Origin: Asanoa sp. WMMD1127
Lineage (GTDB): Bacteria; Actinomycetota; Actinomycetes; Mycobacteriales; Micromonosporaceae
Length of the DNA: 64,000 nucleotides
Assembly (NCBI RefSeq): GCF_029626225.1
Contig: NZ_JARUBP010000001.1
Location: 3,596,001-3,660,000 of the forward strand
Direction: 5' to 3'
Position numbers and translations under genes: made by a program. Shown here one piece after another: positions 1-64,000 of the stretch. The notes under the pieces are model-generated. The model did not search any database. It was not told the origin of the DNA and saw nothing but the letters and a program-made list of their open reading frames with translations. Every line of letters starts with the position of its first letter. Within the stretch, counting starts at the first letter, position 1.

Positions 1-408
1 GACGCCGAGCTGAAGGGCTACCCGGTGCGGGTCGAGGTGGGCCCCCGCGACCTGGCGGCCGGCAACGCCGTCGTCGTGCGGCGGTTCGACGGCAGCAAGA
101 CCCCGGTGCCGGTGGCCGACGTCGTCGGCCGCGTGCTGGCCGCACTCGACGAGGACCAGCAGAAGTTGTACGACGAGGCGTTGGCGTTCCGGCAGGCCCA
201 CACCGTCGAGGTGGCCACGCTGGCCGAGGCGATCGAGGCCTCGTCGACCGGTTGGGCCCGGGTGCCGTGGTCGGCGGTCGGCGTCGACGGCGAGGCCGAG
301 GCCAACGGCCAGGGCGTCACGGTGCGCTGCCTGCTCCGCGCCGACGGCTCCGTGCCGGACTCGCAGGACGAGGCGGACCTGGTCGCCATCCTCGGCCGCT
401 CCTACTGA
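1..408 (+). CDS. proS: Proline-tRNA ligase, C-terminal part (5' end outside window)
   Basis: This is the last 135 codons of a gene that begins left of the window, read in frame from base 1. It matches the anticodon-binding and C-terminal domains of class II prolyl-tRNA synthetase, the cytosolic enzyme that charges tRNA-Pro. The stretch GYPVRVEVGPRDLAAG is typical of the anticodon-binding domain. The protein ends GRSY, and a terminal tyrosine is a mark of the archaeal/eukaryal-like (type 3) ProRS. The catalytic core is not visible, so the subtype is inferred. The stop codon overlaps the ATG of the next gene (TGATG), which suggests coupled translation of the following DUF402 gene. Confidence 0.85.
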   Translation, partial: DAELKGYPVRVEVGPRDLAAGNAVVVRRFDGSKTPVPVADVVGRVLAALDEDQQKLYDEALAFRQAHTVEVATLAEAIEASSTGWARVPWSAVGVDGEAEANGQGVTVRCLLRADGSVPDSQDEADLVAILGRSY

Positions 409-1067
409 TGGGTTTCGAGCCCGGCAGCTTGATCGTCCATCGCAACGCCCGACGCGACCGCCTGGGCTGGGTGCGCCCCGCCCGGGTGGTCTCCGACGAC
501 GAGCGCGGCCTGCTGGTGTGGATCGCGCCCGGCTCCGTAGTCGCGTCCGAGGTCGCCGCCGACGGCCGCGGCATGCGGGCGATGCCGTTCGCCGAGTGGG
601 TCACGCTGACCTACGGCGTGCGGCAGCATCCGTGGCTGGGCTACGGCGTGCTCAAGTTGCACCCGGTCGGCGAGGACCACTCGGTCTGGTGGTTCCGCAC
701 GGCCTCCGGTGAGTTCGCCAACTGGTACGTGAACCTCGAGGAGCGCGCCGTCCGCTGGGACGACGGTGGCCTGGCCGGCATCGACGTGGTCGACCAGGAC
801 CTCGACATCGTGGTCGAGCCGGACCGGTCATGGCGGTGGAAGGACGAGGACGAGTTCACCGAGCGACTGGCCTTTCCGGACCATTACTGGGTACGCGACG
901 AGGCCGCCGTACGCGCCGAAGGTTGGCGGGTCGTCAAGCGGATCGAGGCGGGAGAGTTCCCGTTCGACGGCACGTGGTGCGACTTCCGGCCGGACCCGTC
1001 GTGGGTGACGCCGGCGGCGCTGCCGGCGGGCTGGGACCGGCCGGTAGCGGAGCGGTTCTCTCCGTAG
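408..1067 (+). CDS. DUF402 family protein, copy 1
   Basis: A 219-residue soluble protein of the DUF402 family. Characterised members such as FomD are metal-dependent nucleotide hydrolases, but this substrate is unknown. The family core is visible as WYVNLE (about residues 106-111), RWDDG and an acidic run around residues 129-149 (DLDIVVEPD and KDEDEF), the likely metal-binding region. I chose the ATG at 408 because it overlaps the proS stop (TGATG); longer in-frame extensions read back into proS. The stop codon TAG also forms the first three bases of the -10 box of the next gene. Copy 2 follows directly and shares the same motifs, so this is a tandem duplication. Confidence 0.8.
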   Translation: MGFEPGSLIVHRNARRDRLGWVRPARVVSDDERGLLVWIAPGSVVASEVAADGRGMRAMPFAEWVTLTYGVRQHPWLGYGVLKLHPVGEDHSVWWFRTASGEFANWYVNLEERAVRWDDGGLAGIDVVDQDLDIVVEPDRSWRWKDEDEFTERLAFPDHYWVRDEAAVRAEGWRVVKRIEAGEFPFDGTWCDFRPDPSWVTPAALPAGWDRPVAERFSP

Positions 1068-1070
1068 GCT
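1065..1070 (+). promoter_or_regulatory. -10 box TAGGCT, leaderless start for DUF402 copy 2
   Basis: TAGGCT ends 7 nt before the ATG at 1078, and no ribosome binding site lies between. This spacing is what a leaderless transcript needs. The TAG is also the stop codon of the upstream gene. Confidence 0.5.
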
Positions 1071-1077
1071 GCCCCAC

Positions 1078-1728
1078 ATGGGTTTCGCTCCGGGCCGCGC
1101 GGTGGTGCGGCGCTACTGGCGTGGCGGTCGGATCAGCTTCGTGAGCTCGATGGTGGTGGTCGCCGACGACGACCGCGGCCTGCGGCTGTGGCAACCGGCC
1201 GGCACCACATTCTGGCGGCTGATGACCCCCGACGGCCGCACCCACCACGACGGCACGATCGACGAGCTCGGCCCGATGGAGCTGACGCCGCAGCCCTGGC
1301 TCGGCGGTCCGATCATGCCGTTCCACCCGGCCGACGGCTCGCCGTGGTCGGTCTGGTGGTTCTTCGACGAGCACACGGGCGACTTCGCCGGCTGGTACGT
1401 GAACCTGGAGGACCCGTTCCGCCGCTGGGACGACGGCGCCCTGGGCGGCATCGACACCGCCGACCACGCGCTGGACATCCGGGTCGCCCCGGACGGGTCG
1501 TGGCAGTGGAAGGACGAGGACGAGCTGGCGGACAAGACGGGCCACCGTGACTACTGGGACGCGGCGGGCGCGGCCCAGATCCGCCACACCGGCGAAGCGG
1601 TCGTCGAGCTGATCGAGGCGGGCAAGTTCCCCTTCGACGGCACCTGGTGCGACCTCCGCCCATCCCCGTCGTGGCAGGTCCCGAGCGATCGCCCAGCCGG
1701 CTGGGACCGCCCGCGCCAGGTCGGCTAA
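1078..1728 (+). CDS. DUF402 family protein, copy 2
   Basis: A 216-residue paralogue of the preceding gene, with the same WYVNLE, RWDDG, KDEDEL and FPFDGTWCD blocks in the same order. This indicates tandem duplication with moderate divergence. The role is probably phosphate-ester or nucleotide hydrolysis as in other DUF402 proteins, but the substrate is not predictable. The ATG start is supported by a TAGGCT box 7 nt upstream. The 3' end overlaps by four bases the end of the convergent PIN toxin gene. Confidence 0.78.
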   Translation: MGFAPGRAVVRRYWRGGRISFVSSMVVVADDDRGLRLWQPAGTTFWRLMTPDGRTHHDGTIDELGPMELTPQPWLGGPIMPFHPADGSPWSVWWFFDEHTGDFAGWYVNLEDPFRRWDDGALGGIDTADHALDIRVAPDGSWQWKDEDELADKTGHRDYWDAAGAAQIRHTGEAVVELIEAGKFPFDGTWCDLRPSPSWQVPSDRPAGWDRPRQVG

Positions 1729-2141
1729 GCGGGCGACGCGGTGCGCAGGCCCGCCGCCTCGGCCGCGACCATCATCCGCTTGTCATAGGTGATCACGTGG
1801 TCGACCGCGGCGCCGGCGACGGCCGCGGTGGCCACGTGGATGGCGTCGAGGGAGCGCAGCACGGCCGGCGGAAGCTGGCGCGCCGCGTCGAGGACGTCGT
1901 GGGTGGTCGCGATGGCCGCGATGGTGGCACCACCGACACGTACGCCGGTCGAGTCGGGCACCGCGGCCGCGGCCAGGCCCGGCTCGTCGACCGCCAGCAG
2001 GGCGCGGGCGGTTTCGACGGTGGCGATCGCCGACGTGACGAAATCATGCTGGCCGTGCGCCGCGATGTGCGCGACAAGCGCCGCCGTTTCGGGCTCCGGC
2101 CGCAACAGTTTGAGGATGGCGCTGGTGTCGAGATAGATCAT
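1725..2141 (-). CDS. PIN domain ribonuclease toxin (VapC-like)
   Basis: A 138-residue PIN domain protein. The four acidic residues expected to hold Mg2+ are present: D5 in YLDTSA, E43 in TVETARA, D99 in SLDAIHVATA and D120 in ITYDKRM. Such proteins are the toxin of VapBC-type modules and cut RNA, often tRNA. The ATG overlaps the stop of the upstream antitoxin gene (ATGA), so the two are translated together. It converges on the DUF402 gene with a four-base overlap. The RNA target cannot be told from sequence. Confidence 0.85.
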   Translation of the reverse strand: MIYLDTSAILKLLRPEPETAALVAHIAAHGQHDFVTSAIATVETARALLAVDEPGLAAAAVPDSTGVRVGGATIAAIATTHDVLDAARQLPPAVLRSLDAIHVATAAVAGAAVDHVITYDKRMMVAAEAAGLRTASPA

Positions 2142-2449
2142 GGGCGTTCGTCCTCGCGCATCTCCTGCAAGGCCTCGTTGGCGGTGCGGCCAGGCGGGGC
2201 TTGGCCCAGCCGGCGGGCGGCGTCGGCGAGGTCGCTTCCTTTGGCGTAGCCCTCGGGCGGGGGTGGGGCCACCACTCCGTCGCGGATCCAGCGCGCCATC
2301 GTGCGCTGTGACCGGTCGATCGGAATGATCTCGGCGATCGGCTCGCCGTCGCGGGTGATGGTCAGTCGCTCGCCATGCTCGACGCGGGTCAGAACGGCGC
2401 CGGCATGGCGACTTAGGTCTCGAGCTGTGATCCGCGCGGGCTCGCTCAT
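2138..2449 (-). CDS. Phd/YefM-type antitoxin
   Basis: A 103-residue antitoxin with the N-terminal Phd/YefM fold: ITARDLSRHAGAVLTRVEHGERLTI-like pattern followed by DGEPIAEIIPI. The N-terminal half should bind the operator, and the C-terminal tail (rich in A, E and R) should wrap the PIN toxin. I chose the ATG at 2449 because a -10 box CAGAAT lies exactly 7 nt upstream, with TTGACG 18 nt further up. An ATG three codons earlier (2458) falls inside the -10 box itself. The operator described next overlaps this promoter, as expected for autorepression. Confidence 0.82.
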   Translation of the reverse strand: MSEPARITARDLSRHAGAVLTRVEHGERLTITRDGEPIAEIIPIDRSQRTMARWIRDGVVAPPPPEGYAKGSDLADAARRLGQAPPGRTANEALQEMREDERP

Positions 2450-2488
2450 GTCTGACATTCTGTCATCCCGTCTGACAGAGCGTCAAAC
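2450..2488 (-). promoter_or_regulatory. Toxin-antitoxin promoter with two TGAC-N5-GTCA operators
   Basis: Two inverted repeats of form TGAC-N5-GTCA lie at 2453-2465 and 2473-2485, 20 bp apart, so on the same helix face. On the minus strand the -10 box CAGAAT (2457-2462) is inside the first and the -35 box TTGACG (2481-2486) overlaps the second. The spacer is 18 nt, and the antitoxin ATG follows the -10 box after 7 nt. Antitoxin binding would cover both boxes. Confidence 0.7.
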
Positions 2489-2548
2489 ACCTCGGCGGTG
2501 CCGAAAGTCGATGCGGTTCCCACCCGCCGTATGCGTCCGCTTCCCGTC

Positions 2549-2557
2549 TGGCAGAAT
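2549..2557 (+). promoter_or_regulatory. Candidate rpsP promoter -10 region
   Basis: TGGCAGAAT forms an extended -10-like element about 135 bases before rpsP. A similar TGGCAAAGT precedes rplS. No convincing -35 box is visible, so this is a weak call. Confidence 0.3.
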
Positions 2558-2691
2558 GGTCTGTTGGTATCCGGCGTGCGCCCGGCGCCCTCTACCCCGG
2601 GTGCGTCGCCAGTCCACCGAACGGCCTCGACGCAAACCCCACTGCGTCGTCCGGCCGGTCACCCACGTATCGCAACAGGAGCGAACTGACT

Positions 2692-3174
2692 GTGGCCGTA
2701 AAGATCCGGCTCCTGCGGATGGGGAAGATCCGCAACCCGCAATACCGCATCGTCGTCGCCGACTCGCGCACCAAGCGTGACGGCCGCGCGATCGAGTACG
2801 TCGGCATCTACCACCCGAAGGAAGAGCCCTCGTTGATCGAGGTCAAGTCCGACCGGGTGCAGTACTGGCTGTCCGTCGGCGCCCAGCCCAGCGAGGCCGT
2901 GCAGCGGATCCTCGAGCGCACCGGTGACTGGCAGAAGTTCAAGAACCTGCCGGCCCCCGAGCCGCTGAAGGTCGCCGCCCCGCGCGCCGACCGGCGGGAG
3001 GCCTACGAGGCCGAGGCGCGTGCCGCGGCCGGGCTGAGCGAGGCGCCCGCGCCGACCAAGGCCACGAAGAAGGCGGCCAAGGCCGCGGAGCCGAAGGCCG
3101 AGGCCCCCAAGGCCGAGGCGGAGGCACCCAAGTCCGAGGAGCAGGCGGTTGCGGACTCAGGCGAGCAGGCCTGA
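2692..3174 (+). CDS. rpsP: 30S ribosomal protein S16
   Basis: Ribosomal protein S16, a 16S rRNA-binding assembly protein. The N-terminal 80 residues carry the family core ([25 protein letters not shown] and the [16 protein letters not shown] helix, each typical). The protein is 160 residues, about twice the minimal S16, because of a lysine/alanine/glutamate-rich C-terminal tail seen in actinobacteria. The GTG start is preceded by CAGGAGCG about nine bases upstream. It heads the rpsP-khpA-rimM-trmD run, in which each following gene is only 1 bp apart or overlaps. Confidence 0.97.
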
Positions 3175-3175
3175 C

Positions 3176-3409
3176 GTGGCACTCCGGCCCGCGCTGGAGC
3201 ACCTCGTCAAGGGCATCGTCGACCACCCGGACGACGTGCGCGTCCGCATGGTCGACTCCCGTCGCGGCAAGCGGCTCGAAGTGCGCGTCAACCCCGAGGA
3301 CCTGGGCACGGTGATCGGCCGCGGCGGGCGTACCGCCAAGGCGCTCCGCCAGGTCATCGGCTCGATCGGCGGCCGGGGCGTCCGGGTCGACATCGTCGAC
3401 GCGTACTGA
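3176..3409 (+). CDS. khpA: KH domain RNA-binding protein KhpA
   Basis: A 77-residue single KH domain protein of the KhpA family, an RNA-binding partner linked in other bacteria to cell division and ribosome-associated functions. The GXXG loop of the KH fold is seen as GRGG in VIGRGGRTAKALR. The GTG at 3176 is one base after the rpsP stop. Upstream in-frame codons belong to the rpsP tail, so the shorter form is preferred. The gene sits in its usual place between rpsP and rimM. Confidence 0.9.
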   Translation: MALRPALEHLVKGIVDHPDDVRVRMVDSRRGKRLEVRVNPEDLGTVIGRGGRTAKALRQVIGSIGGRGVRVDIVDAY

Positions 3410-3939
3410 TGCTTCTCGTCGTCGGCCGGATCGGCCGGCCACACGGCGTACGCGGTGAGGTCACCGTCGAAGTCCGGACCGACGAGCCAGAGCAGCGGTT
3501 CGCCGCCGGATCGGTGCTGGTCACCGATCCGGCGGCGGCATCCGTCGCGGCGGTCGTGCCGTCGACGTTGACCATCGAGGACGTGCGCTGGCACCAGGGT
3601 CGCCCGTTGGTGCTCTTCGACGGGTACTACGACCGCGACATCGTGGAGAACCTGCGCAATGTGCTGCTCTGCGTGGACTCCGACGAGCTCGACGCACCGG
3701 AAGATCCGGACGAGTTCCTCGACCACCAGCTGGTCGGGTTGTCGGCCGTGAGCCCGGACGGCGCCGTGCTCGGCACCGTTTCCCGCATCGACCACGCGCC
3801 GGCCTCCGACCTGCTCGTGCTGGCGCTGGCCGACGGGCGTTCGGCGCTCGTGCCGTTCGTCAAGGCCATCGTCCCGGAGGTCGATCTCGCCGGCGGCCGC
3901 GTCGTGGTCGACGCGCCGGAGGGCCTGCTGGACCTGTGA
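3409..3939 (+). CDS. rimM: Ribosome maturation factor RimM
   Basis: A 176-residue RimM protein, which helps the 3' (head) domain of the 30S subunit to mature and binds S19. The N-terminal beta-barrel starts [17 protein letters not shown]. The C-terminal PRC-barrel half includes the DHQLVGL and DLLVLAL blocks. The ATG overlaps the khpA stop as TGATG. The position between khpA and trmD is the standard order. Confidence 0.95.
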
Positions 3940-4679
3940 TGCGGGTCGACGTCGTCACGATCTTCCCCGACTACCTGTCGCCGCTGTCGCTCTCGCTGAT
4001 CGGCAAGGCCCAGGCGGGCGGGTTGCTCTCCGTGGCCGTGCACGATCTGCGGACCTGGACCTCCGACGTGCATCGGACAGTCGACGACACGCCGTACGGC
4101 GGTGGGCCCGGCATGGTGATGCGGCCAGAGCCGTGGGGACAGGCGTTGGACGCGCTGGCCACGCCGTCGTCGCGGCTCGTGGTGCCGACGCCGGTCGGTG
4201 CGCCCTTCACCCAGGCGACGGCGCACACGCTCGCCGCCGCCGAGCATCTGATCTTCGCCTGCGGCCGCTACGAGGGCATCGACCAGCGGGTCATCGACCA
4301 CGCCGCGTCCCGGATGCCGGTGACCGAGGTCTCGCTCGGCGACTACGTGCTCTTCGGCGGCGAGGTCGCGGTTCTCGTGATCATGGAGGCCGTGGTGCGG
4401 CTGCTGCCGGGCGTGCTCGGCAACGCCGAGTCGCTGGCCGAGGAGTCCCACGCGGCGGGCCTGCTCGAGGCGCCGGTCTACACGAAGCCGCCGGTGTGGC
4501 GCGACCTCGCGGTCCCGGACATCCTCCGCTCGGGCGACCACGGCCGCATCGCCCGCTGGCGCCGCGACGAGTCACTGCGCCGCACCGCGACCCGCCGCCC
4601 CGACATGCTCGCGGGCCCGAACGCCCCCGACCTCGACAAGGCCGACCGCGCGGTGCTCGACGACGTCGATCAGGGGTGA
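3939..4679 (+). CDS. trmD: tRNA (guanine-N1)-methyltransferase
   Basis: TrmD (246 residues) methylates G37 of tRNA using S-adenosylmethionine and thereby prevents frameshifting. SPOUT deep-knot motifs are clear: [13 protein letters not shown] near residue 54, [12 protein letters not shown] near residue 106, and [11 protein letters not shown] near residue 129. I chose the ATG at 3939, which overlaps the rimM stop (TGATG). A GTG one codon earlier is also possible. The next gene, rplS, is 155 bases away behind its own leader. Confidence 0.96.
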
Positions 4680-4702
4680 TTTCCGCTCCCGGTCGCCCAT
4701 AT

Positions 4703-4711
4703 GGCAAAGTA
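4703..4711 (+). promoter_or_regulatory. Candidate rplS promoter -10 region
   Basis: TGGCAAAGT resembles the TGGCAGAAT element before rpsP. Transcription from here would give an approximately 115-nt leader that starts just before the hairpin at 4726-4754. No clear -35 box is seen. Confidence 0.3.
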
Positions 4712-4725
4712 GTGAGGTTGCTTGC

Positions 4726-4812
4726 CGCAGCCGGCCGCGCCGTGGGCGGCTGCGAGGGTCCGTCGGAGTGGTGGCGGACCAGGATCACCCGTCGCATGCC
4801 GTCTCGGCGTGC
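4726..4812 (+). promoter_or_regulatory. rplS leader with two hairpins
   Basis: The first hairpin has a perfect 8-bp stem (CGCAGCCG at 4726-4733, CGGCTGCG at 4747-4754). The second pairs GCATGCC (4794-4800) with GGCGTGC (4806-4812) with one G-U. The ribosome binding site follows within 15 bases. The arrangement fits a ribosomal protein autoregulatory leader, but no known L19 leader class is recognised. Confidence 0.4.
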
Positions 4813-4834
4813 CGTCATAGCCGAAGGATGAGCG

Positions 4835-5191
4835 ATGAACACCCTGGACGCCCTCGACGCCCAGTCACAGCGGACCGACATTCCCGAGTTCCGGGCCGGT
4901 GACACCGTCAAGGTGCACGCCCGAGTCGTCGAAGGCGCCCGGTCCCGGGTGCAGATCTTCCAGGGCGTGGTCATCCGCCGCCAGGGTGCAGGCCTGCGGG
5001 AGACGTTCACCGTCCGCAAGATGAGCTTCGGCGTCGGTGTGGAGCGGACCTACCCGGTCAACAGCCCGGCGATCGACCGGATCGAGGTCGTGACCCGCGG
5101 TGACGTGCGGCGGGCCAAGCTCTACTACCTGCGTGAGCTGCGCGGCAAGAAGGCCAAGATCAAGGAGAAGCGCGAGAAGCAGCCGAGCTGA
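4835..5191 (+). CDS. rplS: 50S ribosomal protein L19
   Basis: L19 (118 residues) lies at the 30S-50S interface. The family sequence is plain: [16 protein letters not shown] near the start, then [14 protein letters not shown] and [13 protein letters not shown]. The basic C-terminus ends in a [11 protein letters not shown]-type tail. The ATG follows a GAAGGA ribosome binding site. The leader upstream carries two hairpins, and a GC-rich hairpin follows the stop codon. Confidence 0.97.
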
Positions 5192-5218
5192 CCGCTCGCT
5201 TTGGCGTCGCCGTCGCGT

Positions 5219-5241
5219 GTGGGGGCTAGGCTAGCCCCCAC
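5219..5241. terminator. Hairpin terminator after rplS
   Basis: GTGGGGGCTA and TAGCCCCCAC form a perfect 10-bp stem with a 3-nt loop, 28 bases after the rplS stop. There is no T-tract, which is common for actinobacterial terminators. The loop region also contains TAGGCT, which resembles a -10 box, so a promoter role for lepB is possible. Confidence 0.55.
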
Positions 5242-5326
5242 GAGGCCTCTCGATCGGGAACCGCCTCGGGAACAGTGCCGTCGCTCGGCGGCGGCGGCGC
5301 TTGGCTGACCCGGGGAGAGGCGCGGC

Positions 5327-6205
5327 GTGGAACGAGGCGACACCAGCCAGGAACGGCGGCGCCGGTTTCCCCGGCGCCGCGTGCAGATGCCCCTCTGGCA
5401 GGAACTCCCGCTGCTGCTGATCGTGGCGTTCTGCCTGGCTGTGCTGATCCGCAGCTTCCTGTTGCAGGCGTTCTTCATCCCGTCGGGCTCGATGGAGAAC
5501 ACTCTGCTCGTCGGCGACCGGGTGCTGGTCAACAAAATCGTCTACGACGTACGCGACCCCAAGCGCGGCGAGGTCGTCGTGTTCCGCGGGCCCGAGGCCT
5601 GGGCGCCGCAGCCGGTCGACGGCGGCGACCCGGGCATTTTCAGCAAGATGGGCCGCACGCTCGGCGACCTCATCGGCATCAGCCGCCCGGGCGCCAAGGA
5701 CTTCATCAAACGGGTGATCGCGGTCGGTGGCGACCGGGTCAGCTGCTGCGACGACCAGGGTCGCGTGATGGTCAACGGCAAGGGCCTCGACGAGCCCTAC
5801 ATCTTCGACAACTCGCCGCTCGACGTGGCGCCGTCGCCGGGGCAGTGCCAGTCACGCAAGTTCGCCGAAGTGGTCGTGCCCGCCGGTCAGCTGTTCGTGA
5901 TGGGCGACCATCGTGGCGTCTCGCAGGACGCGCGCTGCCAGGGGCCCGTCCCGGTCGACAACGTGGTCGGGCGGGCGTTCGTGATCGTCTGGCCGCAGGA
6001 CCGGTGGGCCAACCTGTCGGCGCCGGATACCTTCGACGACGTCCCCGCGCCGACCGGTGGTGGGGCCGGCGGAGGATCACCAGCTCCGCCGTCATTGCCG
6101 GGAAAGGGAGACATTGTCCTCGCAATGCCAATCTTCGCGTCCGTCCTTTTTCTGGCGCGTTCCCGACGCGGACTCCCAGACCGGCAACGTAGGCTCCGTC
6201 CGTGA
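5327..6205 (+). CDS. lepB: Signal peptidase I, copy 1
   Basis: Type I signal peptidase, which cuts signal peptides on the outer face of the membrane. One N-terminal membrane segment (about residues 26-50) precedes the catalytic serine S55 in IPSGSM. The general-base lysine is K128 in DFIKRVIAVGGD, and the late GDHR block is at about residue 195. At 292 residues it is longer than copy 2. After a Gly/Ala/Pro linker the last 35 residues form an unusual tail with a short hydrophobic stretch and a basic end. The GTG start has GGGGAGAGG upstream. The stop overlaps the start of the second signal peptidase gene. Confidence 0.92.
   Translation: MERGDTSQERRRRFPRRRVQMPLWQELPLLLIVAFCLAVLIRSFLLQAFFIPSGSMENTLLVGDRVLVNKIVYDVRDPKRGEVVVFRGPEAWAPQPVDGGDPGIFSKMGRTLGDLIGISRPGAKDFIKRVIAVGGDRVSCCDDQGRVMVNGKGLDEPYIFDNSPLDVAPSPGQCQSRKFAEVVVPAGQLFVMGDHRGVSQDARCQGPVPVDNVVGRAFVIVWPQDRWANLSAPDTFDDVPAPTGGGAGGGSPAPPSLPGKGDIVLAMPIFASVLFLARSRRGLPDRQRRLRP
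6190..6195 (+). promoter_or_regulatory. -10 box TAGGCT for the second lepB, leaderless
   Basis: TAGGCT ends 6 nt before the GTG at 6202 and lies inside the 3' end of the first lepB gene. It gives the second copy its own possible leaderless transcript. Confidence 0.45.
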
Positions 6206-6855
6206 TTGAGGAACAGACCCCCCAGAAGCCGCCGCGCAGCTCGTCGTTCTGGAAAGAACTGCCGATCCTGCTCGGTGTCGCGATCCTCGTCGCCGTGCTG
6301 GTGCGGGCGTTCCTGCTGCAGACCTTCTACATCCCGTCGCCGTCGATGGAGCACACTCTCGACGTCAACGACCGGGTGCTGGTCAACAAGATCGTCTACA
6401 ACTTCCGGTCGCCCGATCGTGGCGAGATCATCGTGTTCCGCGCCCCGGACGAGTGGCGCAGCGGGCTCGACGACGAAGACTTCATCAAGCGGGTGATCGC
6501 CGTCGGCGGCGACCGGGTCGAGTGCTGCGACGAGCAGAAGCGGCTGCGGATCAACGGCCACTCGATCGACGAGCCCTACCTCTTCAACGAGAACGGCATC
6601 AGCGACCCCGCCGCCGACCAGCCCTTCGACTTCACCGTGCCGCAGGGTCGGCTGTGGGTGATGGGCGACCACCGCGCGGCGTCCGGCGACTCGCTGGAGC
6701 ACTGGAAGCAGAGCGACGGCGACCCGATCATCTCCACGATCGCCGAGGATGCCGTGGTCGGGCGGGCGTTCGTCGTGTTCTGGCCCGTCGGCCGGGCGAA
6801 GTGGCTCTCGGTGCCGGAGACCTTCAACACGGTGCCGGCGCCGGCTGCCGGCTGA
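6202..6855 (+). CDS. lepB: Signal peptidase I, copy 2
   Basis: A second type I signal peptidase of 217 residues in tandem with the first. It has one N-terminal membrane helix (about residues 20-43), the nucleophile S48 in IPSPSM and the lysine K96 in DFIKRVIAVGGD. It lacks the long C-terminal tail and the insert (about residues 93-119) of copy 1. The GTG overlaps the copy 1 stop (GTGA), but a TAGGCT box 6 nt upstream suggests independent leaderless transcription too. Duplicate signal peptidases are common in secreting actinomycetes, and each may prefer different precursors. Confidence 0.92.
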   Translation: MIEEQTPQKPPRSSSFWKELPILLGVAILVAVLVRAFLLQTFYIPSPSMEHTLDVNDRVLVNKIVYNFRSPDRGEIIVFRAPDEWRSGLDDEDFIKRVIAVGGDRVECCDEQKRLRINGHSIDEPYLFNENGISDPAADQPFDFTVPQGRLWVMGDHRAASGDSLEHWKQSDGDPIISTIAEDAVVGRAFVVFWPVGRAKWLSVPETFNTVPAPAAG

Positions 6856-7008
6856 GCCCGCCGGGCGGTCCGTGGCTGCCGGACGCGCCGGGGTCGGCCC
6901 TTGCAGCGTGCCGGAAGCGGCGGCCAGTGGCCGGCGAGGCGGCCGGCGAAGCCGGGCTGTTCCGGCCAAGGCGGCCGGGGTCGGCGGTCGGGTTCGGGCG
7001 GGCGTGCC

Positions 7009-7014
7009 TAAGCT
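7009..7014 (+). promoter_or_regulatory. -10 box TAAGCT, leaderless start for Nudix gene
   Basis: TAAGCT ends 6 nt before the GTG at 7021, with no ribosome binding site between them. Confidence 0.45.
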
Positions 7015-7020
7015 GGCTCG

Positions 7021-7479
7021 GTGACCGAGTTCCAGCCGCGCCGGGCCGCGCGGGTGTTGCTGGTCGACGACGCGGAGCGGGTGCTGCTCTTCCACGGCAT
7101 CGATCCGGGGCGGCCGGACCACACCTACTGGTTCACCCCCGGCGGCGGCCTGGCGCCCGACGAGCCCGCGGCGTCCGGGGCGGCCCGCGAGCTCGAAGAG
7201 GAGACCGGCCTGGTCCGCGCGCCGGCCGATCTCGGCCAGCCGGTGTTCCAGGAGACGACGCAGTTCCCGTTCGACAACGTCTGGTACCGGCAGGAGCAGG
7301 AGTTCTACCTGCTGCGCGTGCCGACGTGGGTGGTCGACACGGCCGGCTTCGACCAGATCGAGCGCGACTCGATCACCGATCATCGGTGGTGGTCGATCGA
7401 CGAACTGGAGCGTACGAAGGAGCGGTACTACCCCGACGAGCTCGCGGCCGTGTTGCGCCGGGTGCTCGGGAAGGACTGA
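7021..7479 (+). CDS. Nudix hydrolase
   Basis: A 152-residue single-domain Nudix protein. The Nudix box runs from GGGLAPDEPAASGAAREL to EEETGL, with the metal-binding glutamates of REL-EEE present. Such enzymes hydrolyse nucleoside diphosphates linked to another moiety. The substrate cannot be assigned. The gene lies between the signal peptidases and rnhB, 6 bases upstream of rnhB, so the two may share a transcript. The start is supported by the -10 box six bases before the GTG. Confidence 0.88.
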   Translation: MTEFQPRRAARVLLVDDAERVLLFHGIDPGRPDHTYWFTPGGGLAPDEPAASGAARELEEETGLVRAPADLGQPVFQETTQFPFDNVWYRQEQEFYLLRVPTWVVDTAGFDQIERDSITDHRWWSIDELERTKERYYPDELAAVLRRVLGKD

Positions 7480-7485
7480 TCCGCT

Positions 7486-8253
7486 GTGCTGACACCACCG
7501 CGCACCGTCGTACGCCGGGAGGGTGGCCTCTATGCCCTCGAGCGTGCGTTGCAGCGGCGCGGTTTCCGTCACGTGGCCGGTGCCGACGAGGCCGGCCGGG
7601 GCGCCTGCGCGGGTCCGCTGGTGGCCGCGGCCGCGGTGCTGCCCGAGGGCAAGCGGGGTGAGATCAAGGGCCTGGCCGACTCGAAGCTGCTGACGCCGCT
7701 GGCCCGGGAGCGGATCTACGCCGAGGTGGTCAAGCGCGCTCTCGCGTACTCCGTGGTGATCATTCCGGCCGCCGAGGTGGACTCGCGGGGCCTGCACGTC
7801 TGCAACCTGCTGGCCATGCGCCGGGCGCTCGCGTCGCTGACGGTCGGGCCGGAGTACGTGCTGACCGACGGCTTCCCCCTCGACGGCATGGGCGTGCCCG
7901 GGCTGGCGGTGTGGAAGGGCGACCGGGTTGCCGCCTGCGTGGCCGCCGCGAGCGTGCTGGCCAAGGTCACCCGCGACCGGATCATGGTGGAGATGGACGG
8001 GCAGTTCCCGGACTACGGCTTCTCGGAGCACAAGGGGTACGTGACGCCCGAGCACAACGCCGCCCTCAGCGAGCACGGGCCGTGTGCCGAGCACCGGTTC
8101 TCGTACATCAATGTGGCCAATGCCTCAGGCCGCGACTCCCGGCCACCGCGCAGCCGCCGGCCGCGGGCGCTGACGGATCCGTCCAAGCTGGGCGGTGCGG
8201 TAGTCCCGGATCTCGACCCGGCCGAGGTAGCCGCGGAACTGCCTGGATCTTGA
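7486..8253 (+). CDS. rnhB: Ribonuclease HII
   Basis: RNase HII (255 residues) removes ribonucleotides and RNA from RNA-DNA hybrids during replication. The family signature GADEAGRGACAGPLV holds the first two catalytic acidic residues, near residue 32. Further blocks are DSKLLTPLAR, YVLTDGFPL and AAASVLAKVTRDR. The last 15 residues (DLDPAEVAAELPGS) lie inside the first copy of a 37-bp repeat array that continues past the stop codon, so the C-terminal end may have been rewritten by repeat growth. Confidence 0.95.
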   Translation: MLTPPRTVVRREGGLYALERALQRRGFRHVAGADEAGRGACAGPLVAAAAVLPEGKRGEIKGLADSKLLTPLARERIYAEVVKRALAYSVVIIPAAEVDSRGLHVCNLLAMRRALASLTVGPEYVLTDGFPLDGMGVPGLAVWKGDRVAACVAAASVLAKVTRDRIMVEMDGQFPDYGFSEHKGYVTPEHNAALSEHGPCAEHRFSYINVANASGRDSRPPRSRRPRALTDPSKLGGAVVPDLDPAEVAAELPGS

Positions 8254-8475
8254 CCTGGTTGAGGTGGACGCGGAGCCGTCTGGATCTTGACCTGGTTGAG
8301 GTGGTCGCGGAGCTGCTTGGACCCGGACCTGGCCGAGGTGGCGGCGGAGCTACTTGGACCCGGACCTGGCCGAGGTGGCGGCGGAGCTGCTTGGACCTTG
8401 ACCTGGCCGAGGTGGCGGCGGAGCTGCCTGGATCTTGACCTGGCCGAGGTGGCCGCGGAGCTGCCTGGATCTTGA
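8208..8475. repeat. 37-bp tandem repeat, seven full copies
   Basis: Seven 37-bp units start at 8208, 8245, 8282, 8319, 8356, 8393 and 8430, followed by a partial unit from 8467. Each begins GGATCTTGACCTGG or GGACCCGGACCTGG, continues GAGGTGG and ends GAGCTGCCT or similar. The first unit is the 3' end of rnhB, so the array seems to have grown from coding sequence. Since 37 is not a multiple of 3, the array does not keep a reading frame, and it is unlikely to be coding beyond the rnhB stop. Confidence 0.9.
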
Positions 8476-8763
8476 TCCTTTGTGGTTTCGGTCACTGGGC
8501 CGGTCCGGTCGCCGGGCGGGCGCGATCGGGGCGGTCCGGGCGGTGCCTCCGATCTGGATTGGAGGGTCCGTTCGGCCGCGATCCGGGCGGCTGATCTTGG
8601 GATATCGGCGCTCGCGGGACGGTCGTACGGGTGACGTTTCGGCCCGTCCGGATCCGGTAGGGCGCGCGGAGCCCCCAGGGGGTACGGTCGGCGTGGCGTC
8701 CGGCGAGCGGGTACGGCCGCCCACGCCGGTGGGGGAAGATGGTGCCATGAAGGGCGGAGAGCG
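8476..8763. other. Intergenic region before the DUF2469 gene
   Basis: After the repeat array there is no supported gene in this stretch. It holds a possible -10 box TACGGT at 8683-8688 just after the CCCCCAGGGGG inverted repeat, and a GGAGAGCG ribosome binding site just before the ATG at 8764. Nothing else is recognised. Confidence 0.4.
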
Positions 8764-9087
8764 ATGAGCGCAGAGGATCTCGAGAAGTACGAGACCGAGA
8801 TGGAGCTGCAGCTCTACCGGGAATACCGCGATATCGTCCGCCAATTCTCCTATGTCGTCGAGACCGAGCGCCGCTTCTATCTGGCCAACCAGGTCGACCT
8901 GCACGTGCGCAACTCCGACGGCGAGGTCTATTTCGAGGTCGAGATGCACGACGCCTGGGTCTGGGACATGTACCGGCCTGCGCGGTTCGTCAAGAATGTC
9001 CGGGTCATGACCTTCAAGGACGTCAACGTCGAAGAGCTTGAGAAGCCGGACATCTCGCTGCCGGCCGATTCGGGCTTCGGCGGTTGA
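8764..9087 (+). CDS. DUF2469 family protein
   Basis: A 107-residue acidic soluble protein of the DUF2469 family, found almost only in actinobacteria next to rnhB. It starts MSAEDLEKYETEMELQLYRE and has the conserved core DIVRQFSYVVETERRFYLAN and VEMHDAWVWDMYR. The function is unknown; a role tied to RNase HII or a nearby pathway is suggested only by gene order. The ATG is well placed behind GGAGAGCG. Confidence 0.9.
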   Translation: MSAEDLEKYETEMELQLYREYRDIVRQFSYVVETERRFYLANQVDLHVRNSDGEVYFEVEMHDAWVWDMYRPARFVKNVRVMTFKDVNVEELEKPDISLPADSGFGG

Positions 9088-9121
9088 TCTTGGCTTAGCA
9101 GATCGGCGCCCGTCGTGGGCG

Positions 9122-9137
9122 TCATCCACAATCCACA
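9122..9137 (+). other. Two weak DnaA-box-like sequences
   Basis: TCATCCACA (9122-9130) and the overlapping CAATCCACA (9129-9137) resemble the DnaA box TTATCCACA with one and two mismatches. They lie in the gap before the M23 gene. The call is weak on its own. Confidence 0.25.
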
Positions 9138-9190
9138 GGCCGCCGTACGCCACGTTGCCGCCCCTTCCGGCCCAGGCCAGGCTGCCATGC

Positions 9191-9946
9191 ATGAATCGGT
9201 ACGCACTTCGTAACGCGGCGTTGTCCCTCGTCGCGATCTTCGCTGTGGTTGTGGTCGCCGTCCTGGTGCCGGTCGGGCCTGCGCGGTCGTCGGGGCGGTA
9301 TGGGTCCGCGGTGGCCGCGGCCGGGGTCGGTGGCCTCCGGCACGGTGTCGGGGTCCGCGGAGATCCGGCTGGCATGGTGCTGGTGTCGGCCCTGGTCGAC
9401 CGGCAGGCGCTGGTTCGGTCGGGGCTGGTTCGGTCGGGGCTGGTTCGGTCGGGGCTGGCTCGGTCGGGGCTGGCTCGGCCGGCGCTGGACGACGGCTTGC
9501 CATCGGTGGATGTCGGCGCCCGGGGCGGTCGCGCGCCCGGTGGTGGGTTTCGACCGCCGGTCGAGCCGCCGTTGCGGGTGACCCGGCGGTTCGACGCGCC
9601 GGCGCAGAACTGGTTGCCGGGTCACCGGGGCGTCGACCTGGCGTCGGCTGCCGGCGCGACGGTGTGGGCGGCCGGTCCGGGCGTGGTCGCGTTCGCCGGT
9701 CCGGTGGCCGGGCGGTCGGTGGTCAGCATCGACCACCCCGGCGGCCTGCGGACCACCTATGAGCCGCTGGTCCCGGTGGTGCGACGCGGCGATCGGGTGG
9801 CCACCGGCGACCCGATCGGCATGGTCGAACCCGGCCATCCCGAGTGCGCGGCCACCGCCTGCCTGCACTGGGGCCTACGCCGCGGCGAGCAATACCTGAA
9901 CCCGCTTCTGCTGCTCGGCTTCCGGGTGCGACTGCTGCCGTTGTGA
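9191..9946 (+). CDS. M23 (LytM) family peptidase-like protein
   Basis: A 251-residue exported protein. Residues 10-27 form a signal or anchor segment. A low-complexity part made of LVRSG repeats (about residues 74-96) follows, then an M23 peptidase domain. Zinc ligands H145 and D149 (HRGVDL) and the late H226 (CLHWGL) are present. The first histidine of the usual HxH pair is a cysteine here (C224-L-H226). That histidine normally helps catalysis, so activity is uncertain, although related actinobacterial proteins share this pattern. It likely acts on peptidoglycan or as a regulator of amidases. I chose the ATG at 9191 because it directly precedes the signal segment. Confidence 0.8.
   Translation: MNRYALRNAALSLVAIFAVVVVAVLVPVGPARSSGRYGSAVAAAGVGGLRHGVGVRGDPAGMVLVSALVDRQALVRSGLVRSGLVRSGLARSGLARPALDDGLPSVDVGARGGRAPGGGFRPPVEPPLRVTRRFDAPAQNWLPGHRGVDLASAAGATVWAAGPGVVAFAGPVAGRSVVSIDHPGGLRTTYEPLVPVVRRGDRVATGDPIGMVEPGHPECAATACLHWGLRRGEQYLNPLLLLGFRVRLLPL
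9410..9484 (+). repeat. 15-bp in-frame tandem repeat (LVRSG)
   Basis: Five units of CTGGTTCGGTCGGGG or a close variant lie head to tail in the M23 peptidase gene and encode LVRSG/LARSG repeats between the membrane segment and the peptidase domain. The period of 15 keeps the frame, so copy number can vary without breaking the gene. Confidence 0.85.
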
Positions 9947-9958
9947 GCCGGCGGCTCG

Positions 9959-11134
9959 TCAGCGCAGGAGGGAGGGGAGGCTTTCGGCGAGCCGGTCGTA
10001 CTCGTCGGCGCGGTTGTAGATCTGACCGCAGATGCGCAGCCAGCCGCGGCCGTTCCAGGCGTTCAGGTTGACCTCGGCCTTGAGCTCGTCGGAAATGCGC
10101 TCGCGCAGCGTGACCGCCTCGGGTTGGGTGGTCGCCACACCGCCGGGCAGCGGGATCAGCCGCATGGCGACGTCGGGGCCGCCCGGGTCGGGCAGGTCCT
10201 CCGGCGCGACGTCCAGCGCGGCGCCGATCGCCCGCTGGCCATAGGCGGCGAGGGCGGCGTTGTGGACACGCACCCGGTCGAGGCCCAGGTTGCGCAGCGT
10301 GAACAGGCCGACGGGGGCCGCCAGCCAGGGCGTGTAATCGAGCGTCGCCTGCCACTCGATGTCGTCGGGGAAGCCGTGGGGCTGCTGCCACGACGCGACC
10401 AGGGGCTCGATCTGCTCGACCCAACGGTCGGCGACGGTCAGGACGGCGGTGCCGCGGGGCGCGTACGCCCACTTGTGGAAGTTGCCGACCCAGAAGTCGG
10501 CGCCGATGCGGTCGACCTCGACCGGGAGCATGCCGGGCACGTGGGCGCCGTCCACGAGCACGGCGACGCCGAGACGGGCGGCGACGGTGGCGATGGTCGC
10601 GACGGGCAACTGCCATGCGGTGGCCGACGTGACCTGGTCGACGATGAGCAGCTTGGTGCGGCCGGGTTGCAGCGCGGCCCTGATCCGCGCGACGACGTCG
10701 GTCTCCGAGGCGCGCAGCGGCAGGTCGACCACGCGGGCGGTGGCCCCGGTGCGGGCGCACTCGCGGTCGACGGCGAACCTGATCGACCCGTACCCGTGAC
10801 TGGTCGTCAGGATCTCCTCGCCCGGGCGCAGGCGCAGCGACTGGAGCGCGATCGCGATGCCGGTGCTCGCGTTGCCCACCAACGCGGTCCGCTCCGGGTC
10901 GGCGCCGAGGAACGTGGCCAGGTGCCGGCGGGTGTGCGCGACGCGGTCGAAGAAGCCGCGGTCGAAGAACCGCAGCGGGTTGCTCTCGACCTCGTCGCGG
11001 AGGCGCTGCTGGGCGCGCTGCACGTTGACCGGCACCGCGCCGAACGAACCGTGGTTGAGGTGCGCGACGCTCGGGTCCAGGGAGAACAGCAGCCGGGCGC
11101 CGGGGATCGGAGTGGGCGGCTCGGGCTCAGCCAC
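9959..11134 (-). CDS. Class V aminotransferase (isopenicillin N epimerase-like)
   Basis: A 391-residue PLP enzyme of the class V aminotransferase superfamily. It resembles the isopenicillin-N epimerase/cysteine desulfurase-like branch by its early LNHGSFGAVP motif. The cofactor aspartate is D195 in LVDGAHVPG and the Schiff-base lysine is K221 in VGNFHKWAYAPRG. The reaction could be epimerisation, lyase or transfer; there is no beta-lactam gene nearby, so the substrate is open. It converges with the M23 gene and is divergent from the Nudix gene at 11208. The GTG start at 11134 is the most upstream plausible one. Confidence 0.85.
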   Translation of the reverse strand: MAEPEPPTPIPGARLLFSLDPSVAHLNHGSFGAVPVNVQRAQQRLRDEVESNPLRFFDRGFFDRVAHTRRHLATFLGADPERTALVGNASTGIAIALQSLRLRPGEEILTTSHGYGSIRFAVDRECARTGATARVVDLPLRASETDVVARIRAALQPGRTKLLIVDQVTSATAWQLPVATIATVAARLGVAVLVDGAHVPGMLPVEVDRIGADFWVGNFHKWAYAPRGTAVLTVADRWVEQIEPLVASWQQPHGFPDDIEWQATLDYTPWLAAPVGLFTLRNLGLDRVRVHNAALAAYGQRAIGAALDVAPEDLPDPGGPDVAMRLIPLPGGVATTQPEAVTLRERISDELKAEVNLNAWNGRGWLRICGQIYNRADEYDRLAESLPSLLR

Positions 11135-11195
11135 GCGCGGACCTCATACCGCTGATCGTACGAGTCGCTGCTCGGACGGGTGGCGGAGTCGGCCG

Positions 11196-11201
11196 TAGGC
11201 T
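11196..11201 (+). promoter_or_regulatory. -10 box TAGGCT, leaderless start for Nudix gene
   Basis: TAGGCT ends 6 nt before the ATG at 11208 in the gap divergent from the aminotransferase gene. Confidence 0.5.
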
Positions 11202-11207
11202 GCGGGG

Positions 11208-11705
11208 ATGCCGACCCGTGACGCGCACTGCTCGTACTGTGGGGCCGCGTTAGCCATCGACCAGCCCTGGCCGCGGACCTGCGCGAACTGCGGCGAGACC
11301 ACCTACCGCAACCCGGTCCCGGTCGCCGTGGCGGTGCTGCCGGTCGGCGACGGCGTGCTGGTGATCCGCCGCGCGATCCCGCCCCGCGTGGGCCTGCTGG
11401 CGTTGCCGGGTGGCTTCGTGGACCACGGCGAGTCGTGGCAGCGGGCCGTGGTGCGCGAACTCGCCGAGGAGACCGGGATCGTGGCCGCGGAGGCGGACGT
11501 CAGCCTGTTCGACGTGCACAGCGCGCCCGACGGCACGGTGCTGATCTTCGGCCTGCTGCCCGCGCTGCCGGCCGCGGACCTGCCCGCGTCGACGCCCAAC
11601 GCCGAGGTCGCCGGCTGGGAGATCGCCCGCGCCGCCGATGACATGGCCTTCGACCTGCACGCCCGGGTCCTCACCCGTTACCTGTCGGACCGCATCACGG
11701 CGTGA
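11208..11705 (+). CDS. Nudix hydrolase with N-terminal zinc ribbon
   Basis: A 165-residue protein with an N-terminal CxxC zinc ribbon (CSYCG and CANCG, residues 8-27) followed by a Nudix domain. The Nudix box runs from GGFVDHGESWQRAVVREL into AEETGI. The arrangement recalls the NADH pyrophosphatase-like and ADP-ribose hydrolase groups, but it is too short for full NudC. The substrate is probably a nucleoside diphosphate derivative. Its stop directly abuts the stop of the convergent xerC gene, with no bases between. Confidence 0.88.
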   Translation: MPTRDAHCSYCGAALAIDQPWPRTCANCGETTYRNPVPVAVAVLPVGDGVLVIRRAIPPRVGLLALPGGFVDHGESWQRAVVRELAEETGIVAAEADVSLFDVHSAPDGTVLIFGLLPALPAADLPASTPNAEVAGWEIARAADDMAFDLHARVLTRYLSDRITA

Positions 11706-12638
11706 TCAGGCGCGGGGATGAGCCTGCTGGTACGCGGCGCGCAGCCGTTCCATCGAGACGTGCGTGTAGATCTGGGTCGTGGCGAGCGAGGCGTGCCCGA
11801 GCAGCTCCTGCACGGCCCGCAGGTCGGCGCCGCCCTCCAGCAGGTGCGTCGCGGCCGAGTGGCGCAGCCCGTGCGGGGTGGTGTGCGGCAGGCCGGCCGC
11901 CCGCGCGTACCCGCTGACCAGCCGCCGCACCACCGTCGGCTGCAGGCGGCCACCGCGCGCGCCGAGGAAGAGCGCGTCCCCGCTGGCCGGCGTGGCCAGC
12001 GACGACCGACCCAGCCGGAGCCAGTCGTCGAGTGCCTCCTGCGCCGGCTGTCCATAGGGGACGGAGCGTTCCTTGTCGCCCTTGCCGACGACACGCACCA
12101 CCCGGCGTCCACCGTCGACGGCGGCGCGGTCGAGGCCGCACAGCTCGCTGACCCGGATACCGGTCGCGTAGAGCAGTTCCAGCACGGCCCGGTCCCGCAA
12201 CAGCGTCGGCGCGGCCTCGTCGCCCGGCGCGAGCACCAGGTCGGTCGCCTGGTCGGCGCGGAGCACGGCAGGCAGGTCGCGGTTGCCCTTGGGCGTGGCG
12301 AGCTGGGCGCCGACGTCGGTGTCGAGCAGTCCGCCGCGGTGCGCCCAGGCGCTGAACGTGCGCGCGGCGGCGGCGCGGCGGGCAAGGGAGGCGCGGGCGC
12401 CGCCGAGCGTGCGCAGCCGTGCCAGCCAGCTGCGCAGGACGGTGATGTCGAGGTCGGCGGGGGCAGCCGCACCCATCCGCGCGGCGTGGTCCAGGAGGGA
12501 GACGACATCACCGACGTACGCGCGCACGGTGTGTGTCGAGCGGTTCTCGACGTGTGACAGATGGCGGGCGAACTCGTCGACCGCTTCCCGCATCGCCTGC
12601 GGGAGCGCCTCATGCAACGCCTGCGTCGACTTACCCAT
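11706..12638 (-). CDS. xerC: Tyrosine recombinase XerC
   Basis: A chromosome-dimer-resolution type tyrosine recombinase (310 residues from the ATG). The N-terminal SAM-like domain includes [20 protein letters not shown]. The catalytic domain shows the first Arg region [12 protein letters not shown], then [27 protein letters not shown] and the nucleophile tyrosine in IYTHV. Together with XerD it would act at dif. Its place near dprA and rpsB matches other actinomycetes, so this is a housekeeping recombinase and not a mobile-element integrase. Earlier in-frame GTG (12653) and TTG (12659) starts remain possible. Confidence 0.92.
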
Positions 12639-12692
12639 CCCGCCGACGGTCACCGCCAACCGAGCCCGCCGTCAAGCCGCCGCGCCGGTGGC

Positions 12693-13499
12693 TCAGGCCG
12701 CGGCGAGGCCGGCGGCGATCAGCAGGCCGAGGCCGACGACGAGGTAGACGGCGGGCGGGCGCAGCCAGCCGCCCGGGCCCTCCGGCCTTACTCCGCCGGT
12801 GGTGGCGCTGTAGAGGCCGGCCGCGAGCAGCGGGAGCCCGGCGATCAGCATCATCCCGGAGACGATGCCGGAGATCACCAGGTCGCCGGTGAACATCGAG
12901 TCGAAGAAGATCCGCAGGGCGCCGATCTCGAAGACGGCGGTGAGCAGGCCGTAGACGAGCGCCAGGGCCGGGCGCCGCGTGCGGTAGACGTTGTCGCCGG
13001 GCGGCGGGCCGGGCGCGATCGCGGGGCGGCCGAGCGCGTTGTTCGGCGTGATCGGTGGCATGACGCCGGTGGGCGCGTTGAGGCCGGCGGCGCCGGTGCC
13101 GGCCATCGGGTCGGGGAGGGGGAGCGGGGCGGGCACCGGCTCACCGACGGCCGGACGGGGCAGCTCGCCGGTCGCCGGTCCGGCGGGCTCGGGCGCGTAC
13201 CCCCGCGGCGGTTCGTCGATCTGGCGCCGCACGCTGTCGGCCGGCAACGGGCGCGCGGAGGTGTTCCACGACGGCTGGTCCGACTGGCTCTCGCCCCAGC
13301 GTGGCTCGCGCTCCGGGCCACCGCCGGGGCCGGTGACGAAGCCGTTGAACGACGGCTCGGCGCCTCGGTCGGGGCCTGCGTCGCGTGGCTCGGGCACGCG
13401 GTAGCCGCCGTCGTGCCAGCCACCCTCGCCGAAGCCGCGGTCGTCGTCGTTCCACCGCTGTTGCTGCTCGTCTTCGGGATACCCCCGTCGTCCGTCCAC
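12693..13499 (-). CDS. Membrane protein with long disordered N-terminus
   Basis: About 268 residues. The first 175 are polar, proline- and glycine-rich and likely disordered. The last third has three predicted membrane segments: around LALVYGLLTAVFEIGAL, VISGIVSGMMLIAGLPLLAA and YLVVGLGLLIAAGLAA. No family is recognised and no function can be assigned. I chose the GTG at 13499 because a TAGCGT box lies exactly 7 nt upstream; a GTG three codons earlier is inside that box. Confidence 0.6.
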   Translation of the reverse strand: MDGRRGYPEDEQQQRWNDDDRGFGEGGWHDGGYRVPEPRDAGPDRGAEPSFNGFVTGPGGGPEREPRWGESQSDQPSWNTSARPLPADSVRRQIDEPPRGYAPEPAGPATGELPRPAVGEPVPAPLPLPDPMAGTGAAGLNAPTGVMPPITPNNALGRPAIAPGPPPGDNVYRTRRPALALVYGLLTAVFEIGALRIFFDSMFTGDLVISGIVSGMMLIAGLPLLAAGLYSATTGGVRPEGPGGWLRPPAVYLVVGLGLLIAAGLAAA

Positions 13500-13506
13500 G
13501 GGCCGC

Positions 13507-13512
13507 ACGCTA
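13507..13512 (-). promoter_or_regulatory. -10 box TAGCGT, leaderless start for membrane protein gene
   Basis: On the minus strand TAGCGT ends 7 nt before the GTG at 13499, which decides the start of the gene. Confidence 0.45.
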
Positions 13513-13635
13513 TTCGAGGTAGCTGGTCACCGGCCACCCGAGTTTCCGAAATGCGTTTTTACGCGTACTGAATCCGGTCCTGTGGGTGACCTACCACGCT
13601 TGGTCGCCTCCGGTCGTGGTTTCCACATCCGGCCG

Positions 13636-13644
13636 TTGTCCACA
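13636..13644 (+). other. Perfect DnaA box TTGTCCACA
   Basis: This matches the high-GC actinobacterial DnaA box TTGTCCACA exactly. It lies in the gap before the yraN-like gene. Two more perfect copies lie after that gene. Confidence 0.55.
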
Positions 13645-13697
13645 GGAGAGACCCGCCCGGGCTGTCGGCCTTGTTCGTGGACGAGCATGGTCGGCCC

Positions 13698-14057
13698 ATG
13701 ACGGTGGTACGGCAGGCGCTCGGCGCGTGGGGTGAACGGCAGGCGGCGCAGTATCTGGTCGACGAGGACTTCCGGGTCGTCGCGCGCAACTGGCGATGTC
13801 CGCTCGGTGAGATCGACATCATCGCGTGGGACGGCGACACGTTGGTCTTCTGCGAGGTGAAGACGCGGCGCGGGCTCGACTTCGGGCTGCCGGCCGAGGC
13901 GGTGGTCGGTGGCAAGGCGCGACGGCTACGCCGGCTGGGTGCGCAATGGCTGGCGGACAACGACGTACGCCCGCGCGAGGTCCGGTTCGACGTCGTCTCC
14001 GTGCTGGTCCGCCGGACGGGGCCGGTCGACATCGACCACATCCGTGGCGCCTTCTAG
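13698..14057 (+). CDS. YraN/UPF0102 endonuclease-like protein
   Basis: A 119-residue member of the UPF0102 (YraN) family with a restriction-endonuclease-like fold. The core is GEIDIIAWDGDTLVFCEVKTRRG, in pattern ExD...D...ExK with E, D and the EVK catalytic trio visible. It sits before comM and dprA, a very common order, which suggests a role in DNA uptake or processing. The ATG at 13698 is preferred because the sequence MTVVRQALGAWGERQAA matches family starts. Confidence 0.85.
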   Translation: MTVVRQALGAWGERQAAQYLVDEDFRVVARNWRCPLGEIDIIAWDGDTLVFCEVKTRRGLDFGLPAEAVVGGKARRLRRLGAQWLADNDVRPREVRFDVVSVLVRRTGPVDIDHIRGAF

Positions 14058-14081
14058 CACATCCGAGCGTCTCCGGCGCGG

Positions 14082-14107
14082 TTGTCCACAGCCGGGAGTT
14101 GTCCACA
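14082..14107 (+). other. Two perfect DnaA boxes TTGTCCACA
   Basis: TTGTCCACA occurs at 14082-14090 and again at 14099-14107, 17 bp apart in the same orientation. They occupy the short gap between the yraN-like gene and comM. Confidence 0.55.
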
Positions 14108-14151
14108 GGCCCTCAGCGCGCGCAGCCCCACATGCCTCAACGTCTATCCCC

Positions 14152-15684
14152 GTGAGCTACGCGAAGGTGCTGTCCGTCGGATTGGTCGGTGTCACCGGAC
14201 ACCTCGTCGAGGTCGAGGCCGACCTCTCTGCCGGGCTACCCGCCGTCGTGATGTCCGGCCTACCGGACACGGCTCTCAACGAGGCCCGCGACCGGGTCCG
14301 AGCGGCGGTCGTCAACTCCGGTGAGCGCTGGCCCAACCGGCGCATCACCGTCAACCTGCTGCCCGCGACCCTGCCCAAACACGGTTCCGCCTTCGACATG
14401 GGCATCGCGGCCGCGCTGTTGGGGGCGGCCGGCGAGCTACCGCTGGCCGCCCTCGACGGTGTCGTGATCCTGGGGGAGCTGGGGCTCGACGGCAGCGTGC
14501 GCCCGGTTCGTGGCGTCCTGCCGATGGTGGTGGCCGCCCTACGCGCGGGGGTGCAACGCGCGGTCGTGCCGCTGGCCAACGCGGCCGAGGCGGCGGTGGT
14601 GCCGGGCGTCACGGTCAAGGCGGTCGAGACGCTGCACCGACTGGTCGCGTTCGTCCGCGCCGACGGCGACCTGCTGGACCCGCCGGCCGAGCCACCCCCG
14701 TCCGAGCCGGCGGTGCTTGACCTCGCTGACGTGGCCGGCCAGGCCTTGGGCCGCCGAGCGATCGAGGTGGCCGCCGCCGGGGGCCACCATGTCGCGATGT
14801 TCGGGCCGCCCGGCGCTGGCAAGACGATGCTGGCCGAGCGGCTGCCGTCGCTACTTCCCGCGCTGGACGACGCGGCAGCGCTGGAGGTTTCGGCGCTGCA
14901 CTCGGTGGCTGGCCTGCTGCCGGCCGGTGGGCGGTTGGTCCGGCGGCCACCGTTCCAGGCGCCACACCATTCGGCCACCCTGGCGGCCCTGGTCGGTGGC
15001 GGCTCGGGCCTGGCCCGGCCGGGCGCCGTCTCTCTCGCCCACCGCGGCGTCCTGTTCCTCGACGAGGCCCCGGAGTTCGCCACGCGGACGCTGGAGGCGC
15101 TGCGCCAGCCGCTGGAATCGGGCCGGGTGCTGCTGAGCCGCACGGGCGGCACGACCGAATATCCGGCGCGGGTCCAGCTGGTGGTCGCGGCCAATCCATG
15201 CCCGTGCGCGAAACCCCAGGGCGCCGCGTCGTGCGAATGCACGCCGCTGGCCCGGCGCCGCTACCTGGGCCGGCTGTCGGGGCCGCTCCTGGACCGCATC
15301 GACGTGCAGATCGAGTTGATGCCGGTCACCGCGGCCGACCTGTTCGTCACCACCGCGGGCGGCGAGCCGTCGGCTGCCGTGGCCGAGCGCGTCGCCAAGG
15401 CCCGAGCGGCGGCGTCGGCCCGGTGGTCGGCCGAGGGCTGGCGGGTCAACGCCGAGGTGCCGGGACCGTTCCTGCGACAGCTCCCGTGGCGGCTGCCGCT
15501 ACGCACCACCGAACCCCTACGCCGCCGACTCGACAGCGGCTCCTTGTCGGCGCGCGGCTTCGACCGGGTCCTGCGCCTGTCCTGGTCGATCGCCGACCTG
15601 GACGCCCGCGACCGCCCGACCCTCGAAGACGTCGAAGAAGCCCTGGCCCTCCGTACCGGCGGCGTAAGGCACGCCGATGGCTGA
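14152..15684 (+). CDS. comM: ComM-like Mg chelatase subunit family AAA ATPase
   Basis: A 510-residue AAA+ ATPase of the YifB/ComM family. In naturally competent bacteria ComM is a helicase that extends DNA during transformation. It has an N-terminal Lon-protease-like domain (about residues 1-165), Walker A GPPGAGKT (near residue 220), Walker B VLFLDEAPEF and a C-terminal Mg-chelatase-type domain. The GTG at 14152 gives the family start MSYAKVLSVGLVGVTGHLVEVE. It overlaps dprA by 8 bases, so ComM and DprA are likely made together. Confidence 0.92.
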   Translation: MSYAKVLSVGLVGVTGHLVEVEADLSAGLPAVVMSGLPDTALNEARDRVRAAVVNSGERWPNRRITVNLLPATLPKHGSAFDMGIAAALLGAAGELPLAALDGVVILGELGLDGSVRPVRGVLPMVVAALRAGVQRAVVPLANAAEAAVVPGVTVKAVETLHRLVAFVRADGDLLDPPAEPPPSEPAVLDLADVAGQALGRRAIEVAAAGGHHVAMFGPPGAGKTMLAERLPSLLPALDDAAALEVSALHSVAGLLPAGGRLVRRPPFQAPHHSATLAALVGGGSGLARPGAVSLAHRGVLFLDEAPEFATRTLEALRQPLESGRVLLSRTGGTTEYPARVQLVVAANPCPCAKPQGAASCECTPLARRRYLGRLSGPLLDRIDVQIELMPVTAADLFVTTAGGEPSAAVAERVAKARAAASARWSAEGWRVNAEVPGPFLRQLPWRLPLRTTEPLRRRLDSGSLSARGFDRVLRLSWSIADLDARDRPTLEDVEEALALRTGGVRHADG

Positions 15685-16870
15685 GGTCGACGAGGTCCGG
15701 CGGGCGCGGGTGGCGTTGACCATGCTCGCGGAGCCCGGCACGCGGGCCGTGCATCGGCTGGTCGCACGGCACGGTCCCGCGGTGGCCCTGGCAATGGCGA
15801 TGGCGGGTGATCTTCCTGATAAGGAGACCCGTGACGCGGTCGCGGCGCGCCTCGCCGCCGGTGATCCGCGCCCGGCGGCCGAGGCCGCGTTGGCGACCGG
15901 CGACCGGCTCGGCGCGCGCTTGGTTGTTCCGGAAGACGACGAGTGGCCCGCGCAGGTGTCATGCCTGGAGTGGGCCTTCATCCCCGGCGCCGACCGCCGC
16001 GTCGACAAGGAGATGGCGCCGCCGCTGTGCTTCTGGGTGCGCGGCGAGTGGCCGCTCGCCGAGGCGTTCGAGCGATCCGTGGCGATCGTCGGCGCTCGGG
16101 CGGCCACGCAATACGGCGAGCATGTCGCCACCGACCTCGCCTACGGCCTGGCCGAGCGCGAGTGGACAGTGGTCTCGGGCGGCGCGTTCGGCATCGACGC
16201 GGCGGCCCATCGGGGCGCGCTGGCCGCTGGCGGGCTGACCATCGCCGTCCTGGCGTGCGGCATCGACCGGGTCTACCCGGTGGCGCACACCGCGCTCTTC
16301 GACCGCATTCTCGAGACCGGCCTGTTGGTCACCGAGTGGCCGCCGGGCGCCGACCCGTTGCGGCCGCGCTTCCTGATCCGCAACCGGGTGATCGCCGCCG
16401 CCACCCGGGGGACGGTGCTGGTCGAGGCGGCCGCCCGCAGCGGCGCCACCCAGACCATGCGCCGGGCGTTGGCGGTGGATCGGCCGGCGATGGTCGTGCC
16501 GGGACCGGTCACCTCGGCGATGTCGGTGGGCTGTCACGAGATGCTGCGCCACGAATCTGCCCGCCTGGTGGCCAGCGCCGCCCACGTCCTGGAAGAGGTC
16601 GGCCGGATCGGCGCCGACCTGGCACCGACGCCCCAAGGGCCGGAGCACCCGCGCGACCAGCTCGACGACCAGGCGGCATTCGTCCTGGAGTCGATACCGC
16701 GCCGCGGCGCCGTCAACCCGGACGCCCTCGCGGTGAGCGCCGGCGTCGACATCCGCACCGTGCTGCGCAAGCTGACGCTGCTGGAGACGCTGGGCTTCGT
16801 CGTCCGCCGCGCCGGGGGCTACGCGTTGGCGCCGCCGCCGCGGCGCCCAGCCGAAGGCGACACGTCATGA
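15677..16870 (+). CDS. dprA: DNA-processing protein DprA
   Basis: DprA (397 residues) loads RecA on single-stranded DNA during transformation. The Rossmann-like core has VSGGAFGIDAAAHRGAL and RFLIRNRVIAA, and a winged-helix domain (about residues 335-385) follows. The ATG overlaps the 3' end of comM. The pairing with comM and the yraN-like gene indicates a DNA-processing operon. Natural competence in this organism is not shown by anything else in the window. Confidence 0.95.
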   Translation: MAEVDEVRRARVALTMLAEPGTRAVHRLVARHGPAVALAMAMAGDLPDKETRDAVAARLAAGDPRPAAEAALATGDRLGARLVVPEDDEWPAQVSCLEWAFIPGADRRVDKEMAPPLCFWVRGEWPLAEAFERSVAIVGARAATQYGEHVATDLAYGLAEREWTVVSGGAFGIDAAAHRGALAAGGLTIAVLACGIDRVYPVAHTALFDRILETGLLVTEWPPGADPLRPRFLIRNRVIAAATRGTVLVEAAARSGATQTMRRALAVDRPAMVVPGPVTSAMSVGCHEMLRHESARLVASAAHVLEEVGRIGADLAPTPQGPEHPRDQLDDQAAFVLESIPRRGAVNPDALAVSAGVDIRTVLRKLTLLETLGFVVRRAGGYALAPPPRRPAEGDTS

Positions 16871-17064
16871 GCACCTCGAGCGCCGCGATGCCCGCCGCGC
16901 GTCATTCGCTCCCGCGGGCCGGCTGGCCGCGCGGCCTCGTGGCGCGGCTGCTGACGGCGCGGGCGGTGATCGTCGACGTGATCGAGCTGGTGTGCGCGTC
17001 CCGGCCTGAGGACGTCGGGACGACGGGAGGAAGGGTGCGCGATGACCTACCTGACGGACGATGA
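16867..17064 (+). CDS. Small ORF overlapping the dprA stop, doubtful
   Basis: A 65-codon frame starts with ATG that overlaps the dprA stop (ATGA), the layout of coupled genes. The product is basic, has a short hydrophobic middle (LLTARAVIVDVIELV) and matches no family known to me. It overlaps by 23 bases the next small gene, which has its own strong ribosome binding site. It may be real but is weak. Confidence 0.25.
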   Translation: MSTSSAAMPAARHSLPRAGWPRGLVARLLTARAVIVDVIELVCASRPEDVGTTGGRVRDDLPDGR

Positions 17065-17305
17065 GCTGAACGCGCGCTTGGCCGCGGCCCGCGCGGCCGC
17101 CGCCCAGCGGAGAACCGAGCGCACTCGCCGGCGAGCGGCGTTCGCCGAGAACCGCACGCTCGGCCTTCAGATAAGACATGCGACCAGACTCGCCCGCCTC
17201 GACCGCGAACTGGCCGACATGCCCGAACCGCTCCCACCCCCGCGAGCCGCGCCCATCCAAGCCACCGCTGACGAACCCGGCGACCTCGGGCAGCTGCGCG
17301 GCTAA
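17042..17305 (+). CDS. Small charged protein of unknown function
   Basis: An 87-residue, arginine/alanine-rich, probably helical protein, starting MTYLTDDELNARLAAARAAAAQ. It has no membrane segment and no recognised domain. The evidence for it is the strong ribosome binding site GGGAGGAAGGG upstream of the ATG and its place after dprA. A coiled coil over residues 7-60 is likely. The function is unknown. Confidence 0.55.
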   Translation: MTYLTDDELNARLAAARAAAAQRRTERTRRRAAFAENRTLGLQIRHATRLARLDRELADMPEPLPPPRAAPIQATADEPGDLGQLRG

Positions 17306-17428
17306 ACCCGGCGCCGGCCATACCGTTCAGGGCCGTGCGCGTGGCGTGCGCCGCGAGTCCGGCGGCCGGTCGATATCGCACGGGCCCTCCGCCTCGCGGC
17401 GGGCGTGTCGCCGCGCCGACGGCGGTTG

Positions 17429-17662
17429 ATCGCCGCGTGGCCGCGCAAGGCGCGCTGTGGTCGACCGCGTGGATCACCGTGCGGCCTCGCAGCGCGACGG
17501 TGGTTGGTCGCCGCGTGGCCGCGCAAGGCGCGCGGTGGTCGACCGCGTGGATCACCGTGCGGCCTCGCGGCGCGACGGTGGTTGGTCGCCGCGTGGCCGC
17601 GCAAGGCGCGCGGTGGTCGACCGCGTGGATCACCGTGCGGCCTCGCGGCGCCACGGCGGCCG
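17429..17662. repeat. 78-bp tandem repeat, three copies
   Basis: Three units start at 17429, 17507 and 17585, nearly identical to one another. Each begins GTCGCCGCGTGGCCGCGCAA or close and holds a possible hairpin GGTGGTC-N9-GATCACC (7 bp with one G-U). A degenerate piece precedes the array. Several frames stay open because 78 is a multiple of 3, but no ribosome binding site or family match is seen, so I treat it as non-coding. Confidence 0.8.
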
Positions 17663-17784
17663 GCCTCACGCAGCCTCCGTCGCGACCGCATCCGACAGCC
17701 GGGCGCATATGCGGCATATCGGCAGTCGGTTGTCCTGGGGAAAGGACTGGCTGAGGTGGCGAAAGGGCGTGCTGGCAGACGGCG
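17663..17784. other. Upstream region of rpsB, no gene seen
   Basis: This part of the 679-base gap between the small gene and rpsB has no supported coding sequence. It contains a GCATATGC palindrome near 17705 but nothing clearly regulatory. Confidence 0.3.
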
Positions 17785-17820
17785 TACACTTGGGTTTTGG
17801 CGACCGCCGCAGGGCGGTCG
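17785..17820 (+). promoter_or_regulatory. Candidate rpsB promoter and leader hairpin
   Basis: TACACT at 17785-17790 is a possible -10 box. It is followed at once by a perfect 8-bp stem with a GCAG loop (CGACCGCC 17801-17808, GGCGGTCG 17813-17820), which would be the 5' end of a leader of about 190 nt. The -35 box is not clear. The layout fits ribosomal protein S2 leader control. Confidence 0.4.
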
Positions 17821-17984
17821 ACCTCGCGCGCCCTTCTCGCGTTCGCGTCCTTGTGGCTCGAGGTGAGCGACGGTCCCCTGGTCCCGATCTTCGATTGGGC
17901 CCACCATGGCCGACGACCGGGCGCCAGGACGCTCGGCCACCCGGCCGGCGTGACAACCAGGGACAACACGAGGAGCGCCCCACC

Positions 17985-18815
17985 ATGGCCGTTGTGACCA
18001 TGCGCCAGCTGCTGGAGAGCGGTGTCCACTTCGGGCACCAGACCCGGCGCTGGAACCCGAAGATGAAGCGCTTCATCTTCACCGAGCGTAACGGTATTTA
18101 CATCATCGACCTGCGCCAGACGCTCGACTACATCGAGAAGGCGTACGACTTCGTCCGTAACACCGTTGCCGAGGGTGGCAGCGTGCTGTTCGTCGGCACG
18201 AAGAAGCAGGCGCAGGAAGCGATTTCCGAGCAGGCGTCGCGGGTGGGCATGCCCTACGTCAACCACCGTTGGCTGGGCGGCATGCTGACGAACTTCCAGA
18301 CGGTCTACAAGCGGCTGCAGCGGATGAAGGAGCTCGAGGCGCTCGGCGACCTCAGCGGCACCGCTGCCGGCTACACCAAGAAGGAGACCCTGCAGCTCTC
18401 GCGCGAGAAGGACAAGCTGACCCGCACCCTGGGCGGCCTGCGCGACATGCAGAAGGTCCCGGCCGCGGTCTGGATCGTGGACACCAAGAAGGAGCACATC
18501 GCGGTTGACGAGGCTCGCAAGCTGGGCATTCCGGTCATCGCGGTGCTCGACACCAACTGCGACCCGGACGAGGTCGACTTCCCGATCCCGGGCAACGACG
18601 ACGCCATCCGGTCGGCCGAGCTGCTGACCAAGGTCGTCGCCGCCGCCGTGGCCGACGGGCTGATCGCGCGGTCGGGTCGGGGTCAGCGCGGCACCGACGA
18701 GAAGCCGGAAGCGGGCGTGGTCGGCGCCGACGAGCCGCTGGCCGAGTGGGAGCGCGAGCTCCTCGAGGGTGCCGACAAGAAGGCCGACGAGTCGGCCACC
18801 GTCGCCGCCGAATGA
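17985..18815 (+). CDS. rpsB: 30S ribosomal protein S2
   Basis: S2 (276 residues) binds the 30S subunit. The family pattern begins [22 protein letters not shown], followed by IYIIDLRQT and [12 protein letters not shown]. The C-terminal region beyond residue 230 is a charged tail, as in other actinobacteria. The ATG follows GAGGAG nine bases upstream; longer in-frame extensions into the repeat region are rejected. It is paired with tsf, as usual. Confidence 0.97.
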
Positions 18816-18822
18816 GCTGGTC

Positions 18823-18850
18823 CCGGGTCCGCCCCACCGGGCGGGCCCGG
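18823..18850 (+). terminator. rpsB-tsf intergenic attenuator hairpin
   Basis: A 12-bp stem (18823-18834 with 18839-18850, one G-U pair) closes a four-base loop 8 bases after the rpsB stop. There is no T-tract. It probably reduces transcription into tsf, as intergenic rpsB-tsf hairpins do in other bacteria. Confidence 0.55.
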
Positions 18851-18883
18851 CCACGACCCCACTAACCATCAAAAGAGAGAGTC

Positions 18884-19720
18884 ATGGCTGACTTCACCGC
18901 CGCGGACGTCAAGAAGCTCCGCGATCTCACCGGCGCCGGCATGATGGACAGCAAGAAGGCGCTCACCGAGGCCGACGGCGACTTCGACAAGGCCGTCGAG
19001 TTCCTGCGGATCAAGGGTGCCAAGGACGTCGGCAAGCGCGCCGGGCGTACCGCCGCCAACGGTCTGGTCGCCCACTCCGGCCGGGCGCTGCTCGAGCTCA
19101 ACTGCGAGACCGACTTCGTCGCCAAGAACGCCGACTTCATCGCGCTCGCCCAGCAGCTCGTCGAGCACGCCGCGACCGCCGGCGTCACCGACGTCGAGGC
19201 GCTGCTGGCCAGCAAGCTGGCCGACGGCCGCACCGTGGCCGACACCGTCCAGGAAGCCTCGGCCAAGATCGGCGAGAAGCTCGTCCTCAACCGCTTCGCG
19301 GTGATCGACGGCGACGAGCCGGTGGCCGTCTACCTGCACCGCAAGAGCCAGGACCTGCCGCCCGCGGTCGGTGTCCTGGTCGCCTACAGCGGCAAGAGCG
19401 ACGAGGCCGCCGACGCCGACGCGCGTGGCGTGGCCATGCAGGTCGCCGCGATGCGCCCCAAGTACCTCAACCGTGACGAGGTGCCGGGCGACGTCGTCGA
19501 GTCGGAGCGCCGGATCGCCGAGCAGACCGCTCGCGAGGAGGGCAAGCCGGAGGCCGCGCTGCCGAAGATCGTCGAGGGGCGCACCAACGCGTTCTTCAAG
19601 GACTTCGTGCTGCTGGAGCAGTCCTCGGTCGCCGACAACAAGAAGACCGTCAAGCAGGTCGTCAGCGAGGCCGGCATCGAGCTCACGCGGTTCGTCCGCT
19701 TCGAGGTCGGCCAGGCCTGA
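18884..19720 (+). CDS. tsf: Elongation factor Ts
   Basis: EF-Ts (278 residues), the nucleotide exchange factor for EF-Tu. The UBA-like N-terminal domain is seen in [24 protein letters not shown], followed by the TDFVAKN core motif in [13 protein letters not shown]. The ATG follows AAAAGAGAG. The gene lies between rpsB and pyrH in the standard order. Confidence 0.97.
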
Positions 19721-19730
19721 CCGGGTCGTC

Positions 19731-19782
19731 GCGCCCCCGTCCGTCAAGGGCGGGGGCGCACTCACCGGCCGGCGCGCCGGTG
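19731..19782 (+). terminator. Two hairpins after tsf
   Basis: The first has a 9-bp stem (GCGCCCCCG 19731-19739, CGGGGGCGC 19751-19759). The second has a 7-bp stem (CACCGGC 19763-19769, GCCGGTG 19776-19782). Together they look like a terminator of the rpsB-tsf unit. A TACGCT box at 19797-19802 could then start the pyrH transcript. Confidence 0.55.
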
Positions 19783-19796
19783 GCCCGCGAGGGCAA

Positions 19797-19802
19797 TACG
19801 CT
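19797..19802 (+). promoter_or_regulatory. Candidate pyrH -10 box TACGCT
   Basis: TACGCT follows the tsf terminator hairpins, 45 bases before pyrH. No -35 box is visible. Confidence 0.3.
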
Positions 19803-19846
19803 CCACCTGGCACCGCACCGGTGCCGAAGCGACGAGAGGCGGTCGG

Positions 19847-20617
19847 ATGACGGACGTGGCAGGCGAGACGACATGGCCGGTCGAAGACCCCACCGCGCCG
19901 CCCCCGGGCAGGCCCCGCCGGGTCGTCCTCAAGCTTTCCGGTGAGGTGTTCGGCGGCGGCATGGTCGGCGTCGACCCCGACGTGGTGCAGGCCGTGGCCC
20001 GCCAGATCGCGGCCGTCGTGCGCCGCGGCGTCCAGGTCGCCGTCGTCGTCGGCGGTGGCAACTTCTTCCGGGGCGCCGAGCTGCAGAAGCGCGGCATGGA
20101 CCGGGCCCGCGCCGACTACATGGGCATGCTCGGCACCGTCATGAACTGCCTGGCCCTCCAGGACTTCCTGGAGAAGGAAGGCATCGAGACCCGCGTGCAG
20201 AGCGCGATCACGATGGCCCAGGTCGCCGAGCCCTACATCCCACTGCGCGCCATCCGCCACCTCGAGAAGGGGCGCGTCGTGATCTTCGGTGCCGGCGCCG
20301 GGATGCCGTACTTCTCGACCGACACCGTCGCCGCCCAGCGGGCGCTGGAGATCCGGGCCGACGTGGTGCTGATGAGCAAGAACGGGGTCGACGGGGTCTA
20401 CACCGCCGATCCGCGCACCGATCCCACGGCCAGCAAGTTCGACTCGGTCACGTTCGCCGAGGTGCTCCGGCGCGGGCTGCGGGTCGCCGACGCGGCCGCG
20501 TTCAGCCTCTGCGAGGAGAACGGCCTGCCCATGCTGGTGTTCGGCGCCGAGGGCGACGACACGATCATGCGGGCCGTCGCCGGTGAGCGCATCGGCACCT
20601 TGATTACCGCCAACTGA
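19847..20617 (+). CDS. pyrH: Uridylate kinase
   Basis: UMP kinase (256 residues), which makes UDP from UMP in pyrimidine synthesis. Family motifs are [13 protein letters not shown] near residue 28, [11 protein letters not shown] near residue 66, and [18 protein letters not shown]. The N-terminal 24 residues are an extra disordered lead-in. The ATG is preceded by a GAGAGG-type ribosome binding site. The position before frr is conserved. Confidence 0.96.
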
Positions 20618-20649
20618 GTGCCACATCTTAGAAGGAGGCGACGGACCCG

Positions 20650-21207
20650 GTGATCGACGACACACTCCTCGAGGCCGAGGAGAAGATGGACGGCGCGGTC
20701 AACCACGCCAAGGAGGAGTTCGCCGCGATCCGCACCGGGCGGGCCAACGCGGCGATGTTCTCCAAGATCATCATCGACTATTACGGCACGCCGACGCCGC
20801 TGACCCAGATGGCGTCCGTCGGCACACCGGAGCCGCGGATGGCGATCATCAAGCCGTACGACAACTCGCAGCTCGGCGCGATGGAGAAGGCGATCCGCGA
20901 CTCGGACCTCGGGGTCAACCCCAACAACGAGGGCAACCAGCTGCGCATCATCCTGCCGCAGATGACAGAGGAGCGGCGCCGCGAGATGATCAAGGTCGCG
21001 CGGCACAAGGGCGAGGAGGCCAAGATCGCCGTACGCAACGTGCGGCGCAAGGCCAAGGAGGAGCTCGACCGGCTGGTGAAGGACGGCGAGACCGGGGAAG
21101 ACGACGGTCGCCGGGCCGAGAAGGACCTCGACGACCTGACCCATCGGTACGTCACCCAGATCGACGAACTCCTCAAGCACAAGGAGACCGAGCTGCTCGA
21201 GGTCTGA
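20650..21207 (+). CDS. frr: Ribosome recycling factor
   Basis: RRF (185 residues) splits the ribosome after termination together with EF-G. The family pattern is seen in [28 protein letters not shown] and [16 protein letters not shown]. The GTG start is preceded by AGAAGGAGGCGA, a strong ribosome binding site. It is 32 bases after pyrH, so one transcript is likely. Confidence 0.96.
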
Positions 21208-21230
21208 GCGGGAGGTCGCCTCGGGTGCAG

Positions 21231-21236
21231 TAGGCT
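21231..21236 (+). promoter_or_regulatory. Candidate cdsA promoter -10 box TAGGCT
   Basis: TAGGCT lies in the frr-cdsA gap. It would give a leader of about 45 nt before the small leader ORF at 21290. Confidence 0.35.
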
Positions 21237-21289
21237 CGGCACGATTCCTCCTGGTCAGGAGATCGATAGGCGAAGGGGGGCTCGGCGAC

Positions 21290-21325
21290 ATGTGGCGTTC
21301 GACGACGGGCCCGGTTGTGGGCTGA
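21290..21325 (+). CDS. Possible 11-residue leader peptide before cdsA
   Basis: An ATG at 21290 is preceded by a strong ribosome binding site (GAAGGGGGG). The frame MWRSTTGPVVG ends in a TGA whose last base is the first base of the cdsA ATG (TGATG). This is the layout of a coupled leader peptide. The alternative is that the overlapping GTG at 21292 is a longer start of cdsA itself. Confidence 0.35.
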   Translation: MWRSTTGPVVG

Positions 21326-22449
21326 TGTCCTACTCCGACCCCTATCCGGGCGTTGATCCGCATCGGGCGCGGCACCCAGGTGTCGCGCCCGAGGAGTACG
21401 GCGGCCAGGACTTCCACGCCAACCTCGAGGTGCCGGGTTGGGCGGGCCCCACGCAGCCCGTCCCCGAAACGGACCCCGCCGGCAACGGCTTCGCCGCCGA
21501 CACCGCGCAGCTGCCCGTGGTCGCGCCCCAGACCGGCAGCGGGGACGGGAGCGACCCGGGGGACGCCACCGCACCCAGGCGTCCGGGCCCCGGCCGCCGC
21601 CGCGCCGGACCAGGCCGCCCGCCGACCGTCCAGAAGACCAGCCGCGCCGGGCGCAACCTGCCCGCGGCGATCGCCGTCGGCGTCACCCTCGGCGCGGTCC
21701 TGCTCGTCTCGCTCTACGTCTACAAGCTCGCCTTCCTCGGCGTCCTCGCGCTGGCCGTGGCGGTCGGCATCTGGGAGGTCAGCCGGGCCCTGCGTGAGGT
21801 CCGCGCCCACCCGCCGACGATCCCGCTGATCGCGGGCGGGGTGCTGATGATCGGCCTGGCCTGGTACGCCGGCGCCGACGCCCTGCTCCTCGGCCTCGTG
21901 GCGACCCTGCTGGCGGCGACCGTCTGGCGGCTTGCCGACGGCCCCAAGGACTTCAGACGCGACCTGACCGCGTCCGCGCTGATCGCGGTCTACGTGCCGT
22001 TCCTGGCGGGCTTCGCCGCGCTGCTGGCGGTTCCGCCGGACGGCGCCGACCGGGTCCTGGTCGTGCTCATCGGCGTCGTGCTCTCCGACACCGGCGGTTA
22101 CGCCGCCGGCGTCTTCCTCGGGCGCCGGCCGATGGCGCCGACGATCAGCCCGAAGAAGTCCTGGGAGGGCTTCGGCGGTTCGCTGACCGCGGCCGCGATC
22201 GGTACGGCCCTGAGCTGCTACTTCCTGCTCGGCGTCGACTTCTGGTGGGGCGCGCTGATCGGCGCGGCGATCAGTGTGGCGGCGGTGCTCGGCGACCTAG
22301 GCGAGTCGATGCTCAAGCGCGACCTGGGCGTCAAGGACATGAGCCGCCTGCTGCCGGGGCACGGCGGCCTGATGGACCGCCTCGACTCCATCCTGTTCGC
22401 GGTGCCCACCGCTTACCTGCTGCTGTCGATCTTCGCGCCCGTCCGCTGA
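21325..22449 (+). CDS. cdsA: Phosphatidate cytidylyltransferase
   Basis: CDP-diacylglycerol synthase (374 residues), an integral membrane enzyme that makes the phospholipid precursor CDP-DAG. The first 110 residues are polar, proline- and glycine-rich and cytosolic; about eight membrane segments follow. The family signature is SMLKRDLGVKDMSRLL followed by PGHGGLMDRLDS near the C-terminus. The ATG at 21325 overlaps the end of an upstream mini-ORF; a GTG at 21292 in the same frame would add 11 residues. The gene follows frr as in other actinobacteria. Confidence 0.92.
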   Translation: MSYSDPYPGVDPHRARHPGVAPEEYGGQDFHANLEVPGWAGPTQPVPETDPAGNGFAADTAQLPVVAPQTGSGDGSDPGDATAPRRPGPGRRRAGPGRPPTVQKTSRAGRNLPAAIAVGVTLGAVLLVSLYVYKLAFLGVLALAVAVGIWEVSRALREVRAHPPTIPLIAGGVLMIGLAWYAGADALLLGLVATLLAATVWRLADGPKDFRRDLTASALIAVYVPFLAGFAALLAVPPDGADRVLVVLIGVVLSDTGGYAAGVFLGRRPMAPTISPKKSWEGFGGSLTAAAIGTALSCYFLLGVDFWWGALIGAAISVAAVLGDLGESMLKRDLGVKDMSRLLPGHGGLMDRLDSILFAVPTAYLLLSIFAPVR

Positions 22450-22476
22450 AGGCGTGGTTTCGCACGCTTCGAGTCG

Positions 22477-22512
22477 CCGGTTCTCCAATCGGTTCGATTG
22501 CCGGACCTTTTG
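22477..22512. terminator. Candidate terminator after cdsA
   Basis: CAATCG (22486-22491) pairs with CGATTG (22495-22500) inside outer CCGG arms, followed by ACCTTTTG. It is a weak rho-independent-like structure. The region is AT-richer than its surroundings. Confidence 0.4.
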
Positions 22513-22757
22513 TGCGTTGCTGCCGGCCTGTCGGGCTATTTGCTATTCATACAACCGCGGGCCACTCCAGCCATTCGGATAAGGCAGCTTTCGGCGCGCG
22601 GACCTGGCAGCGAAGCGGAGCGAGCGGTGCGCGCGGGAGCGAGCGGTCGTGCCCACGACGAACGTGCGTCGATGAATTGGCATTTGATCTTCGGCACTAT
22701 GTTCGGCCACCCGGGCAGGTGAAGGTGATCGAACAGTCGTGGGAGACTTGAGCCGCC
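22513..22757. other. Gap between cdsA and rlmN
   Basis: This stretch has no supported gene. It contains an AT-richer part (about 22500-22590) and one copy of a dispersed intergenic repeat (22601-22661). The rlmN ribosome binding site GGGAG lies close to 22740. Confidence 0.4.
22601..22661 (+). repeat. Dispersed intergenic repeat, copy A
   Basis: GACCTGGCAGCGAAGCGGAG continues into GCGAGCGGT and GGGAGCGA. The same order of blocks is found at 25261-25330 and, inverted, at 58261-58346; a shortened copy is at 54851-54908. Confidence 0.7.
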
Positions 22758-23876
22758 ATGACGAGCCTGCCCATCATCCAGTCCGACGCCGCCCCCGCCC
22801 GGCGCGCGGCCATGCCGCCGCGCCACCTTGCCGATCTTGATGTCGCCGGGCGCGAAGCCGCTCTGGTCGCGCTGGGTGAGCCCCGCTTCCGCGCGCGCCA
22901 GTTGTCGACCCACTACTTCGGGCGGCTGGTGCGTGATCCCGACGCGATGACCGACCTGCCGGCGGCCAGTCGGGCGAAGATCGCGGAGGATCTGCTGCCG
23001 CGGCTGTTGACGCCGGTACGCGAGATGGCCTGCGACGACGGCGCCACGCGCAAGGCGTTGTGGCGGCTGCACGACAACTCGCTGGTCGAGAGCGTGCTGA
23101 TGGGCTACCCGGACCGGGTCACGGTCTGCATCTCCAGCCAGGCGGGCTGTGGCATGGCGTGCCCGTTCTGCGCCACCGGCCAGGCCGGGCTCACCCGCAA
23201 CCTGTCCACCGCGGAGATCGTCGACCAGGCGGTCTATCTCGCCGGTGTGGCGGCGTCGGGTGCGGTCGCGGGATCGCCGGCGCGGCTCTCGCACGTGGTG
23301 TTCATGGGGATGGGCGAGCCGCTGGCCAACTACAACCGGGTGCTGGCCGCCGTGCGCCGGCTGACCTCGCCCGCGCCGGAAGGGCTCGGCCTCTCGCAGC
23401 GACACATCACGATCTCGACGGTCGGCCTCGTCCCGGCGATGCGCAAGCTCGCCGAGGAAGACCTCCAGGTGACTCTTGCGTTGTCGCTGCACGCGCCCGA
23501 TGATGATCTGCGCGATGAACTGGTGCCGGTCAACCAACGGTGGAAGGTGGCCCAGGTGCTCGACGCCGCGTGGCACTACGCGGATCGCACGGGGCGCCGT
23601 GTTTCCGTCGAATACGCGATGATCAAGGACGTGAACGACCAGCCCTGGCGAGCCGATCTGCTCGGTCGCCTGCTGGCGGGGCGGCTCGCGCACGTCAACC
23701 TGATCCCGCTCAACCCGACTCCGGGCAGTCGGTGGGACGCGAGTGCCAAGCCGGTCGAACGCGAGTTCGTCCGGAGGCTGCGCGCGGCGGGCGTGTCGAC
23801 TACCGTGCGTGACACCAGAGGTCGCGAGATTGACGGCGCGTGCGGTCAGCTCGCCGCGGCCGAGGTGACGACATGA
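22758..23876 (+). CDS. rlmN: 23S rRNA/tRNA (adenine-C2)-methyltransferase RlmN
   Basis: A radical S-adenosylmethionine enzyme (372 residues) that methylates C2 of A2503 in 23S rRNA and A37 of some tRNAs. The 4Fe-4S site is C-GMA-C-PF-C in [12 protein letters not shown]. The [14 protein letters not shown] block and the C-terminal GACGQL with the methyl-carrying cysteine are present. The ATG start is plausible with GGGAG upstream. The gene follows cdsA across a 308-base gap. Confidence 0.95.
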
Positions 23877-23919
23877 CCGCGTTCGGGGCCGCGGCCGAGC
23901 GAACTAACCAGGAGACATA

Positions 23920-25134
23920 GTGGCGAGCCAGGGTCAACGATTCCGCCGTCGGGCGCTGCGTCGCGGCTACAAGGTCGACGAGGTCGACGCGTTCCTCGAC
24001 CGCGTCGAGGCGACCCTGGCCGGCGACCCCATCGGGGCGCCGGTCGGCGCCCAGGAGGTCCACGACGTCGTCTTCCGGGTCCGGTTCGGCGGCTATGACG
24101 AGTGGCAGGTCGACCTGCACCTCGACCGGGTCGAGCGCCAGGTCGGCGAGCTCGAGGAGCGCAACGGGCGCTTCGGCGGCCCTGACCGGATGGGCCTGCC
24201 CGACCGGATGGGTCCGCCGGATCGCATGGGCCCGCCCGACCGTCTTGGTCCGCCCGACCGCATGGGTCCGCCCGATCGTCTCGGCCCGCCCGATCGCATG
24301 GGTCCGCCCGACCGTCTTGGCCCGCCGATCCCGGCGCCGCCGGCCGGCGCGTTCGGTCCGCCGGACCGCAGCGCCGCCACGACGATGGGCGGCGGCCCGC
24401 TGCCGATGCGGCCGGTCCCGAACGACGACCCTTATGCCCGGCCCGGTCCGCCGCCGCCCTACGGCAGTGGCTTCGACGGTGGCGGCGGCTTCGACGGTGG
24501 CTTCGACGGGCCGCGCGGATACGACGGCCCTGGGGGCCCGGGCGGCCCTGGCGGGCCTGGCGGGCCCATGGGTGGTCCGTCCCGCGGGCCGAGCGCGCCC
24601 GGTATGCGCGGGTTCCCGGCCGGTGACGACGGCTACGACGGTCCGGAGCAGCCGGGTCGGCGCGGCCGGATGGACATGACCGCGGAGATCCGCATGCCCG
24701 AGCGGGGCGACGTGGGTCGCGGCGGTCCGGGGCAACCCGGCGGTGGTCCCGGCATGGGTGGCGGCCCGGGCATGGGCCCCGGGGGTCCCGGCATGGGCGG
24801 TCCTGGGCTCGCGATGGGTGGCGGCCCCGCCGGTGGCATGGGCGCGCCCGGCATGGGCGGCCCGCCGCTGATGGGCCCGCCCGGCAGCGACCTGGCCCGC
24901 GTCGACCAGATGCGACGGTCGTTCCAGGTGCGCAGGTTCGGCAGCGGCTACGACCCGTCGCAGGTCGACCGCTTCTTCGAGGACGTGCTGACCGGCATGA
25001 CGGGCCGCGGCCCGGTGCCGACGACCGACGCGGACTTCGACGCGACCCAGTTCGGCCTGGTGCCGGGGGGCTACTTCGAGGCCGAGGTCGAGCAGGCCCT
25101 ACTGGAGGTCCGCGACATCGTCCGGCGCCGCTGA
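23920..25134 (+). CDS. DivIVA-like protein with long low-complexity middle
   Basis: A 404-residue protein with two DivIVA-type segments. The N-terminal one is FRRRALRRGYKVDEVDAFLDRVEATL (residues about 7-32), written here as a pattern of R-x-L-R-R-G-Y and D-A-F-L-D. The C-terminal one is at residues about 333-350 (RRFGSGYDPSQVDRFFEDVL). Between them are a GPPDRM hexapeptide run (about residues 88-148) and a glycine/proline/methionine-rich region (about 150-325). DivIVA-type domains bind curved membrane at poles and division sites. The function is probably cell-wall or polarity scaffolding, but this layout is unusual. The GTG follows AGGAG. Confidence 0.7.
   Translation: MASQGQRFRRRALRRGYKVDEVDAFLDRVEATLAGDPIGAPVGAQEVHDVVFRVRFGGYDEWQVDLHLDRVERQVGELEERNGRFGGPDRMGLPDRMGPPDRMGPPDRLGPPDRMGPPDRLGPPDRMGPPDRLGPPIPAPPAGAFGPPDRSAATTMGGGPLPMRPVPNDDPYARPGPPPPYGSGFDGGGGFDGGFDGPRGYDGPGGPGGPGGPGGPMGGPSRGPSAPGMRGFPAGDDGYDGPEQPGRRGRMDMTAEIRMPERGDVGRGGPGQPGGGPGMGGGPGMGPGGPGMGGPGLAMGGGPAGGMGAPGMGGPPLMGPPGSDLARVDQMRRSFQVRRFGSGYDPSQVDRFFEDVLTGMTGRGPVPTTDADFDATQFGLVPGGYFEAEVEQALLEVRDIVRRR
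24180..24330 (+). repeat. 18-bp in-frame tandem repeat (GPPDRM/L)
   Basis: About eight degenerate copies of GGTCCGCCCGACCGCATG or a variant encode a GPPDRM/GPPDRL hexapeptide ladder in the DivIVA-like gene. The period of 18 keeps the reading frame. Confidence 0.8.
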
Positions 25135-25148
25135 GCTGTTCGTTGTCT

Positions 25149-25184
25149 CCGCCCGCCTGGCCACGCCGGGCGGGCGGATTCGTT
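25149..25184 (+). terminator. Terminator after DivIVA-like gene
   Basis: CCGCCCGCC (25149-25157) pairs with GGCGGGCGG (25169-25177) and is followed by ATTCGTTTTC. This is a convincing intrinsic terminator 15 bases past the stop. Confidence 0.75.
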
Positions 25185-25260
25185 TTCTGCGCCTGCGCCA
25201 ATTTGGAGTGGTGAAGGGAGCAAGCGATCGGCGGCCGCGTCTGACTGTGGTGCGCGGGGC

Positions 25261-25330
25261 TGGCAGCGAAGCGGAGCGAGCGGTCCCCGGCGGGAGCGAC
25301 GGTCCGGACCCCCGGCAGACCCGGGACAGC
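25261..25330 (+). repeat. Dispersed intergenic repeat, copy B
   Basis: TGGCAGCGAAGCGGAGCGAG followed by CGGTCC, GGCGGGAGCGACGGTC and CGGACC. This is the same element as copies A, C and D. Confidence 0.75.
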
Positions 25331-25353
25331 CTGGCTCTGGGTGTGACCCGGTG

Positions 25354-25587
25354 TCAGCCGCGCTCGGAGCGGAGGCCGACGCGGCGGAGGGCGGCGTCGC
25401 CGATGACGGCGAGGATCAGGGCCGCGGCGATGCCGTTGAGCCAGATGCGCTCGACGCCGGTGACCTCGTTGTTGCAGAACTGCATCAGCACCAGAGAGAT
25501 CGCGACGACGACGGCACCGATCCGGCCGCCCTTGCGGTGGCCCGGCTTCCTCTGGTCAGGCGCGATGACCGGCTCGTGCTCTGCCAC
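25354..25587 (-). CDS. Small two-helix membrane protein
   Basis: A 77-residue protein with two predicted membrane segments: around IGAVVVAISLVLMQFC and IWLNGIAAALILAVIGDAAL. The GTG start at 25587 is decided by the strong ribosome binding site GGGAGGAG before it. Similar short proteins occur widely in actinobacteria but I cannot name the family with confidence. It is divergent from the MBL-Rieske gene. Confidence 0.65.
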   Translation of the reverse strand: MAEHEPVIAPDQRKPGHRKGGRIGAVVVAISLVLMQFCNNEVTGVERIWLNGIAAALILAVIGDAALRRVGLRSERG

Positions 25588-25726
25588 CTCGTGGCTCCTC
25601 CCTCGGCTGGGTGCGGAGATCAGTGTGGCACGCCCGTGGCGTCGAGGATCGGGCACCCCGGCTCGTCGGGTAGCGTTTTCGCCGTACGACCGACGACGCT
25701 TTTGATCTTCTTGGGGGTTTGCTGCC

Positions 25727-27328
25727 GTGCGAGTGACCGGGACGGGACACGCCAGCATGCGGATCGACACCCCGGCGGGGAGCATCCTCTGTGACCCCTG
25801 GGTCAACCCCGCGTACTTCGCGTCGTGGTTCCCCTTTCCCGACAACTCGCTGCTCGACTGGGAGACGCTCGGGCAGGTCGACTATCTCTACCTGAGCCAC
25901 CTGCACCGCGACCACTTCGACGCGGCGCACCTCAAGCGCTTCATCTCGAAGGACGCGCGGGTGCTGCTGCCGGAGTACCCGACCAGCGAGCTCGAGGACG
26001 AGCTGCGCGAGCTGGGCTTCAAGCACTTCATCAAGACGGTGACCGAAGAGGTCGTCGAGCTCGACGGCGGCTTGAAGGTCATGATCCAGGCCTTGACGTC
26101 GCCGACGGACGGGCCGATCGGTGACTCGTCGCTGTGGGTGGAGTACGACGGCGTGCGGCTGCTCAACCAGAACGACGCGCGCCCGACCGACCTGTCGCTG
26201 TTCGCCTCGCTCGGTCACGTGCACGCGCACATGCTGCAGTTCTCGGGCGCCATCTGGTACCCGATGGTCTACGAGCTGCCGCAGGCCGCCAAGACCGCGT
26301 TCGGCAAGCAGAAGCGCGACCGGCAGTTCGACCGGACGTGGCGTTACATCGACGACCTGAAGGCGTCGCACGTCTTCCCGATCGCCGGGCCGCCCTGCTT
26401 CCTCGACGACGAGCTGTGGCAGTTCAACGACATCTTCGGCGACGAGGGCAACATCTTCCCGGACCAGTCGGTCTTCATGAAGGAGTACGCCAAGGTCGGC
26501 GGCACCAACGGTGTCGTCCTCCTGCCCGGCAGCGTCTCGGAGATCACGACGACGTCCATCGAGACGACCCACCCGACCGACGTCGACGAGTTCTTCGCCA
26601 ACAAAGCCGCGCACCTCGAGGAGATGCGTGAGCGCAAGCGGCCGATCATCGCGGCCGAGAAGGCGTCGTGGCGGCACCCCGAGATCGACGTCCTCAAGGA
26701 GATGAAGCGGCGGATCGAGCCGCTCCTCGAGGAGTCGATCTATCTGGCCAAGGGCGTCGGGGGTCCGGTCCGGTTCGACCTGGTCGGCTACGACGGTGAC
26801 TCGGTCGAGTCGATCGTCGTGGACTTCCCGGGCAAGGAGGTCCGGCGGTACGCGGACGAGAAGGTCCGCTACCGCTTCCGCACCGAGCGCGCGCTCGTCG
26901 AGCACCTCCTTTTCATCGACGAGGTGGACTGGGTCAACTCGCTGTTCCTCTCGTGCCGCTTCTCGGCGGCCCGGATCGGGCAGTACAACGAGTTCGTCTA
27001 CGCCTTCTTCAAGTGCCTGTCCGAAGAGCGCCTGCAGTACGCCGAGGGCTGGTATGACGAGCACGAGCGCACCACCGACGCCGAGGACATCACCCTCGGC
27101 GACTGGGTCGTGCAGCGGCGCTGCCCGCACCTGAAGGCCGACCTCACCCGCTTCGGCATCGTCGACGGCGACCAGCTGACCTGCCAGCTGCACGGGTGGC
27201 GGTTCGACCTGCCGAGCGGGCGGTGCCTGACCGGCGTCGGCCACCAGATCCGGGCCCGCCGCGTCGGCGAGCCGGCGGCCACCGCTGCCGAGGGGGAGAC
27301 CCCGGAGGCGGCCACCGCGCAGGCTTAG
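25727..27328 (+). CDS. MBL-fold hydrolase with C-terminal Rieske domain
   Basis: A 533-residue protein that joins a metallo-beta-lactamase fold (HLHRDH, residues 58-63, the HxHxDH metal motif) to a Rieske [2Fe-2S] domain (C466-x-H468 and C486-x2-H489). This domain pairing resembles CMP-sialic-acid hydroxylase-like proteins, which combine an MBL-type and a Rieske domain. The substrate here is unknown. A hydroxylase or related redox enzyme is the best guess; it would need a reductase encoded elsewhere. It starts with GTG and is divergent from the small membrane protein gene. Confidence 0.8.
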   Translation: MRVTGTGHASMRIDTPAGSILCDPWVNPAYFASWFPFPDNSLLDWETLGQVDYLYLSHLHRDHFDAAHLKRFISKDARVLLPEYPTSELEDELRELGFKHFIKTVTEEVVELDGGLKVMIQALTSPTDGPIGDSSLWVEYDGVRLLNQNDARPTDLSLFASLGHVHAHMLQFSGAIWYPMVYELPQAAKTAFGKQKRDRQFDRTWRYIDDLKASHVFPIAGPPCFLDDELWQFNDIFGDEGNIFPDQSVFMKEYAKVGGTNGVVLLPGSVSEITTTSIETTHPTDVDEFFANKAAHLEEMRERKRPIIAAEKASWRHPEIDVLKEMKRRIEPLLEESIYLAKGVGGPVRFDLVGYDGDSVESIVVDFPGKEVRRYADEKVRYRFRTERALVEHLLFIDEVDWVNSLFLSCRFSAARIGQYNEFVYAFFKCLSEERLQYAEGWYDEHERTTDAEDITLGDWVVQRRCPHLKADLTRFGIVDGDQLTCQLHGWRFDLPSGRCLTGVGHQIRARRVGEPAATAAEGETPEAATAQA

Positions 27329-27338
27329 CCGCGGGCGG

Positions 27339-27387
27339 CGCCTGTCCGCTGGGCGGCGCCGGGGGCGCCCGTCCGCTGGGCGGGCGC
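27339..27387. terminator. Double hairpin between convergent genes
   Basis: GCGCC-GTCCGCTGGGC-type sequences occur twice. The second forms GCGCCCG (27365-27371) with CGGGCGC (27381-27387) around a 9-nt loop. They lie between the MBL-Rieske gene and the convergent GyrI-like gene, and may end transcription from both sides. Confidence 0.5.
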
Positions 27388-27388
27388 G

Positions 27389-27877
27389 TCAGCGTAGTAG
27401 GAAGGCGAGCTCCGTCTCCCACTTGTCGATCGGCACCTCGGCCGGGTGGGTGTGGTAGATCTCCAGCCGGCACCGCCACACGTCGCCGGCGGGGGAGTCG
27501 TGCTGGTCGAACTCGAGGTCGCGTTCGTGGGCCCAGCTCAACAGGTCGGCGGTCACCTGGAGCAGCTCGTCGGGATGGCCGACGTGGGTGACCGTCGCAT
27601 AGCGGCCCGCGGGTAGGACGTCGGAGAAGATCTCGCCGCTGCCCCCGACCGGCATGTTGACCGGGACGCCGGCCTCGATCTCCAGCTCGCGATCCATGTC
27701 GATCACGTTGTATTTGAGGAACGGCGCGCCGGCCGGGGCGAGGCCCCGTTGACGTAGGAAGGCCAGCACCTCCGGGATGCGGTCGGCGATGTCGGCGATG
27801 GAGCTCATCGTCACCGTGCGCTTGATGGCGACGTAGTCCTGCGCCGGACGGTCGGTCACGCTGGCCTCGATGGTCAC
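27389..27877 (-). CDS. GyrI-like small-molecule-binding domain protein
   Basis: A 162-residue protein with the GyrI/AraC effector-binding-like fold. It has an early RPAQDYVAIKRTVTM block, a middle FLKYNVIDMDRELEIEAGVPV and the end CRLEIYHTHPAEVPIDKWETEL, all typical. Stand-alone versions bind small ligands or act as sensors or hydrolases. The GTG start at 27877 follows a GAGGAGGA ribosome binding site. It lies downstream of a tetR gene on the same strand, but 70 bases separate them, so a common operon is possible but not certain. Confidence 0.75.
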   Translation of the reverse strand: MTIEASVTDRPAQDYVAIKRTVTMSSIADIADRIPEVLAFLRQRGLAPAGAPFLKYNVIDMDRELEIEAGVPVNMPVGGSGEIFSDVLPAGRYATVTHVGHPDELLQVTADLLSWAHERDLEFDQHDSPAGDVWRCRLEIYHTHPAEVPIDKWETELAFLLR

Positions 27878-27948
27878 GGCCGGTCCTCCTCGGTGGCTCG
27901 TTGCGACGCGACCATTATGGGTGCGGCCACCGACAGAAACCGGCCGGC

Positions 27949-28662
27949 TCAGTCGGGTGGGCCGTGTCCGGTGAACTGATCCACGTACGCGTGCAGCTCC
28001 ATCTCGAAAAACGCTCCCGGGTCGGACACCGCCCAGCGCAGGTGGTGAAAGACCTCCATCGACACCAGCCCGTAGAGCCGTGACCACCCGCTGAGGAACG
28101 CCCAGGCGACCTCGATCGGCACCTCTTCGCCGTGGCTCGCGCGCAGCGGCTCGAGATGGGCGGCGAGGCGCTCCTCCATCAGCGACCGCGGCGGGGTCGG
28201 ATAGCGCTCGCGCAGCCAGAGCGCGTTGATCGTCTCCATGAACGGCCGGCCGAACTCGACGCCGGGGTGGTTCTCCTCGTCGAAGCTCTCCTGGAAGGCC
28301 TGGATGCCGGGCAACGGACTGCCGAGGATGAGGCCGAACTCGGCCGGGTGCGCGACCGACCAGCCGCGAAAGGCGTGGGCCATGGCCTTGATCTGCGCCA
28401 CCGGGTCGTCGCCGGCGTCCTGCTTGGCCGCGATCACCACCTCGGACAGCTCGACATAGAGATCGCCGGCCAGTGCCTCGACCAGCGCGTCGAGGCTGTC
28501 GAAGTAACGGTAGATCGCGGGCGCCGTCATCCCCATCTCGCGGGCGATGGCGCGCAGGGAGATCGCCTCGGGGCCGCCCATGACCAGCAGGCGGCGGGCC
28601 TCGTCCTTGATTTCGGAGAGGGTCGAGGTGCGAAGGCGCTCACGCCGGGTCGGCGCGCTCAA
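27949..28662 (-). CDS. TetR family repressor of the adjacent MMPL exporter
   Basis: A 237-residue TetR regulator. The N-terminal helix-turn-helix is SLRAIAREMGMTAPAIYRYF (residues about 36-55). The C-terminal domain resembles the WHG-type group. It is divergent from the MMPL exporter gene. The shared gap holds a perfect 10-bp inverted repeat on the MMPL promoter, so it most likely represses the exporter until a ligand binds. The TTG start at 28662 has GGGAG upstream; no other in-frame start keeps the whole helix-turn-helix. Confidence 0.88.
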   Translation of the reverse strand: MSAPTRRERLRTSTLSEIKDEARRLLVMGGPEAISLRAIAREMGMTAPAIYRYFDSLDALVEALAGDLYVELSEVVIAAKQDAGDDPVAQIKAMAHAFRGWSVAHPAEFGLILGSPLPGIQAFQESFDEENHPGVEFGRPFMETINALWLRERYPTPPRSLMEERLAAHLEPLRASHGEEVPIEVAWAFLSGWSRLYGLVSMEVFHHLRWAVSDPGAFFEMELHAYVDQFTGHGPPD

Positions 28663-28675
28663 TCAGCGAACTCCC

Positions 28676-28715
28676 TTGACTCACGAGAACGCCGTTGCCA
28701 TAGTTAACGGCGTTC
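28676..28715 (+). promoter_or_regulatory. MMPL promoter with overlapping TetR operator
   Basis: TTGACT (28676-28681), a 17-nt spacer and CATAGT (28699-28704) form a good vegetative promoter reading into the exporter gene. GAACGCCGTT (28687-28696) and its perfect complement AACGGCGTTC (28706-28715), 9 nt apart, cover the spacer and the -10 box. A related half-site AACGCTGTTC follows at 28724-28733. Confidence 0.8.
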
Positions 28716-28763
28716 ATCTTCCTAACGCTGTTCGTAGTTTTGCACAGATCTCTGGGGGGATCC

Positions 28764-30941
28764 ATGTTCGCGTGGTGGGGGCGGGCGGTGGTCCGGTTCC
28801 GCTGGGGGGTGCTGGCTGCGGCCGCGGTGCTGGTCCTGGTCGGCGCGGCCTGGGGCTCGGGCGTCTTCGGCTCGCTGACGGGCGGTGGTTTCGAGGACCC
28901 CAACGCCGAGTCGACGCAGTTCCGCGAGCGCACCATCGCCGAGCTCGGCAACCAGGACGTCGACGTGCTGGTGCTCTATTCCAGCCCGACCGTGGTCGTC
29001 GACGATCCGAGCTTCCGTGACCCGGTCACCGCGACCCTGACGAAGGTCCGCGCGCTGCCCGAGGTCGCGAGCGTGACCAGCTTCTACGACACGCAGTCAC
29101 CGGCGCTGGTCTCCGGCGACCGGCGCTCCACCTACGCGATGGTGCAGCTGCGGGCGACAGACCCGGACGGCAAGACCACGGCGTACGAGGCGATCGAGCC
29201 GGAGTTGGCCGCTGCCGGCATCACCACGCGGACCGGTGGCACCATCCCGTTCCTCCACGAGGCCAACAAACAGACCAGCGAAGACCTGGCGCGCGCGGAG
29301 ATGTTCTCGCTCCCGGTGCTGCTCGTCCTGCTGATCCTCATCTTCGGTGGCCTCGCCGCCGCCGCGACGCCGTTGATGATCGGCGGCATCGCGATCCTCG
29401 GCTCGCTCGTCGTCGTGCGGCTGATCAACATGATCACCGACGTGTCCGTCTTCGCGATCAACATCATCACGTTGATCGGGCTGGGCATGGCGGTCGACTA
29501 TGCGCTGTTCATCGTGAGCCGGTTCCGCGAGGAGCTGGCCGCGGGCCACGAGCCGCCAGCCGCGATCGCGCGCACCATGGCCACCGCTGGTCGCACGGTC
29601 CTCGTCTCCGGCCTGACCATCGCCCTGGCCCTGGCCAGCTTGCTGATCTTCCCGCAGTCGTTCCTGCGCTCGATGGGCTTCGGCGGCCTGGCCGCCGTGC
29701 TGGTCGCGATGCTGGCCGCGCTCACCGCGCTGCCGGCCCTGCTCGCGGTGCTCGGGCACCGGATCAACGCGCTGCGCATCCCGTTGCCCTGGCGCCGCGG
29801 TGGCGAGCGCGCCAGCGGCGACGGCGCGTGGGCACGGATCGCGCGGAGCGTGATGCGCCGACCGATCGTCTACGCGGCGGGCGTCATCGTCGTGCTCGCG
29901 GTGCTGGCCTCGCCGGTGCTGCGGATCGGGTTCGGCGGCTTCGACGAGCGCGTGCTTCCGCCCGGCGCCGAGCCACGCGTGGTGTCCGACGCGATCAGCG
30001 CCGACTTCGCCGGGGGCACGGTCGGGCCGATCGAGGTGCTCGTGTCCGGCGGCGGCGAGGCCGAGGCGCAGCGGCTGGCGTCGACCATCGGCACGCTGCC
30101 CGACGTCACCGGGGTCCAGCCGTCGGCCGAGGCCGGCGGGTCGACGCTGCTCAACGTCACCTACGAGGGCGAGTCGACCGGCGACGCGGCGCAGGGCGTC
30201 GTCCGGGCGATCCGCGACCTGCCGGAGCCTGCGGGCGTCGACATCCTGGTCGGCGGGCGCACGGCCGCCGACCTTGACCTGATCGACAGCCTGGTCGCGC
30301 ATCTGCCGTGGATGGCCCTGATCATGGCGTCCGCGACGCTGATCCTGCTCTTCCTGGCGTTCGGTTCGATCGTGCTGCCGATCAAGGCGGTCCTGATGAA
30401 CCTCGTCTCCATCGGCGCCTCGTTCGGCGTGGTCGTCTGGATCTTCCAGGACGGGCACTTCGCCGACTTCCTCGGCTTCACCCCGACCGGCTTCATCGAA
30501 CCCAGCAATCCGATCCTGATGCTGGCCGTCCTGTTCGGCCTGGCGACTGACTACGAGGTGTTCCTGCTGTCCCGGGTACGCGAGGAGTGGGACCGCACCG
30601 GCGACAACACGGCATCGGTCGCGACCGGCCTGCAACACACGGGCCGCATCATCACCGCCGCGGCGCTGCTGCTGATCGTGGTGGTGGCCGGCTTCGCCAG
30701 CGGCGGGATCGCCTTCATCAAGCTGATCGGCATCGGCATGATCGTCGCGATCATCGTCGACGCCACCCTCGTGCGGCTCCTGCTGGTGCCGGCGACCATG
30801 CGACTACTCGGGCGCTGGAACTGGTGGGCGCCTGGTCCGTTGGGCGCGATCTACCGCCGTTTCGGCATCCGCGAGCTGGAGCCACACCCTGGGGCCCCGG
30901 CCAAGGAGGAAGCGCTGGCCGGGACGAGCGGCCCGAGCTGA
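28764..30941 (+). CDS. MMPL family RND transporter
   Basis: A 725-residue exporter of the MMPL family, which moves lipids or hydrophobic compounds across the membrane using the proton gradient. The two halves each start with a membrane segment and an extracytoplasmic loop, followed by five more helices; the GMAVDYALFIVSRFREE block near residue 246 and the GLATDYEVFLLSRVREEW block near residue 593 are the paired proton-relay motifs. I chose the ATG at 28764 because GGGGGGAT lies just upstream. Control by the divergent TetR protein is likely. The cargo is unknown. Confidence 0.9.
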   Translation: MFAWWGRAVVRFRWGVLAAAAVLVLVGAAWGSGVFGSLTGGGFEDPNAESTQFRERTIAELGNQDVDVLVLYSSPTVVVDDPSFRDPVTATLTKVRALPEVASVTSFYDTQSPALVSGDRRSTYAMVQLRATDPDGKTTAYEAIEPELAAAGITTRTGGTIPFLHEANKQTSEDLARAEMFSLPVLLVLLILIFGGLAAAATPLMIGGIAILGSLVVVRLINMITDVSVFAINIITLIGLGMAVDYALFIVSRFREELAAGHEPPAAIARTMATAGRTVLVSGLTIALALASLLIFPQSFLRSMGFGGLAAVLVAMLAALTALPALLAVLGHRINALRIPLPWRRGGERASGDGAWARIARSVMRRPIVYAAGVIVVLAVLASPVLRIGFGGFDERVLPPGAEPRVVSDAISADFAGGTVGPIEVLVSGGGEAEAQRLASTIGTLPDVTGVQPSAEAGGSTLLNVTYEGESTGDAAQGVVRAIRDLPEPAGVDILVGGRTAADLDLIDSLVAHLPWMALIMASATLILLFLAFGSIVLPIKAVLMNLVSIGASFGVVVWIFQDGHFADFLGFTPTGFIEPSNPILMLAVLFGLATDYEVFLLSRVREEWDRTGDNTASVATGLQHTGRIITAAALLLIVVVAGFASGGIAFIKLIGIGMIVAIIVDATLVRLLLVPATMRLLGRWNWWAPGPLGAIYRRFGIRELEPHPGAPAKEEALAGTSGPS

Positions 30942-30959
30942 AGCCGCTTCCGGCGGCGG

Positions 30960-31802
30960 TCAGGTCGCGGGGTTGGGTTGCGCGGTGGCGCGGCGCTTGG
31001 CGAGGGCCTCGTTGAGCGCCAACGTTCCCGAATAGCCGGCCAGGACGATGACGTGGAACAGGTAGAGCCACAGCAGGACCGCCACGATGGCGCCCACGGG
31101 GTCCAGGCCGCCGAAGGGGATGCCGAGGTCCAGCGGGAACGAGGTGAACAGGACGAAGCCGTGCAGGAAGCCGGAGAGGTTCGCGGCCGTGAACGAGCCC
31201 ACCAGGCAGGTGGGGCGCCAGTCCGGGCGGCCCGGGCCGACCACGCGGAAGACCCAGATCAGCACCGGGGTGAGGACCAGCCAGACAGCGAGAAAGGAGA
31301 GGATGACGCCGAGGGCCAGCGACCAGCCGCCGCGGCGTACCAGGCCGGTGGTGTAGGGCAGCGACGCGATCGTGGCCAGGACCAGCGCGGGCGCCGGGGC
31401 CAGCAGGGGCAGCAGCAGGATGCGGCCGCGCCAGCCGATCAGGCGTTCGTCGGCCGGTCGGGCGACCGAGACGAACGCCCGTCGTAGGCCCTCGCCGTAG
31501 AACGATGCCGGCAGCAGCGACGCCAGCGCCAGCAACGGTGTCAGCGACAGGCCCGTCTCGATCAGGGCCCCGGCGGCGCGGTCGGCGCCGATCTCGGCCG
31601 GCAGGGTCTCCACCGCATAGGAGGTCAGGCGGCGTACCCGGTCCGCGCCGGCGATCAGGCCGGTGAGCCAGAGCGCGAGCAGCGACACCGGCACGATCGC
31701 GATCGCGGCGTAGAACGTGATGGCCGCGGCGTGCAGCGACAGGTCCCGGCCGCGCAGGGGCGCGAACGCGGCGCGCGCCACCCTTCGCAGCCCCTCGACC
31801 AT
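30960..31802 (-). CDS. YihY/BrkB-like membrane protein
   Basis: A 280-residue integral membrane protein with six predicted helices. The N-terminal LSLHAAAITFYAAIAIVPVSLLALW is the family hallmark (pattern A-A-x-x-F-Y-A-x-x-x-x-P). Members of this family (formerly misnamed ribonuclease BN) have no settled function. It converges on the MMPL gene and is divergent from the GNAT gene at 31853. The ATG at 31802 agrees with the family start. Confidence 0.85.
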   Translation of the reverse strand: MVEGLRRVARAAFAPLRGRDLSLHAAAITFYAAIAIVPVSLLALWLTGLIAGADRVRRLTSYAVETLPAEIGADRAAGALIETGLSLTPLLALASLLPASFYGEGLRRAFVSVARPADERLIGWRGRILLLPLLAPAPALVLATIASLPYTTGLVRRGGWSLALGVILSFLAVWLVLTPVLIWVFRVVGPGRPDWRPTCLVGSFTAANLSGFLHGFVLFTSFPLDLGIPFGGLDPVGAIVAVLLWLYLFHVIVLAGYSGTLALNEALAKRRATAQPNPAT

Positions 31803-31838
31803 GCCCTCACTTTCCCTGGAAAGGCGCCCGACACTCGT

Positions 31839-31844
31839 TAGCAT
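31839..31844 (+). promoter_or_regulatory. -10 box TAGCAT, leaderless start for GNAT gene
   Basis: TAGCAT ends 8 nt before the ATG at 31853. Confidence 0.4.
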
Positions 31845-31852
31845 CCCTGCAC

Positions 31853-32410
31853 ATGACGGTCTTCGAGACGGATCGCCTGATCGTTCGGCAGTGGACGGAG
31901 AGCGACGCCGATGTCGCTCGGGTCTTCGACATGATGTCGCGCTGGGAAGTTGCCCGGTGGCTCGGTGCCCACCCACGGACACTTGAAACCGAGACCGAGG
32001 CGCGCACCATGATGCGCCGCTGGCAGGAGCGGGCGTCGCCGGACGGCCAGCAGGGGATCTGGGCGGTCGACGTGCGCGACACCGGGGTGACGGTGGGCTC
32101 GGTGCTTGTCGTACCCCTGCCCGGTGTCGACGACAAACCCACCACGGACATCGAGGTCGGCTGGCACCTGCACCCCGACTCCTGGGGGCACGGCTACGCC
32201 ACCGAAGCGGGTCGCGCCGCCATCGACCGCGCGTTCGCCGCGGGGCTGAGCGAGATCTTCGCGGTCATCCGTGCGGGCAACACGCCGTCGGTCGCCGTCG
32301 CCCGCCGCCTGGGCATGACCCCGATCGGCACACAAACGCGCTGGTACGGCGGCATCGAGCTCGACACCTACCGGCTGGCCGCCGACGACAACCGGGGACC
32401 CGCCCAGTAA
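31853..32410 (+). CDS. GNAT acetyltransferase, RimJ/RimL-like
   Basis: A 185-residue acetyltransferase. The RimJ/RimL-type core begins FETDRLIVRQWTESDAD. The acetyl-CoA loop is in DSWGHGYATEAGRAAIDRAF, followed by AGNTPSVAVARRLGM. Such enzymes acetylate N-termini of ribosomal proteins, other proteins or small molecules. The target is not predictable. It starts 50 bases from the divergent YihY gene. Confidence 0.88.
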   Translation: MTVFETDRLIVRQWTESDADVARVFDMMSRWEVARWLGAHPRTLETETEARTMMRRWQERASPDGQQGIWAVDVRDTGVTVGSVLVVPLPGVDDKPTTDIEVGWHLHPDSWGHGYATEAGRAAIDRAFAAGLSEIFAVIRAGNTPSVAVARRLGMTPIGTQTRWYGGIELDTYRLAADDNRGPAQ

Positions 32411-32428
32411 CGGAGCGGATCATCGCCC

Positions 32429-32434
32429 TACCCT
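32429..32434 (+). promoter_or_regulatory. -10 box TACCCT, leaderless start for YcxB-like gene
   Basis: TACCCT ends 7 nt before the GTG at 32442. Confidence 0.4.
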
Positions 32435-32441
32435 GTCCGCC

Positions 32442-32969
32442 GTGCGCATCGTCATCGTCGCCCGGCCGGACCGCCGGAGGGCGAACACCGCCGCGCGGTA
32501 CGCGATGCGCTGGCCACGGCGCGCCTGTTACGCCCTCGGCGCCGTGGCGGTGCTGCTCGGCCTGGTGCTGGCGGCCACCCGACCGGCCCCGACGCTCCTC
32601 GAGGCCGTCCTCGTCGCCGCGGGCCTGCTCCTGCTGATCTGCCCGAGCCTCATCGTCGCGGTGGTCCGCCTCAGGCACCGCAGGTCAACGGCGAGCGCCG
32701 CCGAGTACGAGATCGACGACGAGAGCCTGACCGTACGCCGGGAGAACGCCGAGCCGACGACGCTGCGCTGGGAGACGGTCGAGCGTGCCGCGATCACCCC
32801 GGACGACCTGCTGGTGGTCTGGCCGCCGGGGCGAACCTTCCTGGCGGTCCCGATCGCGCCGCTGTCCGCCGAGCACCGGGATGAGCTGCGCGACCTCCTC
32901 GAGCGGCGGGGTCTCGTGCGCCGCGCCCGGCCGGACCTGTGGACAACTTCGGAGCCCGACCCGCGATAG
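32442..32969 (+). CDS. YcxB-like membrane protein
   Basis: A 175-residue protein with two membrane segments (around residues 30-46 and 53-72), followed by a soluble domain resembling the YcxB family ([29 protein letters not shown]-type strand pattern). The function is unknown. It ends 14 bases before dxr; its 3' end contains a perfect DnaA-box-like sequence on the minus strand (TGTGGACAA, 32938-32946). Confidence 0.65.
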
Positions 32970-32983
32970 GGGAGAATGACCGG

Positions 32984-34201
32984 GTGACCCAAGCAAACCC
33001 GCGCGAGATCGTGTTGCTCGGCAGCACCGGGTCGATCGGCACGCAGGCGGTCGACATCGTGCGCCGCAACCCGGGGCGGTTCCGCGTCGTCGCGCTCGGC
33101 GCCGGCGGCGGCAACGTCGACCTGCTCGCGACCCAGGCGCTCGAGCTGGGCGTCGAGGCGGTCGGCGTGGCCAAGGCGTCCGCGGCACAGGACCTGCAGC
33201 TGGCGTTCTACGCGGAGGCGGCCAAGCGGGGCTACGCGACCGGCGACTTCCGGATCCCGAAGATCCTCGCGGGGCCGAGCGCGATGGCCGAGCTGGCCGA
33301 GTGGCCGGCCGACCTGGTGCTCAACGGCGTGGTGGGCTCGCTCGGGCTCGCGCCGACACTGGCCGCGCTGCGCGCCGGGCGTGTTCTCGCGCTCGCCAAC
33401 AAGGAGTCCCTCATCGCCGGCGGCAGCCTGGTCAAGGCCGCGGTGACGCGGCCCGGGCAGCTCGTGCCGGTCGACTCCGAGCACTCGGCGCTCGCGCAGT
33501 GCCTGCGGTCCGGCGCCGAGAGCGAGGTCCGCAAGCTGGTGCTCACCGCCAGCGGCGGGCCGTTCCGCGGGCGTCGGCGCGCCGAGCTGACCGCGGTCAC
33601 ACCGGAGGAGGCGCTGGCCCATCCCACCTGGAACATGGGTCCGGTCGTCACGATCAACTCGGCCACCATGGTCAACAAAGCGCTCGAGGTGATCGAGGCG
33701 CACGAGCTGTTCGACATCGACTACGACCACATCCAGGTCGTCGTGCACCCGCAGTCGGTGATCCACTCCATGGTGGAGTTCGTCGACGGTTCGACGATCG
33801 CGCAGGCCAGCCCGCCCGACATGCGGCTGCCGATCTCGCTTGGGCTCGGCTGGCCCGACCGGGTCGCCGACGCGGCCCGGCCGGTCGACTGGACCACCGC
33901 CCACACGTGGACCTTCGAGCCGCTCGACGACGGCGCGTTCCCCGCGGTCGAGCTGGCCAAGGCGGCCGGGCGCGCGGGGCGCTGCCGGCCGGCGATCTAC
34001 AACGCGGCCAACGAGGAATGTGTGGCGGCGTTCACGGCGGGCCGGTTGCCGTTCCTCGGCATAGTGGACACCGTGGCCCAAGTCCTCGCAGCAGCACCCG
34101 ATTTCGGCGAACCAGGTACCGTCGATGACGTGCTCGCCGCGGAGACGTGGGCCCGGGGGCAGGCGCGTGAGCTGATCGGGTCGGCGGTGAGGGGAGCTTG
34201 A
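32984..34201 (+). CDS. dxr: 1-deoxy-D-xylulose 5-phosphate reductoisomerase
   Basis: DXR (405 residues) is the second enzyme of the MEP isoprenoid pathway and makes MEP with NADPH. The NADPH-binding loop is [16 protein letters not shown] near the start. Also seen are [22 protein letters not shown] (metal and substrate region) and [25 protein letters not shown]. The GTG at 32984 has GGGGAG upstream and a GAGAAT box six bases before it, so both a normal and a leaderless start are possible. It is coupled to rip by a TGATG overlap. Confidence 0.96.
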
Positions 34202-35439
34202 TGCTGTTTCTGATCGGGGTGGTGGCCTTCGCCCTTGGCATCCTGATATCGGTCAGCCTGCACGAAGCCGGCCACATGGTCACCGCCAAGGCCTTCGGCA
34301 TGAAGGTCACGAAATACTTCGTCGGCTTCGGCCCGACCATCTGGTCTTTCAAGCGCGGTGAGACCGAATACGGCCTCAAGGGCATCCCCCTCGGCGGCTT
34401 CTGCAAGATCGTCGGCATGACGCCGCAGGACGACGACGTCGACCCGGCCGACCAGCCGCGGGTGATGTGGAAATACCCGGTCTGGAAGCGCACGATCGTG
34501 ATGGGCGCCGGCTCGGTCACCCACTTCCTCCTGGCGATCGTGGCGCTCTGGCTGGCCGCGATCTTCATGGGCCTGCCGAACCCCGCGATCGAGAAGCCCC
34601 AACCGGCGTACGTCAAGATCACTGATTGTGTGATCGTCGGCGCGACCGTCAACCGCGACTGCGTGCCGGGCGACCCGGCGAGCCCCGCGAAGCAGGCCGG
34701 TCTCCGCGACGACGACAAGATCACCGCGGTCAACGGCGTGCCGGTGGCGACCTACGCCGACCTGGTCAACGAGATCCGCAAGCTCCCGCCCAACAGCCAG
34801 GCGACGGTCAACTACCAGCGCGACGGCGCCGACCAGCAGGTCAACGTCAACCTCGCCTCGGTGCAGCGGCCGCCGGTCGGCGACCCCGACGGCCCGGTGA
34901 CGGCGGTCAGCGCGCTCGGTGTCGCGGGTCCCAACCTGCCGCCCGGCATGCCGACGATGGTCAAATACAACCCGGTCGAGGCGTTCCCGGCGACCGCCGA
35001 CTACACGGGTCAGCTCGCGGTCGGCACCGTCCAGTCGCTGCAGCGGCTGCCGCAGAAGATCCCCGCCCTGTGGGACGCCGTCACGGGCGAGCCGCGTGAC
35101 GCCGACACCCCGATCAGCGTCGTCGGCGCCAGCCGGCTCGGCGGTGAGGCCGCGCAACACGGTCTGTGGGAGATTTTTGTCCTGCTGTTCGTCTCGTTGA
35201 ACTTCTTCATTGGGGTTTTCAACCTCTTGCCGCTGCTACCCCTTGACGGTGGCCACATCGCGATCGCGTGGTTCGAGCGGGCGCGGTCGTGGGTGTTCGC
35301 GCGGCTCGGCAAGCCCGACCCAGGGCGCGTCGACTACTTCAAACTGATGCCCGTTACGTACGCGGTTATCCTGATAGGTGGGGCTTTCACCCTGCTGACG
35401 ATCACCGCCGACATCATCAACCCGATCACGCTCTTCTAG
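34201..35439 (+). CDS. rip: Site-2 intramembrane metalloprotease (RseP/Rip1 family)
   Basis: A 413-residue M50 membrane protease. The zinc motif HEAGH is at residues 21-25 in the first membrane helix, a PDZ domain sits in the middle (about residues 145-245), and the second zinc ligand lies in [12 protein letters not shown] near the end. In mycobacteria the homologue Rip1 cuts anti-sigma factors and other membrane proteins. The position between dxr and ispG is conserved. The ATG overlaps the dxr stop. Confidence 0.95.
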
Positions 35440-35473
35440 ATCTCCGCACAACCGTTCCGAGGTGAGTGTTCCT

Positions 35474-36646
35474 GTGACCGCAGTCAGTCTCGGTATGCCG
35501 GCTGTCCCGCCCCCGCCGCTGGCGCCCCGCCGGCAGAGCCGCCAGATCCAGGTGGGCTCCGTGCCGGTCGGTGGCGGCGCCCCGGTGTCGGTGCAGTCGA
35601 TGACCACGACGCTGACCGCCGACGTCAACGCGACGCTGCAGCAGATCGCCGAGCTGACGGCCTCGGGCTGCCAGATCGTGCGGGTGGCCGTGCCGTCGCA
35701 GGACGACGTCGAGGCGTTGCCCGCGATCGCCAAGAAGTCGCAGATCCCGGTGATCGCCGACATCCACTTCCAGCCGCGCTACGTGTTCGCCGCGATCGAT
35801 GCCGGCTGCGCCGCGGTGCGGGTCAACCCGGGCAACATCCGGCAGTTCGACGACAAGGTCAAGGAGATCGCGGCCGCCGCGTCGGACGCGGGTGTCCCTA
35901 TCCGGATCGGCGTCAACGCCGGATCGCTCGACAAGCGGCTGCTCCAGAAATACGGCAAGGCCACGGCGGAGGCGCTGGTCGAGTCGGCGCTGTGGGAATG
36001 CTCGCTGTTCGAGGAGCACGGCTTCCGCGACATCAAGATCTCGGTGAAGCACAACGACCCGGTCGTGATGATCCGCGCCTACCGGCAGCTGGCCGAGCAG
36101 TGCGACTACCCGCTGCACCTCGGCGTGACCGAGGCCGGCCCGGCCTTCCAGGGCACGATCAAGTCGGCGGTCGCCTTCGGCGCGCTGCTGGCCGAGGGCA
36201 TCGGCGACACCATCCGCGTGTCCCTGTCGGCCCCGCCGGTCGAAGAGGTCAAGGTCGGCCAGCAGATCCTCGAGTCCCTCGGCCTGCGCGAACGCGGTCT
36301 GGAGATCGTCTCGTGCCCGTCCTGCGGGCGGGCCCAGGTCGACGTCTACAAGCTGGCCGAAGAGGTCACCGCCGGGCTCGAGGGCCTGCCGGTGCCGCTG
36401 CGGGTCGCGGTCATGGGCTGCGTCGTCAACGGCCCGGGCGAGGCCCGCGAGGCCGACCTCGGCGTGGCGTCCGGCAACGGCAAGGGCCAGATCTTCGTCA
36501 AGGGCCAGGTCATCAAGACCGTGCCCGAGGCGCAGATCGTCGAGACCCTGATCGGCGAGGCCGTCCGCCTCGCCGATGAGATGGGCGCCGACCTCCCGGA
36601 AGAACTCCGCGACCTCGCCGTCGGCCCGACGGTCACCGTCCACTAG
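35474..36646 (+). CDS. ispG: 4-hydroxy-3-methylbut-2-enyl diphosphate synthase (flavodoxin)
   Basis: IspG (390 residues) makes HMBPP in the MEP pathway using a 4Fe-4S cluster. Core blocks are QSMTTT, the cysteine-rich [10 protein letters not shown] (C-x2-C) and the late [10 protein letters not shown] chose the GTG at 35474 ([11 protein letters not shown]) because AGGTGAG lies seven bases upstream and homologues begin this way; a GTG four codons earlier also exists. A perfect terminator follows the gene, so it ends the dxr-rip-ispG transcript. Confidence 0.96.
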
Positions 36647-36668
36647 CGGCAGTCGCACCGAAGACAGC

Positions 36669-36709
36669 AAGCGGCTCCCCGAACCAGGCGTTCGGGGAGC
36701 CGCTTCGTT
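36669..36709 (+). terminator. Strong intrinsic terminator after ispG
   Basis: A perfect 16-bp stem (36669-36684 with 36690-36705) closes a 5-nt CAGGC loop and is followed by CGTTTT. It lies 22 bases after the ispG stop. Confidence 0.9.
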
Positions 36710-37050
36710 TTCGCGGCCCGCGGACCTCGCGGCTGGCGGGTGCGGGAAGGCCTGCGGACCTCGCGGCTGGCGGGCGCGGGAAGGCCTGCGGACCTCGCGG
36801 CCCGCGGACCTCGTACCTTGCGGCCGGCGGGCGCGGGGAGGCCTGCGGACCTCGCGGCCCGTGGACTTCGCGGCCGGCGGGCGCGGGGAGGCCTGCGGAC
36901 CTTGAGGCCCGTGGACCTCGCGGCCCGTGGACCTCGCGGCCCGTGGACGCGGGAAGCCTGCGGACCTCGGGCCGGCGGACGCGGGAAGGCCCGCGGGCCT
37001 GAGGCCCGTGGACCTCGCGGCCCGCGGACCTCGCGGCCAGCGGACGCGGA
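36710..37050. repeat. Modular GC-rich repeat region between ispG and padR
   Basis: About seven blocks start GCCTGCGGACCTCG or a variant and end GCGCGGGAAG, GCGCGGGGAG or GGACGCGGGAA. Inside them a submodule of about 15-16 bp (CGGCCCGTGGACCTCG) occurs zero to three times. All frames are fairly open but none has a start signal or family match, so I see no gene here. Confidence 0.75.
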
Positions 37051-37081
37051 AAGGCCCACGGACCTGAGGTCCGTGGGCCTT
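37051..37081. terminator. Hairpin terminator between repeat region and padR
   Basis: AAGGCCCACGGACC (37051-37064) and GGTCCGTGGGCCTT (37068-37081) form a perfect 14-bp stem with a TGA loop. It can act on transcripts from the padR side (minus strand) or from the left. The stem uses the same sequence words as the adjacent repeats. Confidence 0.65.
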
Positions 37082-37145
37082 CGCGATCAGGAGCGGATGG
37101 CGCCCCACGAACCCCGTGGTCTCGTGGAGCTCCCCGCGTGCGGGG

Positions 37146-37766
37146 TCACCGGGTCTCGGGCTCTTCGGCGAGGATCGCGTAGAGCTTGCGCCGGGCCTCG
37201 TCGAGCACCTCGGCGGCGCGGGTGCGCTGGTCGTCGGTGCCGTTGCGGAGCACCTGGCGCAGGGCGTTCATGGTCCCCATCGCGGCCTCGCGGATGTCCT
37301 GCCAGCTGTTGACCGCGCCGGCGGCCTCGAAGGCGCTCCAGGGCGCCTGTTCCGCCGCGGCGGTGGCCTCGGCCTGGCCCGCCTCGGTCAGGGCGAAGCT
37401 CTTGCGGCCGCCCTCGGTGGTGCTGACGATCAAGCCCTCGTCCTCGAGCAGCTGCAGCGTCGGGTAGACCGAGCCGGGGCTGGGCCGCCACATGCCGCCC
37501 GTGCGCTGCTCGAGCTCCTGGATCATTTCGTAGCCGTGCATCGGCCGCTCGGTGAGCAGCGCCAGCAGGGCCGCGCGGACGTTGGGGCGTCGGCCGCCGC
37601 GGCCGCGTCCGCGGCCGCCGGGACCGCCGCCGGGGCCACCGAAGCCGCCGCCGAAGCCACCCCAGCCGAAGCCGCCGAAGTCGCCTCCGGGGAAGCCGTG
37701 TCCGCGCATCCGGGCGTCATGGCCATGGTGATGGCCACGATGAAGATTTTCTCGTTGGAACCTCAT
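37146..37766 (-). CDS. PadR family regulator with His/Gly-rich N-terminus
   Basis: A 206-residue PadR-type repressor. The winged-helix domain spans about residues 63-135 (VRAALLALLTERPMHGYEMIQ, SPGSVYPTLQLLEDEGLI). It is preceded by an unusual tail: a histidine cluster (residues 9-23, HRGHHHGHD and RGHG) and a glycine/phenylalanine-rich run to residue 60. The ATG at 37766 is supported by GGAGGAGG upstream. The upstream region has palindromes that fit autorepression. The histidine cluster could bind metal, but that is only a suggestion. Confidence 0.85.
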   Translation of the reverse strand: MRFQRENLHRGHHHGHDARMRGHGFPGGDFGGFGWGGFGGGFGGPGGGPGGRGRGRGGRRPNVRAALLALLTERPMHGYEMIQELEQRTGGMWRPSPGSVYPTLQLLEDEGLIVSTTEGGRKSFALTEAGQAEATAAAEQAPWSAFEAAGAVNSWQDIREAAMGTMNALRQVLRNGTDDQRTRAAEVLDEARRKLYAILAEEPETR

Positions 37767-37783
37767 GGGTCCTCCTCCGATCT

Positions 37784-37827
37784 GTTGTCGATACGTTGAC
37801 GATATATCGGCAATGCATCGCCGACAA
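37784..37827 (-). promoter_or_regulatory. padR promoter/operator region with palindromes
   Basis: CGATATATCG (37800-37809) is a perfect 10-bp palindrome between flanking GTTGTCG and CGACAAC arms. On the minus strand TTGTCG, 17 nt and TATCGT make a likely promoter overlapping them. A PadR dimer binding here would repress its own gene. Confidence 0.5.
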
Positions 37828-37920
37828 CACGTGGTGACCCAGCTCACATATCAACAGCGGCGAACGGGAGCGCCGAACCGGGGGAAGCCGTTAGCACGGT
37901 GATCTGGCACGCTTGAGAGC

Positions 37921-38760
37921 GTGTTGATGGTGCCCGTCCGGCAACTCGGCGAGACCGAGCGAAGCGCGGTCGAGCGCCTGCTGGACACCGACCCCTACGG
38001 CGCCGCCCAGGTCGCCGAGCGCGTCGCCGCGCGCGGGCTCGCCTGGTGGCGGGCCGACGGCCGGGTCTTCGGCTACGGGTCGCGCCGCCACGTCGAAGCG
38101 CTCTGCTGGCTCGGCGGCCACCTCACGCCCGTGCATGCCGGTCCGCCGGCCGTCGCCGCGTTCGCCGAGCGCCTGGCCGCCGAGGACCGCACCTGCTCGT
38201 CGATCGTCGGTCGGGCCGACGCCGTGCTCGGCCTCTGGGAGCGGCTCGCCGTCCACTGGGGGCCGGCCCGCGAGGTCCGGCCACACCAACCCCTGCTGAT
38301 GGCCGACGCCGTGCCCGACGTGGCCGTCGACCGCTCGGTCTGCGTCGTTCGCACCGACGAGATCGACGCGCTGTTCCCCGCCGCCGTCGCCATGTACGCC
38401 GAGGAGGTCGGCGTCTCGCCCCTGCTCGACGACGGCGGCGTCGGCTACCGGCGGCGCGTGGCCGACCTGGTCCGGGCCCGCCGCGCGTACGCCCGGATCG
38501 TCGACGGCGAGGTGGTCTTCAAGGCCGAGCTCGCGGTCGTCACCCGGCACACCGCGCAGGTCCAGGGTGTCTGGGTCGCGCCCGACTGGCGCGGCAAGGG
38601 CCTCGCGGCGCCGGCGCTGGCCGCGGTGGTGCGCGACGCGCTGCGCCGGGTCGCGCCGACGGTCAGCCTCTACGTCAACGACTTCAACGAGCCGGCCCGC
38701 CGGGCGTACGCCCGATGTGGTTTCCGGCCCGTCGGCGAGTTCGCCACCGTGCTCTTCTGA
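37921..38760 (+). CDS. GNAT acetyltransferase with DUF4081-type N-terminus
   Basis: A 279-residue protein with an N-terminal DUF4081-like domain (about residues 1-125) and a C-terminal GNAT domain. The acetyl-CoA site is in VQGVWVAPDWRGKGLAAPAL, then SLYVNDFNEPARRAYARCGF. The homologue lies next to ispG in mycobacteria and other actinobacteria, so its position is conserved although a repeat and a padR gene intervene here. The substrate is unknown. The GTG start has a CACGCT box 7 nt upstream; a later in-frame ATG at 37927 is possible. Confidence 0.85.
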   Translation: MLMVPVRQLGETERSAVERLLDTDPYGAAQVAERVAARGLAWWRADGRVFGYGSRRHVEALCWLGGHLTPVHAGPPAVAAFAERLAAEDRTCSSIVGRADAVLGLWERLAVHWGPAREVRPHQPLLMADAVPDVAVDRSVCVVRTDEIDALFPAAVAMYAEEVGVSPLLDDGGVGYRRRVADLVRARRAYARIVDGEVVFKAELAVVTRHTAQVQGVWVAPDWRGKGLAAPALAAVVRDALRRVAPTVSLYVNDFNEPARRAYARCGFRPVGEFATVLF

Positions 38761-38876
38761 CGCCGCGACGAGCGTCCCAGAATCCGAGATAGTTCGGCTA
38801 ATGCCCGAATGCCGGAATCAGCCCAGCCCATACCCTGAGTGACGAAGAAACCACCCAAAGTCACTGGAGGCCCGGC

Positions 38877-39380
38877 GTGGGCAGGATCGAGAAGAAGATC
38901 TCCGAGGGTACGACGAAGTACTACTGGTACCCCGGCGACAAGCGCGAGTGGAAACGCGCCGCCGTCGCCATGGGCATCGGCCTCGGCGTCTTCGTCGTGC
39001 TGTTCATGCTCACCCGTGACCTGCTGCCCGCCGTCGTCGGCGGCACGTCCGTCACCGCCGCCGTCACCGGCCTCAACTTCGGCCGCCGGGACGCCCGCGC
39101 CCTCACCAGCTTCCCCGGGCTCACCGGCCGGGCCGCGCGGCTCGCTGCTGTCGCGTCCACGGGACGGGCCGCCTGGCGCGGTCTCGTGCACGGGTTCGGC
39201 GGCGCCGCGGCGGCCGTGCTGATCCTCAACCTCCCGCACCGCGGCGTCATCGCCGACTGGATCCTCCCGGTGGTGCCCGCGGTGGTCGGCGCGCTCGCGC
39301 ACCAGGCCGGCATGCTTCTGGAACAGCTACCGGCGGCGACGCCGGCCACGCCCGTCCCGGCCGCCGACGGAGCAAAATAG
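38877..39380 (+). CDS. Membrane protein of unknown function
   Basis: A 167-residue protein with two to three predicted membrane segments (VAMGIGLGVFVVLFMLT, AAAVLILNL and WILPVVPAVVGALAHQAGML). It begins MGRIEKKISEGTTKYYWYPGDKREW, with a charged lead segment. No family is recognised. The GTG is well placed behind GGAGG. A possible -10 box TACCCT lies at 38831-38836. Confidence 0.6.
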   Translation: MGRIEKKISEGTTKYYWYPGDKREWKRAAVAMGIGLGVFVVLFMLTRDLLPAVVGGTSVTAAVTGLNFGRRDARALTSFPGLTGRAARLAAVASTGRAAWRGLVHGFGGAAAAVLILNLPHRGVIADWILPVVPAVVGALAHQAGMLLEQLPAATPATPVPAADGAK

Positions 39381-39437
39381 GGGGTACGACGCGTCGCCCC
39401 GCACCGCCGCATCGATTCAGTATGCTCGGGCGCGACC

Positions 39438-40310
39438 ATGAGCCCCAGCGACATCGAACGAAGGCGGACGATGGAACAGTCGAGGGCGCTACCGACGGAG
39501 GTCGATCTCAGCCGGCCGAGCGCCGCCCGGGTCTACGACTACTTCCTGGGCGGAGCGCACAACTTCGAGATCGACCGACAACTCGCCGAGCAGATCGCGG
39601 CGCTGACCCCCAACCTGGCCGAGACCATGCGCGCCGGCCGGTCCTTCCTGCGCCGCGCGGTGGCCGAGCTGACCCGGGCCGGCATCGACCAGTTCCTCGA
39701 CATCGGCTCCGGCATCCCGACGGTCGGCAACGTGCACGAGGTGGCGCAGGGCATCAACCCCGAGGCGCGCATCGTCTACGTCGACATCGACCCGGTCGCC
39801 GTTGCGCACAGCAGGTCCATTTTGGAGGACAACCCGCGCACCGCGGTCATCCAGGCCGACGTGCGCGATCCCGAGCACATCATCGCCGAGGCGCGGGCGA
39901 CCGGCCTGCTCGACTTCGCCAGGCCGATCGGCGTGCTGCTGGCGGGCGTCGTCCACTTCGTACCCGACAGCGACGACCCCGACCGCCTGATGGCCGTGCT
40001 GCGCGACGCGGTGGCGCCGGGCAGCTACCTCGTCATCTCCCACTCGACGTTCGAGGACCAGCCGCAGGAGATGCTCGACGCGCAGAAGCTGTCGGCGCGC
40101 ACCGCGACCGAGATCACGCTGCGGTCCAAGGCCCAGGTGGCCGCCTACTTCGGCGATTTCGCGCTCCTCGAGCCCGGCATCGTCCACATGCCACTGTGGC
40201 GGCCGGACTCGCCGGACGACGTCGACGACCACCCCGAGCGGTTTGGCGCCTTCGGCGGAGTGGGCCGAAAGCCCGCCGACCCCGCCGGCCGAAAGCCCGC
40301 CGCAGGCTGA
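39438..40310 (+). CDS. S-adenosylmethionine-dependent methyltransferase (DUF574 type)
   Basis: A 290-residue protein of the actinobacterial SAM methyltransferase group once called DUF574. The family start is SRPSAARVYDYFLGGAHNFEIDR, the SAM loop is FLDIGSGIPTVGNVHE (residues about 93-108) and later blocks are YVDIDPVAVAHSR and SHSTFED. No substrate is known for this group. The ATG at 39471 (MEQSRALPTEVDLSRP) is an equally good start. It ends 4 bases before the GGDEF-EAL gene, so the two are probably co-transcribed. Confidence 0.85.
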   Translation: MSPSDIERRRTMEQSRALPTEVDLSRPSAARVYDYFLGGAHNFEIDRQLAEQIAALTPNLAETMRAGRSFLRRAVAELTRAGIDQFLDIGSGIPTVGNVHEVAQGINPEARIVYVDIDPVAVAHSRSILEDNPRTAVIQADVRDPEHIIAEARATGLLDFARPIGVLLAGVVHFVPDSDDPDRLMAVLRDAVAPGSYLVISHSTFEDQPQEMLDAQKLSARTATEITLRSKAQVAAYFGDFALLEPGIVHMPLWRPDSPDDVDDHPERFGAFGGVGRKPADPAGRKPAAG

Positions 40311-40314
40311 TTTC

Positions 40315-42462
40315 ATGGCCCTCTCCGCACCGGAGATCAGCAGCTCGGGCGCGCAGCGCTACGCCGGGCGGTGGGCACGCGCCATTGCCCGGCGGGCGTT
40401 CGTACCCATGTCGTCCGAAGAGGTCGAAAAGCTGTTGGCCGGGCACGCGGTCCGGCTCGCCGAGGTGTTGCGGGCCGACGAGTTCACGGCCGAGCCGGGG
40501 CGCGAGGTGGGCCGGGCGCTGGTCGCGGTCAACCTCAGCGAGCCGGAGACGCTCGGCTGGTCGTTGCGGGCGCTGGCCGACCACCTGGTCGACGACGTGG
40601 TGCCCGGGCTCGACCGGCCCGACCTGACCGCGCGCGTCACGCAACTGCAGGCGGCACTGGCGGAGGGCTTCGCCTGGGCGCTGCGCGACCGCACGTTCGC
40701 CCAGCAGGAACGGATCAGCCGGTCCGCCTGGGAGGCGCGCAACGAGGCCGAGCAGGCGTTGCGCGACAGCGAGGCCCGGTTCCGCGCGGTGTTCAGCGGC
40801 GCCGCGATCGGCATCGGCATCGCCGACCTGTCGGGCGCCATCGTCGACGTCAACCAGTCGTTCGCCGACATGCTGGGCTACTCGCGCGACGAGCTGCGCG
40901 AGATCAACGTAAGCCGCCTGTTCCATGCCGACGACGGTCCCGAGATGTGGCGGCTCTACGAGGAGCTGATCGAGGGCAAGCGCGACCGCGTACGCGTCGA
41001 GAAGCGCTACTACCGCAAGGACGGCAGCCAGCTCTGGACCGACCTCGCCGTCAGCCTCGTCCGCTTCGACGACGGCCGGCCCCGCTTCACGGTGGCGATG
41101 GTCCAGGACATCACCGAGCGCTACGCATTGCAGCAGCGCCTGCGTTTCCAGGCCCTGCACGACCCGCTGACCGGCCTGCCCAACCGCACGCTCTTCTTCG
41201 AGCGCCTCGAGGCCGTGCTCCAGGACCCGGCCCACGACGGCCGCGTCGGCGTCTGCTTCCTCGACCTCGACGGCTTCAAGGCCGTCAACGACACGCTCGG
41301 CCACGACGTCGGCGACAAGCTGCTCGTCGTCGTCGCGGGGCGGCTCGCCGAGGCGGTCGCCGGCGCCGGCCACCTGGTCGCCCGGATGGGCGGCGACGAG
41401 TTCGTCATCCTGGTCGCCGACGTCGACGAGGACGGCGCCGCGGTCGAGGTGGCGGAGTCGGCCCTGCGCGCCGTCGCCGAGCCCGTCCACATCGGAGCGC
41501 ACCAGCTCGCGGTTTCGGCCAGTGTCGGAATCGTGGACCGGTTCGCCGCCGACGGCGCCGCCACCGATCTGATGAAGGCCGCCGACACCACGCTCTACTG
41601 GGCCAAGGCCGAGGGTGGGCGCGGCCGGTGGGCCCGCTACGACCCCGAGCGCGCGGCCCGCGAGGCGACCAGCACCGCCCTGGCCGCGGCGCTGCCGGCG
41701 GCGCTCGCCCGCGACGAGTTCGTCGTGGAATACCAGCCGATCGTCTCGCTCGACAGCGGCGAGATCCGGGCCGTCGAGGCGTTGATCCGGTGGCAGCACC
41801 CGACGCTCGGGCTGCTCTCGCCAGACCAGTTCATCGGGCTCGCCGAGGAGACGGGCCTGATCGTGCGGCTCGGCCAGTGGGTCCTGGAGCGCTCCTGCGT
41901 CGAGGCCGGCCGGTGGCACAAGGAGTTCCCCCGCGCCCGGCTGATGGTCAGCGTCAACCTGTCGGCCCGGCAGGTCAGCGATCCGGAGATCGTCGACCAG
42001 GTGGCCGGGGCGTTGCGGGCCAGTGGCCTGCCGCCCGACCTGCTCCAGCTCGAGCTGACCGAGAGCGCGGTGATGGCGACCGGGGGTGAGCCGGTGCGGG
42101 CGCTGCGCCGGCTGGCCGGCACGGGCGTACGCCTCGCGATCGACGACTTCGGCACCGGCTACTCCAACCTCGCGTACCTGCGGCAGCTGCCCATCCACAG
42201 CCTCAAGCTGGCCGGGCCGTTCGTCGACGGGATGCGGGCGCAGGACCCGGCGAGCGTGGTGGCCGAGCGGATCGTCGACGCGCTGGTGCGGCTCGCGCAC
42301 GCGCTCGGGCTGTCCGTCACCGCGGAGTCGGTGGAGACGGCCGAACAGGTGGAACGGTTGACCGCGCTGGGTTGTGACAGCGGGCAGGGCCGGCATTTCG
42401 GCAACCCGGTGGCGCCGTCGGCGATCGCGGCGCGGTTGCGCTCCGCGGCCCGCGAGGATTGA
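40315..42462 (+). CDS. PAS-GGDEF-EAL cyclic di-GMP enzyme
   Basis: A 715-residue signalling protein. In order: an N-terminal helical region (1-140), a PAS sensor domain (about 150-270), a GGDEF domain with intact GGDEF (359-363) and no RxxD inhibitory site before it, and an EAL domain. The EAL glutamate E488, N548, E580, D610-D611, K631, E671 and Q691 are kept, but the aspartate normally two after the lysine (LKID) is alanine here (K631-L-A633). Cyclase activity is therefore likely, while phosphodiesterase activity is doubtful. No membrane segment is seen. It follows the methyltransferase gene by 4 bases. Confidence 0.9.
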   Translation: MALSAPEISSSGAQRYAGRWARAIARRAFVPMSSEEVEKLLAGHAVRLAEVLRADEFTAEPGREVGRALVAVNLSEPETLGWSLRALADHLVDDVVPGLDRPDLTARVTQLQAALAEGFAWALRDRTFAQQERISRSAWEARNEAEQALRDSEARFRAVFSGAAIGIGIADLSGAIVDVNQSFADMLGYSRDELREINVSRLFHADDGPEMWRLYEELIEGKRDRVRVEKRYYRKDGSQLWTDLAVSLVRFDDGRPRFTVAMVQDITERYALQQRLRFQALHDPLTGLPNRTLFFERLEAVLQDPAHDGRVGVCFLDLDGFKAVNDTLGHDVGDKLLVVVAGRLAEAVAGAGHLVARMGGDEFVILVADVDEDGAAVEVAESALRAVAEPVHIGAHQLAVSASVGIVDRFAADGAATDLMKAADTTLYWAKAEGGRGRWARYDPERAAREATSTALAAALPAALARDEFVVEYQPIVSLDSGEIRAVEALIRWQHPTLGLLSPDQFIGLAEETGLIVRLGQWVLERSCVEAGRWHKEFPRARLMVSVNLSARQVSDPEIVDQVAGALRASGLPPDLLQLELTESAVMATGGEPVRALRRLAGTGVRLAIDDFGTGYSNLAYLRQLPIHSLKLAGPFVDGMRAQDPASVVAERIVDALVRLAHALGLSVTAESVETAEQVERLTALGCDSGQGRHFGNPVAPSAIAARLRSAARED

Positions 42463-42511
42463 CGTGCGGACGAGCGCGCGGGTGAGCCGCGCGCCCGTCC
42501 GCCGCCTCGCG

Positions 42512-42546
42512 CCGGTGCGATGAGAGAGGTGAATCGCACCGGTGCG
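42512..42546. other. Perfect hairpin/palindrome between GGDEF-EAL and MFS genes
   Basis: CCGGTGCGAT (42512-42521) and ATCGCACCGG (42533-42542) form a perfect 10-bp stem with an 11-nt loop. The 3' arm overlaps a 12-bp palindrome CGCACCGGTGCG (42535-42546). This could be a terminator of the left operon or an operator for the MFS gene. Confidence 0.5.
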
Positions 42547-42662
42547 TTCGCGCTTGCCGAGTGCGCGGAGTCGTTGGGGCCCCTCTTGACCTGAGACCAA
42601 TCATGCGGTACGGCGATCGACGCGGCAACGTATTTGTCGGTGCCCACCGGCATGATGTCCCG

Positions 42663-43949
42663 GTGAGCCTCCTCGCCGACGTCGACTTCCGCCGCTACTG
42701 GCTCGCCCGCATGGTTTCGCTCACCGGCTCGCTGGTCACCTACGTGGCGCTCCCGGTGCTGATCTACTCGGTGACCGGCTCGAGCCTGTGGACCGCGTTC
42801 GTCGTCGTCGCCGAGGGCGTGCCCTACCTCTGCTTCGGCCTGTTCGCCGGCGCCCTGGCCGACCGCCTCGACCGCCGCCGCGTGATGGTGATCGCCGACC
42901 TGGTCAACGCGGTCGTGCTCGGCTCGATCCCGGCGGCCTGGGCGTTCGGCGTGCTGACCGCGCCACACGTGCTGGTCGTCGCGTTCCTGACCCAGATCCT
43001 GTTCGTCTTCTTCGACGCGGCCAACTTCGGCGCCCTGCCGGCGCTGGTCGGCCGTGCCCGCATCGCCGCCGCCAACTCGGCCGTCCACGGCGGCGGCACG
43101 GTCCTGGAGATCATCGTGCCCGGCCTCGCCGGTGTGCTGATCACGCTGACCGCCCCCGCGCCGCTGCTGCTCGTCGACGCGGTGTCGTTCGCGGTGTCGG
43201 CGCTGCTGGTGCGGGCGATCGCCACGCCGCTGCAGACGGGCGTGCCCGGCCCGCCGGGGGGCATGCTCCGCGACATCCGCGAAGGCGTCGTCTTCCTGAG
43301 CCGGCATTCGATCGTCCGCACACAGACCGTCATCGGCTGCCTGCAGTCGATGACGGGCGGCGCCTTCATGGGCCAGTTCGTGCCGTGGCTCGACCAGACG
43401 CTCGGCATCCGCCCGACAAACGACGCACGCCTGGGCATCATGTACGGCGTCTGGGGCGCCGGCGGCATCGTGGCCGCGGTGCTGTTCCCGCGCCTGTCGC
43501 GGCGGCTGGGCGAGCCGCGGGTGACGCTGTGGTTCCTGCCGCTCTCGGCGCTGGCCGGCCTGGCCTGCGGCCTGGCCACCAACTGGGTGGTCGCGGCGGC
43601 CATGCTGGGTCTGTGGGCCATCGTCTACTCGATGGTGGTGCTGACCGCGATCACGCTGCGGCAGCGGGTCACGCCCGACCGACTACAGAGCCGGGTCAAC
43701 ACCGCCGGCCGCATGATCTCGTTCGGCGTCGGCTGGCCGGTGGGCGCGCTGCTTGGCGGTCTGGTCTCGGAGGCGACCGATCCCCGGACGGCCATCATCT
43801 GGACGGCGGCCATGACGGGGATCGGGGTGGTGTTCGCGTGGCTGTCACCGCTGCGGCGGCTGGCCGGCGAGCCGATCCCGGACGCCGACGAGACGCCGAC
43901 GCCCGCGCAGCGGGAGCCGGTGCCGGCGCCCGACCGCATCGAGGCGTAG
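42663..43949 (+). CDS. MFS transporter (DHA3-like exporter)
   Basis: A 428-residue major facilitator with 12 predicted helices, resembling the enterobactin exporter/macrolide efflux-like (DHA3) group. The early block is DFRRYWLARMVSLTGSLVTYVALPV, and the loop motif between helices 2 and 3 is AGALADRLDRRRVM. The cargo is unknown. The GTG at 42663 (MSLLADVDFRRYW) agrees with relatives; an in-frame ATG at 42603 would add 20 residues. It is convergent with the FAD-GcvT gene. Confidence 0.85.
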   Translation: MSLLADVDFRRYWLARMVSLTGSLVTYVALPVLIYSVTGSSLWTAFVVVAEGVPYLCFGLFAGALADRLDRRRVMVIADLVNAVVLGSIPAAWAFGVLTAPHVLVVAFLTQILFVFFDAANFGALPALVGRARIAAANSAVHGGGTVLEIIVPGLAGVLITLTAPAPLLLVDAVSFAVSALLVRAIATPLQTGVPGPPGGMLRDIREGVVFLSRHSIVRTQTVIGCLQSMTGGAFMGQFVPWLDQTLGIRPTNDARLGIMYGVWGAGGIVAAVLFPRLSRRLGEPRVTLWFLPLSALAGLACGLATNWVVAAAMLGLWAIVYSMVVLTAITLRQRVTPDRLQSRVNTAGRMISFGVGWPVGALLGGLVSEATDPRTAIIWTAAMTGIGVVFAWLSPLRRLAGEPIPDADETPTPAQREPVPAPDRIEA

Positions 43950-44114
43950 GAACCGGAACGCCGGCCGAACGGTGCCGAGCCACACCCAGCGGCACTGCGG
44001 CGATTCGACGTGCGAGCGGCTTCGGCTGCCCTGAGGGCAGGCCCGCCGCAGGCGGGGACGGGCGCCGGCCCAGCCTGCGGCGGCTCCGGCGGTGTGTCGC
44101 CGGGCCGAACGCGG

Positions 44115-46514
44115 CTAGCCGCGGATGCGGCGGTTCTCCGGGTCGTACAACGGTTCCCTCACCACGGTGGCGTCCTGCCACCCGCCGAACATCCCTACCT
44201 CCACCCGCTCGCCAGGCTCCACAGTAGACGGAAGGTAGGCGTAGGCGATCGACGCCTCAACGCGGTAGCCGTAGCCGCCGGAGGTGACCCGGCCGACCGG
44301 TTCCCCCGCCACCCGGACCGGTTCCGTGCCCAGGCAGACGGCCGTCGGGTCGTCGAGGACCAGGCAGCGCAGGCGGCGCGTCGGGGACGCGCCCCGTAAC
44401 GCGGCGCTGCCCAGGAAGTCCTTGTCGGTCCGGACCGCGAACGACAGCCCGGCCTCGTTCGGCGTGGTCTCGGGCGTGATGTCCGAGCCCCACACCCGGT
44501 AGCCCTTCTCCAGCCGCATCGACTCGATGGCCCGGTAGCCCGCCGGGCGCAGGCCGTGTGGCGCGCCCGCGTCGACCATCAGGTCCCAGAGCGTCAGGAC
44601 GTACTCCGTCGGCGCGTAGAACTCCCAGCCGAACTCACCCACGAAGGTCACCCGTTGGGCCAGCACCGGCACCGGGCCCAGCGTGACCCGGCTCGCCCGC
44701 ATGAAGCGGGTGTCGAGCGAGCCGTCGACCAGCGGCGCCACGATCTCGCGGGCGGCCGGACCCCACAGGCACAGGCAGCCGTACGCACCGGTCACGTCGT
44801 CTACCACCACGTCCGCGGGGGCGTGGCGGCGCAGCCAGGCGGCGTCGCGTACCCCCGAAGCCGTGCTGGTCACGACGCGGAAGTGGTCCGGCCCCAGGCG
44901 GGTCACGGTCAGGTCGGCCTCGATGCCGCCGCGGGCGTTCAGCAGCTGCGTGTAGGTCACCGCGCCCACCGGACGGGAGACGTCGTTGGCGCACATCCAC
45001 TGGAGAAAGGCGGCCGCGCCAGGCCCGCGGACGTCCAGCTTCGCGAACGACGACTGGTCGAACAGGCCCGCCGCCGACGCGGTCGCCCGGCACTCAGCGG
45101 CGATCGCCGGCGACCACACCCGACCCGCCCAGCCGGCGGGACGCACGGCGTCGGGGTCCGACGGCCGCGCCGGGAACCAGTTCACCCGCTCCCAGCCGGC
45201 CTTCTCGCCGAGCGCGGCCTCCAGCGTCCGCGGCCAGATCGCCGAGCGGCGCAGCGGTCGCCCGGCCGTCCACTCGGTGTGCGGATAGACCACGTCGTAG
45301 TAGCGGGAGTACGCGTCGAGCGCCTTGGCCGTCGCCCAGGACCGGCTGGCCGCGTGCGGGCCGAACCGGCGGATGTCCATGGTGGACATGTCGAGTTCCG
45401 GCTGGCCGTCGACGATCCACTCCGCGATCGCCTTGCCGACACCGCCGGCGGCCGCGAGACCGTGCACGCAGAAGCCGGCCGCCACCCAGAAGCCGCGTAC
45501 CGCCGTCTCGCCCAGCAGGAACTCGCCGTCGGGCGTGAACGCCTCGGCGCCGTTGACCACCCGCGCGATCGACGCCGAGCGCAACGCGGGCACCCGACGC
45601 CGGCCGGCCGCCCAGGACTCCGCGAACAGCGAAAGGTCCGGCGGGAACAGCGATCGCGGCGACGCCAGCGGTGGTCCCGACGACGGCCAGCACACCGGCG
45701 GCGTGCGGATGTACCCGCCGATCAACAGCCCGTCCGGCGGATCGCCGCCGCCACGGAAGTAGACGATGTGGTCCGGGTCGCGCACCGTCGGCAGGGCCGG
45801 CAGGTCGTCGAGGGGGAGCGGCGAGCTGACCACGTACTGGTGCTTGATCGGCACGACCGGGATCGCGACCCCCGCGAGCGCGCCGACGTGCCCGGCCGCC
45901 GCGCCGGCCGCGTTGACCACGATCTCGGTGGCGACCCGGCCGTGCGACGTCTCCACCGCGGCGACCCGGCCGCCGACCACCTCGACCCCGGTCACGGTGA
46001 CCCCGGTCGCGATGGTGACGCCGAGCGAACGGGCACCCGCCGCCAGCGCGCCGGCCAGCGCGTCCGGCCGCAGGTAGCCGTCGCCGGGCAGCCAGCCGGC
46101 CGACCGCACGTCCGACACGTCCAGGAAAGGCATCCGCGTCGCCAGGGCGGCGGGGGAGAGCAATTCCATCTCCAGGCCGTACGTCGTCGCCGAGGACGCC
46201 TGGCGCAGCAGCTCCTCCTCGCGCGCGGGCGTCGTGGCCAGCCGGACGCCGCCGACGCCACGCCACCCGGGGTCCAGACCCGTGCGCTCGGCCAGCTCGG
46301 CGTAGAGCGACGACGAATACATGATCATGCGGGTCTGGCTGATCGTGGAGCGCAGCTGGCCTACGAAGCCCGCCGAATGCCAGGTGGTGCCCTCGGTCAG
46401 CTCGTGCTGCTCGAGCAGCAGCACGTCGGTCCAGCCCAGCCGGGCCAGGTGGTAGGCGATGCTGCAGCCCGCGACCCCGCCACCGACGATCACCACGCGC
46501 GCTTCGGTCCGCAC
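44115..46514 (-). CDS. FAD-dependent oxidoreductase fused to GcvT domain (dimethylglycine dehydrogenase-like)
   Basis: A 799-residue enzyme of the sarcosine/dimethylglycine dehydrogenase family. The N-terminal FAD-binding fold starts VVIVGGGVAGCSIAYHL, with H46 in TTWHSAG at the place of the histidine that covalently holds FAD in dimethylglycine dehydrogenase. The C-terminal half (from about residue 430) is a GcvT-like, tetrahydrofolate-binding domain with WMCANDVSRPVGAVTYTQLLN and EKGYRVWG. Such enzymes remove N-methyl groups and pass the one-carbon unit to folate. It is divergent from the kinase-permease side of the amine cluster and shares its control region, which suggests a linked amine substrate. 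Confidence 0.88.
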   Translation of the reverse strand: MRTEARVVIVGGGVAGCSIAYHLARLGWTDVLLLEQHELTEGTTWHSAGFVGQLRSTISQTRMIMYSSSLYAELAERTGLDPGWRGVGGVRLATTPAREEELLRQASSATTYGLEMELLSPAALATRMPFLDVSDVRSAGWLPGDGYLRPDALAGALAAGARSLGVTIATGVTVTGVEVVGGRVAAVETSHGRVATEIVVNAAGAAAGHVGALAGVAIPVVPIKHQYVVSSPLPLDDLPALPTVRDPDHIVYFRGGGDPPDGLLIGGYIRTPPVCWPSSGPPLASPRSLFPPDLSLFAESWAAGRRRVPALRSASIARVVNGAEAFTPDGEFLLGETAVRGFWVAAGFCVHGLAAAGGVGKAIAEWIVDGQPELDMSTMDIRRFGPHAASRSWATAKALDAYSRYYDVVYPHTEWTAGRPLRRSAIWPRTLEAALGEKAGWERVNWFPARPSDPDAVRPAGWAGRVWSPAIAAECRATASAAGLFDQSSFAKLDVRGPGAAAFLQWMCANDVSRPVGAVTYTQLLNARGGIEADLTVTRLGPDHFRVVTSTASGVRDAAWLRRHAPADVVVDDVTGAYGCLCLWGPAAREIVAPLVDGSLDTRFMRASRVTLGPVPVLAQRVTFVGEFGWEFYAPTEYVLTLWDLMVDAGAPHGLRPAGYRAIESMRLEKGYRVWGSDITPETTPNEAGLSFAVRTDKDFLGSAALRGASPTRRLRCLVLDDPTAVCLGTEPVRVAGEPVGRVTSGGYGYRVEASIAYAYLPSTVEPGERVEVGMFGGWQDATVVREPLYDPENRRIRG

Positions 46515-46536
46515 CTGCGCAGTCCTACCACCAGAA

Positions 46537-46547
46537 AGGTCTGACCA
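46537..46547. promoter_or_regulatory. GntR/FadR-type operator candidate
   Basis: AGGTCTGACCA fits the TGGTNNGACCA-like inverted pattern of FadR-group GntR operators (GGTC-T-GACC). It lies in the divergent gap next to the 5' end of the FAD-GcvT gene, and a FadR-type gene is in the cluster. Confidence 0.45.
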
Positions 46548-46584
46548 AATCAGCTATCCGGTCAGTGAACTTTTAACCTCGTGA

Positions 46585-46616
46585 GTATTGACCCGCGTGA
46601 TCACGCGGGTCAACAC
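46585..46616. promoter_or_regulatory. 26-bp perfect palindrome, likely operator
   Basis: From 46588 to 46613 the sequence is a perfect palindrome with half-site TTGACCCGCGTGA; with one mismatch it extends to 46585-46616. It is central in the divergent gap between the FAD-GcvT gene and the kinase-permease genes. It could be a regulator site or form a cruciform or hairpin. Confidence 0.65.
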
Positions 46617-46655
46617 TCCCGCCTAGGAGAACGGGGGCATGCGGCGGAGGCGGGC

Positions 46656-47606
46656 ATGCGGATGGCGGAGCGACCCGAGGCGGGCGACGTGCTGCGCCGC
46701 GTCTCGCTCTTCGCCGATCGTCCGGTGCGCGCCACCCCGGTCGCCGGTGGACTGTCGCACCACATCTGGCGCGTCGACACCGGTGGGCGCAGCTATCTGT
46801 TGCGGGTGCTCGACCCGGCGGTTTCCGCGGCCGGCCTGGGCATCCCGCCCGAGCAGGAGATCGAGAACACCCGGCGGGCGGCCGACAGCGGTGCCGGCGC
46901 CCGGGTGATCGAGGTGCTGCCCGACGTGCCGGCGCTCGTGCTGGAGTTCCTGCCGGGCCGCACGCTGCACGCCGACGACGTGCGGGCCGACGAGGCGATC
47001 CCCAAGCTGGCGGCCGCGTGCCGGCGGCTGCACGCCGGCCCGGCCTTCGCCAACGACTTCGACATCCTGGCCAAGCGGCGCGAGCTGCTCGACATCTGCC
47101 GCCGGCACGACCTGGGAATCCCGGCCGGCTACCACGACCGACAGTCCATCGTGGACGCGATCGGCGTCGCGATCGCGCGGCAGCCGGCCCAGGTAAGACC
47201 GTGCCACAACGACCTGCTGCCCGAGAACTTCATCGACCTGGCCGGCGACGTGCGCATCGTCGACTACCAGCTGTCCGGCAACAACGACCCGGCCTTCGAG
47301 CTGGGTGACATAGCGGCCGAGGCCGACTTCGACCCCGACCGGACGGCGGCCCTCGCGACCGCCTACTACGGCACGGAGACCGTACCCGCGCTGATCGCCC
47401 GGGTCCGGCTCAACCAGGTTCTGTCCAATGTCACCTGGACGCTCTGGTTCTCCGTGCACCACGGCCTGTTGAGCGCGCGCACGTCGACCTTCGACTACGC
47501 GGGCGAAGCGGCCGACAAATGGGCCCGGGCCACCCGCGATCTCGACGCACCCGAGCTGGGACGCCTGATCGACGCCGCCGCGGGCCGCACGGCCACCCCG
47601 TTATGA
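46656..47606 (+). CDS. Choline/ethanolamine kinase-like phosphotransferase
   Basis: A 316-residue protein of the choline kinase/aminoglycoside phosphotransferase superfamily. The catalytic loop is CHNDLLPENFIDL (Brenner motif H-x-D-x4-N), followed by IVDYQLSGNNDPAFELGDIAAE with the metal aspartate. The N-terminal nucleotide-binding lobe has SHHIWRVDTGGRSYLLRVL. Such kinases phosphorylate choline, ethanolamine or thiamine. Here it leads an apparent operon with the permease and the ligase genes. I chose the ATG at 46656 because of GGAGG upstream. Confidence 0.82.
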   Translation: MRMAERPEAGDVLRRVSLFADRPVRATPVAGGLSHHIWRVDTGGRSYLLRVLDPAVSAAGLGIPPEQEIENTRRAADSGAGARVIEVLPDVPALVLEFLPGRTLHADDVRADEAIPKLAAACRRLHAGPAFANDFDILAKRRELLDICRRHDLGIPAGYHDRQSIVDAIGVAIARQPAQVRPCHNDLLPENFIDLAGDVRIVDYQLSGNNDPAFELGDIAAEADFDPDRTAALATAYYGTETVPALIARVRLNQVLSNVTWTLWFSVHHGLLSARTSTFDYAGEAADKWARATRDLDAPELGRLIDAAAGRTATPL

Positions 47607-47627
47607 CCGCCTCAAGGAGGTGTTGCA

Positions 47628-49199
47628 GTGACGACCACGTCGCCCGAGACGGGTGAGCAGCCACTGGACGACGATGCCCAGCGGCTCGCGGAACTCGGCT
47701 ACAAGCAGGAACTTCGGCGCAAGTGGAGCGGCTTCTCCAACTTCGCCATCTCGTTCTCGATCATCTCGATCCTGGCCGGCTGCTTCACCACGTTCGGCCA
47801 GGCCTGGAACAACGGCGGCCCGATCGCCATCTCCTGGGGCTGGCCGCTGATCTCGGCGTTCATCCTGATCATCGGGCTCTGCATGTCGGAGCTCGTCTCG
47901 GCGTACCCCACCGCCGGCGGCATCTACTGGTGGGCCGCGAAGATGGGCAAGCCGGTGCACGGCTGGTTCACCGGCTGGCTCAACCTGGTGGGCCTCATCG
48001 CGGTGACCGCGTCGGTCGACTACGGCTGCGCCACGTTCCTCAACCTGACGCTGTCGGCGCTGTTCGACGGGTGGGCCGGCACGCTCAACCAGGCGTTCCT
48101 CCTCTTCGTGATCATCCTGGCGCTGCACGGCATCATCAACATCTGGGGTCACGCGATCATCGACATCCTCCAGAACGTCTCGGTCTGGTGGCACGTCGCG
48201 GGCGCGGCCGCGGTGGTGCTGATCCTGGTGTTCGTGCCGGACAACCACCAGAGCTTCCAGTTCGTCTTCACCGAGCGGTTCAACAACTCCGGCTTCGGAA
48301 ACGGCGACCACAACGGGTTGATGTTCTGGTTCTTCATCCTGCCGCTGGGCTTCCTGCTCACGCAGTACACGATCACCGGCTTCGACGCCTGCGCGCACGT
48401 GTCGGAGGAGACCCGCGGCGCCTCGCACGCGGCGGCCCGGGGCCTCTGGCAGTCGATCTTCTATTCGGCCATCGGCGGCTGGATCCTGCTGCTGGCGTTC
48501 CTGTTCGCCGCCACCGACGTCGACGCGATCAACGAGGCCGGCGGCTTCTCGGGCGCCATCTTCGAGACCGCGCTGACCCCGGTGTTCTTCAAGATCGTCA
48601 TCATCATCTCGACGATCGGCCAGTTCTTCTGCGGCATGAGCTGCGTGACGTCCATGTCGCGGATGACCTACGCGTTCAGCCGCGACCGCGCCGTCCCCGG
48701 CTGGCGGCTCTGGTCGAAGGTCAACCGCGACGGCACCCCGGTGTACGCGATCATCGCCGGCACCGTCGCCGGCGGCGTGCTCACCCTGCCGGCCCTCTAC
48801 CAGTACAACGGCATCCCGGTCGCCTTCTACGCCGTCGTTTCGGTGGCGGTGATCGGCCTCTACCTCGCGTTCCTCATCCCGATCGCGCTGCGGCTCCGGA
48901 TGGGCGACCGGTTCCGCCCGGGCCCGTGGACGCTGGGCTCCCGCTACAAGGTGCTCGGCTGGATCGCGGTGATCGAGATCGCGATCATCTCGATCTACTT
49001 CATCATGCCGTTCACCCCGGCCGCGGTCCCGTTCAGCGACGACTTCACGTGGAGCGCGGTCAACTACGCGCCGCTGGCCGTCGGCGGCGTGCTGCTCGCG
49101 GTGTGGCTCTGGTGGTTGCTCTCGGCCCGCAAGTGGTTCACCGGCCCGCGCCGTACGATCGAGGAACCGGGCGTGGCCGACGCATGGAAGACGCCCTGA
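47628..49199 (+). CDS. APC family amino acid/choline-type permease
   Basis: A 523-residue transporter with 12 predicted helices of the amino acid/choline transporter branch of the APC superfamily. The family start is GFSNFAISFSIISILAGCFTTF (written here as pattern GFSNFAISFS and SILAGC), then SAYPTAGGIYWWAA and the late SRMTYAFSRDRAVP. The branch moves GABA, choline, amines or amino acids. It begins 21 bases after the kinase gene behind AAGGAGG, so it is co-transcribed. In this cluster it is the likely importer of the amine substrate. Confidence 0.88.
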   Translation: MTTTSPETGEQPLDDDAQRLAELGYKQELRRKWSGFSNFAISFSIISILAGCFTTFGQAWNNGGPIAISWGWPLISAFILIIGLCMSELVSAYPTAGGIYWWAAKMGKPVHGWFTGWLNLVGLIAVTASVDYGCATFLNLTLSALFDGWAGTLNQAFLLFVIILALHGIINIWGHAIIDILQNVSVWWHVAGAAAVVLILVFVPDNHQSFQFVFTERFNNSGFGNGDHNGLMFWFFILPLGFLLTQYTITGFDACAHVSEETRGASHAAARGLWQSIFYSAIGGWILLLAFLFAATDVDAINEAGGFSGAIFETALTPVFFKIVIIISTIGQFFCGMSCVTSMSRMTYAFSRDRAVPGWRLWSKVNRDGTPVYAIIAGTVAGGVLTLPALYQYNGIPVAFYAVVSVAVIGLYLAFLIPIALRLRMGDRFRPGPWTLGSRYKVLGWIAVIEIAIISIYFIMPFTPAAVPFSDDFTWSAVNYAPLAVGGVLLAVWLWWLLSARKWFTGPRRTIEEPGVADAWKTP

Positions 49200-49258
49200 C
49201 GCTGCGACCCACGCGGCCGGCGCGCGTCGCCGGCCGCGCGGGATTGGGGGTACGCCCA

Positions 49259-50464
49259 ATGCCCACCGACGCCGCCCGGAAGCGGGCCCGCCGCCCGCCT
49301 CCGGCCGCGGCCGACCCGACACCCGCGGAACCCACCGCGTCCGCCGCGACGGCCAGCCGGCAGCCCCTGGCGTCGGAGGCTGAGCTGACCCCCGCGGCGG
49401 CAAGCCGCCGGCCGCGTTCGGCGGAGGCTGGGCTGACCTCCGCGGCGGCAGGCCGCCGGCCGCGCTCGGCGGAGGCTGGGCTGACAACCGCGGCGGCAGG
49501 CCGCCGGCCGCGCTCGGCGGAGGCTGGGCTGACAACCGCGGCGGCAAGCCGCCGGCCGCGCTCGGCGGAGGCTGGGCTGACAACCGCGGCGGCAAGCCGC
49601 CGGCCGCGTTCGGCGGAGGCTGGGCTGACGCCCGCGGCGCGAACGGAGGCGGGGACGGCCGAGCAGCGGTGGCGGTCGCTGGACGAGGCGATCCGGCCCG
49701 GCCGGCGGGCGGATCCGGCCGTCACCGAGGTGGCGGGCGTGCCGCTGTGGCGGCCCGTCCGCGGGGGCAACGCCTTCGAGATCACCGTTTCGCGGCTCGC
49801 GCAGGCCATCCGGCTCGGGCTCGTCGGCGAAGGTGACCGGCTGCCGCCCGAGCGGGAGCTCGCCGAGCAGCTCCAGGTCAGCCGGGTCACCCTGCGGGAG
49901 GCGATCCGGGCGCTGCGCGAGGCCGGCTTTCTCGAGTCGCGGCGCGGGCGGACCGGCGGCACCTTCGTGGTGACGCCGGGAACCGTCGAGAAGGGACGGC
50001 GGCCGACCCGGCCGAGGCACGGCGGCGCCGCCGAGCTGGCGCGGCGGATGGGCGACGCCCTGCACGACGCGCTCGACTTCCGGCGGGTGCTGGAGCCCGG
50101 GGCGGCGGGGCTGGCGGCGACCCGGACCCTCGCGGCCGTCGACCGACAGCGGCTCGTGGCCAGCCTGACCGCCTCCCGCGACCGCGACCCGGCCACCCGC
50201 CGCGTGGCCGACTCCCGGCTGCACCTGGCCATCGCGGCCGCGAGCGGGAGCCCGTCGCTGGCCGCGGCGGTGGCCGACGTGCAGCTCACGCTCGACGGTT
50301 TGCTGGCCAGCATTCCGGTCATCAAGAAGAACCTGGACCACTCCGACCTGCAACACACCCGGGTCGTCGACGCGATTCTCGCCGGGGACGCGGCCGCCGC
50401 GCGGGCGACGATGGAGGAGCACTGCGACGGGACCGCCGTGCTGCTGCGTGGCTTGCTCGGATGA
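49259..50464 (+). CDS. FadR-type GntR regulator with repeat-rich N-terminus
   Basis: A 401-residue regulator. The winged helix-turn-helix is at about residues 172-235 (LAEQLQVSRVTLREAIRAL and FLESRRGRTGGTFV). A FadR-type helical ligand-binding domain (about 255-395) follows. The first 165 residues are not part of the fold and hold five in-frame copies of a 16-residue repeat (residues 43-122). The homologous regulator next to glnA4 in Streptomyces coelicolor represses the gamma-glutamylethanolamide ligase gene. The ATG at 49259 is the likely start; a later one inside or after the repeats cannot be excluded. Confidence 0.78.
   Translation: MPTDAARKRARRPPPAAADPTPAEPTASAATASRQPLASEAELTPAAASRRPRSAEAGLTSAAAGRRPRSAEAGLTTAAAGRRPRSAEAGLTTAAASRRPRSAEAGLTTAAASRRPRSAEAGLTPAARTEAGTAEQRWRSLDEAIRPGRRADPAVTEVAGVPLWRPVRGGNAFEITVSRLAQAIRLGLVGEGDRLPPERELAEQLQVSRVTLREAIRALREAGFLESRRGRTGGTFVVTPGTVEKGRRPTRPRHGGAAELARRMGDALHDALDFRRVLEPGAAGLAATRTLAAVDRQRLVASLTASRDRDPATRRVADSRLHLAIAAASGSPSLAAAVADVQLTLDGLLASIPVIKKNLDHSDLQHTRVVDAILAGDAAAARATMEEHCDGTAVLLRGLLG
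49385..49624 (+). repeat. 48-bp in-frame tandem repeat in the GntR gene
   Basis: Five 48-bp units start at 49385, 49433, 49481, 49529 and 49577. Each holds CGGCGGCAAGCCGCCGG, a small inverted repeat, and encodes a 16-residue unit around ASRRPRSAEAGL. The period keeps the reading frame. Confidence 0.85.
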
Positions 50465-50515
50465 TTGACGCACCAATGGTTTACGAGTAGACCTTTTGCA
50501 ATGGAGGCGCGAGGA

Positions 50516-51883
50516 ATGACCCGAGAACCGGCGCTCACGCTCGAAGAGCTCGCGGTGGCCGTCGACGGCGGTGAGATAGACACCGTCGCGCTCGCGCTGA
50601 CCGACATGGAGGGCCGGCTGCAGGGCAAGCGGCTGCACGGCCGGTTCTTCCTCGACGAGGTCACCGAGGGCGGCGCGGAGGGCTGCAACTACCTGCTGGC
50701 CGTCGACGTCGACATGAACACCGTCGACGGCTACGCGATGTCGAGCTGGGAGCGCGGCTACGGCGACTTCGCGATGGTGCCCGACCTGTCCACCCTCCGC
50801 CGCGTACCCTGGCAGCCCGGCACCGCCCTGCTCCTCGCCGACCTGGCCTGGCTCGACGGCTCCGGAGACGTGAGCGCCAGCCCGCGGCAGATCCTGCGCC
50901 GCCAGCTCGACCGCCTCGCCGAGCACGGGCTGTCGGCCTTCGCCGGCACCGAGCTCGAGTTCGTCCTCTACCGGGACTCCTACGAGGACGCCTGGCAGCG
51001 CGGCTACCGCGAGCTGCACCCGGCCAACCTCTACAACGTCGACTACTCGCTGCTCGGCACCGCGCGGGTCGAGCCGCTGCTGCGCCGCATCCGCAACGAG
51101 ATGGCCGGCGCCGGACTGGTGCCGGAGAGCGCCAAGGGCGAGTGCAACCTCGGCCAGCACGAGATCGCCTTCCGCTACGCCGACGCGCTCACCTGCGCCG
51201 ACCACCACGTCATCTACAAGAACGGGGCCAAGGAGATCGCCGCCCAGGAAGGCATGTCGATCACCTTCATGGCCAAGCCCAACGAGCGGGAGGGCAACTC
51301 CTGCCACATCCACTTCTCGTTGCGCGACAGCGACGACCGCTCGGCGATGCTCGGCGACGGGCCGGCCCACCTGTCGAAGACGGGCCAGCACGCGCTGGCC
51401 GGCCTGCTGGCGACGATGCGCGAGTTCAGCGTGTTGTTCGCACCCAACATCAACTCCTACAAGCGCTACCAGCCCGGCTCGTTCGCGCCGACCGCGCTGC
51501 GGTGGGGCAGCGACAACCGCACCTGCGCGCTGCGGGTGGTCGGCCACGGCCAGGGCATGCGGGTGGAGAACCGGGTGCCGGGCGCCGACGTCAACCCCTA
51601 CCTCGCGATCGCCGCGCTGGTCGCGGGCACGATCCACGGCATCGAGCACGAGCTGCCCCTGGAGGCGGAGTTCACCGGCAACGCGTACGGCGACGACTCG
51701 TCCCCCCGCGTCCCCAGCACGCTGCGGGAGGCGGCCGCCCTGTGGGAGGAGTCGGAGATCGCGCGCGCGGCGTTCGGCGCCGACGTGGTCGACCACTACG
51801 CCAACCGGGCCCGGGTCGAGCTGGCCGCCTTCGACGCGGCGGTCACCGACTGGGAGCTGTTCCGCGGCTTCGAGCGGCTGTGA
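50516..51883 (+). CDS. Glutamine synthetase-like gamma-glutamyl-amine ligase
   Basis: A 455-residue member of the type I glutamine synthetase fold. Active-site blocks are AFAGTELEFVLY (with the metal glutamates), AKGECNLGQHEI, NGAKEIAAQEGMSITFMAKP, GNSCHIHFSL and RVPGADVNPYLAIAA. The housekeeping GlnA signature region is diverged, as in GlnA3/GlnA4-type ligases that glutamylate polyamines or ethanolamine. Next to a GntR regulator, an aldehyde dehydrogenase, a short-chain dehydrogenase and gamma-glutamyl hydrolases, it is the likely first enzyme of the pathway. I chose the ATG at 50516, eight bases behind GGAGG. Confidence 0.85.
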   Translation: MTREPALTLEELAVAVDGGEIDTVALALTDMEGRLQGKRLHGRFFLDEVTEGGAEGCNYLLAVDVDMNTVDGYAMSSWERGYGDFAMVPDLSTLRRVPWQPGTALLLADLAWLDGSGDVSASPRQILRRQLDRLAEHGLSAFAGTELEFVLYRDSYEDAWQRGYRELHPANLYNVDYSLLGTARVEPLLRRIRNEMAGAGLVPESAKGECNLGQHEIAFRYADALTCADHHVIYKNGAKEIAAQEGMSITFMAKPNEREGNSCHIHFSLRDSDDRSAMLGDGPAHLSKTGQHALAGLLATMREFSVLFAPNINSYKRYQPGSFAPTALRWGSDNRTCALRVVGHGQGMRVENRVPGADVNPYLAIAALVAGTIHGIEHELPLEAEFTGNAYGDDSSPRVPSTLREAAALWEESEIARAAFGADVVDHYANRARVELAAFDAAVTDWELFRGFERL

Positions 51884-51892
51884 GGGAGCACC

Positions 51893-53248
51893 ATGACCGA
51901 GCTGGTCAACCCGGCCACCGGGCTGCCGATCGAGACCGTGCCGGCGAGCAGTCCGGCCGACACCGACGCCGCCATCGAGCGTGCCGCCACGGCGTTTCCC
52001 GCGTGGCGGGCGCTGGCGCCCGGTGATCGCGCCCGGCTGCTGCGCCGGTTCGCCGCCGCCGTGGACGCCCACCTCGAGGAGCTCGCCGAGCTGGAGGTGC
52101 GCAACTCCGGCCACACGATCGGCAACGCGCGCTGGGAGGCCGGCAACGTCCGCGACGTGCTCGACTACTACGCGGGCGCGCCGGAACGGTTGATGGGCCG
52201 GCAGATACCGGTCGCCGGCGGTCTCGACGTGACGTTCCACGAGCCGCTCGGTGTCGTCGGCGTGATCGTGCCGTGGAACTTCCCGATGCCGATCGCCGGC
52301 TGGGGTTTCGCGCCCGCGCTGGCCGCCGGCAACACCGTGGTGCTCAAGCCGGCCGAGGTCACGCCGCTGACCGCGCTGCGCCTCGCGGAGCTGGCCCTCG
52401 AGGCCGGGTTGCCGGAGGGAGTGTTCACGGTCATCCCGGGCCGCGGCTCGGTGGTGGGGGAGCGGTTCGTCACCCACCCGGCCGTCCGCAAGGTCTGCTT
52501 CACCGGCTCCACCGAGGTCGGGAAGGGGATCATGCGGGGCTGTGCCGAGCAGGTCAAGCGGGTGACGCTGGAGCTGGGCGGCAAGAGCGCCAACATCGTC
52601 TTCGCCGACGCCGAGCTGGAGCGAGCGGCCGCGGGGGCGCCGGGTGCCGTGTTCGACAACGCCGGCCAGGACTGTTGCGCGCGCTCGCGGATCCTGGTGG
52701 AGCGCTCGGCGTACGACCGGTTCCTCGAACTGCTCGAGCCTGCGGTCAAGGCGTTCCGGGTGGAGGATCCGGCGCTGGAGACCGCCGAGATGGGTCCGCT
52801 GATCACCGCCGGCCAGCGGGCCTCGGTGGCGTCCTATGTGGATGACAGCGCTCGGGTGGCGTTCACCGGCACCGCCCCGGAAGGACCCGGTTTCTGGTAC
52901 GCGCCCACGGTCCTGCTCGCCGACTCGGTCGACGACCGGCACTGGCGCGAGGAGATCTTCGGCCCGGTCGTCTCGGTGCTGCCGTTCGACGACGAGGCCG
53001 ACGCGATCCGGCTGGCCAACGACACCGAGTACGGCCTGTCCGGCTCGATCTGGACCCGCGACGCCGGCCGGGCGATCCGGGTGGCCCGCGGCGTCGACAC
53101 CGGCAACCTGTCGGTCAACTCCAACTCGTCGGTCCGCTACTGGACACCGTTCGGCGGCATGAAGCAGTCCGGACTCGGCCGTGAGCTGGGCCCCGACGCG
53201 CTGCTCTCGTTCACCGACGTCAAGAACGTCTTCCTCGCCACAGACTGA
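51893..53248 (+). CDS. Aldehyde dehydrogenase (NAD-dependent)
   Basis: A 451-residue aldehyde dehydrogenase. The nucleophile is C261 in NAGQDCCA and the general-base glutamate is E227 in TLELGGKS. NAD-binding is seen in PWNFPMPIAGW and FTGSTEVGK. It follows the ligase by 9 bases and is followed closely by the SDR, so they form one operon. In the proposed pathway it would oxidise a gamma-glutamylated aldehyde to the acid. It is slightly short for the family but has all catalytic parts. Confidence 0.9.
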   Translation: MTELVNPATGLPIETVPASSPADTDAAIERAATAFPAWRALAPGDRARLLRRFAAAVDAHLEELAELEVRNSGHTIGNARWEAGNVRDVLDYYAGAPERLMGRQIPVAGGLDVTFHEPLGVVGVIVPWNFPMPIAGWGFAPALAAGNTVVLKPAEVTPLTALRLAELALEAGLPEGVFTVIPGRGSVVGERFVTHPAVRKVCFTGSTEVGKGIMRGCAEQVKRVTLELGGKSANIVFADAELERAAAGAPGAVFDNAGQDCCARSRILVERSAYDRFLELLEPAVKAFRVEDPALETAEMGPLITAGQRASVASYVDDSARVAFTGTAPEGPGFWYAPTVLLADSVDDRHWREEIFGPVVSVLPFDDEADAIRLANDTEYGLSGSIWTRDAGRAIRVARGVDTGNLSVNSNSSVRYWTPFGGMKQSGLGRELGPDALLSFTDVKNVFLATD

Positions 53249-53271
53249 CTCGCCACAGATTGAGAGGCTCG

Positions 53272-54036
53272 ATGAACAGGCTCCAGGACCGGGTTGCCGT
53301 GATCACCGGCGCCGGCAGCGGGATCGGCCTGGCCACCGCCCGCCGGTTCGCCGCCGAGGGCGCCAAGGTGATCTGTGTGGACGTCGGCGCCGAGGCCGGC
53401 AAGGCGGCGGCCGACGAGGTCGGCGGGGAGTTCGTGTTCTGTGACGTGGCCGACGAGGACAGCGTCCGCGACCTGTTCGACGGCGTCGCCGAGCGGCACG
53501 GCCGGGTCGACGTCGCCTTCAACAACGCGGGCATCTCGCCGCCCGACGACGACTCCATTCTGGAAACCGGACTCGACGCCTGGGAACGGGTCATCCGGGT
53601 CAATACCACCAGCGTCTATCTGTGCTGCAAGTACGCGATCCCGCAGATGCGCCGCCAGGGCAAGGGTTCGATCATCAACACCGCGTCGTTCGTGGCGCTG
53701 ATGGGCGCGGCAACCTCGCAGATCGCCTATACCGCGAGCAAGGGCGGAGTCCTCGCGATGACCCGTGAGCTGGGCGTCCAGTTCGCCCGGGAGGGCATCC
53801 GGGTCAACGCGCTGTGCCCCGGACCGATCGCCACGCCGCTGCTGCTGGAGCTGTTCGCCAAGGACCCGGAGCGGGCCGCGCGGCGCTTGGTGCACGTGCC
53901 GATGGGCCGGTTCGGCCAGCCGGACGAGATCGCGGCCGCGGTGGCCTTCCTGGCCAGCGACGACGCCTCGTTCATGACGGCGGCGCAATTTGTCGTCGAC
54001 GGCGGAATTACGGGGGCATACGTCACACCCCTGTAG
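53272..54036 (+). CDS. Short-chain dehydrogenase/reductase
   Basis: A 254-residue SDR. The NAD(P)-binding motif is ITGAGSGIGLATA near the start, NNAG is near residue 84, and the catalytic serine-tyrosine-lysine set is in the S-x-x-Y-x-A-S-K region of SQIAYTASKGG. Such enzymes interconvert alcohols and ketones or aldehydes. With the neighbouring aldehyde dehydrogenase it fits a two-step alcohol-to-acid oxidation. The ATG at 53272 follows GAGAGG; the longer TTG start 12 bases before is less likely. Confidence 0.88.
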   Translation: MNRLQDRVAVITGAGSGIGLATARRFAAEGAKVICVDVGAEAGKAAADEVGGEFVFCDVADEDSVRDLFDGVAERHGRVDVAFNNAGISPPDDDSILETGLDAWERVIRVNTTSVYLCCKYAIPQMRRQGKGSIINTASFVALMGAATSQIAYTASKGGVLAMTRELGVQFAREGIRVNALCPGPIATPLLLELFAKDPERAARRLVHVPMGRFGQPDEIAAAVAFLASDDASFMTAAQFVVDGGITGAYVTPL

Positions 54037-54098
54037 CGATCGTTTGGCGATCCGTTTGCCGGGTAGCAATGTTATCGGGGAGGAGGTTCTCAGCAACC

Positions 54099-54803
54099 GT
54101 GCGACCGATCGTCGGAATTACATCCTATGTAGAACCCGCTTCCTGGGGTGTGTGGCTCGACCAGGACGCGGCACTGATCAAAAAGGCCTACGTCGACGCG
54201 GTGACCGCCGCGGGCGGCCGGGCGGTGATATTGCCCCCCGATGACACCGACGCCGACGTGTTGCGCGCCCTCGACGCCTTGATCATCGCCGGCGGGGCGG
54301 ACCTCGGACCTGATCTCTACGGCGAGGCGCCCGGCCCCCTCACCGACAGCCGACCCGACCGCGACCGCGGCGAGTCCGTGCTGCTCGCGGCCGCCCTGCG
54401 GACCGACCTGCCGGTCCTGGGCATCTGCCGCGGCATGCAGCTGCTCGCCGTGACCTGCGGCGGCCGGCTGCACCAGCACCTGCCCGACGTGGTCGGCTCC
54501 GACAAGCACCGCCCGGCCCCCGGCGTCTACGGCTTCCACGGCATCACGCTGGAGCCCGGCTCGCTGGCCGCCGAGGTCGCCGGCGACGGCCCCGAGGGTG
54601 ACGGTCGCGTGGAGGTCAACACCTACCACCACCAGGGCGTGGCGGACCCGGGCACGCTGACGGTCACCGCCCGCGCCGACGACGGCGTCATCGAAGCGCT
54701 CGAGGACCCGGCCAAGCCGTACGTCCTGGGCGTCCAGTGGCACCCCGAAGAGTCCGGCGAACGCCGCATCTTCGAGTCGCTGATCGACGCCGCTCGCGGC
54801 TAA
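54099..54803 (+). CDS. Gamma-glutamyl-type hydrolase (class I glutamine amidotransferase, PuuD-like), copy 1
   Basis: A 234-residue class I amidotransferase-like hydrolase of the gamma-glutamyl-gamma-aminobutyrate hydrolase (PuuD) group. The catalytic triad is C110 in LGICRGMQ, H215 and E217 in GVQWHPEE. PuuD relatives cut gamma-glutamyl amides to free glutamate. It should release the final acid in this cluster. The GTG follows GGGGAGGAGG by 12 bases; an in-frame ATG at 54069 is possible. A second copy follows. Confidence 0.85.
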   Translation: MRPIVGITSYVEPASWGVWLDQDAALIKKAYVDAVTAAGGRAVILPPDDTDADVLRALDALIIAGGADLGPDLYGEAPGPLTDSRPDRDRGESVLLAAALRTDLPVLGICRGMQLLAVTCGGRLHQHLPDVVGSDKHRPAPGVYGFHGITLEPGSLAAEVAGDGPEGDGRVEVNTYHHQGVADPGTLTVTARADDGVIEALEDPAKPYVLGVQWHPEESGERRIFESLIDAARG

Positions 54804-54850
54804 AGGTCTGGGCGCCGCGGGTTTCCCACCGCGGGCCTGGCTCGACGCGC

Positions 54851-54908
54851 CAGCGAGTTTGTCCGGCGGGAGCGACGGTCCGGACCACCGCGGGCCCGGG
54901 ACCGCCCG
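54851..54908 (+). repeat. Dispersed intergenic repeat, copy D (short)
   Basis: CAGCGAGTTTGTCCGGCGGG continues into AGCGACGGTCCGGACCACCG and CCGGGACCGCCC. The left part of the element is missing compared with copies A-C. Confidence 0.6.
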
Positions 54909-54938
54909 GTTATTGGTTTTGAATCCCGCCTTTTCCGC

Positions 54939-54944
54939 TAGGGT
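54939..54944 (+). promoter_or_regulatory. -10 box TAGGGT, leaderless start for hydrolase copy 2
   Basis: TAGGGT ends 6 nt before the ATG at 54951. TTTTGA lies 16 nt further up as a weak -35 box. Confidence 0.45.
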
Positions 54945-54950
54945 GAGCTG

Positions 54951-55646
54951 ATGTCCCGGCCCGTGATCGGCCTGACCACCTACGCCGAAGAGGCGAGGTT
55001 CGGGCTCAACGACACGTTCGCCGCCGTGCTGCCGTTGGCCTACGTGCAGGCGGTGCACACCAGCGGCGGGCGCGCGGTGCTCATCACCCCTGACGCTCCC
55101 GACGTCGACGCGCTGGACGGGCTCGACGGCATCGTGTTCACCGGGGGCTCCGATGTCGACCCGGCGCTCTACGGCGAGCAGGCGCACCCCACGACCGTGG
55201 TCAAGTCCGAGCGCGACGCCGCCGAGCTGCTGCTGCTGCGCGCCGCGTTGGCCGCCGACCTGCCCGTGCTGGCGATCTGCCGGGGGATGCAGCTGATGAG
55301 CGTCGCCTACGGCGGGCGGCTCCACCAGCACCTGCCCGAGGTGCTCGGGCACGACAACCACCGGCCCGTGTCGGGTCCGAAGTTCGGGTTCCACCGGGTC
55401 GATCTCGCGCCCGGTTCGCTGGGGCGGCAGCTGCTCGGCGAGTCGGTGGAGGTCAACTCCTTCCACCACCAGGGCGTCGCCGACGCGGGCAAGCTGACCG
55501 CGACCGGCTGGTGCCCCGAGGACAACCTGATCGAGGTCGTCGAGGACCAGGCGCTGCGGTTCGCCATCGGCGTGCAGTGGCATCCGGAGGACACGACCGA
55601 CCATCGCTTGTTCGCGGCCCTGGTCGGGGCGGCTTCCAGCAGCTGA
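54951..55646 (+). CDS. Gamma-glutamyl-type hydrolase (PuuD-like), copy 2
   Basis: A 231-residue paralogue of copy 1 with the same triad: C110 in LAICRGMQ, H211 and E213 in GVQWHPED. Sequence divergence is large, so this is an old duplication. It starts 147 bases after copy 1 behind its own -10 box. It could be regulated apart from the operon and cut a different gamma-glutamyl product. Confidence 0.85.
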   Translation: MSRPVIGLTTYAEEARFGLNDTFAAVLPLAYVQAVHTSGGRAVLITPDAPDVDALDGLDGIVFTGGSDVDPALYGEQAHPTTVVKSERDAAELLLLRAALAADLPVLAICRGMQLMSVAYGGRLHQHLPEVLGHDNHRPVSGPKFGFHRVDLAPGSLGRQLLGESVEVNSFHHQGVADAGKLTATGWCPEDNLIEVVEDQALRFAIGVQWHPEDTTDHRLFAALVGAASSS

Positions 55647-55677
55647 AACCGCCTCGCGTCGGGCCTGCCGGCGGTGG

Positions 55678-55683
55678 CAGGAT
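55678..55683 (+). promoter_or_regulatory. -10 box CAGGAT, leaderless start for PNPOx-like gene
   Basis: CAGGAT ends 7 nt before the ATG at 55691. The hexamer is a weak match. Confidence 0.3.
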
Positions 55684-55690
55684 CAAGGCC

Positions 55691-56284
55691 ATGGCCAAGT
55701 TGTACGAACGGATCGACGGCCGGTTGCGGGACTTCATCGAAGCCCAGCACATGTTCTTCGTGGCGACGGCGCCGTCCGGTGACGACGGTCACGTCAATCT
55801 GTCGCCGAAGGGCATGGGCGGCACGTTCGCGGTGCTGGGCGAGCACCGGGTGGCCTATCTCGACTTCCACGGCAGCGGGGCCGAGACGCTGGCCCACCTG
55901 CGGCAGAACGGCCGCATCACGCTGATGTTCTGCGCGTTCCAGGGGCCGCCGAACATCGTTCGGTTGCACGGGCAGGGTTTCTACACGCCGATCGGCGATC
56001 CGGACTGCGCGGCGTTGGTGGCGAATTTCCCGGACGCGCCGGATCTGGGCGGTCTTCGCGGTGTGGTCACCGTGGAGGTGAGCCGGGTGAGCGATTCGTG
56101 CGGCTATGCGGTGCCGCTGATGACCTATGAGGGTGACCGGGACGTGCTGTTGCAGTGGGCGTCACGGAAGGACGACGTGGCGTTGGCTGACTACCGCCGG
56201 AAGAAGAACGCGACCAGCATCGACGGGCTGCCGGCCTTCGACGTCGACGCGCCCGCCCCGGGCCGGCCGGCTACGGCCGCCTAG
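55691..56284 (+). CDS. Pyridoxamine 5'-phosphate oxidase-like FMN-binding protein
   Basis: A 197-residue protein of the split-barrel PNPOx-like group, usually an FMN- or F420-dependent reductase or a flavin-binding protein. Matching blocks are FFVATAPSGDDGHVNLSPKG near residue 22, AYLDFHGSGAETLAHL and RITLMFCAFQGPPNIVRLHG. No partner gene gives its job. It converges on the VIT-type gene. Confidence 0.85.
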   Translation: MAKLYERIDGRLRDFIEAQHMFFVATAPSGDDGHVNLSPKGMGGTFAVLGEHRVAYLDFHGSGAETLAHLRQNGRITLMFCAFQGPPNIVRLHGQGFYTPIGDPDCAALVANFPDAPDLGGLRGVVTVEVSRVSDSCGYAVPLMTYEGDRDVLLQWASRKDDVALADYRRKKNATSIDGLPAFDVDAPAPGRPATAA

Positions 56285-56310
56285 CCCGCGCTGCCCGGCG
56301 GCCGTCGAGC

Positions 56311-57018
56311 TCAGGCGGCGGAGACGCCGATCGCCGTCCCGATGCCATAGGTCGCCGCGGCCGCCAGCGCGCCCAGCGCCAGCTGTCGCAGCCCGCTGCC
56401 CCACCACGACCGCTTCGTGAACCGTGCCACCAGGGCCCCGGCCAGGAACAACCCGAACCCGCCGACCCCCAGCGCCACCCAAAGGTTGGACAAACCGAGC
56501 AAATAGGGTAGCAACGGAACGACGGCCCCGACCGAGAAGAAGACGAACGACAGGATCGCCGCCGTCCACGGGCTCGGGTGGTCCTCCGCGTCGACGCCCA
56601 TCTCCTCCTGGACGTGCACCCGCAGCGCCTCCCGCGGGTTCTGTCGCAGGGCGTGCGCGACCTGCGTCGCCAGCTCGCGCGGCAATCCCCGCTGGACCCA
56701 GGCCTCGGCGAGCTCGTTGGCCTCGCCGACCGGGTTGCGTTCGAGCTCGCGGCGCTCCTTGGCCACCTCGGCCCGCACCTGCTCGTTCTGGCTGCGCACG
56801 CTCGTGTACTCGCCCAGCCCCATCGAGATCGCCCCCGCGACCAGGCCGGCCACGCCGGTCAGCACCAGGGTGCGCGAGCCCACCCCGCCACCGCCGACGC
56901 CGGCGATCAGGGCGATGTTGGTGACCAGGCCGTCCATGGCGCCGAACACCGCGGGGCGCAGTCGGCCCCCGGATACGTCGGCGTGATGGTGCGGTGGCGG
57001 CAGTTCCGGTTCGGTCAC
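56311..57018 (-). CDS. VIT1/CCC1 family transporter
   Basis: A 235-residue membrane protein of the vacuolar iron transporter-like (VIT1/CCC1) family. The first segment is [20 protein letters not shown], then [18 protein letters not shown] with the cytosolic metal-binding helix region, and two to three more helices at the end. Relatives move iron or manganese. The GTG at 57018 overlaps the stop of map (GTGA), so the two genes are coupled. A longer reading frame into map was rejected. Confidence 0.82.
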
Positions 57019-57872
57019 GGAAGGGTCAGGATCTCGTGGCCGTCCTCGGTCACGACGATCGTGTGCTCGAACTGCGCCGTCCACTTGCGGTCCTTCGTCA
57101 CGACGGTCCAGCCGTCGCTCCACATGTCGTAGTCGTGGGTGCCCAATGTGATCATCGGCTCGATGGTGAAGGTCATGCCGGGTTCCATCAGATCGGTCGG
57201 CCGGGGGCTGTCGTAGTGCGGCACGTAGAGCCCGCTGTGGAACGACTCCCCGATGCCGTGCCCGGTGAAGTCCCGGACGACGCCGTACCCGAATCGTTTC
57301 GCGTAGGACTCGATCACCCGACCGATCACGTTGATCTGGCGGCCCGGAGCGACCGCCTTGATCCCGCGCATCATCGCCTCGTGGGTGCGCTCGACCAGCA
57401 GCCGGTTCTCCTCGGCGACGTCCCCGACCAGGAACGTCGCGTCGGTGTCGCCGTGCACCCCACCGATGAACGCCGTCACGTCGACGTTGACGATGTCGCC
57501 GTCCTCCAGCACGGTCGTGTCCGGGATGCCGTGACAGATGACCTCGTTGAGGCTGGTGCAACACGACTTGGGGAAGCCCTTGTAGCCCAGCGTCGACGGG
57601 TAGGCCCCGTTGTCGACCAGGAACTCGTGCACCACCTTGTCGATCTCGTCGGTGGTCACGCCCGGCTTGCAGTGCTCCCCGGCCAGCTGGGTGGCCTGCG
57701 CCGCCAGCCGCCCGGCGACCCGCATCTTCTCGACCGTCTCCGGCGTCTGCACGTGGGAGCCGCGCCAGGGGGTGGGGCCCTTCTTTCCGACGTATTCCGG
57801 TCGAGGGATCGAGGACGGCACCTGACGCAGCGGCGAGATCTTCCCGGGAGTCAGCGGAGCACGGTCGGCCAT
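57015..57872 (-). CDS. map: Methionine aminopeptidase, type I
   Basis: Methionine aminopeptidase (285 residues) removes the start methionine from new proteins. The metal ligands are seen as [22 protein letters not shown] (first aspartates), FTGHGIG (histidine) and TIEPMITLG (glutamate). The N-terminal 35 residues form an extra proline-rich arm ([15 protein letters not shown]), as in the MapB type of mycobacteria. The ATG has a TAGTGT box exactly 7 nt upstream, so the transcript is likely leaderless. It is divergent from the STAS gene. Confidence 0.95.
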
Positions 57873-57879
57873 GCTTCAC

Positions 57880-57885
57880 ACACTA
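57880..57885 (-). promoter_or_regulatory. -10 box TAGTGT, leaderless start for map
   Basis: On the minus strand TAGTGT ends 7 nt before the map ATG at 57872. Confidence 0.45.
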
Positions 57886-57926
57886 GCGACGCCGAGGGGT
57901 TGCTTGCCGGGGCCAGAGGGGTGTGC

Positions 57927-57932
57927 CAAGGT
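57927..57932 (+). promoter_or_regulatory. -10 box CAAGGT, leaderless start for STAS gene
   Basis: CAAGGT ends 7 nt before the GTG at 57940. It lies close to the divergent map promoter. Confidence 0.3.
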
Positions 57933-57939
57933 TGGTGCC

Positions 57940-58245
57940 GTGGATCAAGAGGAGACCGTCTTCTCCGCCACCAGCGAGGGTGATGCCGACCACCGCCGGG
58001 TGGTCGTGACCGGTGAGGTCGACATGGCAACCGCCGACCAGATGTTCCAGGCGGCGACCCGTGACTCCGCCGACAAGGTCACCCTCGACCTCCGCGCGGT
58101 CACCTTCTTCGACTCGGCGGCCATCCAGGCGCTCGTGCGCCTCACCGACCGCATCCCGCACCTCGAGGTCATCCCGTCCCGCCGGGTACGCCGCGTCCTC
58201 GACATCGCCGGCCTCGGCGACCAGAGCTGGCTGTCTCCCGAATAG
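57940..58245 (+). CDS. STAS domain anti-sigma factor antagonist-like protein
   Basis: A 101-residue single STAS domain, as in anti-sigma factor antagonists (SpoIIAA-like). The phosphorylation region is FFDSAAIQALVRL, where the serine after the aspartate is the usual site. It would bind an anti-sigma kinase. No anti-sigma gene is next to it, so its partner lies elsewhere. The GTG at 57940 gives the family length. Confidence 0.8.
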   Translation: MDQEETVFSATSEGDADHRRVVVTGEVDMATADQMFQAATRDSADKVTLDLRAVTFFDSAAIQALVRLTDRIPHLEVIPSRRVRRVLDIAGLGDQSWLSPE

Positions 58246-58479
58246 GCCAAGATCAAGATCGGGCGGTCCCGGGTCCGCCGTGGGCACGACCGTCGCTCCC
58301 GCCGGGGATCGCTCCGCTGGCGCTCCGCTTGCCAGGTCCGCCCCCGGTCGCCGCCAAGGCGGCGCCACCACCGCCCCAGCGCCACCTCCGCCGGCCGCCG
58401 CCGGCTTTGAGAGAGGCGGCGGGCGCGGCACCGCCTCGGCGCCGGCTTCGCCAGCCGCGAGGCTGCGACAGGGCGCCGG
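58246..58479. other. Intergenic region after STAS gene
   Basis: No supported gene. It contains an inverted copy of the dispersed repeat (58261-58346) and then GC-rich, low-complexity sequence with degenerate pieces of the next repeat. Confidence 0.4.
58261..58346 (-). repeat. Dispersed intergenic repeat, copy C (inverted)
   Basis: On the minus strand the order is GGCGGACCTGGC, AAGCGGAGCG, CGGCGGGAGCGACGGTCGTG and GGACCCGGGACCGCCC. This is the fullest copy of the element, with matches to copies A, B and D. Confidence 0.75.
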
Positions 58480-58800
58480 GTCAGCGCCGGCTTTGCCGGC
58501 CGGGAGGCTGCGACAGGTCGCCGGGTGGGCCAAGGTCAGCGCCGGCTTTGCCGGCCGGGAGGCTGCGACAGGTCGCCGGGTGGGCCAAGGTCAGCGCCGG
58601 CTTCGCCAGCCGGAGGCTGCGACAGGGCGCCGGGTGGGCCAAGGTCAGCGCCGGCTTCGCCAGCCGGAGGCTGCGACAGGGCGCCGGGTGGGCCAAGGTC
58701 AGCGCCGGCTTCGCCAGCCGGAGGCTGCGACAGGGCGCCGGGTGGGCCAAGGTCAGCGCCGGCTTGCCGGCTACCGCCGGCTTCGCCGGCCGGGGTGAGC
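58480..58800. repeat. 54-55 bp tandem repeat, five full copies
   Basis: Units start at 58480, 58535, 58590, 58644 and 58698 (periods 55, 55, 54, 54 and 54) with a partial unit from 58752. Each holds GTCAGCGCCGGCTT, a GCCGGCTTTGCCGGC-like hairpin and AGGCTGCGACAGG. The array lies between the STAS and nucleotidyltransferase genes. I see no gene in it. Confidence 0.85.
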
Positions 58801-58802
58801 GG

Positions 58803-59528
58803 TCAGCGGTCGAAGAGGTCGCTGACTGTGCCGTCGACGGGGCGGCCGCGGTCGGCCAGGTCCTGGGCCTGGTCGCGGAGGATCACGCCCAGCTCGGCCA
58901 GGTCGGCGCCGGCCACGCCCGTGCGGTGGACCGCGTCCGCGCTGTTGCGGAAGTAGGTCCGGGTGAGCAGGCCGATCACCGTGGCCGCGGCCAGGCGGAC
59001 CTCGGCCAGCACGACCAGGGCCGCGTCGCTCTCGTAGAAGGCCGCCAACCGGGTCGCCCGGGCGTGCGCCGACGCGCCCCGGCACCAGGCCTCGCGGGCC
59101 AGGGCGGTGAACTCGGCGGTGCGCGCCTCGGCGAGCCGGCCCAGGTGGACGTCGCGCAGCTGGTCCAGCCAGGCGTCCGGGTCGTGGATCGGCTTGGTGG
59201 TCACGTAGCGGTCCGCGGCCAGCGGCCACGAGGTGGTCAGGGTGCGGGCGTGCCGCAGGTATTCCTCCGCCCCCACCACGCCGAGATCGACGAGCACCCC
59301 GTCGACGCGGCGGGTGACCGGGCGGGGGCCGGCGCCGGGCCGGTAGGTGACCACGACCAGGTCCACGTCGCTGGTGTCGTGGTCGTCGCCGTGCGCGAGC
59401 GAGCCGTGCACCCCGATCGCCAGGATGTCGGCGGGATAGCGGCGGCGGGCCGCGTCAGCGACCAGCTCGGCCACGACCCAGCGCGGGTTCGCCAGGTACG
59501 GGTTCGGCTCGTCGGGCACGGCCGTCAT
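58803..59528 (-). CDS. Nucleotidyltransferase (KNTase-like)
   Basis: A 241-residue protein with a nucleotidyltransferase fold. The catalytic motif GS-x9-DxD is clear in GVHGSLAHGDDHDTSDVDLVVV (G-S near residue 43, D-x-D near 55). The C-terminal helical half resembles the kanamycin nucleotidyltransferase C-terminal domain. It may modify a small molecule such as an aminoglycoside, but housekeeping roles are equally possible; resistance is not shown. The gene ends beside the 54-bp repeat array. Confidence 0.82.
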   Translation of the reverse strand: MTAVPDEPNPYLANPRWVVAELVADAARRRYPADILAIGVHGSLAHGDDHDTSDVDLVVVTYRPGAGPRPVTRRVDGVLVDLGVVGAEEYLRHARTLTTSWPLAADRYVTTKPIHDPDAWLDQLRDVHLGRLAEARTAEFTALAREAWCRGASAHARATRLAAFYESDAALVVLAEVRLAAATVIGLLTRTYFRNSADAVHRTGVAGADLAELGVILRDQAQDLADRGRPVDGTVSDLFDR

Positions 59529-59637
59529 TGTGTCGTCTCAGGTCGGGCCGATCCACTGCGATGTCATGCGGCCATGGTGGGCGCGCTCCCGGCGGGGCGC
59601 TCGTGGATGCCGCGGCGATGGCACGATGCCGGGACGT

Positions 59638-60102
59638 TCAGACCCGGTCCAGCCGGAAGACGTGGATGGTGCGGTGCCCCGCCCGCCGTTCGTAGGCGGC
59701 GTACCCCGGCCAGACCGCCAGCAGCCGCGCCCACGCCGCGGCCCGCTCGGCGCCGTCGAGCAGCCGAGCCCGCACGGGCACCGCAGCACCGCCGACGGTC
59801 AGCGTCGCGGCCGGCTCGGCGAGCAGGTTGAGCGCCCAGGCGGGCTGCGAACGCCGCCCCCAGTTGGAACCGACCACCAGGAAACCGTCGCCGTCGGGCA
59901 GGCAGAGCAGCGGGTTGTCGCGCGCGAGCCCGGTGCGCCGCCCGCGGGTGGTCAGCAGCGCCGACGGGATCAGGCCGAGGGCCACCACGCGGCCGCGGGT
60001 GAGCCGGCTGACGATCCGATCCAGGGGTACGAGCACCGGACCCACCCGGTAGAGGAACCGGGTGGGTCCGAGCCGGCGGGCTGTCGCCCGAAAGAGTGAC
60101 AT
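59638..60102 (-). CDS. Deazaflavin-dependent (DUF385-type) nitroreductase-like protein
   Basis: A 154-residue protein of the DUF385/Ddn group, which uses coenzyme F420 in actinobacteria. Family blocks are LLTTRGRRTGLARDNPLL, FLVVGSNWGRRSQPAWALNLLAEP and RLLAVWPGYAAYERRAGHR. The physiological substrate is unknown. I chose the ATG at 60102 because a CAGACT box lies exactly 6 nt upstream; the longer GTG two codons before is less likely. It lies 39 bases past the ABC exporter permease on the same strand. Confidence 0.85.
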   Translation of the reverse strand: MSLFRATARRLGPTRFLYRVGPVLVPLDRIVSRLTRGRVVALGLIPSALLTTRGRRTGLARDNPLLCLPDGDGFLVVGSNWGRRSQPAWALNLLAEPAATLTVGGAAVPVRARLLDGAERAAAWARLLAVWPGYAAYERRAGHRTIHVFRLDRV

Positions 60103-60108
60103 CGGCAC

Positions 60109-60114
60109 AGTCTG
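60109..60114 (-). promoter_or_regulatory. -10 box CAGACT, leaderless start for DUF385 gene
   Basis: On the minus strand CAGACT ends 6 nt before the ATG at 60102. Confidence 0.4.
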
Positions 60115-60141
60115 CGGCTCCGGGCCGCGGTGCGGGATCCC

Positions 60142-62853
60142 TCAGTCGGCCCGGCGCTCGATCGGCAACCGGGCGCGGGTGAGCAGTCCCGTGCCGAGCA
60201 TCGCGATCACCGGGATCGACACCAGCAGGAGCAGGACGACACCCGGCACCGCGAAGGGGTACGCGACCTCGCGCGGCCAGTTGTCGGCGAACTGCCGGTT
60301 GAACGCGGCCAGGATGGCCCAGCCCGTCCCCAAGCCGGCCGCGGTGCCGAGCAGCGAGCCGAGCCCGGCGATCACCCCGGCCTGGCTGAGCGTGAGCACC
60401 CGCCGGACGCTGGGCGCGGCGCCGATCGCCGCCAGGGTCGACAGGTCGGCCCGGCCGTCGGCGGCGGCCAGCCCGGTGGCCACGAACGTGGCCCCGAGCG
60501 CGACGATGATCGCGGCCGCGGCCAGGATCAGCGCCTCCGTCGGTACGCCCGAGGGCGGCCCGGTCTCGACCGTCGCGTACCCCTTGCCGGGCAGTTCGGC
60601 GACCGACGCCGCCAGCTTGTCCTGCGCCGCCTGGTCGGGCACCTGGCCGGTGGCGATCACGAAGCCCTCCGGCACCGTGTCGAGCGAGAGCGCCGCCACC
60701 GCCGCCGGCGACAGGTAGGTGCGCTGCAGCCCGTTCGTCGGCACGCCGTTGGCGATCTCGACGCCGGTGCGCAGCGCGTAGCCGGGCACCACCGCGGTGC
60801 GGAGCACCTTCTCGCCGCTGCCGTCGCCGGCGTCGCCCTTGACCTCGAGTGTGACGTTGCCGTTCTGGACGAGACGCGGGTCGCTGACCACGGCGCCGCC
60901 CGCCGCGAGCACCCGGGTCGCCGCCCGCACGTCGTCGTCCGCCGGCTTGGACAGCGCGCCGAGGTTGCCGCCGTCGCCGACCACCGTGGTGAATGGCATG
61001 TTGCCGTAGAGGAAGGCGGGCTGCTGGCAGCGCGGGTCGGCCAGGGCCTGCCGGGCCTGGTCCGGCGACAGGGGGCCGGTGTTGTTGGTGAACGGGCAGG
61101 CCAGCTCGGTGGGCATCTTCGGGCTGACGTAGCAGTAGGTCGCCTCGCCGTCGACCTTGGGGCAGCCGATCGTGTCGACCTGGCGCACCCCGGTCACCGC
61201 GAGGCTGCCGGCCGCGGCGGCGGTGACCCGCTCCACCGTGGGCAGGCCGGCGTCGGGCTCCATGAGCTGCACGGCGGCGTACCCCAGGGGCAGGCCGGTC
61301 CGGTAGGTGTCGGCCTGCCGGTCGGCGTCGCTGGACAGGAACACGCCGATGGCGACGCAGCCGGCCACGGCGGCCATCACCGCGGAGATGGCCGGCGCCG
61401 CGGCGGCCCGGTTGCGGGCGGTGTCGCGCAGCGCGATCCGCGGCCCGAGCGGCAGCGACCGGCCGAGCTTGGCGATCAGCCCGACCAGGGCCGGGGTGAT
61501 CAGCACGAGCCCGAGCTCGCCGACGACCAGGCCGCCGAGGATCGCCTCGGCCCGCGCGGTCGCCGCGCCGGCCACCGCGACCAGTCCACCGAGGACCGCG
61601 AGCAGGACGCCCAGCACCACCCAGCGGCGGCGGGAGCGCAGCGCGCCGCGCCGGCCGGTCAGGGCCGCGACCACGTCCTGCCGGGCGGCTGCGACCGCCG
61701 GGGCGAGCGCGGCGAGGATGCCGGTGACCAGGGCGAGCGCGGCGATCAGGACGAGCGCCAGCGGATAGACCCGGTAGCCGCCGGCCCGCTCGTTGGCCAG
61801 GTAGACCTCGACCAGCGGCCGGGCGATCAGCGCGCCGGCGATGCCGAGGCCGATGCCGAGCACCGCGCCGGCCACGCCGAGCACGATGCCGTCGGCCAGC
61901 ACGATCCGCCGCAGGTGGGCCGGGGTGCCGCCGTTGGCGGAGACCAGCGCCAGCTCGCGCCGCCGGCGCCGGGCGCCGATCGCGAACGCCGGACCGGCCA
62001 GCAGCACGACCTCGAAGAGGCCGAGCCCGCCGACCACGGCGGCCACCTTGAGCCCGCCGTCGATGCCGCCGGAGTTGCTCGGGAGCACGCCCTCGGGGTC
62101 GGCCGGCGGGTCCAGGATGACGCTGCGGGACTTGACGGCCATGCCGTGGGCGTTCAGCGCCCGCACCTCGGACCACGTCACCGGGGCCGGGGTGCCGACC
62201 AGCCAGTTGGCGGCCTCGTCGGGGGCCGGCAGGCGGACCATCAGCTCACCGAGGTTGCCCGGCGCCTCGACCAGGCCGACGACGGTGTAGGTCTCCGTGC
62301 GGCTGGCGTCCTGCACGGTGCCGCCGACGTGGGCGCCGAGCCGGTCCAGGCCCCGGCGGCTGAGCGCCACTTCGGACGCGTTGGCCGGTGCCCGGCCCTC
62401 GCGCACCTCGACCAGGCCCTTCGCCAGCGGGCTGGCCGCGTCGATGCCGAGCACCTCGAGGCCGCCGATGCCGGTCGCCGTGCGCATCTCGATCCACGCC
62501 TGGGTGGTCCGCAGCGCCGTGCTGCCGGCGGGCAGCTGGGCCAGCACGTCCTTTTCGGTGGGGAGGAACGGCTCACCGCTGCCGCCCGGGTTCTGCTGGC
62601 CGCTGTCCCAGTTCTCACCGTCGAGGCTCTGCCGGACCGGGGCCTTGTCGTACCAGACCAGCTGCGCGTCGGCCGACCCGATCTGCCGGTCGATCCGCTC
62701 GGCCGGCCGCAGGTCGAACATGTCGTAGGTGACCGCGGCGAAAGCCAGCCCGAACACCGGCAGGGTGATCAGCACGAGCACCATCGCCGTGCGCCCCTTC
62801 GCCCGCCGCGCCTCGCGCAACGCGATGCGCAGGGACGTCTGCCATGCGCTCAT
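60142..62853 (-). CDS. ABC transporter permease, FtsX/MacB type
   Basis: A 903-residue permease with two FtsX-like repeats. The N-terminal segment (about residues 17-40), three segments around residues 290-420 and further ones near 465-560 and 770-890 are membrane helices. Long extracytoplasmic loops lie between. Such permeases work with a LolD/MacB-type ATPase and use the membrane as a mechanical lever; lipid, peptide or drug transport are all possible. The ATG at 62853 overlaps the stop of the ATPase gene (ATGA). It follows the PadR-ATPase pair in one operon. Confidence 0.88.
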   Translation of the reverse strand: MSAWQTSLRIALREARRAKGRTAMVLVLITLPVFGLAFAAVTYDMFDLRPAERIDRQIGSADAQLVWYDKAPVRQSLDGENWDSGQQNPGGSGEPFLPTEKDVLAQLPAGSTALRTTQAWIEMRTATGIGGLEVLGIDAASPLAKGLVEVREGRAPANASEVALSRRGLDRLGAHVGGTVQDASRTETYTVVGLVEAPGNLGELMVRLPAPDEAANWLVGTPAPVTWSEVRALNAHGMAVKSRSVILDPPADPEGVLPSNSGGIDGGLKVAAVVGGLGLFEVVLLAGPAFAIGARRRRRELALVSANGGTPAHLRRIVLADGIVLGVAGAVLGIGLGIAGALIARPLVEVYLANERAGGYRVYPLALVLIAALALVTGILAALAPAVAAARQDVVAALTGRRGALRSRRRWVVLGVLLAVLGGLVAVAGAATARAEAILGGLVVGELGLVLITPALVGLIAKLGRSLPLGPRIALRDTARNRAAAAPAISAVMAAVAGCVAIGVFLSSDADRQADTYRTGLPLGYAAVQLMEPDAGLPTVERVTAAAAGSLAVTGVRQVDTIGCPKVDGEATYCYVSPKMPTELACPFTNNTGPLSPDQARQALADPRCQQPAFLYGNMPFTTVVGDGGNLGALSKPADDDVRAATRVLAAGGAVVSDPRLVQNGNVTLEVKGDAGDGSGEKVLRTAVVPGYALRTGVEIANGVPTNGLQRTYLSPAAVAALSLDTVPEGFVIATGQVPDQAAQDKLAASVAELPGKGYATVETGPPSGVPTEALILAAAAIIVALGATFVATGLAAADGRADLSTLAAIGAAPSVRRVLTLSQAGVIAGLGSLLGTAAGLGTGWAILAAFNRQFADNWPREVAYPFAVPGVVLLLLVSIPVIAMLGTGLLTRARLPIERRAD

Positions 62854-63563
62854 GCATCCACCCCGAGGAGCTGTTCGGGCTCGCCGACCGGGCTGGTGGT
62901 GTCGACGACGACGCCGTCGCGCAGGAAGACCACCCGGTCGGCCCACGCCGCGTGCCGGGCCTCGTGGGTGACCAGCACACCGGCGGCGCCCGCGTCGACC
63001 CGGCTGCGCAGGAGCCGCAGCACGGCCTCGCCGGTCTGCGAGTCGAGCGCGCCGGTCGGCTCGTCGGCGAGCACGAGGCGGCGGTCGCCGACCAGCGCGC
63101 GGGCGATCGCGACCCGCTGCTGCTGGCCGCCGGACATCTCGTCGGGGAAGCGCGGCGCCAGGTCGGCCAGGCCCACCTCGTCGAGCGCCGTCGCGGCCAG
63201 CTTGCGGGCCCTGCGTACGGCCATGCCGTCGAGCTCGAGCGGCAGCGCCACGTTTTCGACCGCGGTGAGGCTGGCCAGCAGGTTGAGGTCCTGGAAGACG
63301 TAGCCGACGTGCCGGCGGCGCAGGCGGGCCAGCTGCTTGCGGTTGAGCGTGCCGAGCACCTCGCCCTCGACGACGACCTCGCCCTGGCTCGGCGAGTCGA
63401 GCCCGCCGGCCAGGTTGAGCAGGGTCGACTTGCCGGAGCCGGAGGGGCCCATGACGGCCACGAGCTCACCGGCCGCGACGCCGAGGTCGACGCCGCGCAG
63501 GGCGTGCACAGCGGTGTCGCCGGTCCCGTGGGTGCGGTGGACACCGCGCAGTTCGAGGATCAC
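62850..63563 (-). CDS. ABC transporter ATP-binding protein (MacB/LolD type)
   Basis: A 237-residue ATPase. Walker A is GPSGSGKST near residue 40, the signature is MSGGQQQRV, Walker B is LVLADEPTGALD and the H-loop is VLVTHEAR. It is the energy module for the permease that follows. The ATG overlaps the stop of the PadR gene (ATGA), so the three genes are translationally coupled. Confidence 0.93.
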   Translation of the reverse strand: MILELRGVHRTHGTGDTAVHALRGVDLGVAAGELVAVMGPSGSGKSTLLNLAGGLDSPSQGEVVVEGEVLGTLNRKQLARLRRRHVGYVFQDLNLLASLTAVENVALPLELDGMAVRRARKLAATALDEVGLADLAPRFPDEMSGGQQQRVAIARALVGDRRLVLADEPTGALDSQTGEAVLRLLRSRVDAGAAGVLVTHEARHAAWADRVVFLRDGVVVDTTSPVGEPEQLLGVDA

Positions 63564-64000
63564 AGGTGGGCCTCCGTACGCTCGTCGGCCTCTTCGCCGG
63601 CGCCGGTGGCGCTCGGTGCCGGGGGTTGGTAGCGGACCAGGCTGGCTTCGCAGTGGTCGAGCCAGCGCACCTCGGCCTCGGCCTGGAAGACCATCGCGTC
63701 GAGGATCAGCCGCCAGGACAGGTCGCCGGGCTGGTCGGAGCGCTGCTTGAGCCGGGTCAGCTCCTGCAGGGTCTGGATGGTGGCGGTGCGCTGCGTCTGC
63801 ACCACCGTGCGCACGTCGACGCCGGGGGTGGTGATCGCGAGGGCCAGCTTGATCGCCAGCTCGTCGCGGGGGCGGTCGGTGCGGCTGATCGGGGTGGCGA
63901 ACCAGACGTTGATCTCGGCCCGACCCAGGTCGGTCAGCTCGTACGGCCGCTGCCCCCCGTCGTTCTCCGGCAGCGGGCGCACCAGACCGTCCCGCTCGAG
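63560..64000 (-). CDS. PadR family regulator, C-terminal part (5' end outside window)
   Basis: The first part of this gene lies beyond the right edge. The visible 146 codons include the end of a PadR winged helix (LERDGLVRPL, then YELTDLGRAEINVW) and the C-terminal helical domain of the Vir-type group. It is the first gene of the operon and would repress the ABC exporter genes until a ligand binds. The start is not visible. Confidence 0.75.
   Translation of the reverse strand, partial: LERDGLVRPLPENDGGQRPYELTDLGRAEINVWFATPISRTDRPRDELAIKLALAITTPGVDVRTVVQTQRTATIQTLQELTRLKQRSDQPGDLSWRLILDAMVFQAEAEVRWLDHCEASLVRYQPPAPSATGAGEEADERTEAHL

Follow-up and report, generated by a model that had tools for sequence, protein, structure and literature searches.

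A GlnA4-type ethanolamine cluster in Asanoa with a conserved kinase and FAD-GcvT gene pair, a candidate add-on for methylated ethanolamines

The closest described counterpart of the locus analysed here is the gamma-glutamylethanolamide cluster published for Streptomyces (GlnA4/EpuRI, SCO1610-SCO1615; PMC6529630), which comprises a ligase, an adjacent regulator, an aldehyde dehydrogenase, a short-chain dehydrogenase (SDR, named in the figure legend) and a glutamine-amidotransferase-like hydrolase, and in which the alcohol, aldehyde and hydrolysis steps are given to SCO1611, SCO1612 and SCO1615. Other Streptomyces clusters in the same paper also carry a putative ethanolamine permease, as does our locus, and the route proposed there is the same as the one considered here. 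An ethanolamine gamma-glutamylation operon in Phaeobacter (PMC10132767) shares with our locus the ligase, an alcohol-step dehydrogenase, an aldehyde dehydrogenase and an amidohydrolase, but has a TRAP transporter and an RpiR regulator; a plasmid-borne cluster of Aminobacter carries an alcohol dehydrogenase of the iron type together with an N-formylglutamate-amidohydrolase-like gene.

The window, by which we mean the whole stretch of 64,000 nucleotides analysed from Asanoa sp. WMMD1127, holds its counterpart at positions 44115-55646, where Pfam and NCBIfam profile searches recovered all genes named by the initial annotation, with the types it had given them. On the reverse strand, an FAD-GcvT N-demethylase-like protein (44115-46514; DAO, FAO_M, GCV_T and GCV_T_C domains) diverges from a forward-strand operon that opens with a choline/ethanolamine-kinase-like APH protein (46656-47606, 316 aa; Pfam) and an APC-type permease (47628-49199), whose best NCBIfam match, TIGR00907, lies under its cut-off. 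A tandem array of 5.5 copies of 48 bp (49374-49639) separates the permease from an FCD-GntR regulator (49730-50464, with an uncertain start at 49730 or 49739), which adjoins the ligase as EpuRI does in S. coelicolor. There follow, all on the forward strand, the GlnA4-type gamma-glutamyl-amine ligase (50516-51883), an aldehyde dehydrogenase (51893-53248; best NCBIfam match PRK13473, under its cut-off), an SDR (53260-54036; NF004713, over its cut-off with 477 vs 404 bits) and two PuuD-like Peptidase_C26 hydrolases of 50% mutual identity, the first at 54099-54803 (start ATG 54069 or GTG 54099) and the second at 54951-55646 (Cys110, HPE211). The expected motifs are intact throughout: both C26 proteins keep Cys and His-Pro-Glu, the SDR its YxxxK, the aldehyde dehydrogenase its Cys/Glu and the kinase its HxDxxxxN. 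For the kinase, ATG 46656 is the more likely start, rather than 46581 (341 aa), since nearest-length starts give 314-316 aa in four Asanoa and 337 and 345 aa in two Phytohabitans; the ligase, whose ORF opens at 50465, likely starts at ATG 50516, and the SDR may start at 53272 instead of 53260.

The core of this locus, made up of the FCD-GntR regulator, the ligase, the aldehyde dehydrogenase, the SDR, the PuuD-like hydrolase and the APC permease, is the published Streptomyces cluster (PMC6529630), all of whose components occur together in the window. The soluble gamma-glutamylation route proposed for ethanolamine by the initial annotation is supported by the ligase, which matches 13 of the 13 GlnA4 residues taken from section 12 of that paper (metal, glutamate and ADP sites, with the Phe replacing E327), once a two-residue insertion is allowed and with two model-dependent ammonium-site positions not counted. 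In the phylogenetic comparison that the same annotation had called for, a tree of 70 glutamine-synthetase-like rows without the named Streptomyces GlnA2 and GlnA3, it stands apart from the other three such genes of the genome, which fall outside on long branches. It scores 187.7 bits against the gamma-glutamylputrescine synthetase model NF045547 (curated cut-off 650), and the permease 32.3 bits against the ethanolamine permease model TIGR00908 (curated cut-off 381.75). Ethanolamine is a predicted substrate of the ligase, as judged from its residues. The suggestion that an SDR replaces the amine oxidase agrees with the alcohol step proposed for SCO1611 and, because PMC6529630 already assigns that step to a dehydrogenase, is in effect published and not new. 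The window differs from the Streptomyces cluster by its second C26 hydrolase and by the kinase and FAD-GcvT proteins, neither of which is named in the figure legend of PMC6529630.

These two genes, which had been described as an added demethylation branch, turn out to be more than two loose neighbours: they form a conserved pair that co-occurs with the ligase cluster, is recurrently linked to it and shares its permease. Among 197 Actinomycetes genomes, an FAD-GcvT gene lies within 2 kb of the kinase at 28 of 34 kinase places, and the two are adjacent in 27 genomes. The ligase is present in 31 of the 33 genomes with the kinase vs 56 of the 164 others, although the genomes sampled are related and Fisher values for co-occurrence overstate the certainty. 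The kinase lies within 5 kb of the ligase at 9 of 34 places and far from it in 12 genomes, 5 of which have the two 0.8-1.2 Mb apart on the same contig and 7 on different long contigs; the class-wide counts of pairing, linkage and permease neighbours derive from hand-copied lists of 40 FAD-GcvT, 32 APC (at least 54% identity), 36 ligase and 34 kinase rows. The 32 permease orthologue places divide into 11 with the ligase and no kinase, 11 with the kinase and no ligase, 8 with both and 2 with neither. Across 246 Actinomycetota genomes, where apart from the window's own the kinases are distant (26-40% identity), an FAD-GcvT gene occurs within 3 kb at 20 of 34 kinase places (a count that took in 47 FAD-GcvT rows), and the association with the ligase is less strong than in the class (17 of 27 kinase genomes vs 48 of 219 others), leaving 10 of 27 with the kinase and no ligase.

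Closer to the window, the kinase was found in just 21 of 101 genomes of the family sample, and 19 of the 20 kinase neighbourhoods fetched include the ligase. The order FAD-GcvT, kinase, APC permease, GntR regulator, ligase, aldehyde dehydrogenase, SDR is kept in 16 of these 20 relatives, so that the arrangement is not due to chance; 4 of these relatives belong to Asanoa, the window's genus, and at least 5 are suggested to be the same genomes as the named loci. Over the class and family samples the kinase-ligase linkage recurs in different gene orders. Of 80 named ligase loci from Micromonosporaceae, 74 have neither the kinase nor the FAD-GcvT gene in their stretch, although some of these stretches end early, and the kinase found no match in 14 ligase-holding genomes of one family. 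In two genomes the kinase accompanies the permease with no FAD-GcvT gene adjoining, and in a third a kinase match has neither alongside; the purpose-written ORF caller misses or merges some genes, and locus H2, for which there is no annotation, was left out of the counts. Beyond the phylum, the pair follows ABC transporter genes of the betaine/choline type on two plasmids from Rhizobiaceae, and DeoR accompanies it on three roseobacter-type plasmids. As a side observation, a gene read from its sequence as LipB stands beside the pair in one family, which we judge to be ordinary context.

The spacer that separates the FAD-GcvT gene from the divergent kinase gene contains GGTCTGACC (46538-46546), an instance of GGTnnnACC, which we take to be a FadR-type operator pattern, and the sole GGTCnGACC in the 64 kb. 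Of 29 loci, which are related, 11 have a GGTnnnACC site in the corresponding spacer vs 2.3 expected from base shuffles, among them 5 of 5 Asanoa. The site is predicted to be bound by the FCD-GntR regulator of the cluster; we treat such regulation as a lead, because closely matching sites are few next to the genes of core-only relatives: in 119 loci, 18 such sites lie near cluster genes, spread over 17 of the loci, and 6 of the 18 fall in the divergent FAD-GcvT/kinase spacer. The same spacer also holds a perfect 26-bp palindrome (46588-46613; 1 match vs 0.02 expected), which was ruled out as a shared operator, as four Asanoa relatives have no palindrome with 7-bp arms in their spacers.

Methylated ethanolamines derive from membrane lipids and plant bases, and a full-text literature search on methylethanolamine recognised no bacterial route of the kind considered here. 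We favour, at somewhat better than even odds, a reading in which the published GlnA4-type operon carries a two-gene add-on that would demethylate N-methylated ethanolamines and supply the ligase with the product. The APC permease would import the amino alcohol, and the kinase-like and FAD-GcvT proteins would jointly take the N-methyl groups off mono- and dimethylethanolamine, as methylene-tetrahydrofolate, to give ethanolamine. GlnA4 would then couple glutamate to it, the SDR and the aldehyde dehydrogenase would convert the alcohol to gamma-glutamylglycine, and the C26 hydrolases would release glutamate and glycine, with the FCD-GntR protein as repressor. The core steps follow the published cluster by analogy, and we predict all substrates, the sequence in which kinase and demethylase act, and the control by FCD-GntR. 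With the core route already published (PMC6529630), the new element is the add-on, which probably permits the use of methylated ethanolamines. If this is true, one small gene pair extends an ethanolamine pathway to the methylated series and also yields C1 units, and proteins annotated merely as 'phosphotransferase' or 'FAD-dependent oxidoreductase' receive a testable assignment.

The kinase has solved relatives in 3dxq (E 2.9e-30) and in the choline kinase LicA (4r77, E 2.9e-10). In the numbering of the 341-aa ORF, its D211, N216 and D228 correspond to the catalytic D176, N181 and D194 of LicA, and its E247, W286 and W289 to the amine-pocket E213, W251 and W254, whereas the active-site E196 and Y197 of LicA, as given in PMC4364537, are replaced by Q230 and L231. 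At these two positions, E and Y are each found in 53 of 105 kinase rows, which include several loci of one genome. A supposed loss of LicA N32 was dropped, as the alignment does not reach that stretch. The changed pocket of the window-type kinases would suit a pair acting on some other N-methyl amino alcohol taken up by the cell (e.g., an aromatic or sugar-like one), with the ligase cluster taking the demethylated product or sharing the permease alone. The phylum genomes with the kinase and no ligase point the same way, as does a Rieske oxygenase with weak similarity to GbcA next to the pair at one locus, which makes other methylated amines possible. We consider this alternative unlikely, given the many genomes in which the pair is closely linked to a ligase matching the ethanolamine-specific GlnA4.

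Phospho-bases are methylated in plants and nematodes, and phospho-base demethylation would be the reverse. Within the add-on reading, such a sequence of steps is tentative and rather doubtful: a putative kinase step would come first, the FAD-GcvT protein would demethylate phosphorylated N-methylethanolamine, with release of the methyls as methylene-tetrahydrofolate, and a phosphatase would return ethanolamine to GlnA4. The phosphate would stand where the carboxylate sits in a dimethylglycine-dehydrogenase-like enzyme, with the invariant R55 as a possible anion contact. The 20 annotated window proteins include none that we recognised as a phosphatase, and a phosphatase as a fixed third partner was rejected, being present in patches only across kinase loci. 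A HAD-type gene adjoins the kinase at one locus and belongs to an ORF cluster found at a second, calcineurin-like matches at two others are barely over the Pfam cut-off (no single stretch passes), and inositol-monophosphatase or hisN genes occur in distant kinase operons without FAD-GcvT. These patchy phosphatases neither support nor kill the phospho-base steps. The empty result in the window, together with the membership of the kinase in the choline/ethanolamine kinase family, also suits a scheme in which the demethylase acts first and its product, ethanolamine, is then phosphorylated by the kinase, a fate that would replace ligation instead of preceding it. This is improbable in our view: the pairing with FAD-GcvT is also found in genomes without the ligase, and at four loci, including the two with calcineurin-like matches, two pairs lie side by side, with one kinase per demethylase, which is better explained if each demethylase substrate has a dedicated kinase.

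The FAD-GcvT protein resembles dimethylglycine oxidase and dehydrogenase (1pj5, 4p9s, 5l46) over nearly its full length, with 1pj5, the N,N-dimethylglycine oxidase, as the nearest solved structure (E 2.9e-142). It shares their DAO-FAO_M-GCV_T architecture and retains the equivalents of their dyad, His225 and Tyr252, as well as His46, presumably the FAD-linking position. R55, G267 and A354 mark the kinase-linked rows, and the residues common to all 54 rows associated with either the kinase or the ligase cluster are absent from 14 dimethylglycine-oxidase-like rows, which differ at positions 55, 267, 354 and 355; the groups were drawn after the tree had been seen, and for 8 of the 54 rows the association was assigned by hand (two with the kinase cut at a contig edge, three in which the annotation names a kinase, three with ligase-cluster genes alongside). 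All 14 oxidase-like rows have T354 and H355, and 11 have S267, whereas the window has A354-A355 and G267, although mammalian dimethylglycine dehydrogenase differs from the oxidase at these positions too, so the comparison is not sharp. Positions 267, 354 and 355 are predicted to line the pocket; AlphaFold models from 7-row alignments (mean pLDDT 34 for FAD-GcvT, 44 for the kinase) were useless for placing R55 or A354. Of the extra substrates hinted at by the initial annotation, methylethanolamine is kept in our proposal; dimethylglycine is not supported, on the indirect ground that the oxidase-like residues are missing, and we dropped choline as a direct substrate, since the available part of PMC10590968 reports no FAD enzymes acting on quaternary amines. 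In a rival reading, the protein would be a standard dimethylglycine or sarcosine dehydrogenase and the kinase would phosphorylate ethanolamine in the salvage of lipid head groups, the two being co-located by chance or by loose C1/N metabolism. In its favour are the nearest structures, the retained dyad and R55, which also occurs in 4 of the 6 rows of a separate group that is mostly unlinked, but it is very unlikely in view of the pairing kept across Actinomycetes and on plasmids of Alphaproteobacteria, the residue differences of the kinase-linked rows and a second FAD-GcvT gene (36% identical) elsewhere in the genome.

Beyond the dimethylglycine enzymes, from which the window protein is set apart by its four residues and its kinase neighbour, the proposed add-on has two partial parallels: PbfB, PbfC and PbfD, which are not known to have a GcvT domain, and the demethylation of choline and dimethylethanolamine by methanogens, whose enzymes are corrinoid methyltransferases. 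According to PMC10590968, the former are likewise accessory FAD enzymes of the DAO group (PF01266) that funnel an N-methylated substrate, the phosphonate N-methyl aminoethylphosphonate, into a core pathway; unlike the window proteins, they belong to phosphonate clusters and yield phosphonoacetaldehyde, and formaldehyde was not detected. In the methanogens, as described in PMC7374477, di- and monomethylethanolamine lose their methyl groups stepwise to give ethanolamine, the same intermediates and product as proposed here, but by an anaerobic archaeal route with unrelated enzymes.

Annotation of the window bore out the gene set initially proposed at 44115-55646: a core of FCD-GntR regulator, GlnA4-like ligase, aldehyde dehydrogenase (ALDH), SDR, two PuuD-like C26 hydrolases and APC permease, with a choline-kinase-like protein (hereafter the kinase) and a divergently encoded FAD-GcvT demethylase-like protein as an add-on. 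Catalytic motifs were all found in the SDR, the ALDH, the kinase and both hydrolases, the latter being 50% identical to each other, and in an NCBIfam scan of ten window proteins only the SDR passed its best model (NF004713, 477 vs 404 bits). The genome is Asanoa-like (Micromonosporaceae, 7.97 Mb), its ligase being 93-95% identical to those of four Asanoa species. This ligase matches GlnA4 at 13/13 residues compared, including the Phe at the E327 flap position, and scores far under the cut-off of the gamma-glutamylputrescine model (187.7 vs 650 bits). A GS phylogeny set it apart from the three further GS genes of the genome, all of which fall outside the ligase group (70-row tree, quick method with long-branch warnings). 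Its closest solved structures are 11zs (E 5e-122) and 5dm3 (E 1e-112), the second of which we take to be a Chromohalobacter protein. The structure 4hpp, given as PauA7 in PMC6529630, matches at E 5e-25.

Around these genes, a PNPOx-like protein is encoded downstream of the second hydrolase (55688-56284), as it is at the equivalent position in a sizeable share of the named relatives, and a tandem array (49374-49639; 48 bp x 5.5 copies, 95% match) is flanked by the permease gene on one side and the regulator gene on the other. The divergent spacer holds a perfect 26-bp palindrome (46588-46613), the spacers of four Asanoa relatives being without any such palindrome.

The kinase and FAD-GcvT genes form a conserved pair, one we did not encounter in the literature searched. 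Of 197 Actinomycetes genomes, 33 have the kinase, at 34 places (E<=1e-20), 67 the FAD-GcvT protein and 87 the ligase (both at E<=1e-60); an FAD-GcvT gene lies within 2 kb of the kinase at 28 of these places, in 27 genomes, and at one additional place, in genome G127, it is truncated at a contig edge. Across 246 Actinomycetota genomes, the kinase occurs in 27, at 34 places, with a listed FAD-GcvT within 3 kb at 20 and a truncated one adjoining at one further place (G442 C339, locus L265). Four loci (L252, L254, L255, L256) bear two adjacent pairs apiece; at L253, the first kinase was overlooked by the gene caller, though it is present among the kinase matches of this sample. The double-pair loci also encode an APC-like permease (ORF cluster d3) and a nucleotidyltransferase-like protein (d2, assigned from sequence), with a metallophosphoesterase-like protein (d6) in all of them but L254. 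GntR-UTRA-type regulators (ORF clusters c10 and d12), different from the ligase's FCD-GntR, lie close to the FAD-GcvT gene in L158, L159, L173, L174, L177, L258 and L260, the type being Pfam-checked in L159, L177, L258 and L260 only.

Linkage of the kinase to the ligase is recurrent, not obligate, since the two lie within 5 kb at 9 of the 34 Actinomycetes places, in varying gene order, and far apart in 12 genomes, either 0.8-1.2 Mb away on the same contig (five genomes: G151, G161, G003, G193, G103) or on separate long contigs (seven more), counts of linkage that are perhaps too low where contigs stop close by. The ligase is present in 31/33 kinase genomes vs 56/164 others (Fisher p 6e-11, kinship ignored), and in the phylum sample in 17/27 vs 48/219 (E<=1e-100); strict dependence of the kinase on the ligase is disfavoured, because 10 of those 27 genomes lack it. 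Scored on the ligase phylogeny (70 rows, quick method), presence of a kinase within the stretch fetched for a ligase requires 10 changes vs 21 in shuffles, as would be expected from repeated joining or loss. Within Micromonosporaceae, the kinase occurs in 21/101 genomes, and 16 of the 20 neighbourhoods fetched, the window's own left out, hold FAD-GcvT, kinase, APC, GntR, ligase, ALDH and SDR together. Two others (L245, L246) have two FAD-GcvT genes each, a distant APC and a different order, with the ligase still adjoining, one is a 3-kb contig bearing ligase and kinase, and in L247 the ligase was not found within its 10 kb. Kinase and FAD-GcvT accompany 6 of 80 named ligase-centred loci (4 Asanoa, 2 Phytohabitans), and both are absent from the other 74 stretches, some shortened, mostly of Micromonospora, Actinoplanes and close genera. 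At 32 places compared, the APC permease occurs with the ligase without kinase (11), the kinase without ligase (11), both (8) or neither (2); the two modules have a common transporter, which suggests that their substrates are related.

The 74-row FAD-GcvT tree (quick method, long-branch warnings) separates 14 dimethylglycine-oxidase-like rows and a group of 6 that includes the window genome's second copy from 54 rows tied to the kinase or the ligase cluster. R55, G267, G352 and A354 are found in 54/54 of the last; the dimethylglycine-oxidase-like rows have N/S/G55, mostly S267, W352, T354 and H355, and the 6-row group has R55 in 4/6, G352 in 6/6 and G267 and A354 in 0/6. His46 and the His225/Tyr252 dyad are retained throughout. 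By alignment, position 354 is presumably the site of the carboxylate-binding Lys348 of monomeric sarcosine oxidase. The kinase retains catalytic D176, N181 and D194 and pocket E213, W251 and W254 of the solved choline kinase LicA, with E196 and Y197 replaced by Q and L in 50/105 kinase rows, including that of the window.

From the observed gene content, pairing, co-occurrence and residue differences, we infer every substrate, the step order and the control of a route that probably runs from import through demethylation, glutamylation and oxidation to hydrolysis. The substrate would enter through the APC permease, the kinase and FAD-GcvT pair would strip its N-methyl groups, yielding methylene-tetrahydrofolate, GlnA4 would glutamylate the resulting ethanolamine, and the SDR, ALDH and C26 hydrolases would release glutamate and glycine. 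By analogy, it would be chemically reasonable for the kinase to act before the demethylase, because phospho-N-methylethanolamine is the phosphate analogue of N-methyl aminoethylphosphonate.

Related arrangements recur elsewhere. Among Alphaproteobacteria plasmids, those of R. rosettiformans and Shinella are cases in which annotated kinase and FAD-dependent oxidoreductase genes lie downstream of betaine/choline-type ABC transporter genes, and plasmids of Salipiger, Ruegeria and a Rhodobacteraceae strain combine DeoR, FAD-dependent oxidoreductase and kinase; seven remoter kinase matches belong to another operon type, without such an oxidoreductase. In Paracoccus yeei, this latter operon continues into ethanolamine ammonia-lyase EutBC, and Arthrobacter U41 has a choline kinase near a GlnA4-type cluster; judged by their genes, both arrangements would lead to ethanolamine use. 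The P. yeei plasmid genes form a single run (locus L204:5738-10998) of Zn-dependent hydrolase, two phosphotransferase/kinase genes, EutB and EutC, and related operons in other genomes carry a hisN-type gene. A Rieske oxygenase with weak GbcA likeness (168 bits, cut-off 670) adjoins the pair at locus L262:8628-9872 and could possibly perform the initial demethylation of a quaternary amine.

The core of the window cluster is already known. PMC6529630, on the S. coelicolor cluster SCO1610-1615, reports in vitro glutamylation of ethanolamine by GlnA4 and puts forward in its Discussion the order dehydrogenase, aldehyde dehydrogenase, amidohydrolase. Its figure legend lists a membrane protein, SDR, aldehyde dehydrogenase, GlnA4, regulator, putative transporter (missing from S. 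coelicolor) and glutamine amidotransferase, and the kinase and FAD-GcvT pair is unnamed there. A precedent for demethylation feeding a core pathway comes from the FAD enzymes of PMC10590968, which share Pfam group PF01266 with the window FAD-GcvT protein, channel N-methyl aminoethylphosphonate into a core pathway and are inactive towards sarcosine. Set beside these systems, the add-on is a variation on a known core, with a testable mechanism.
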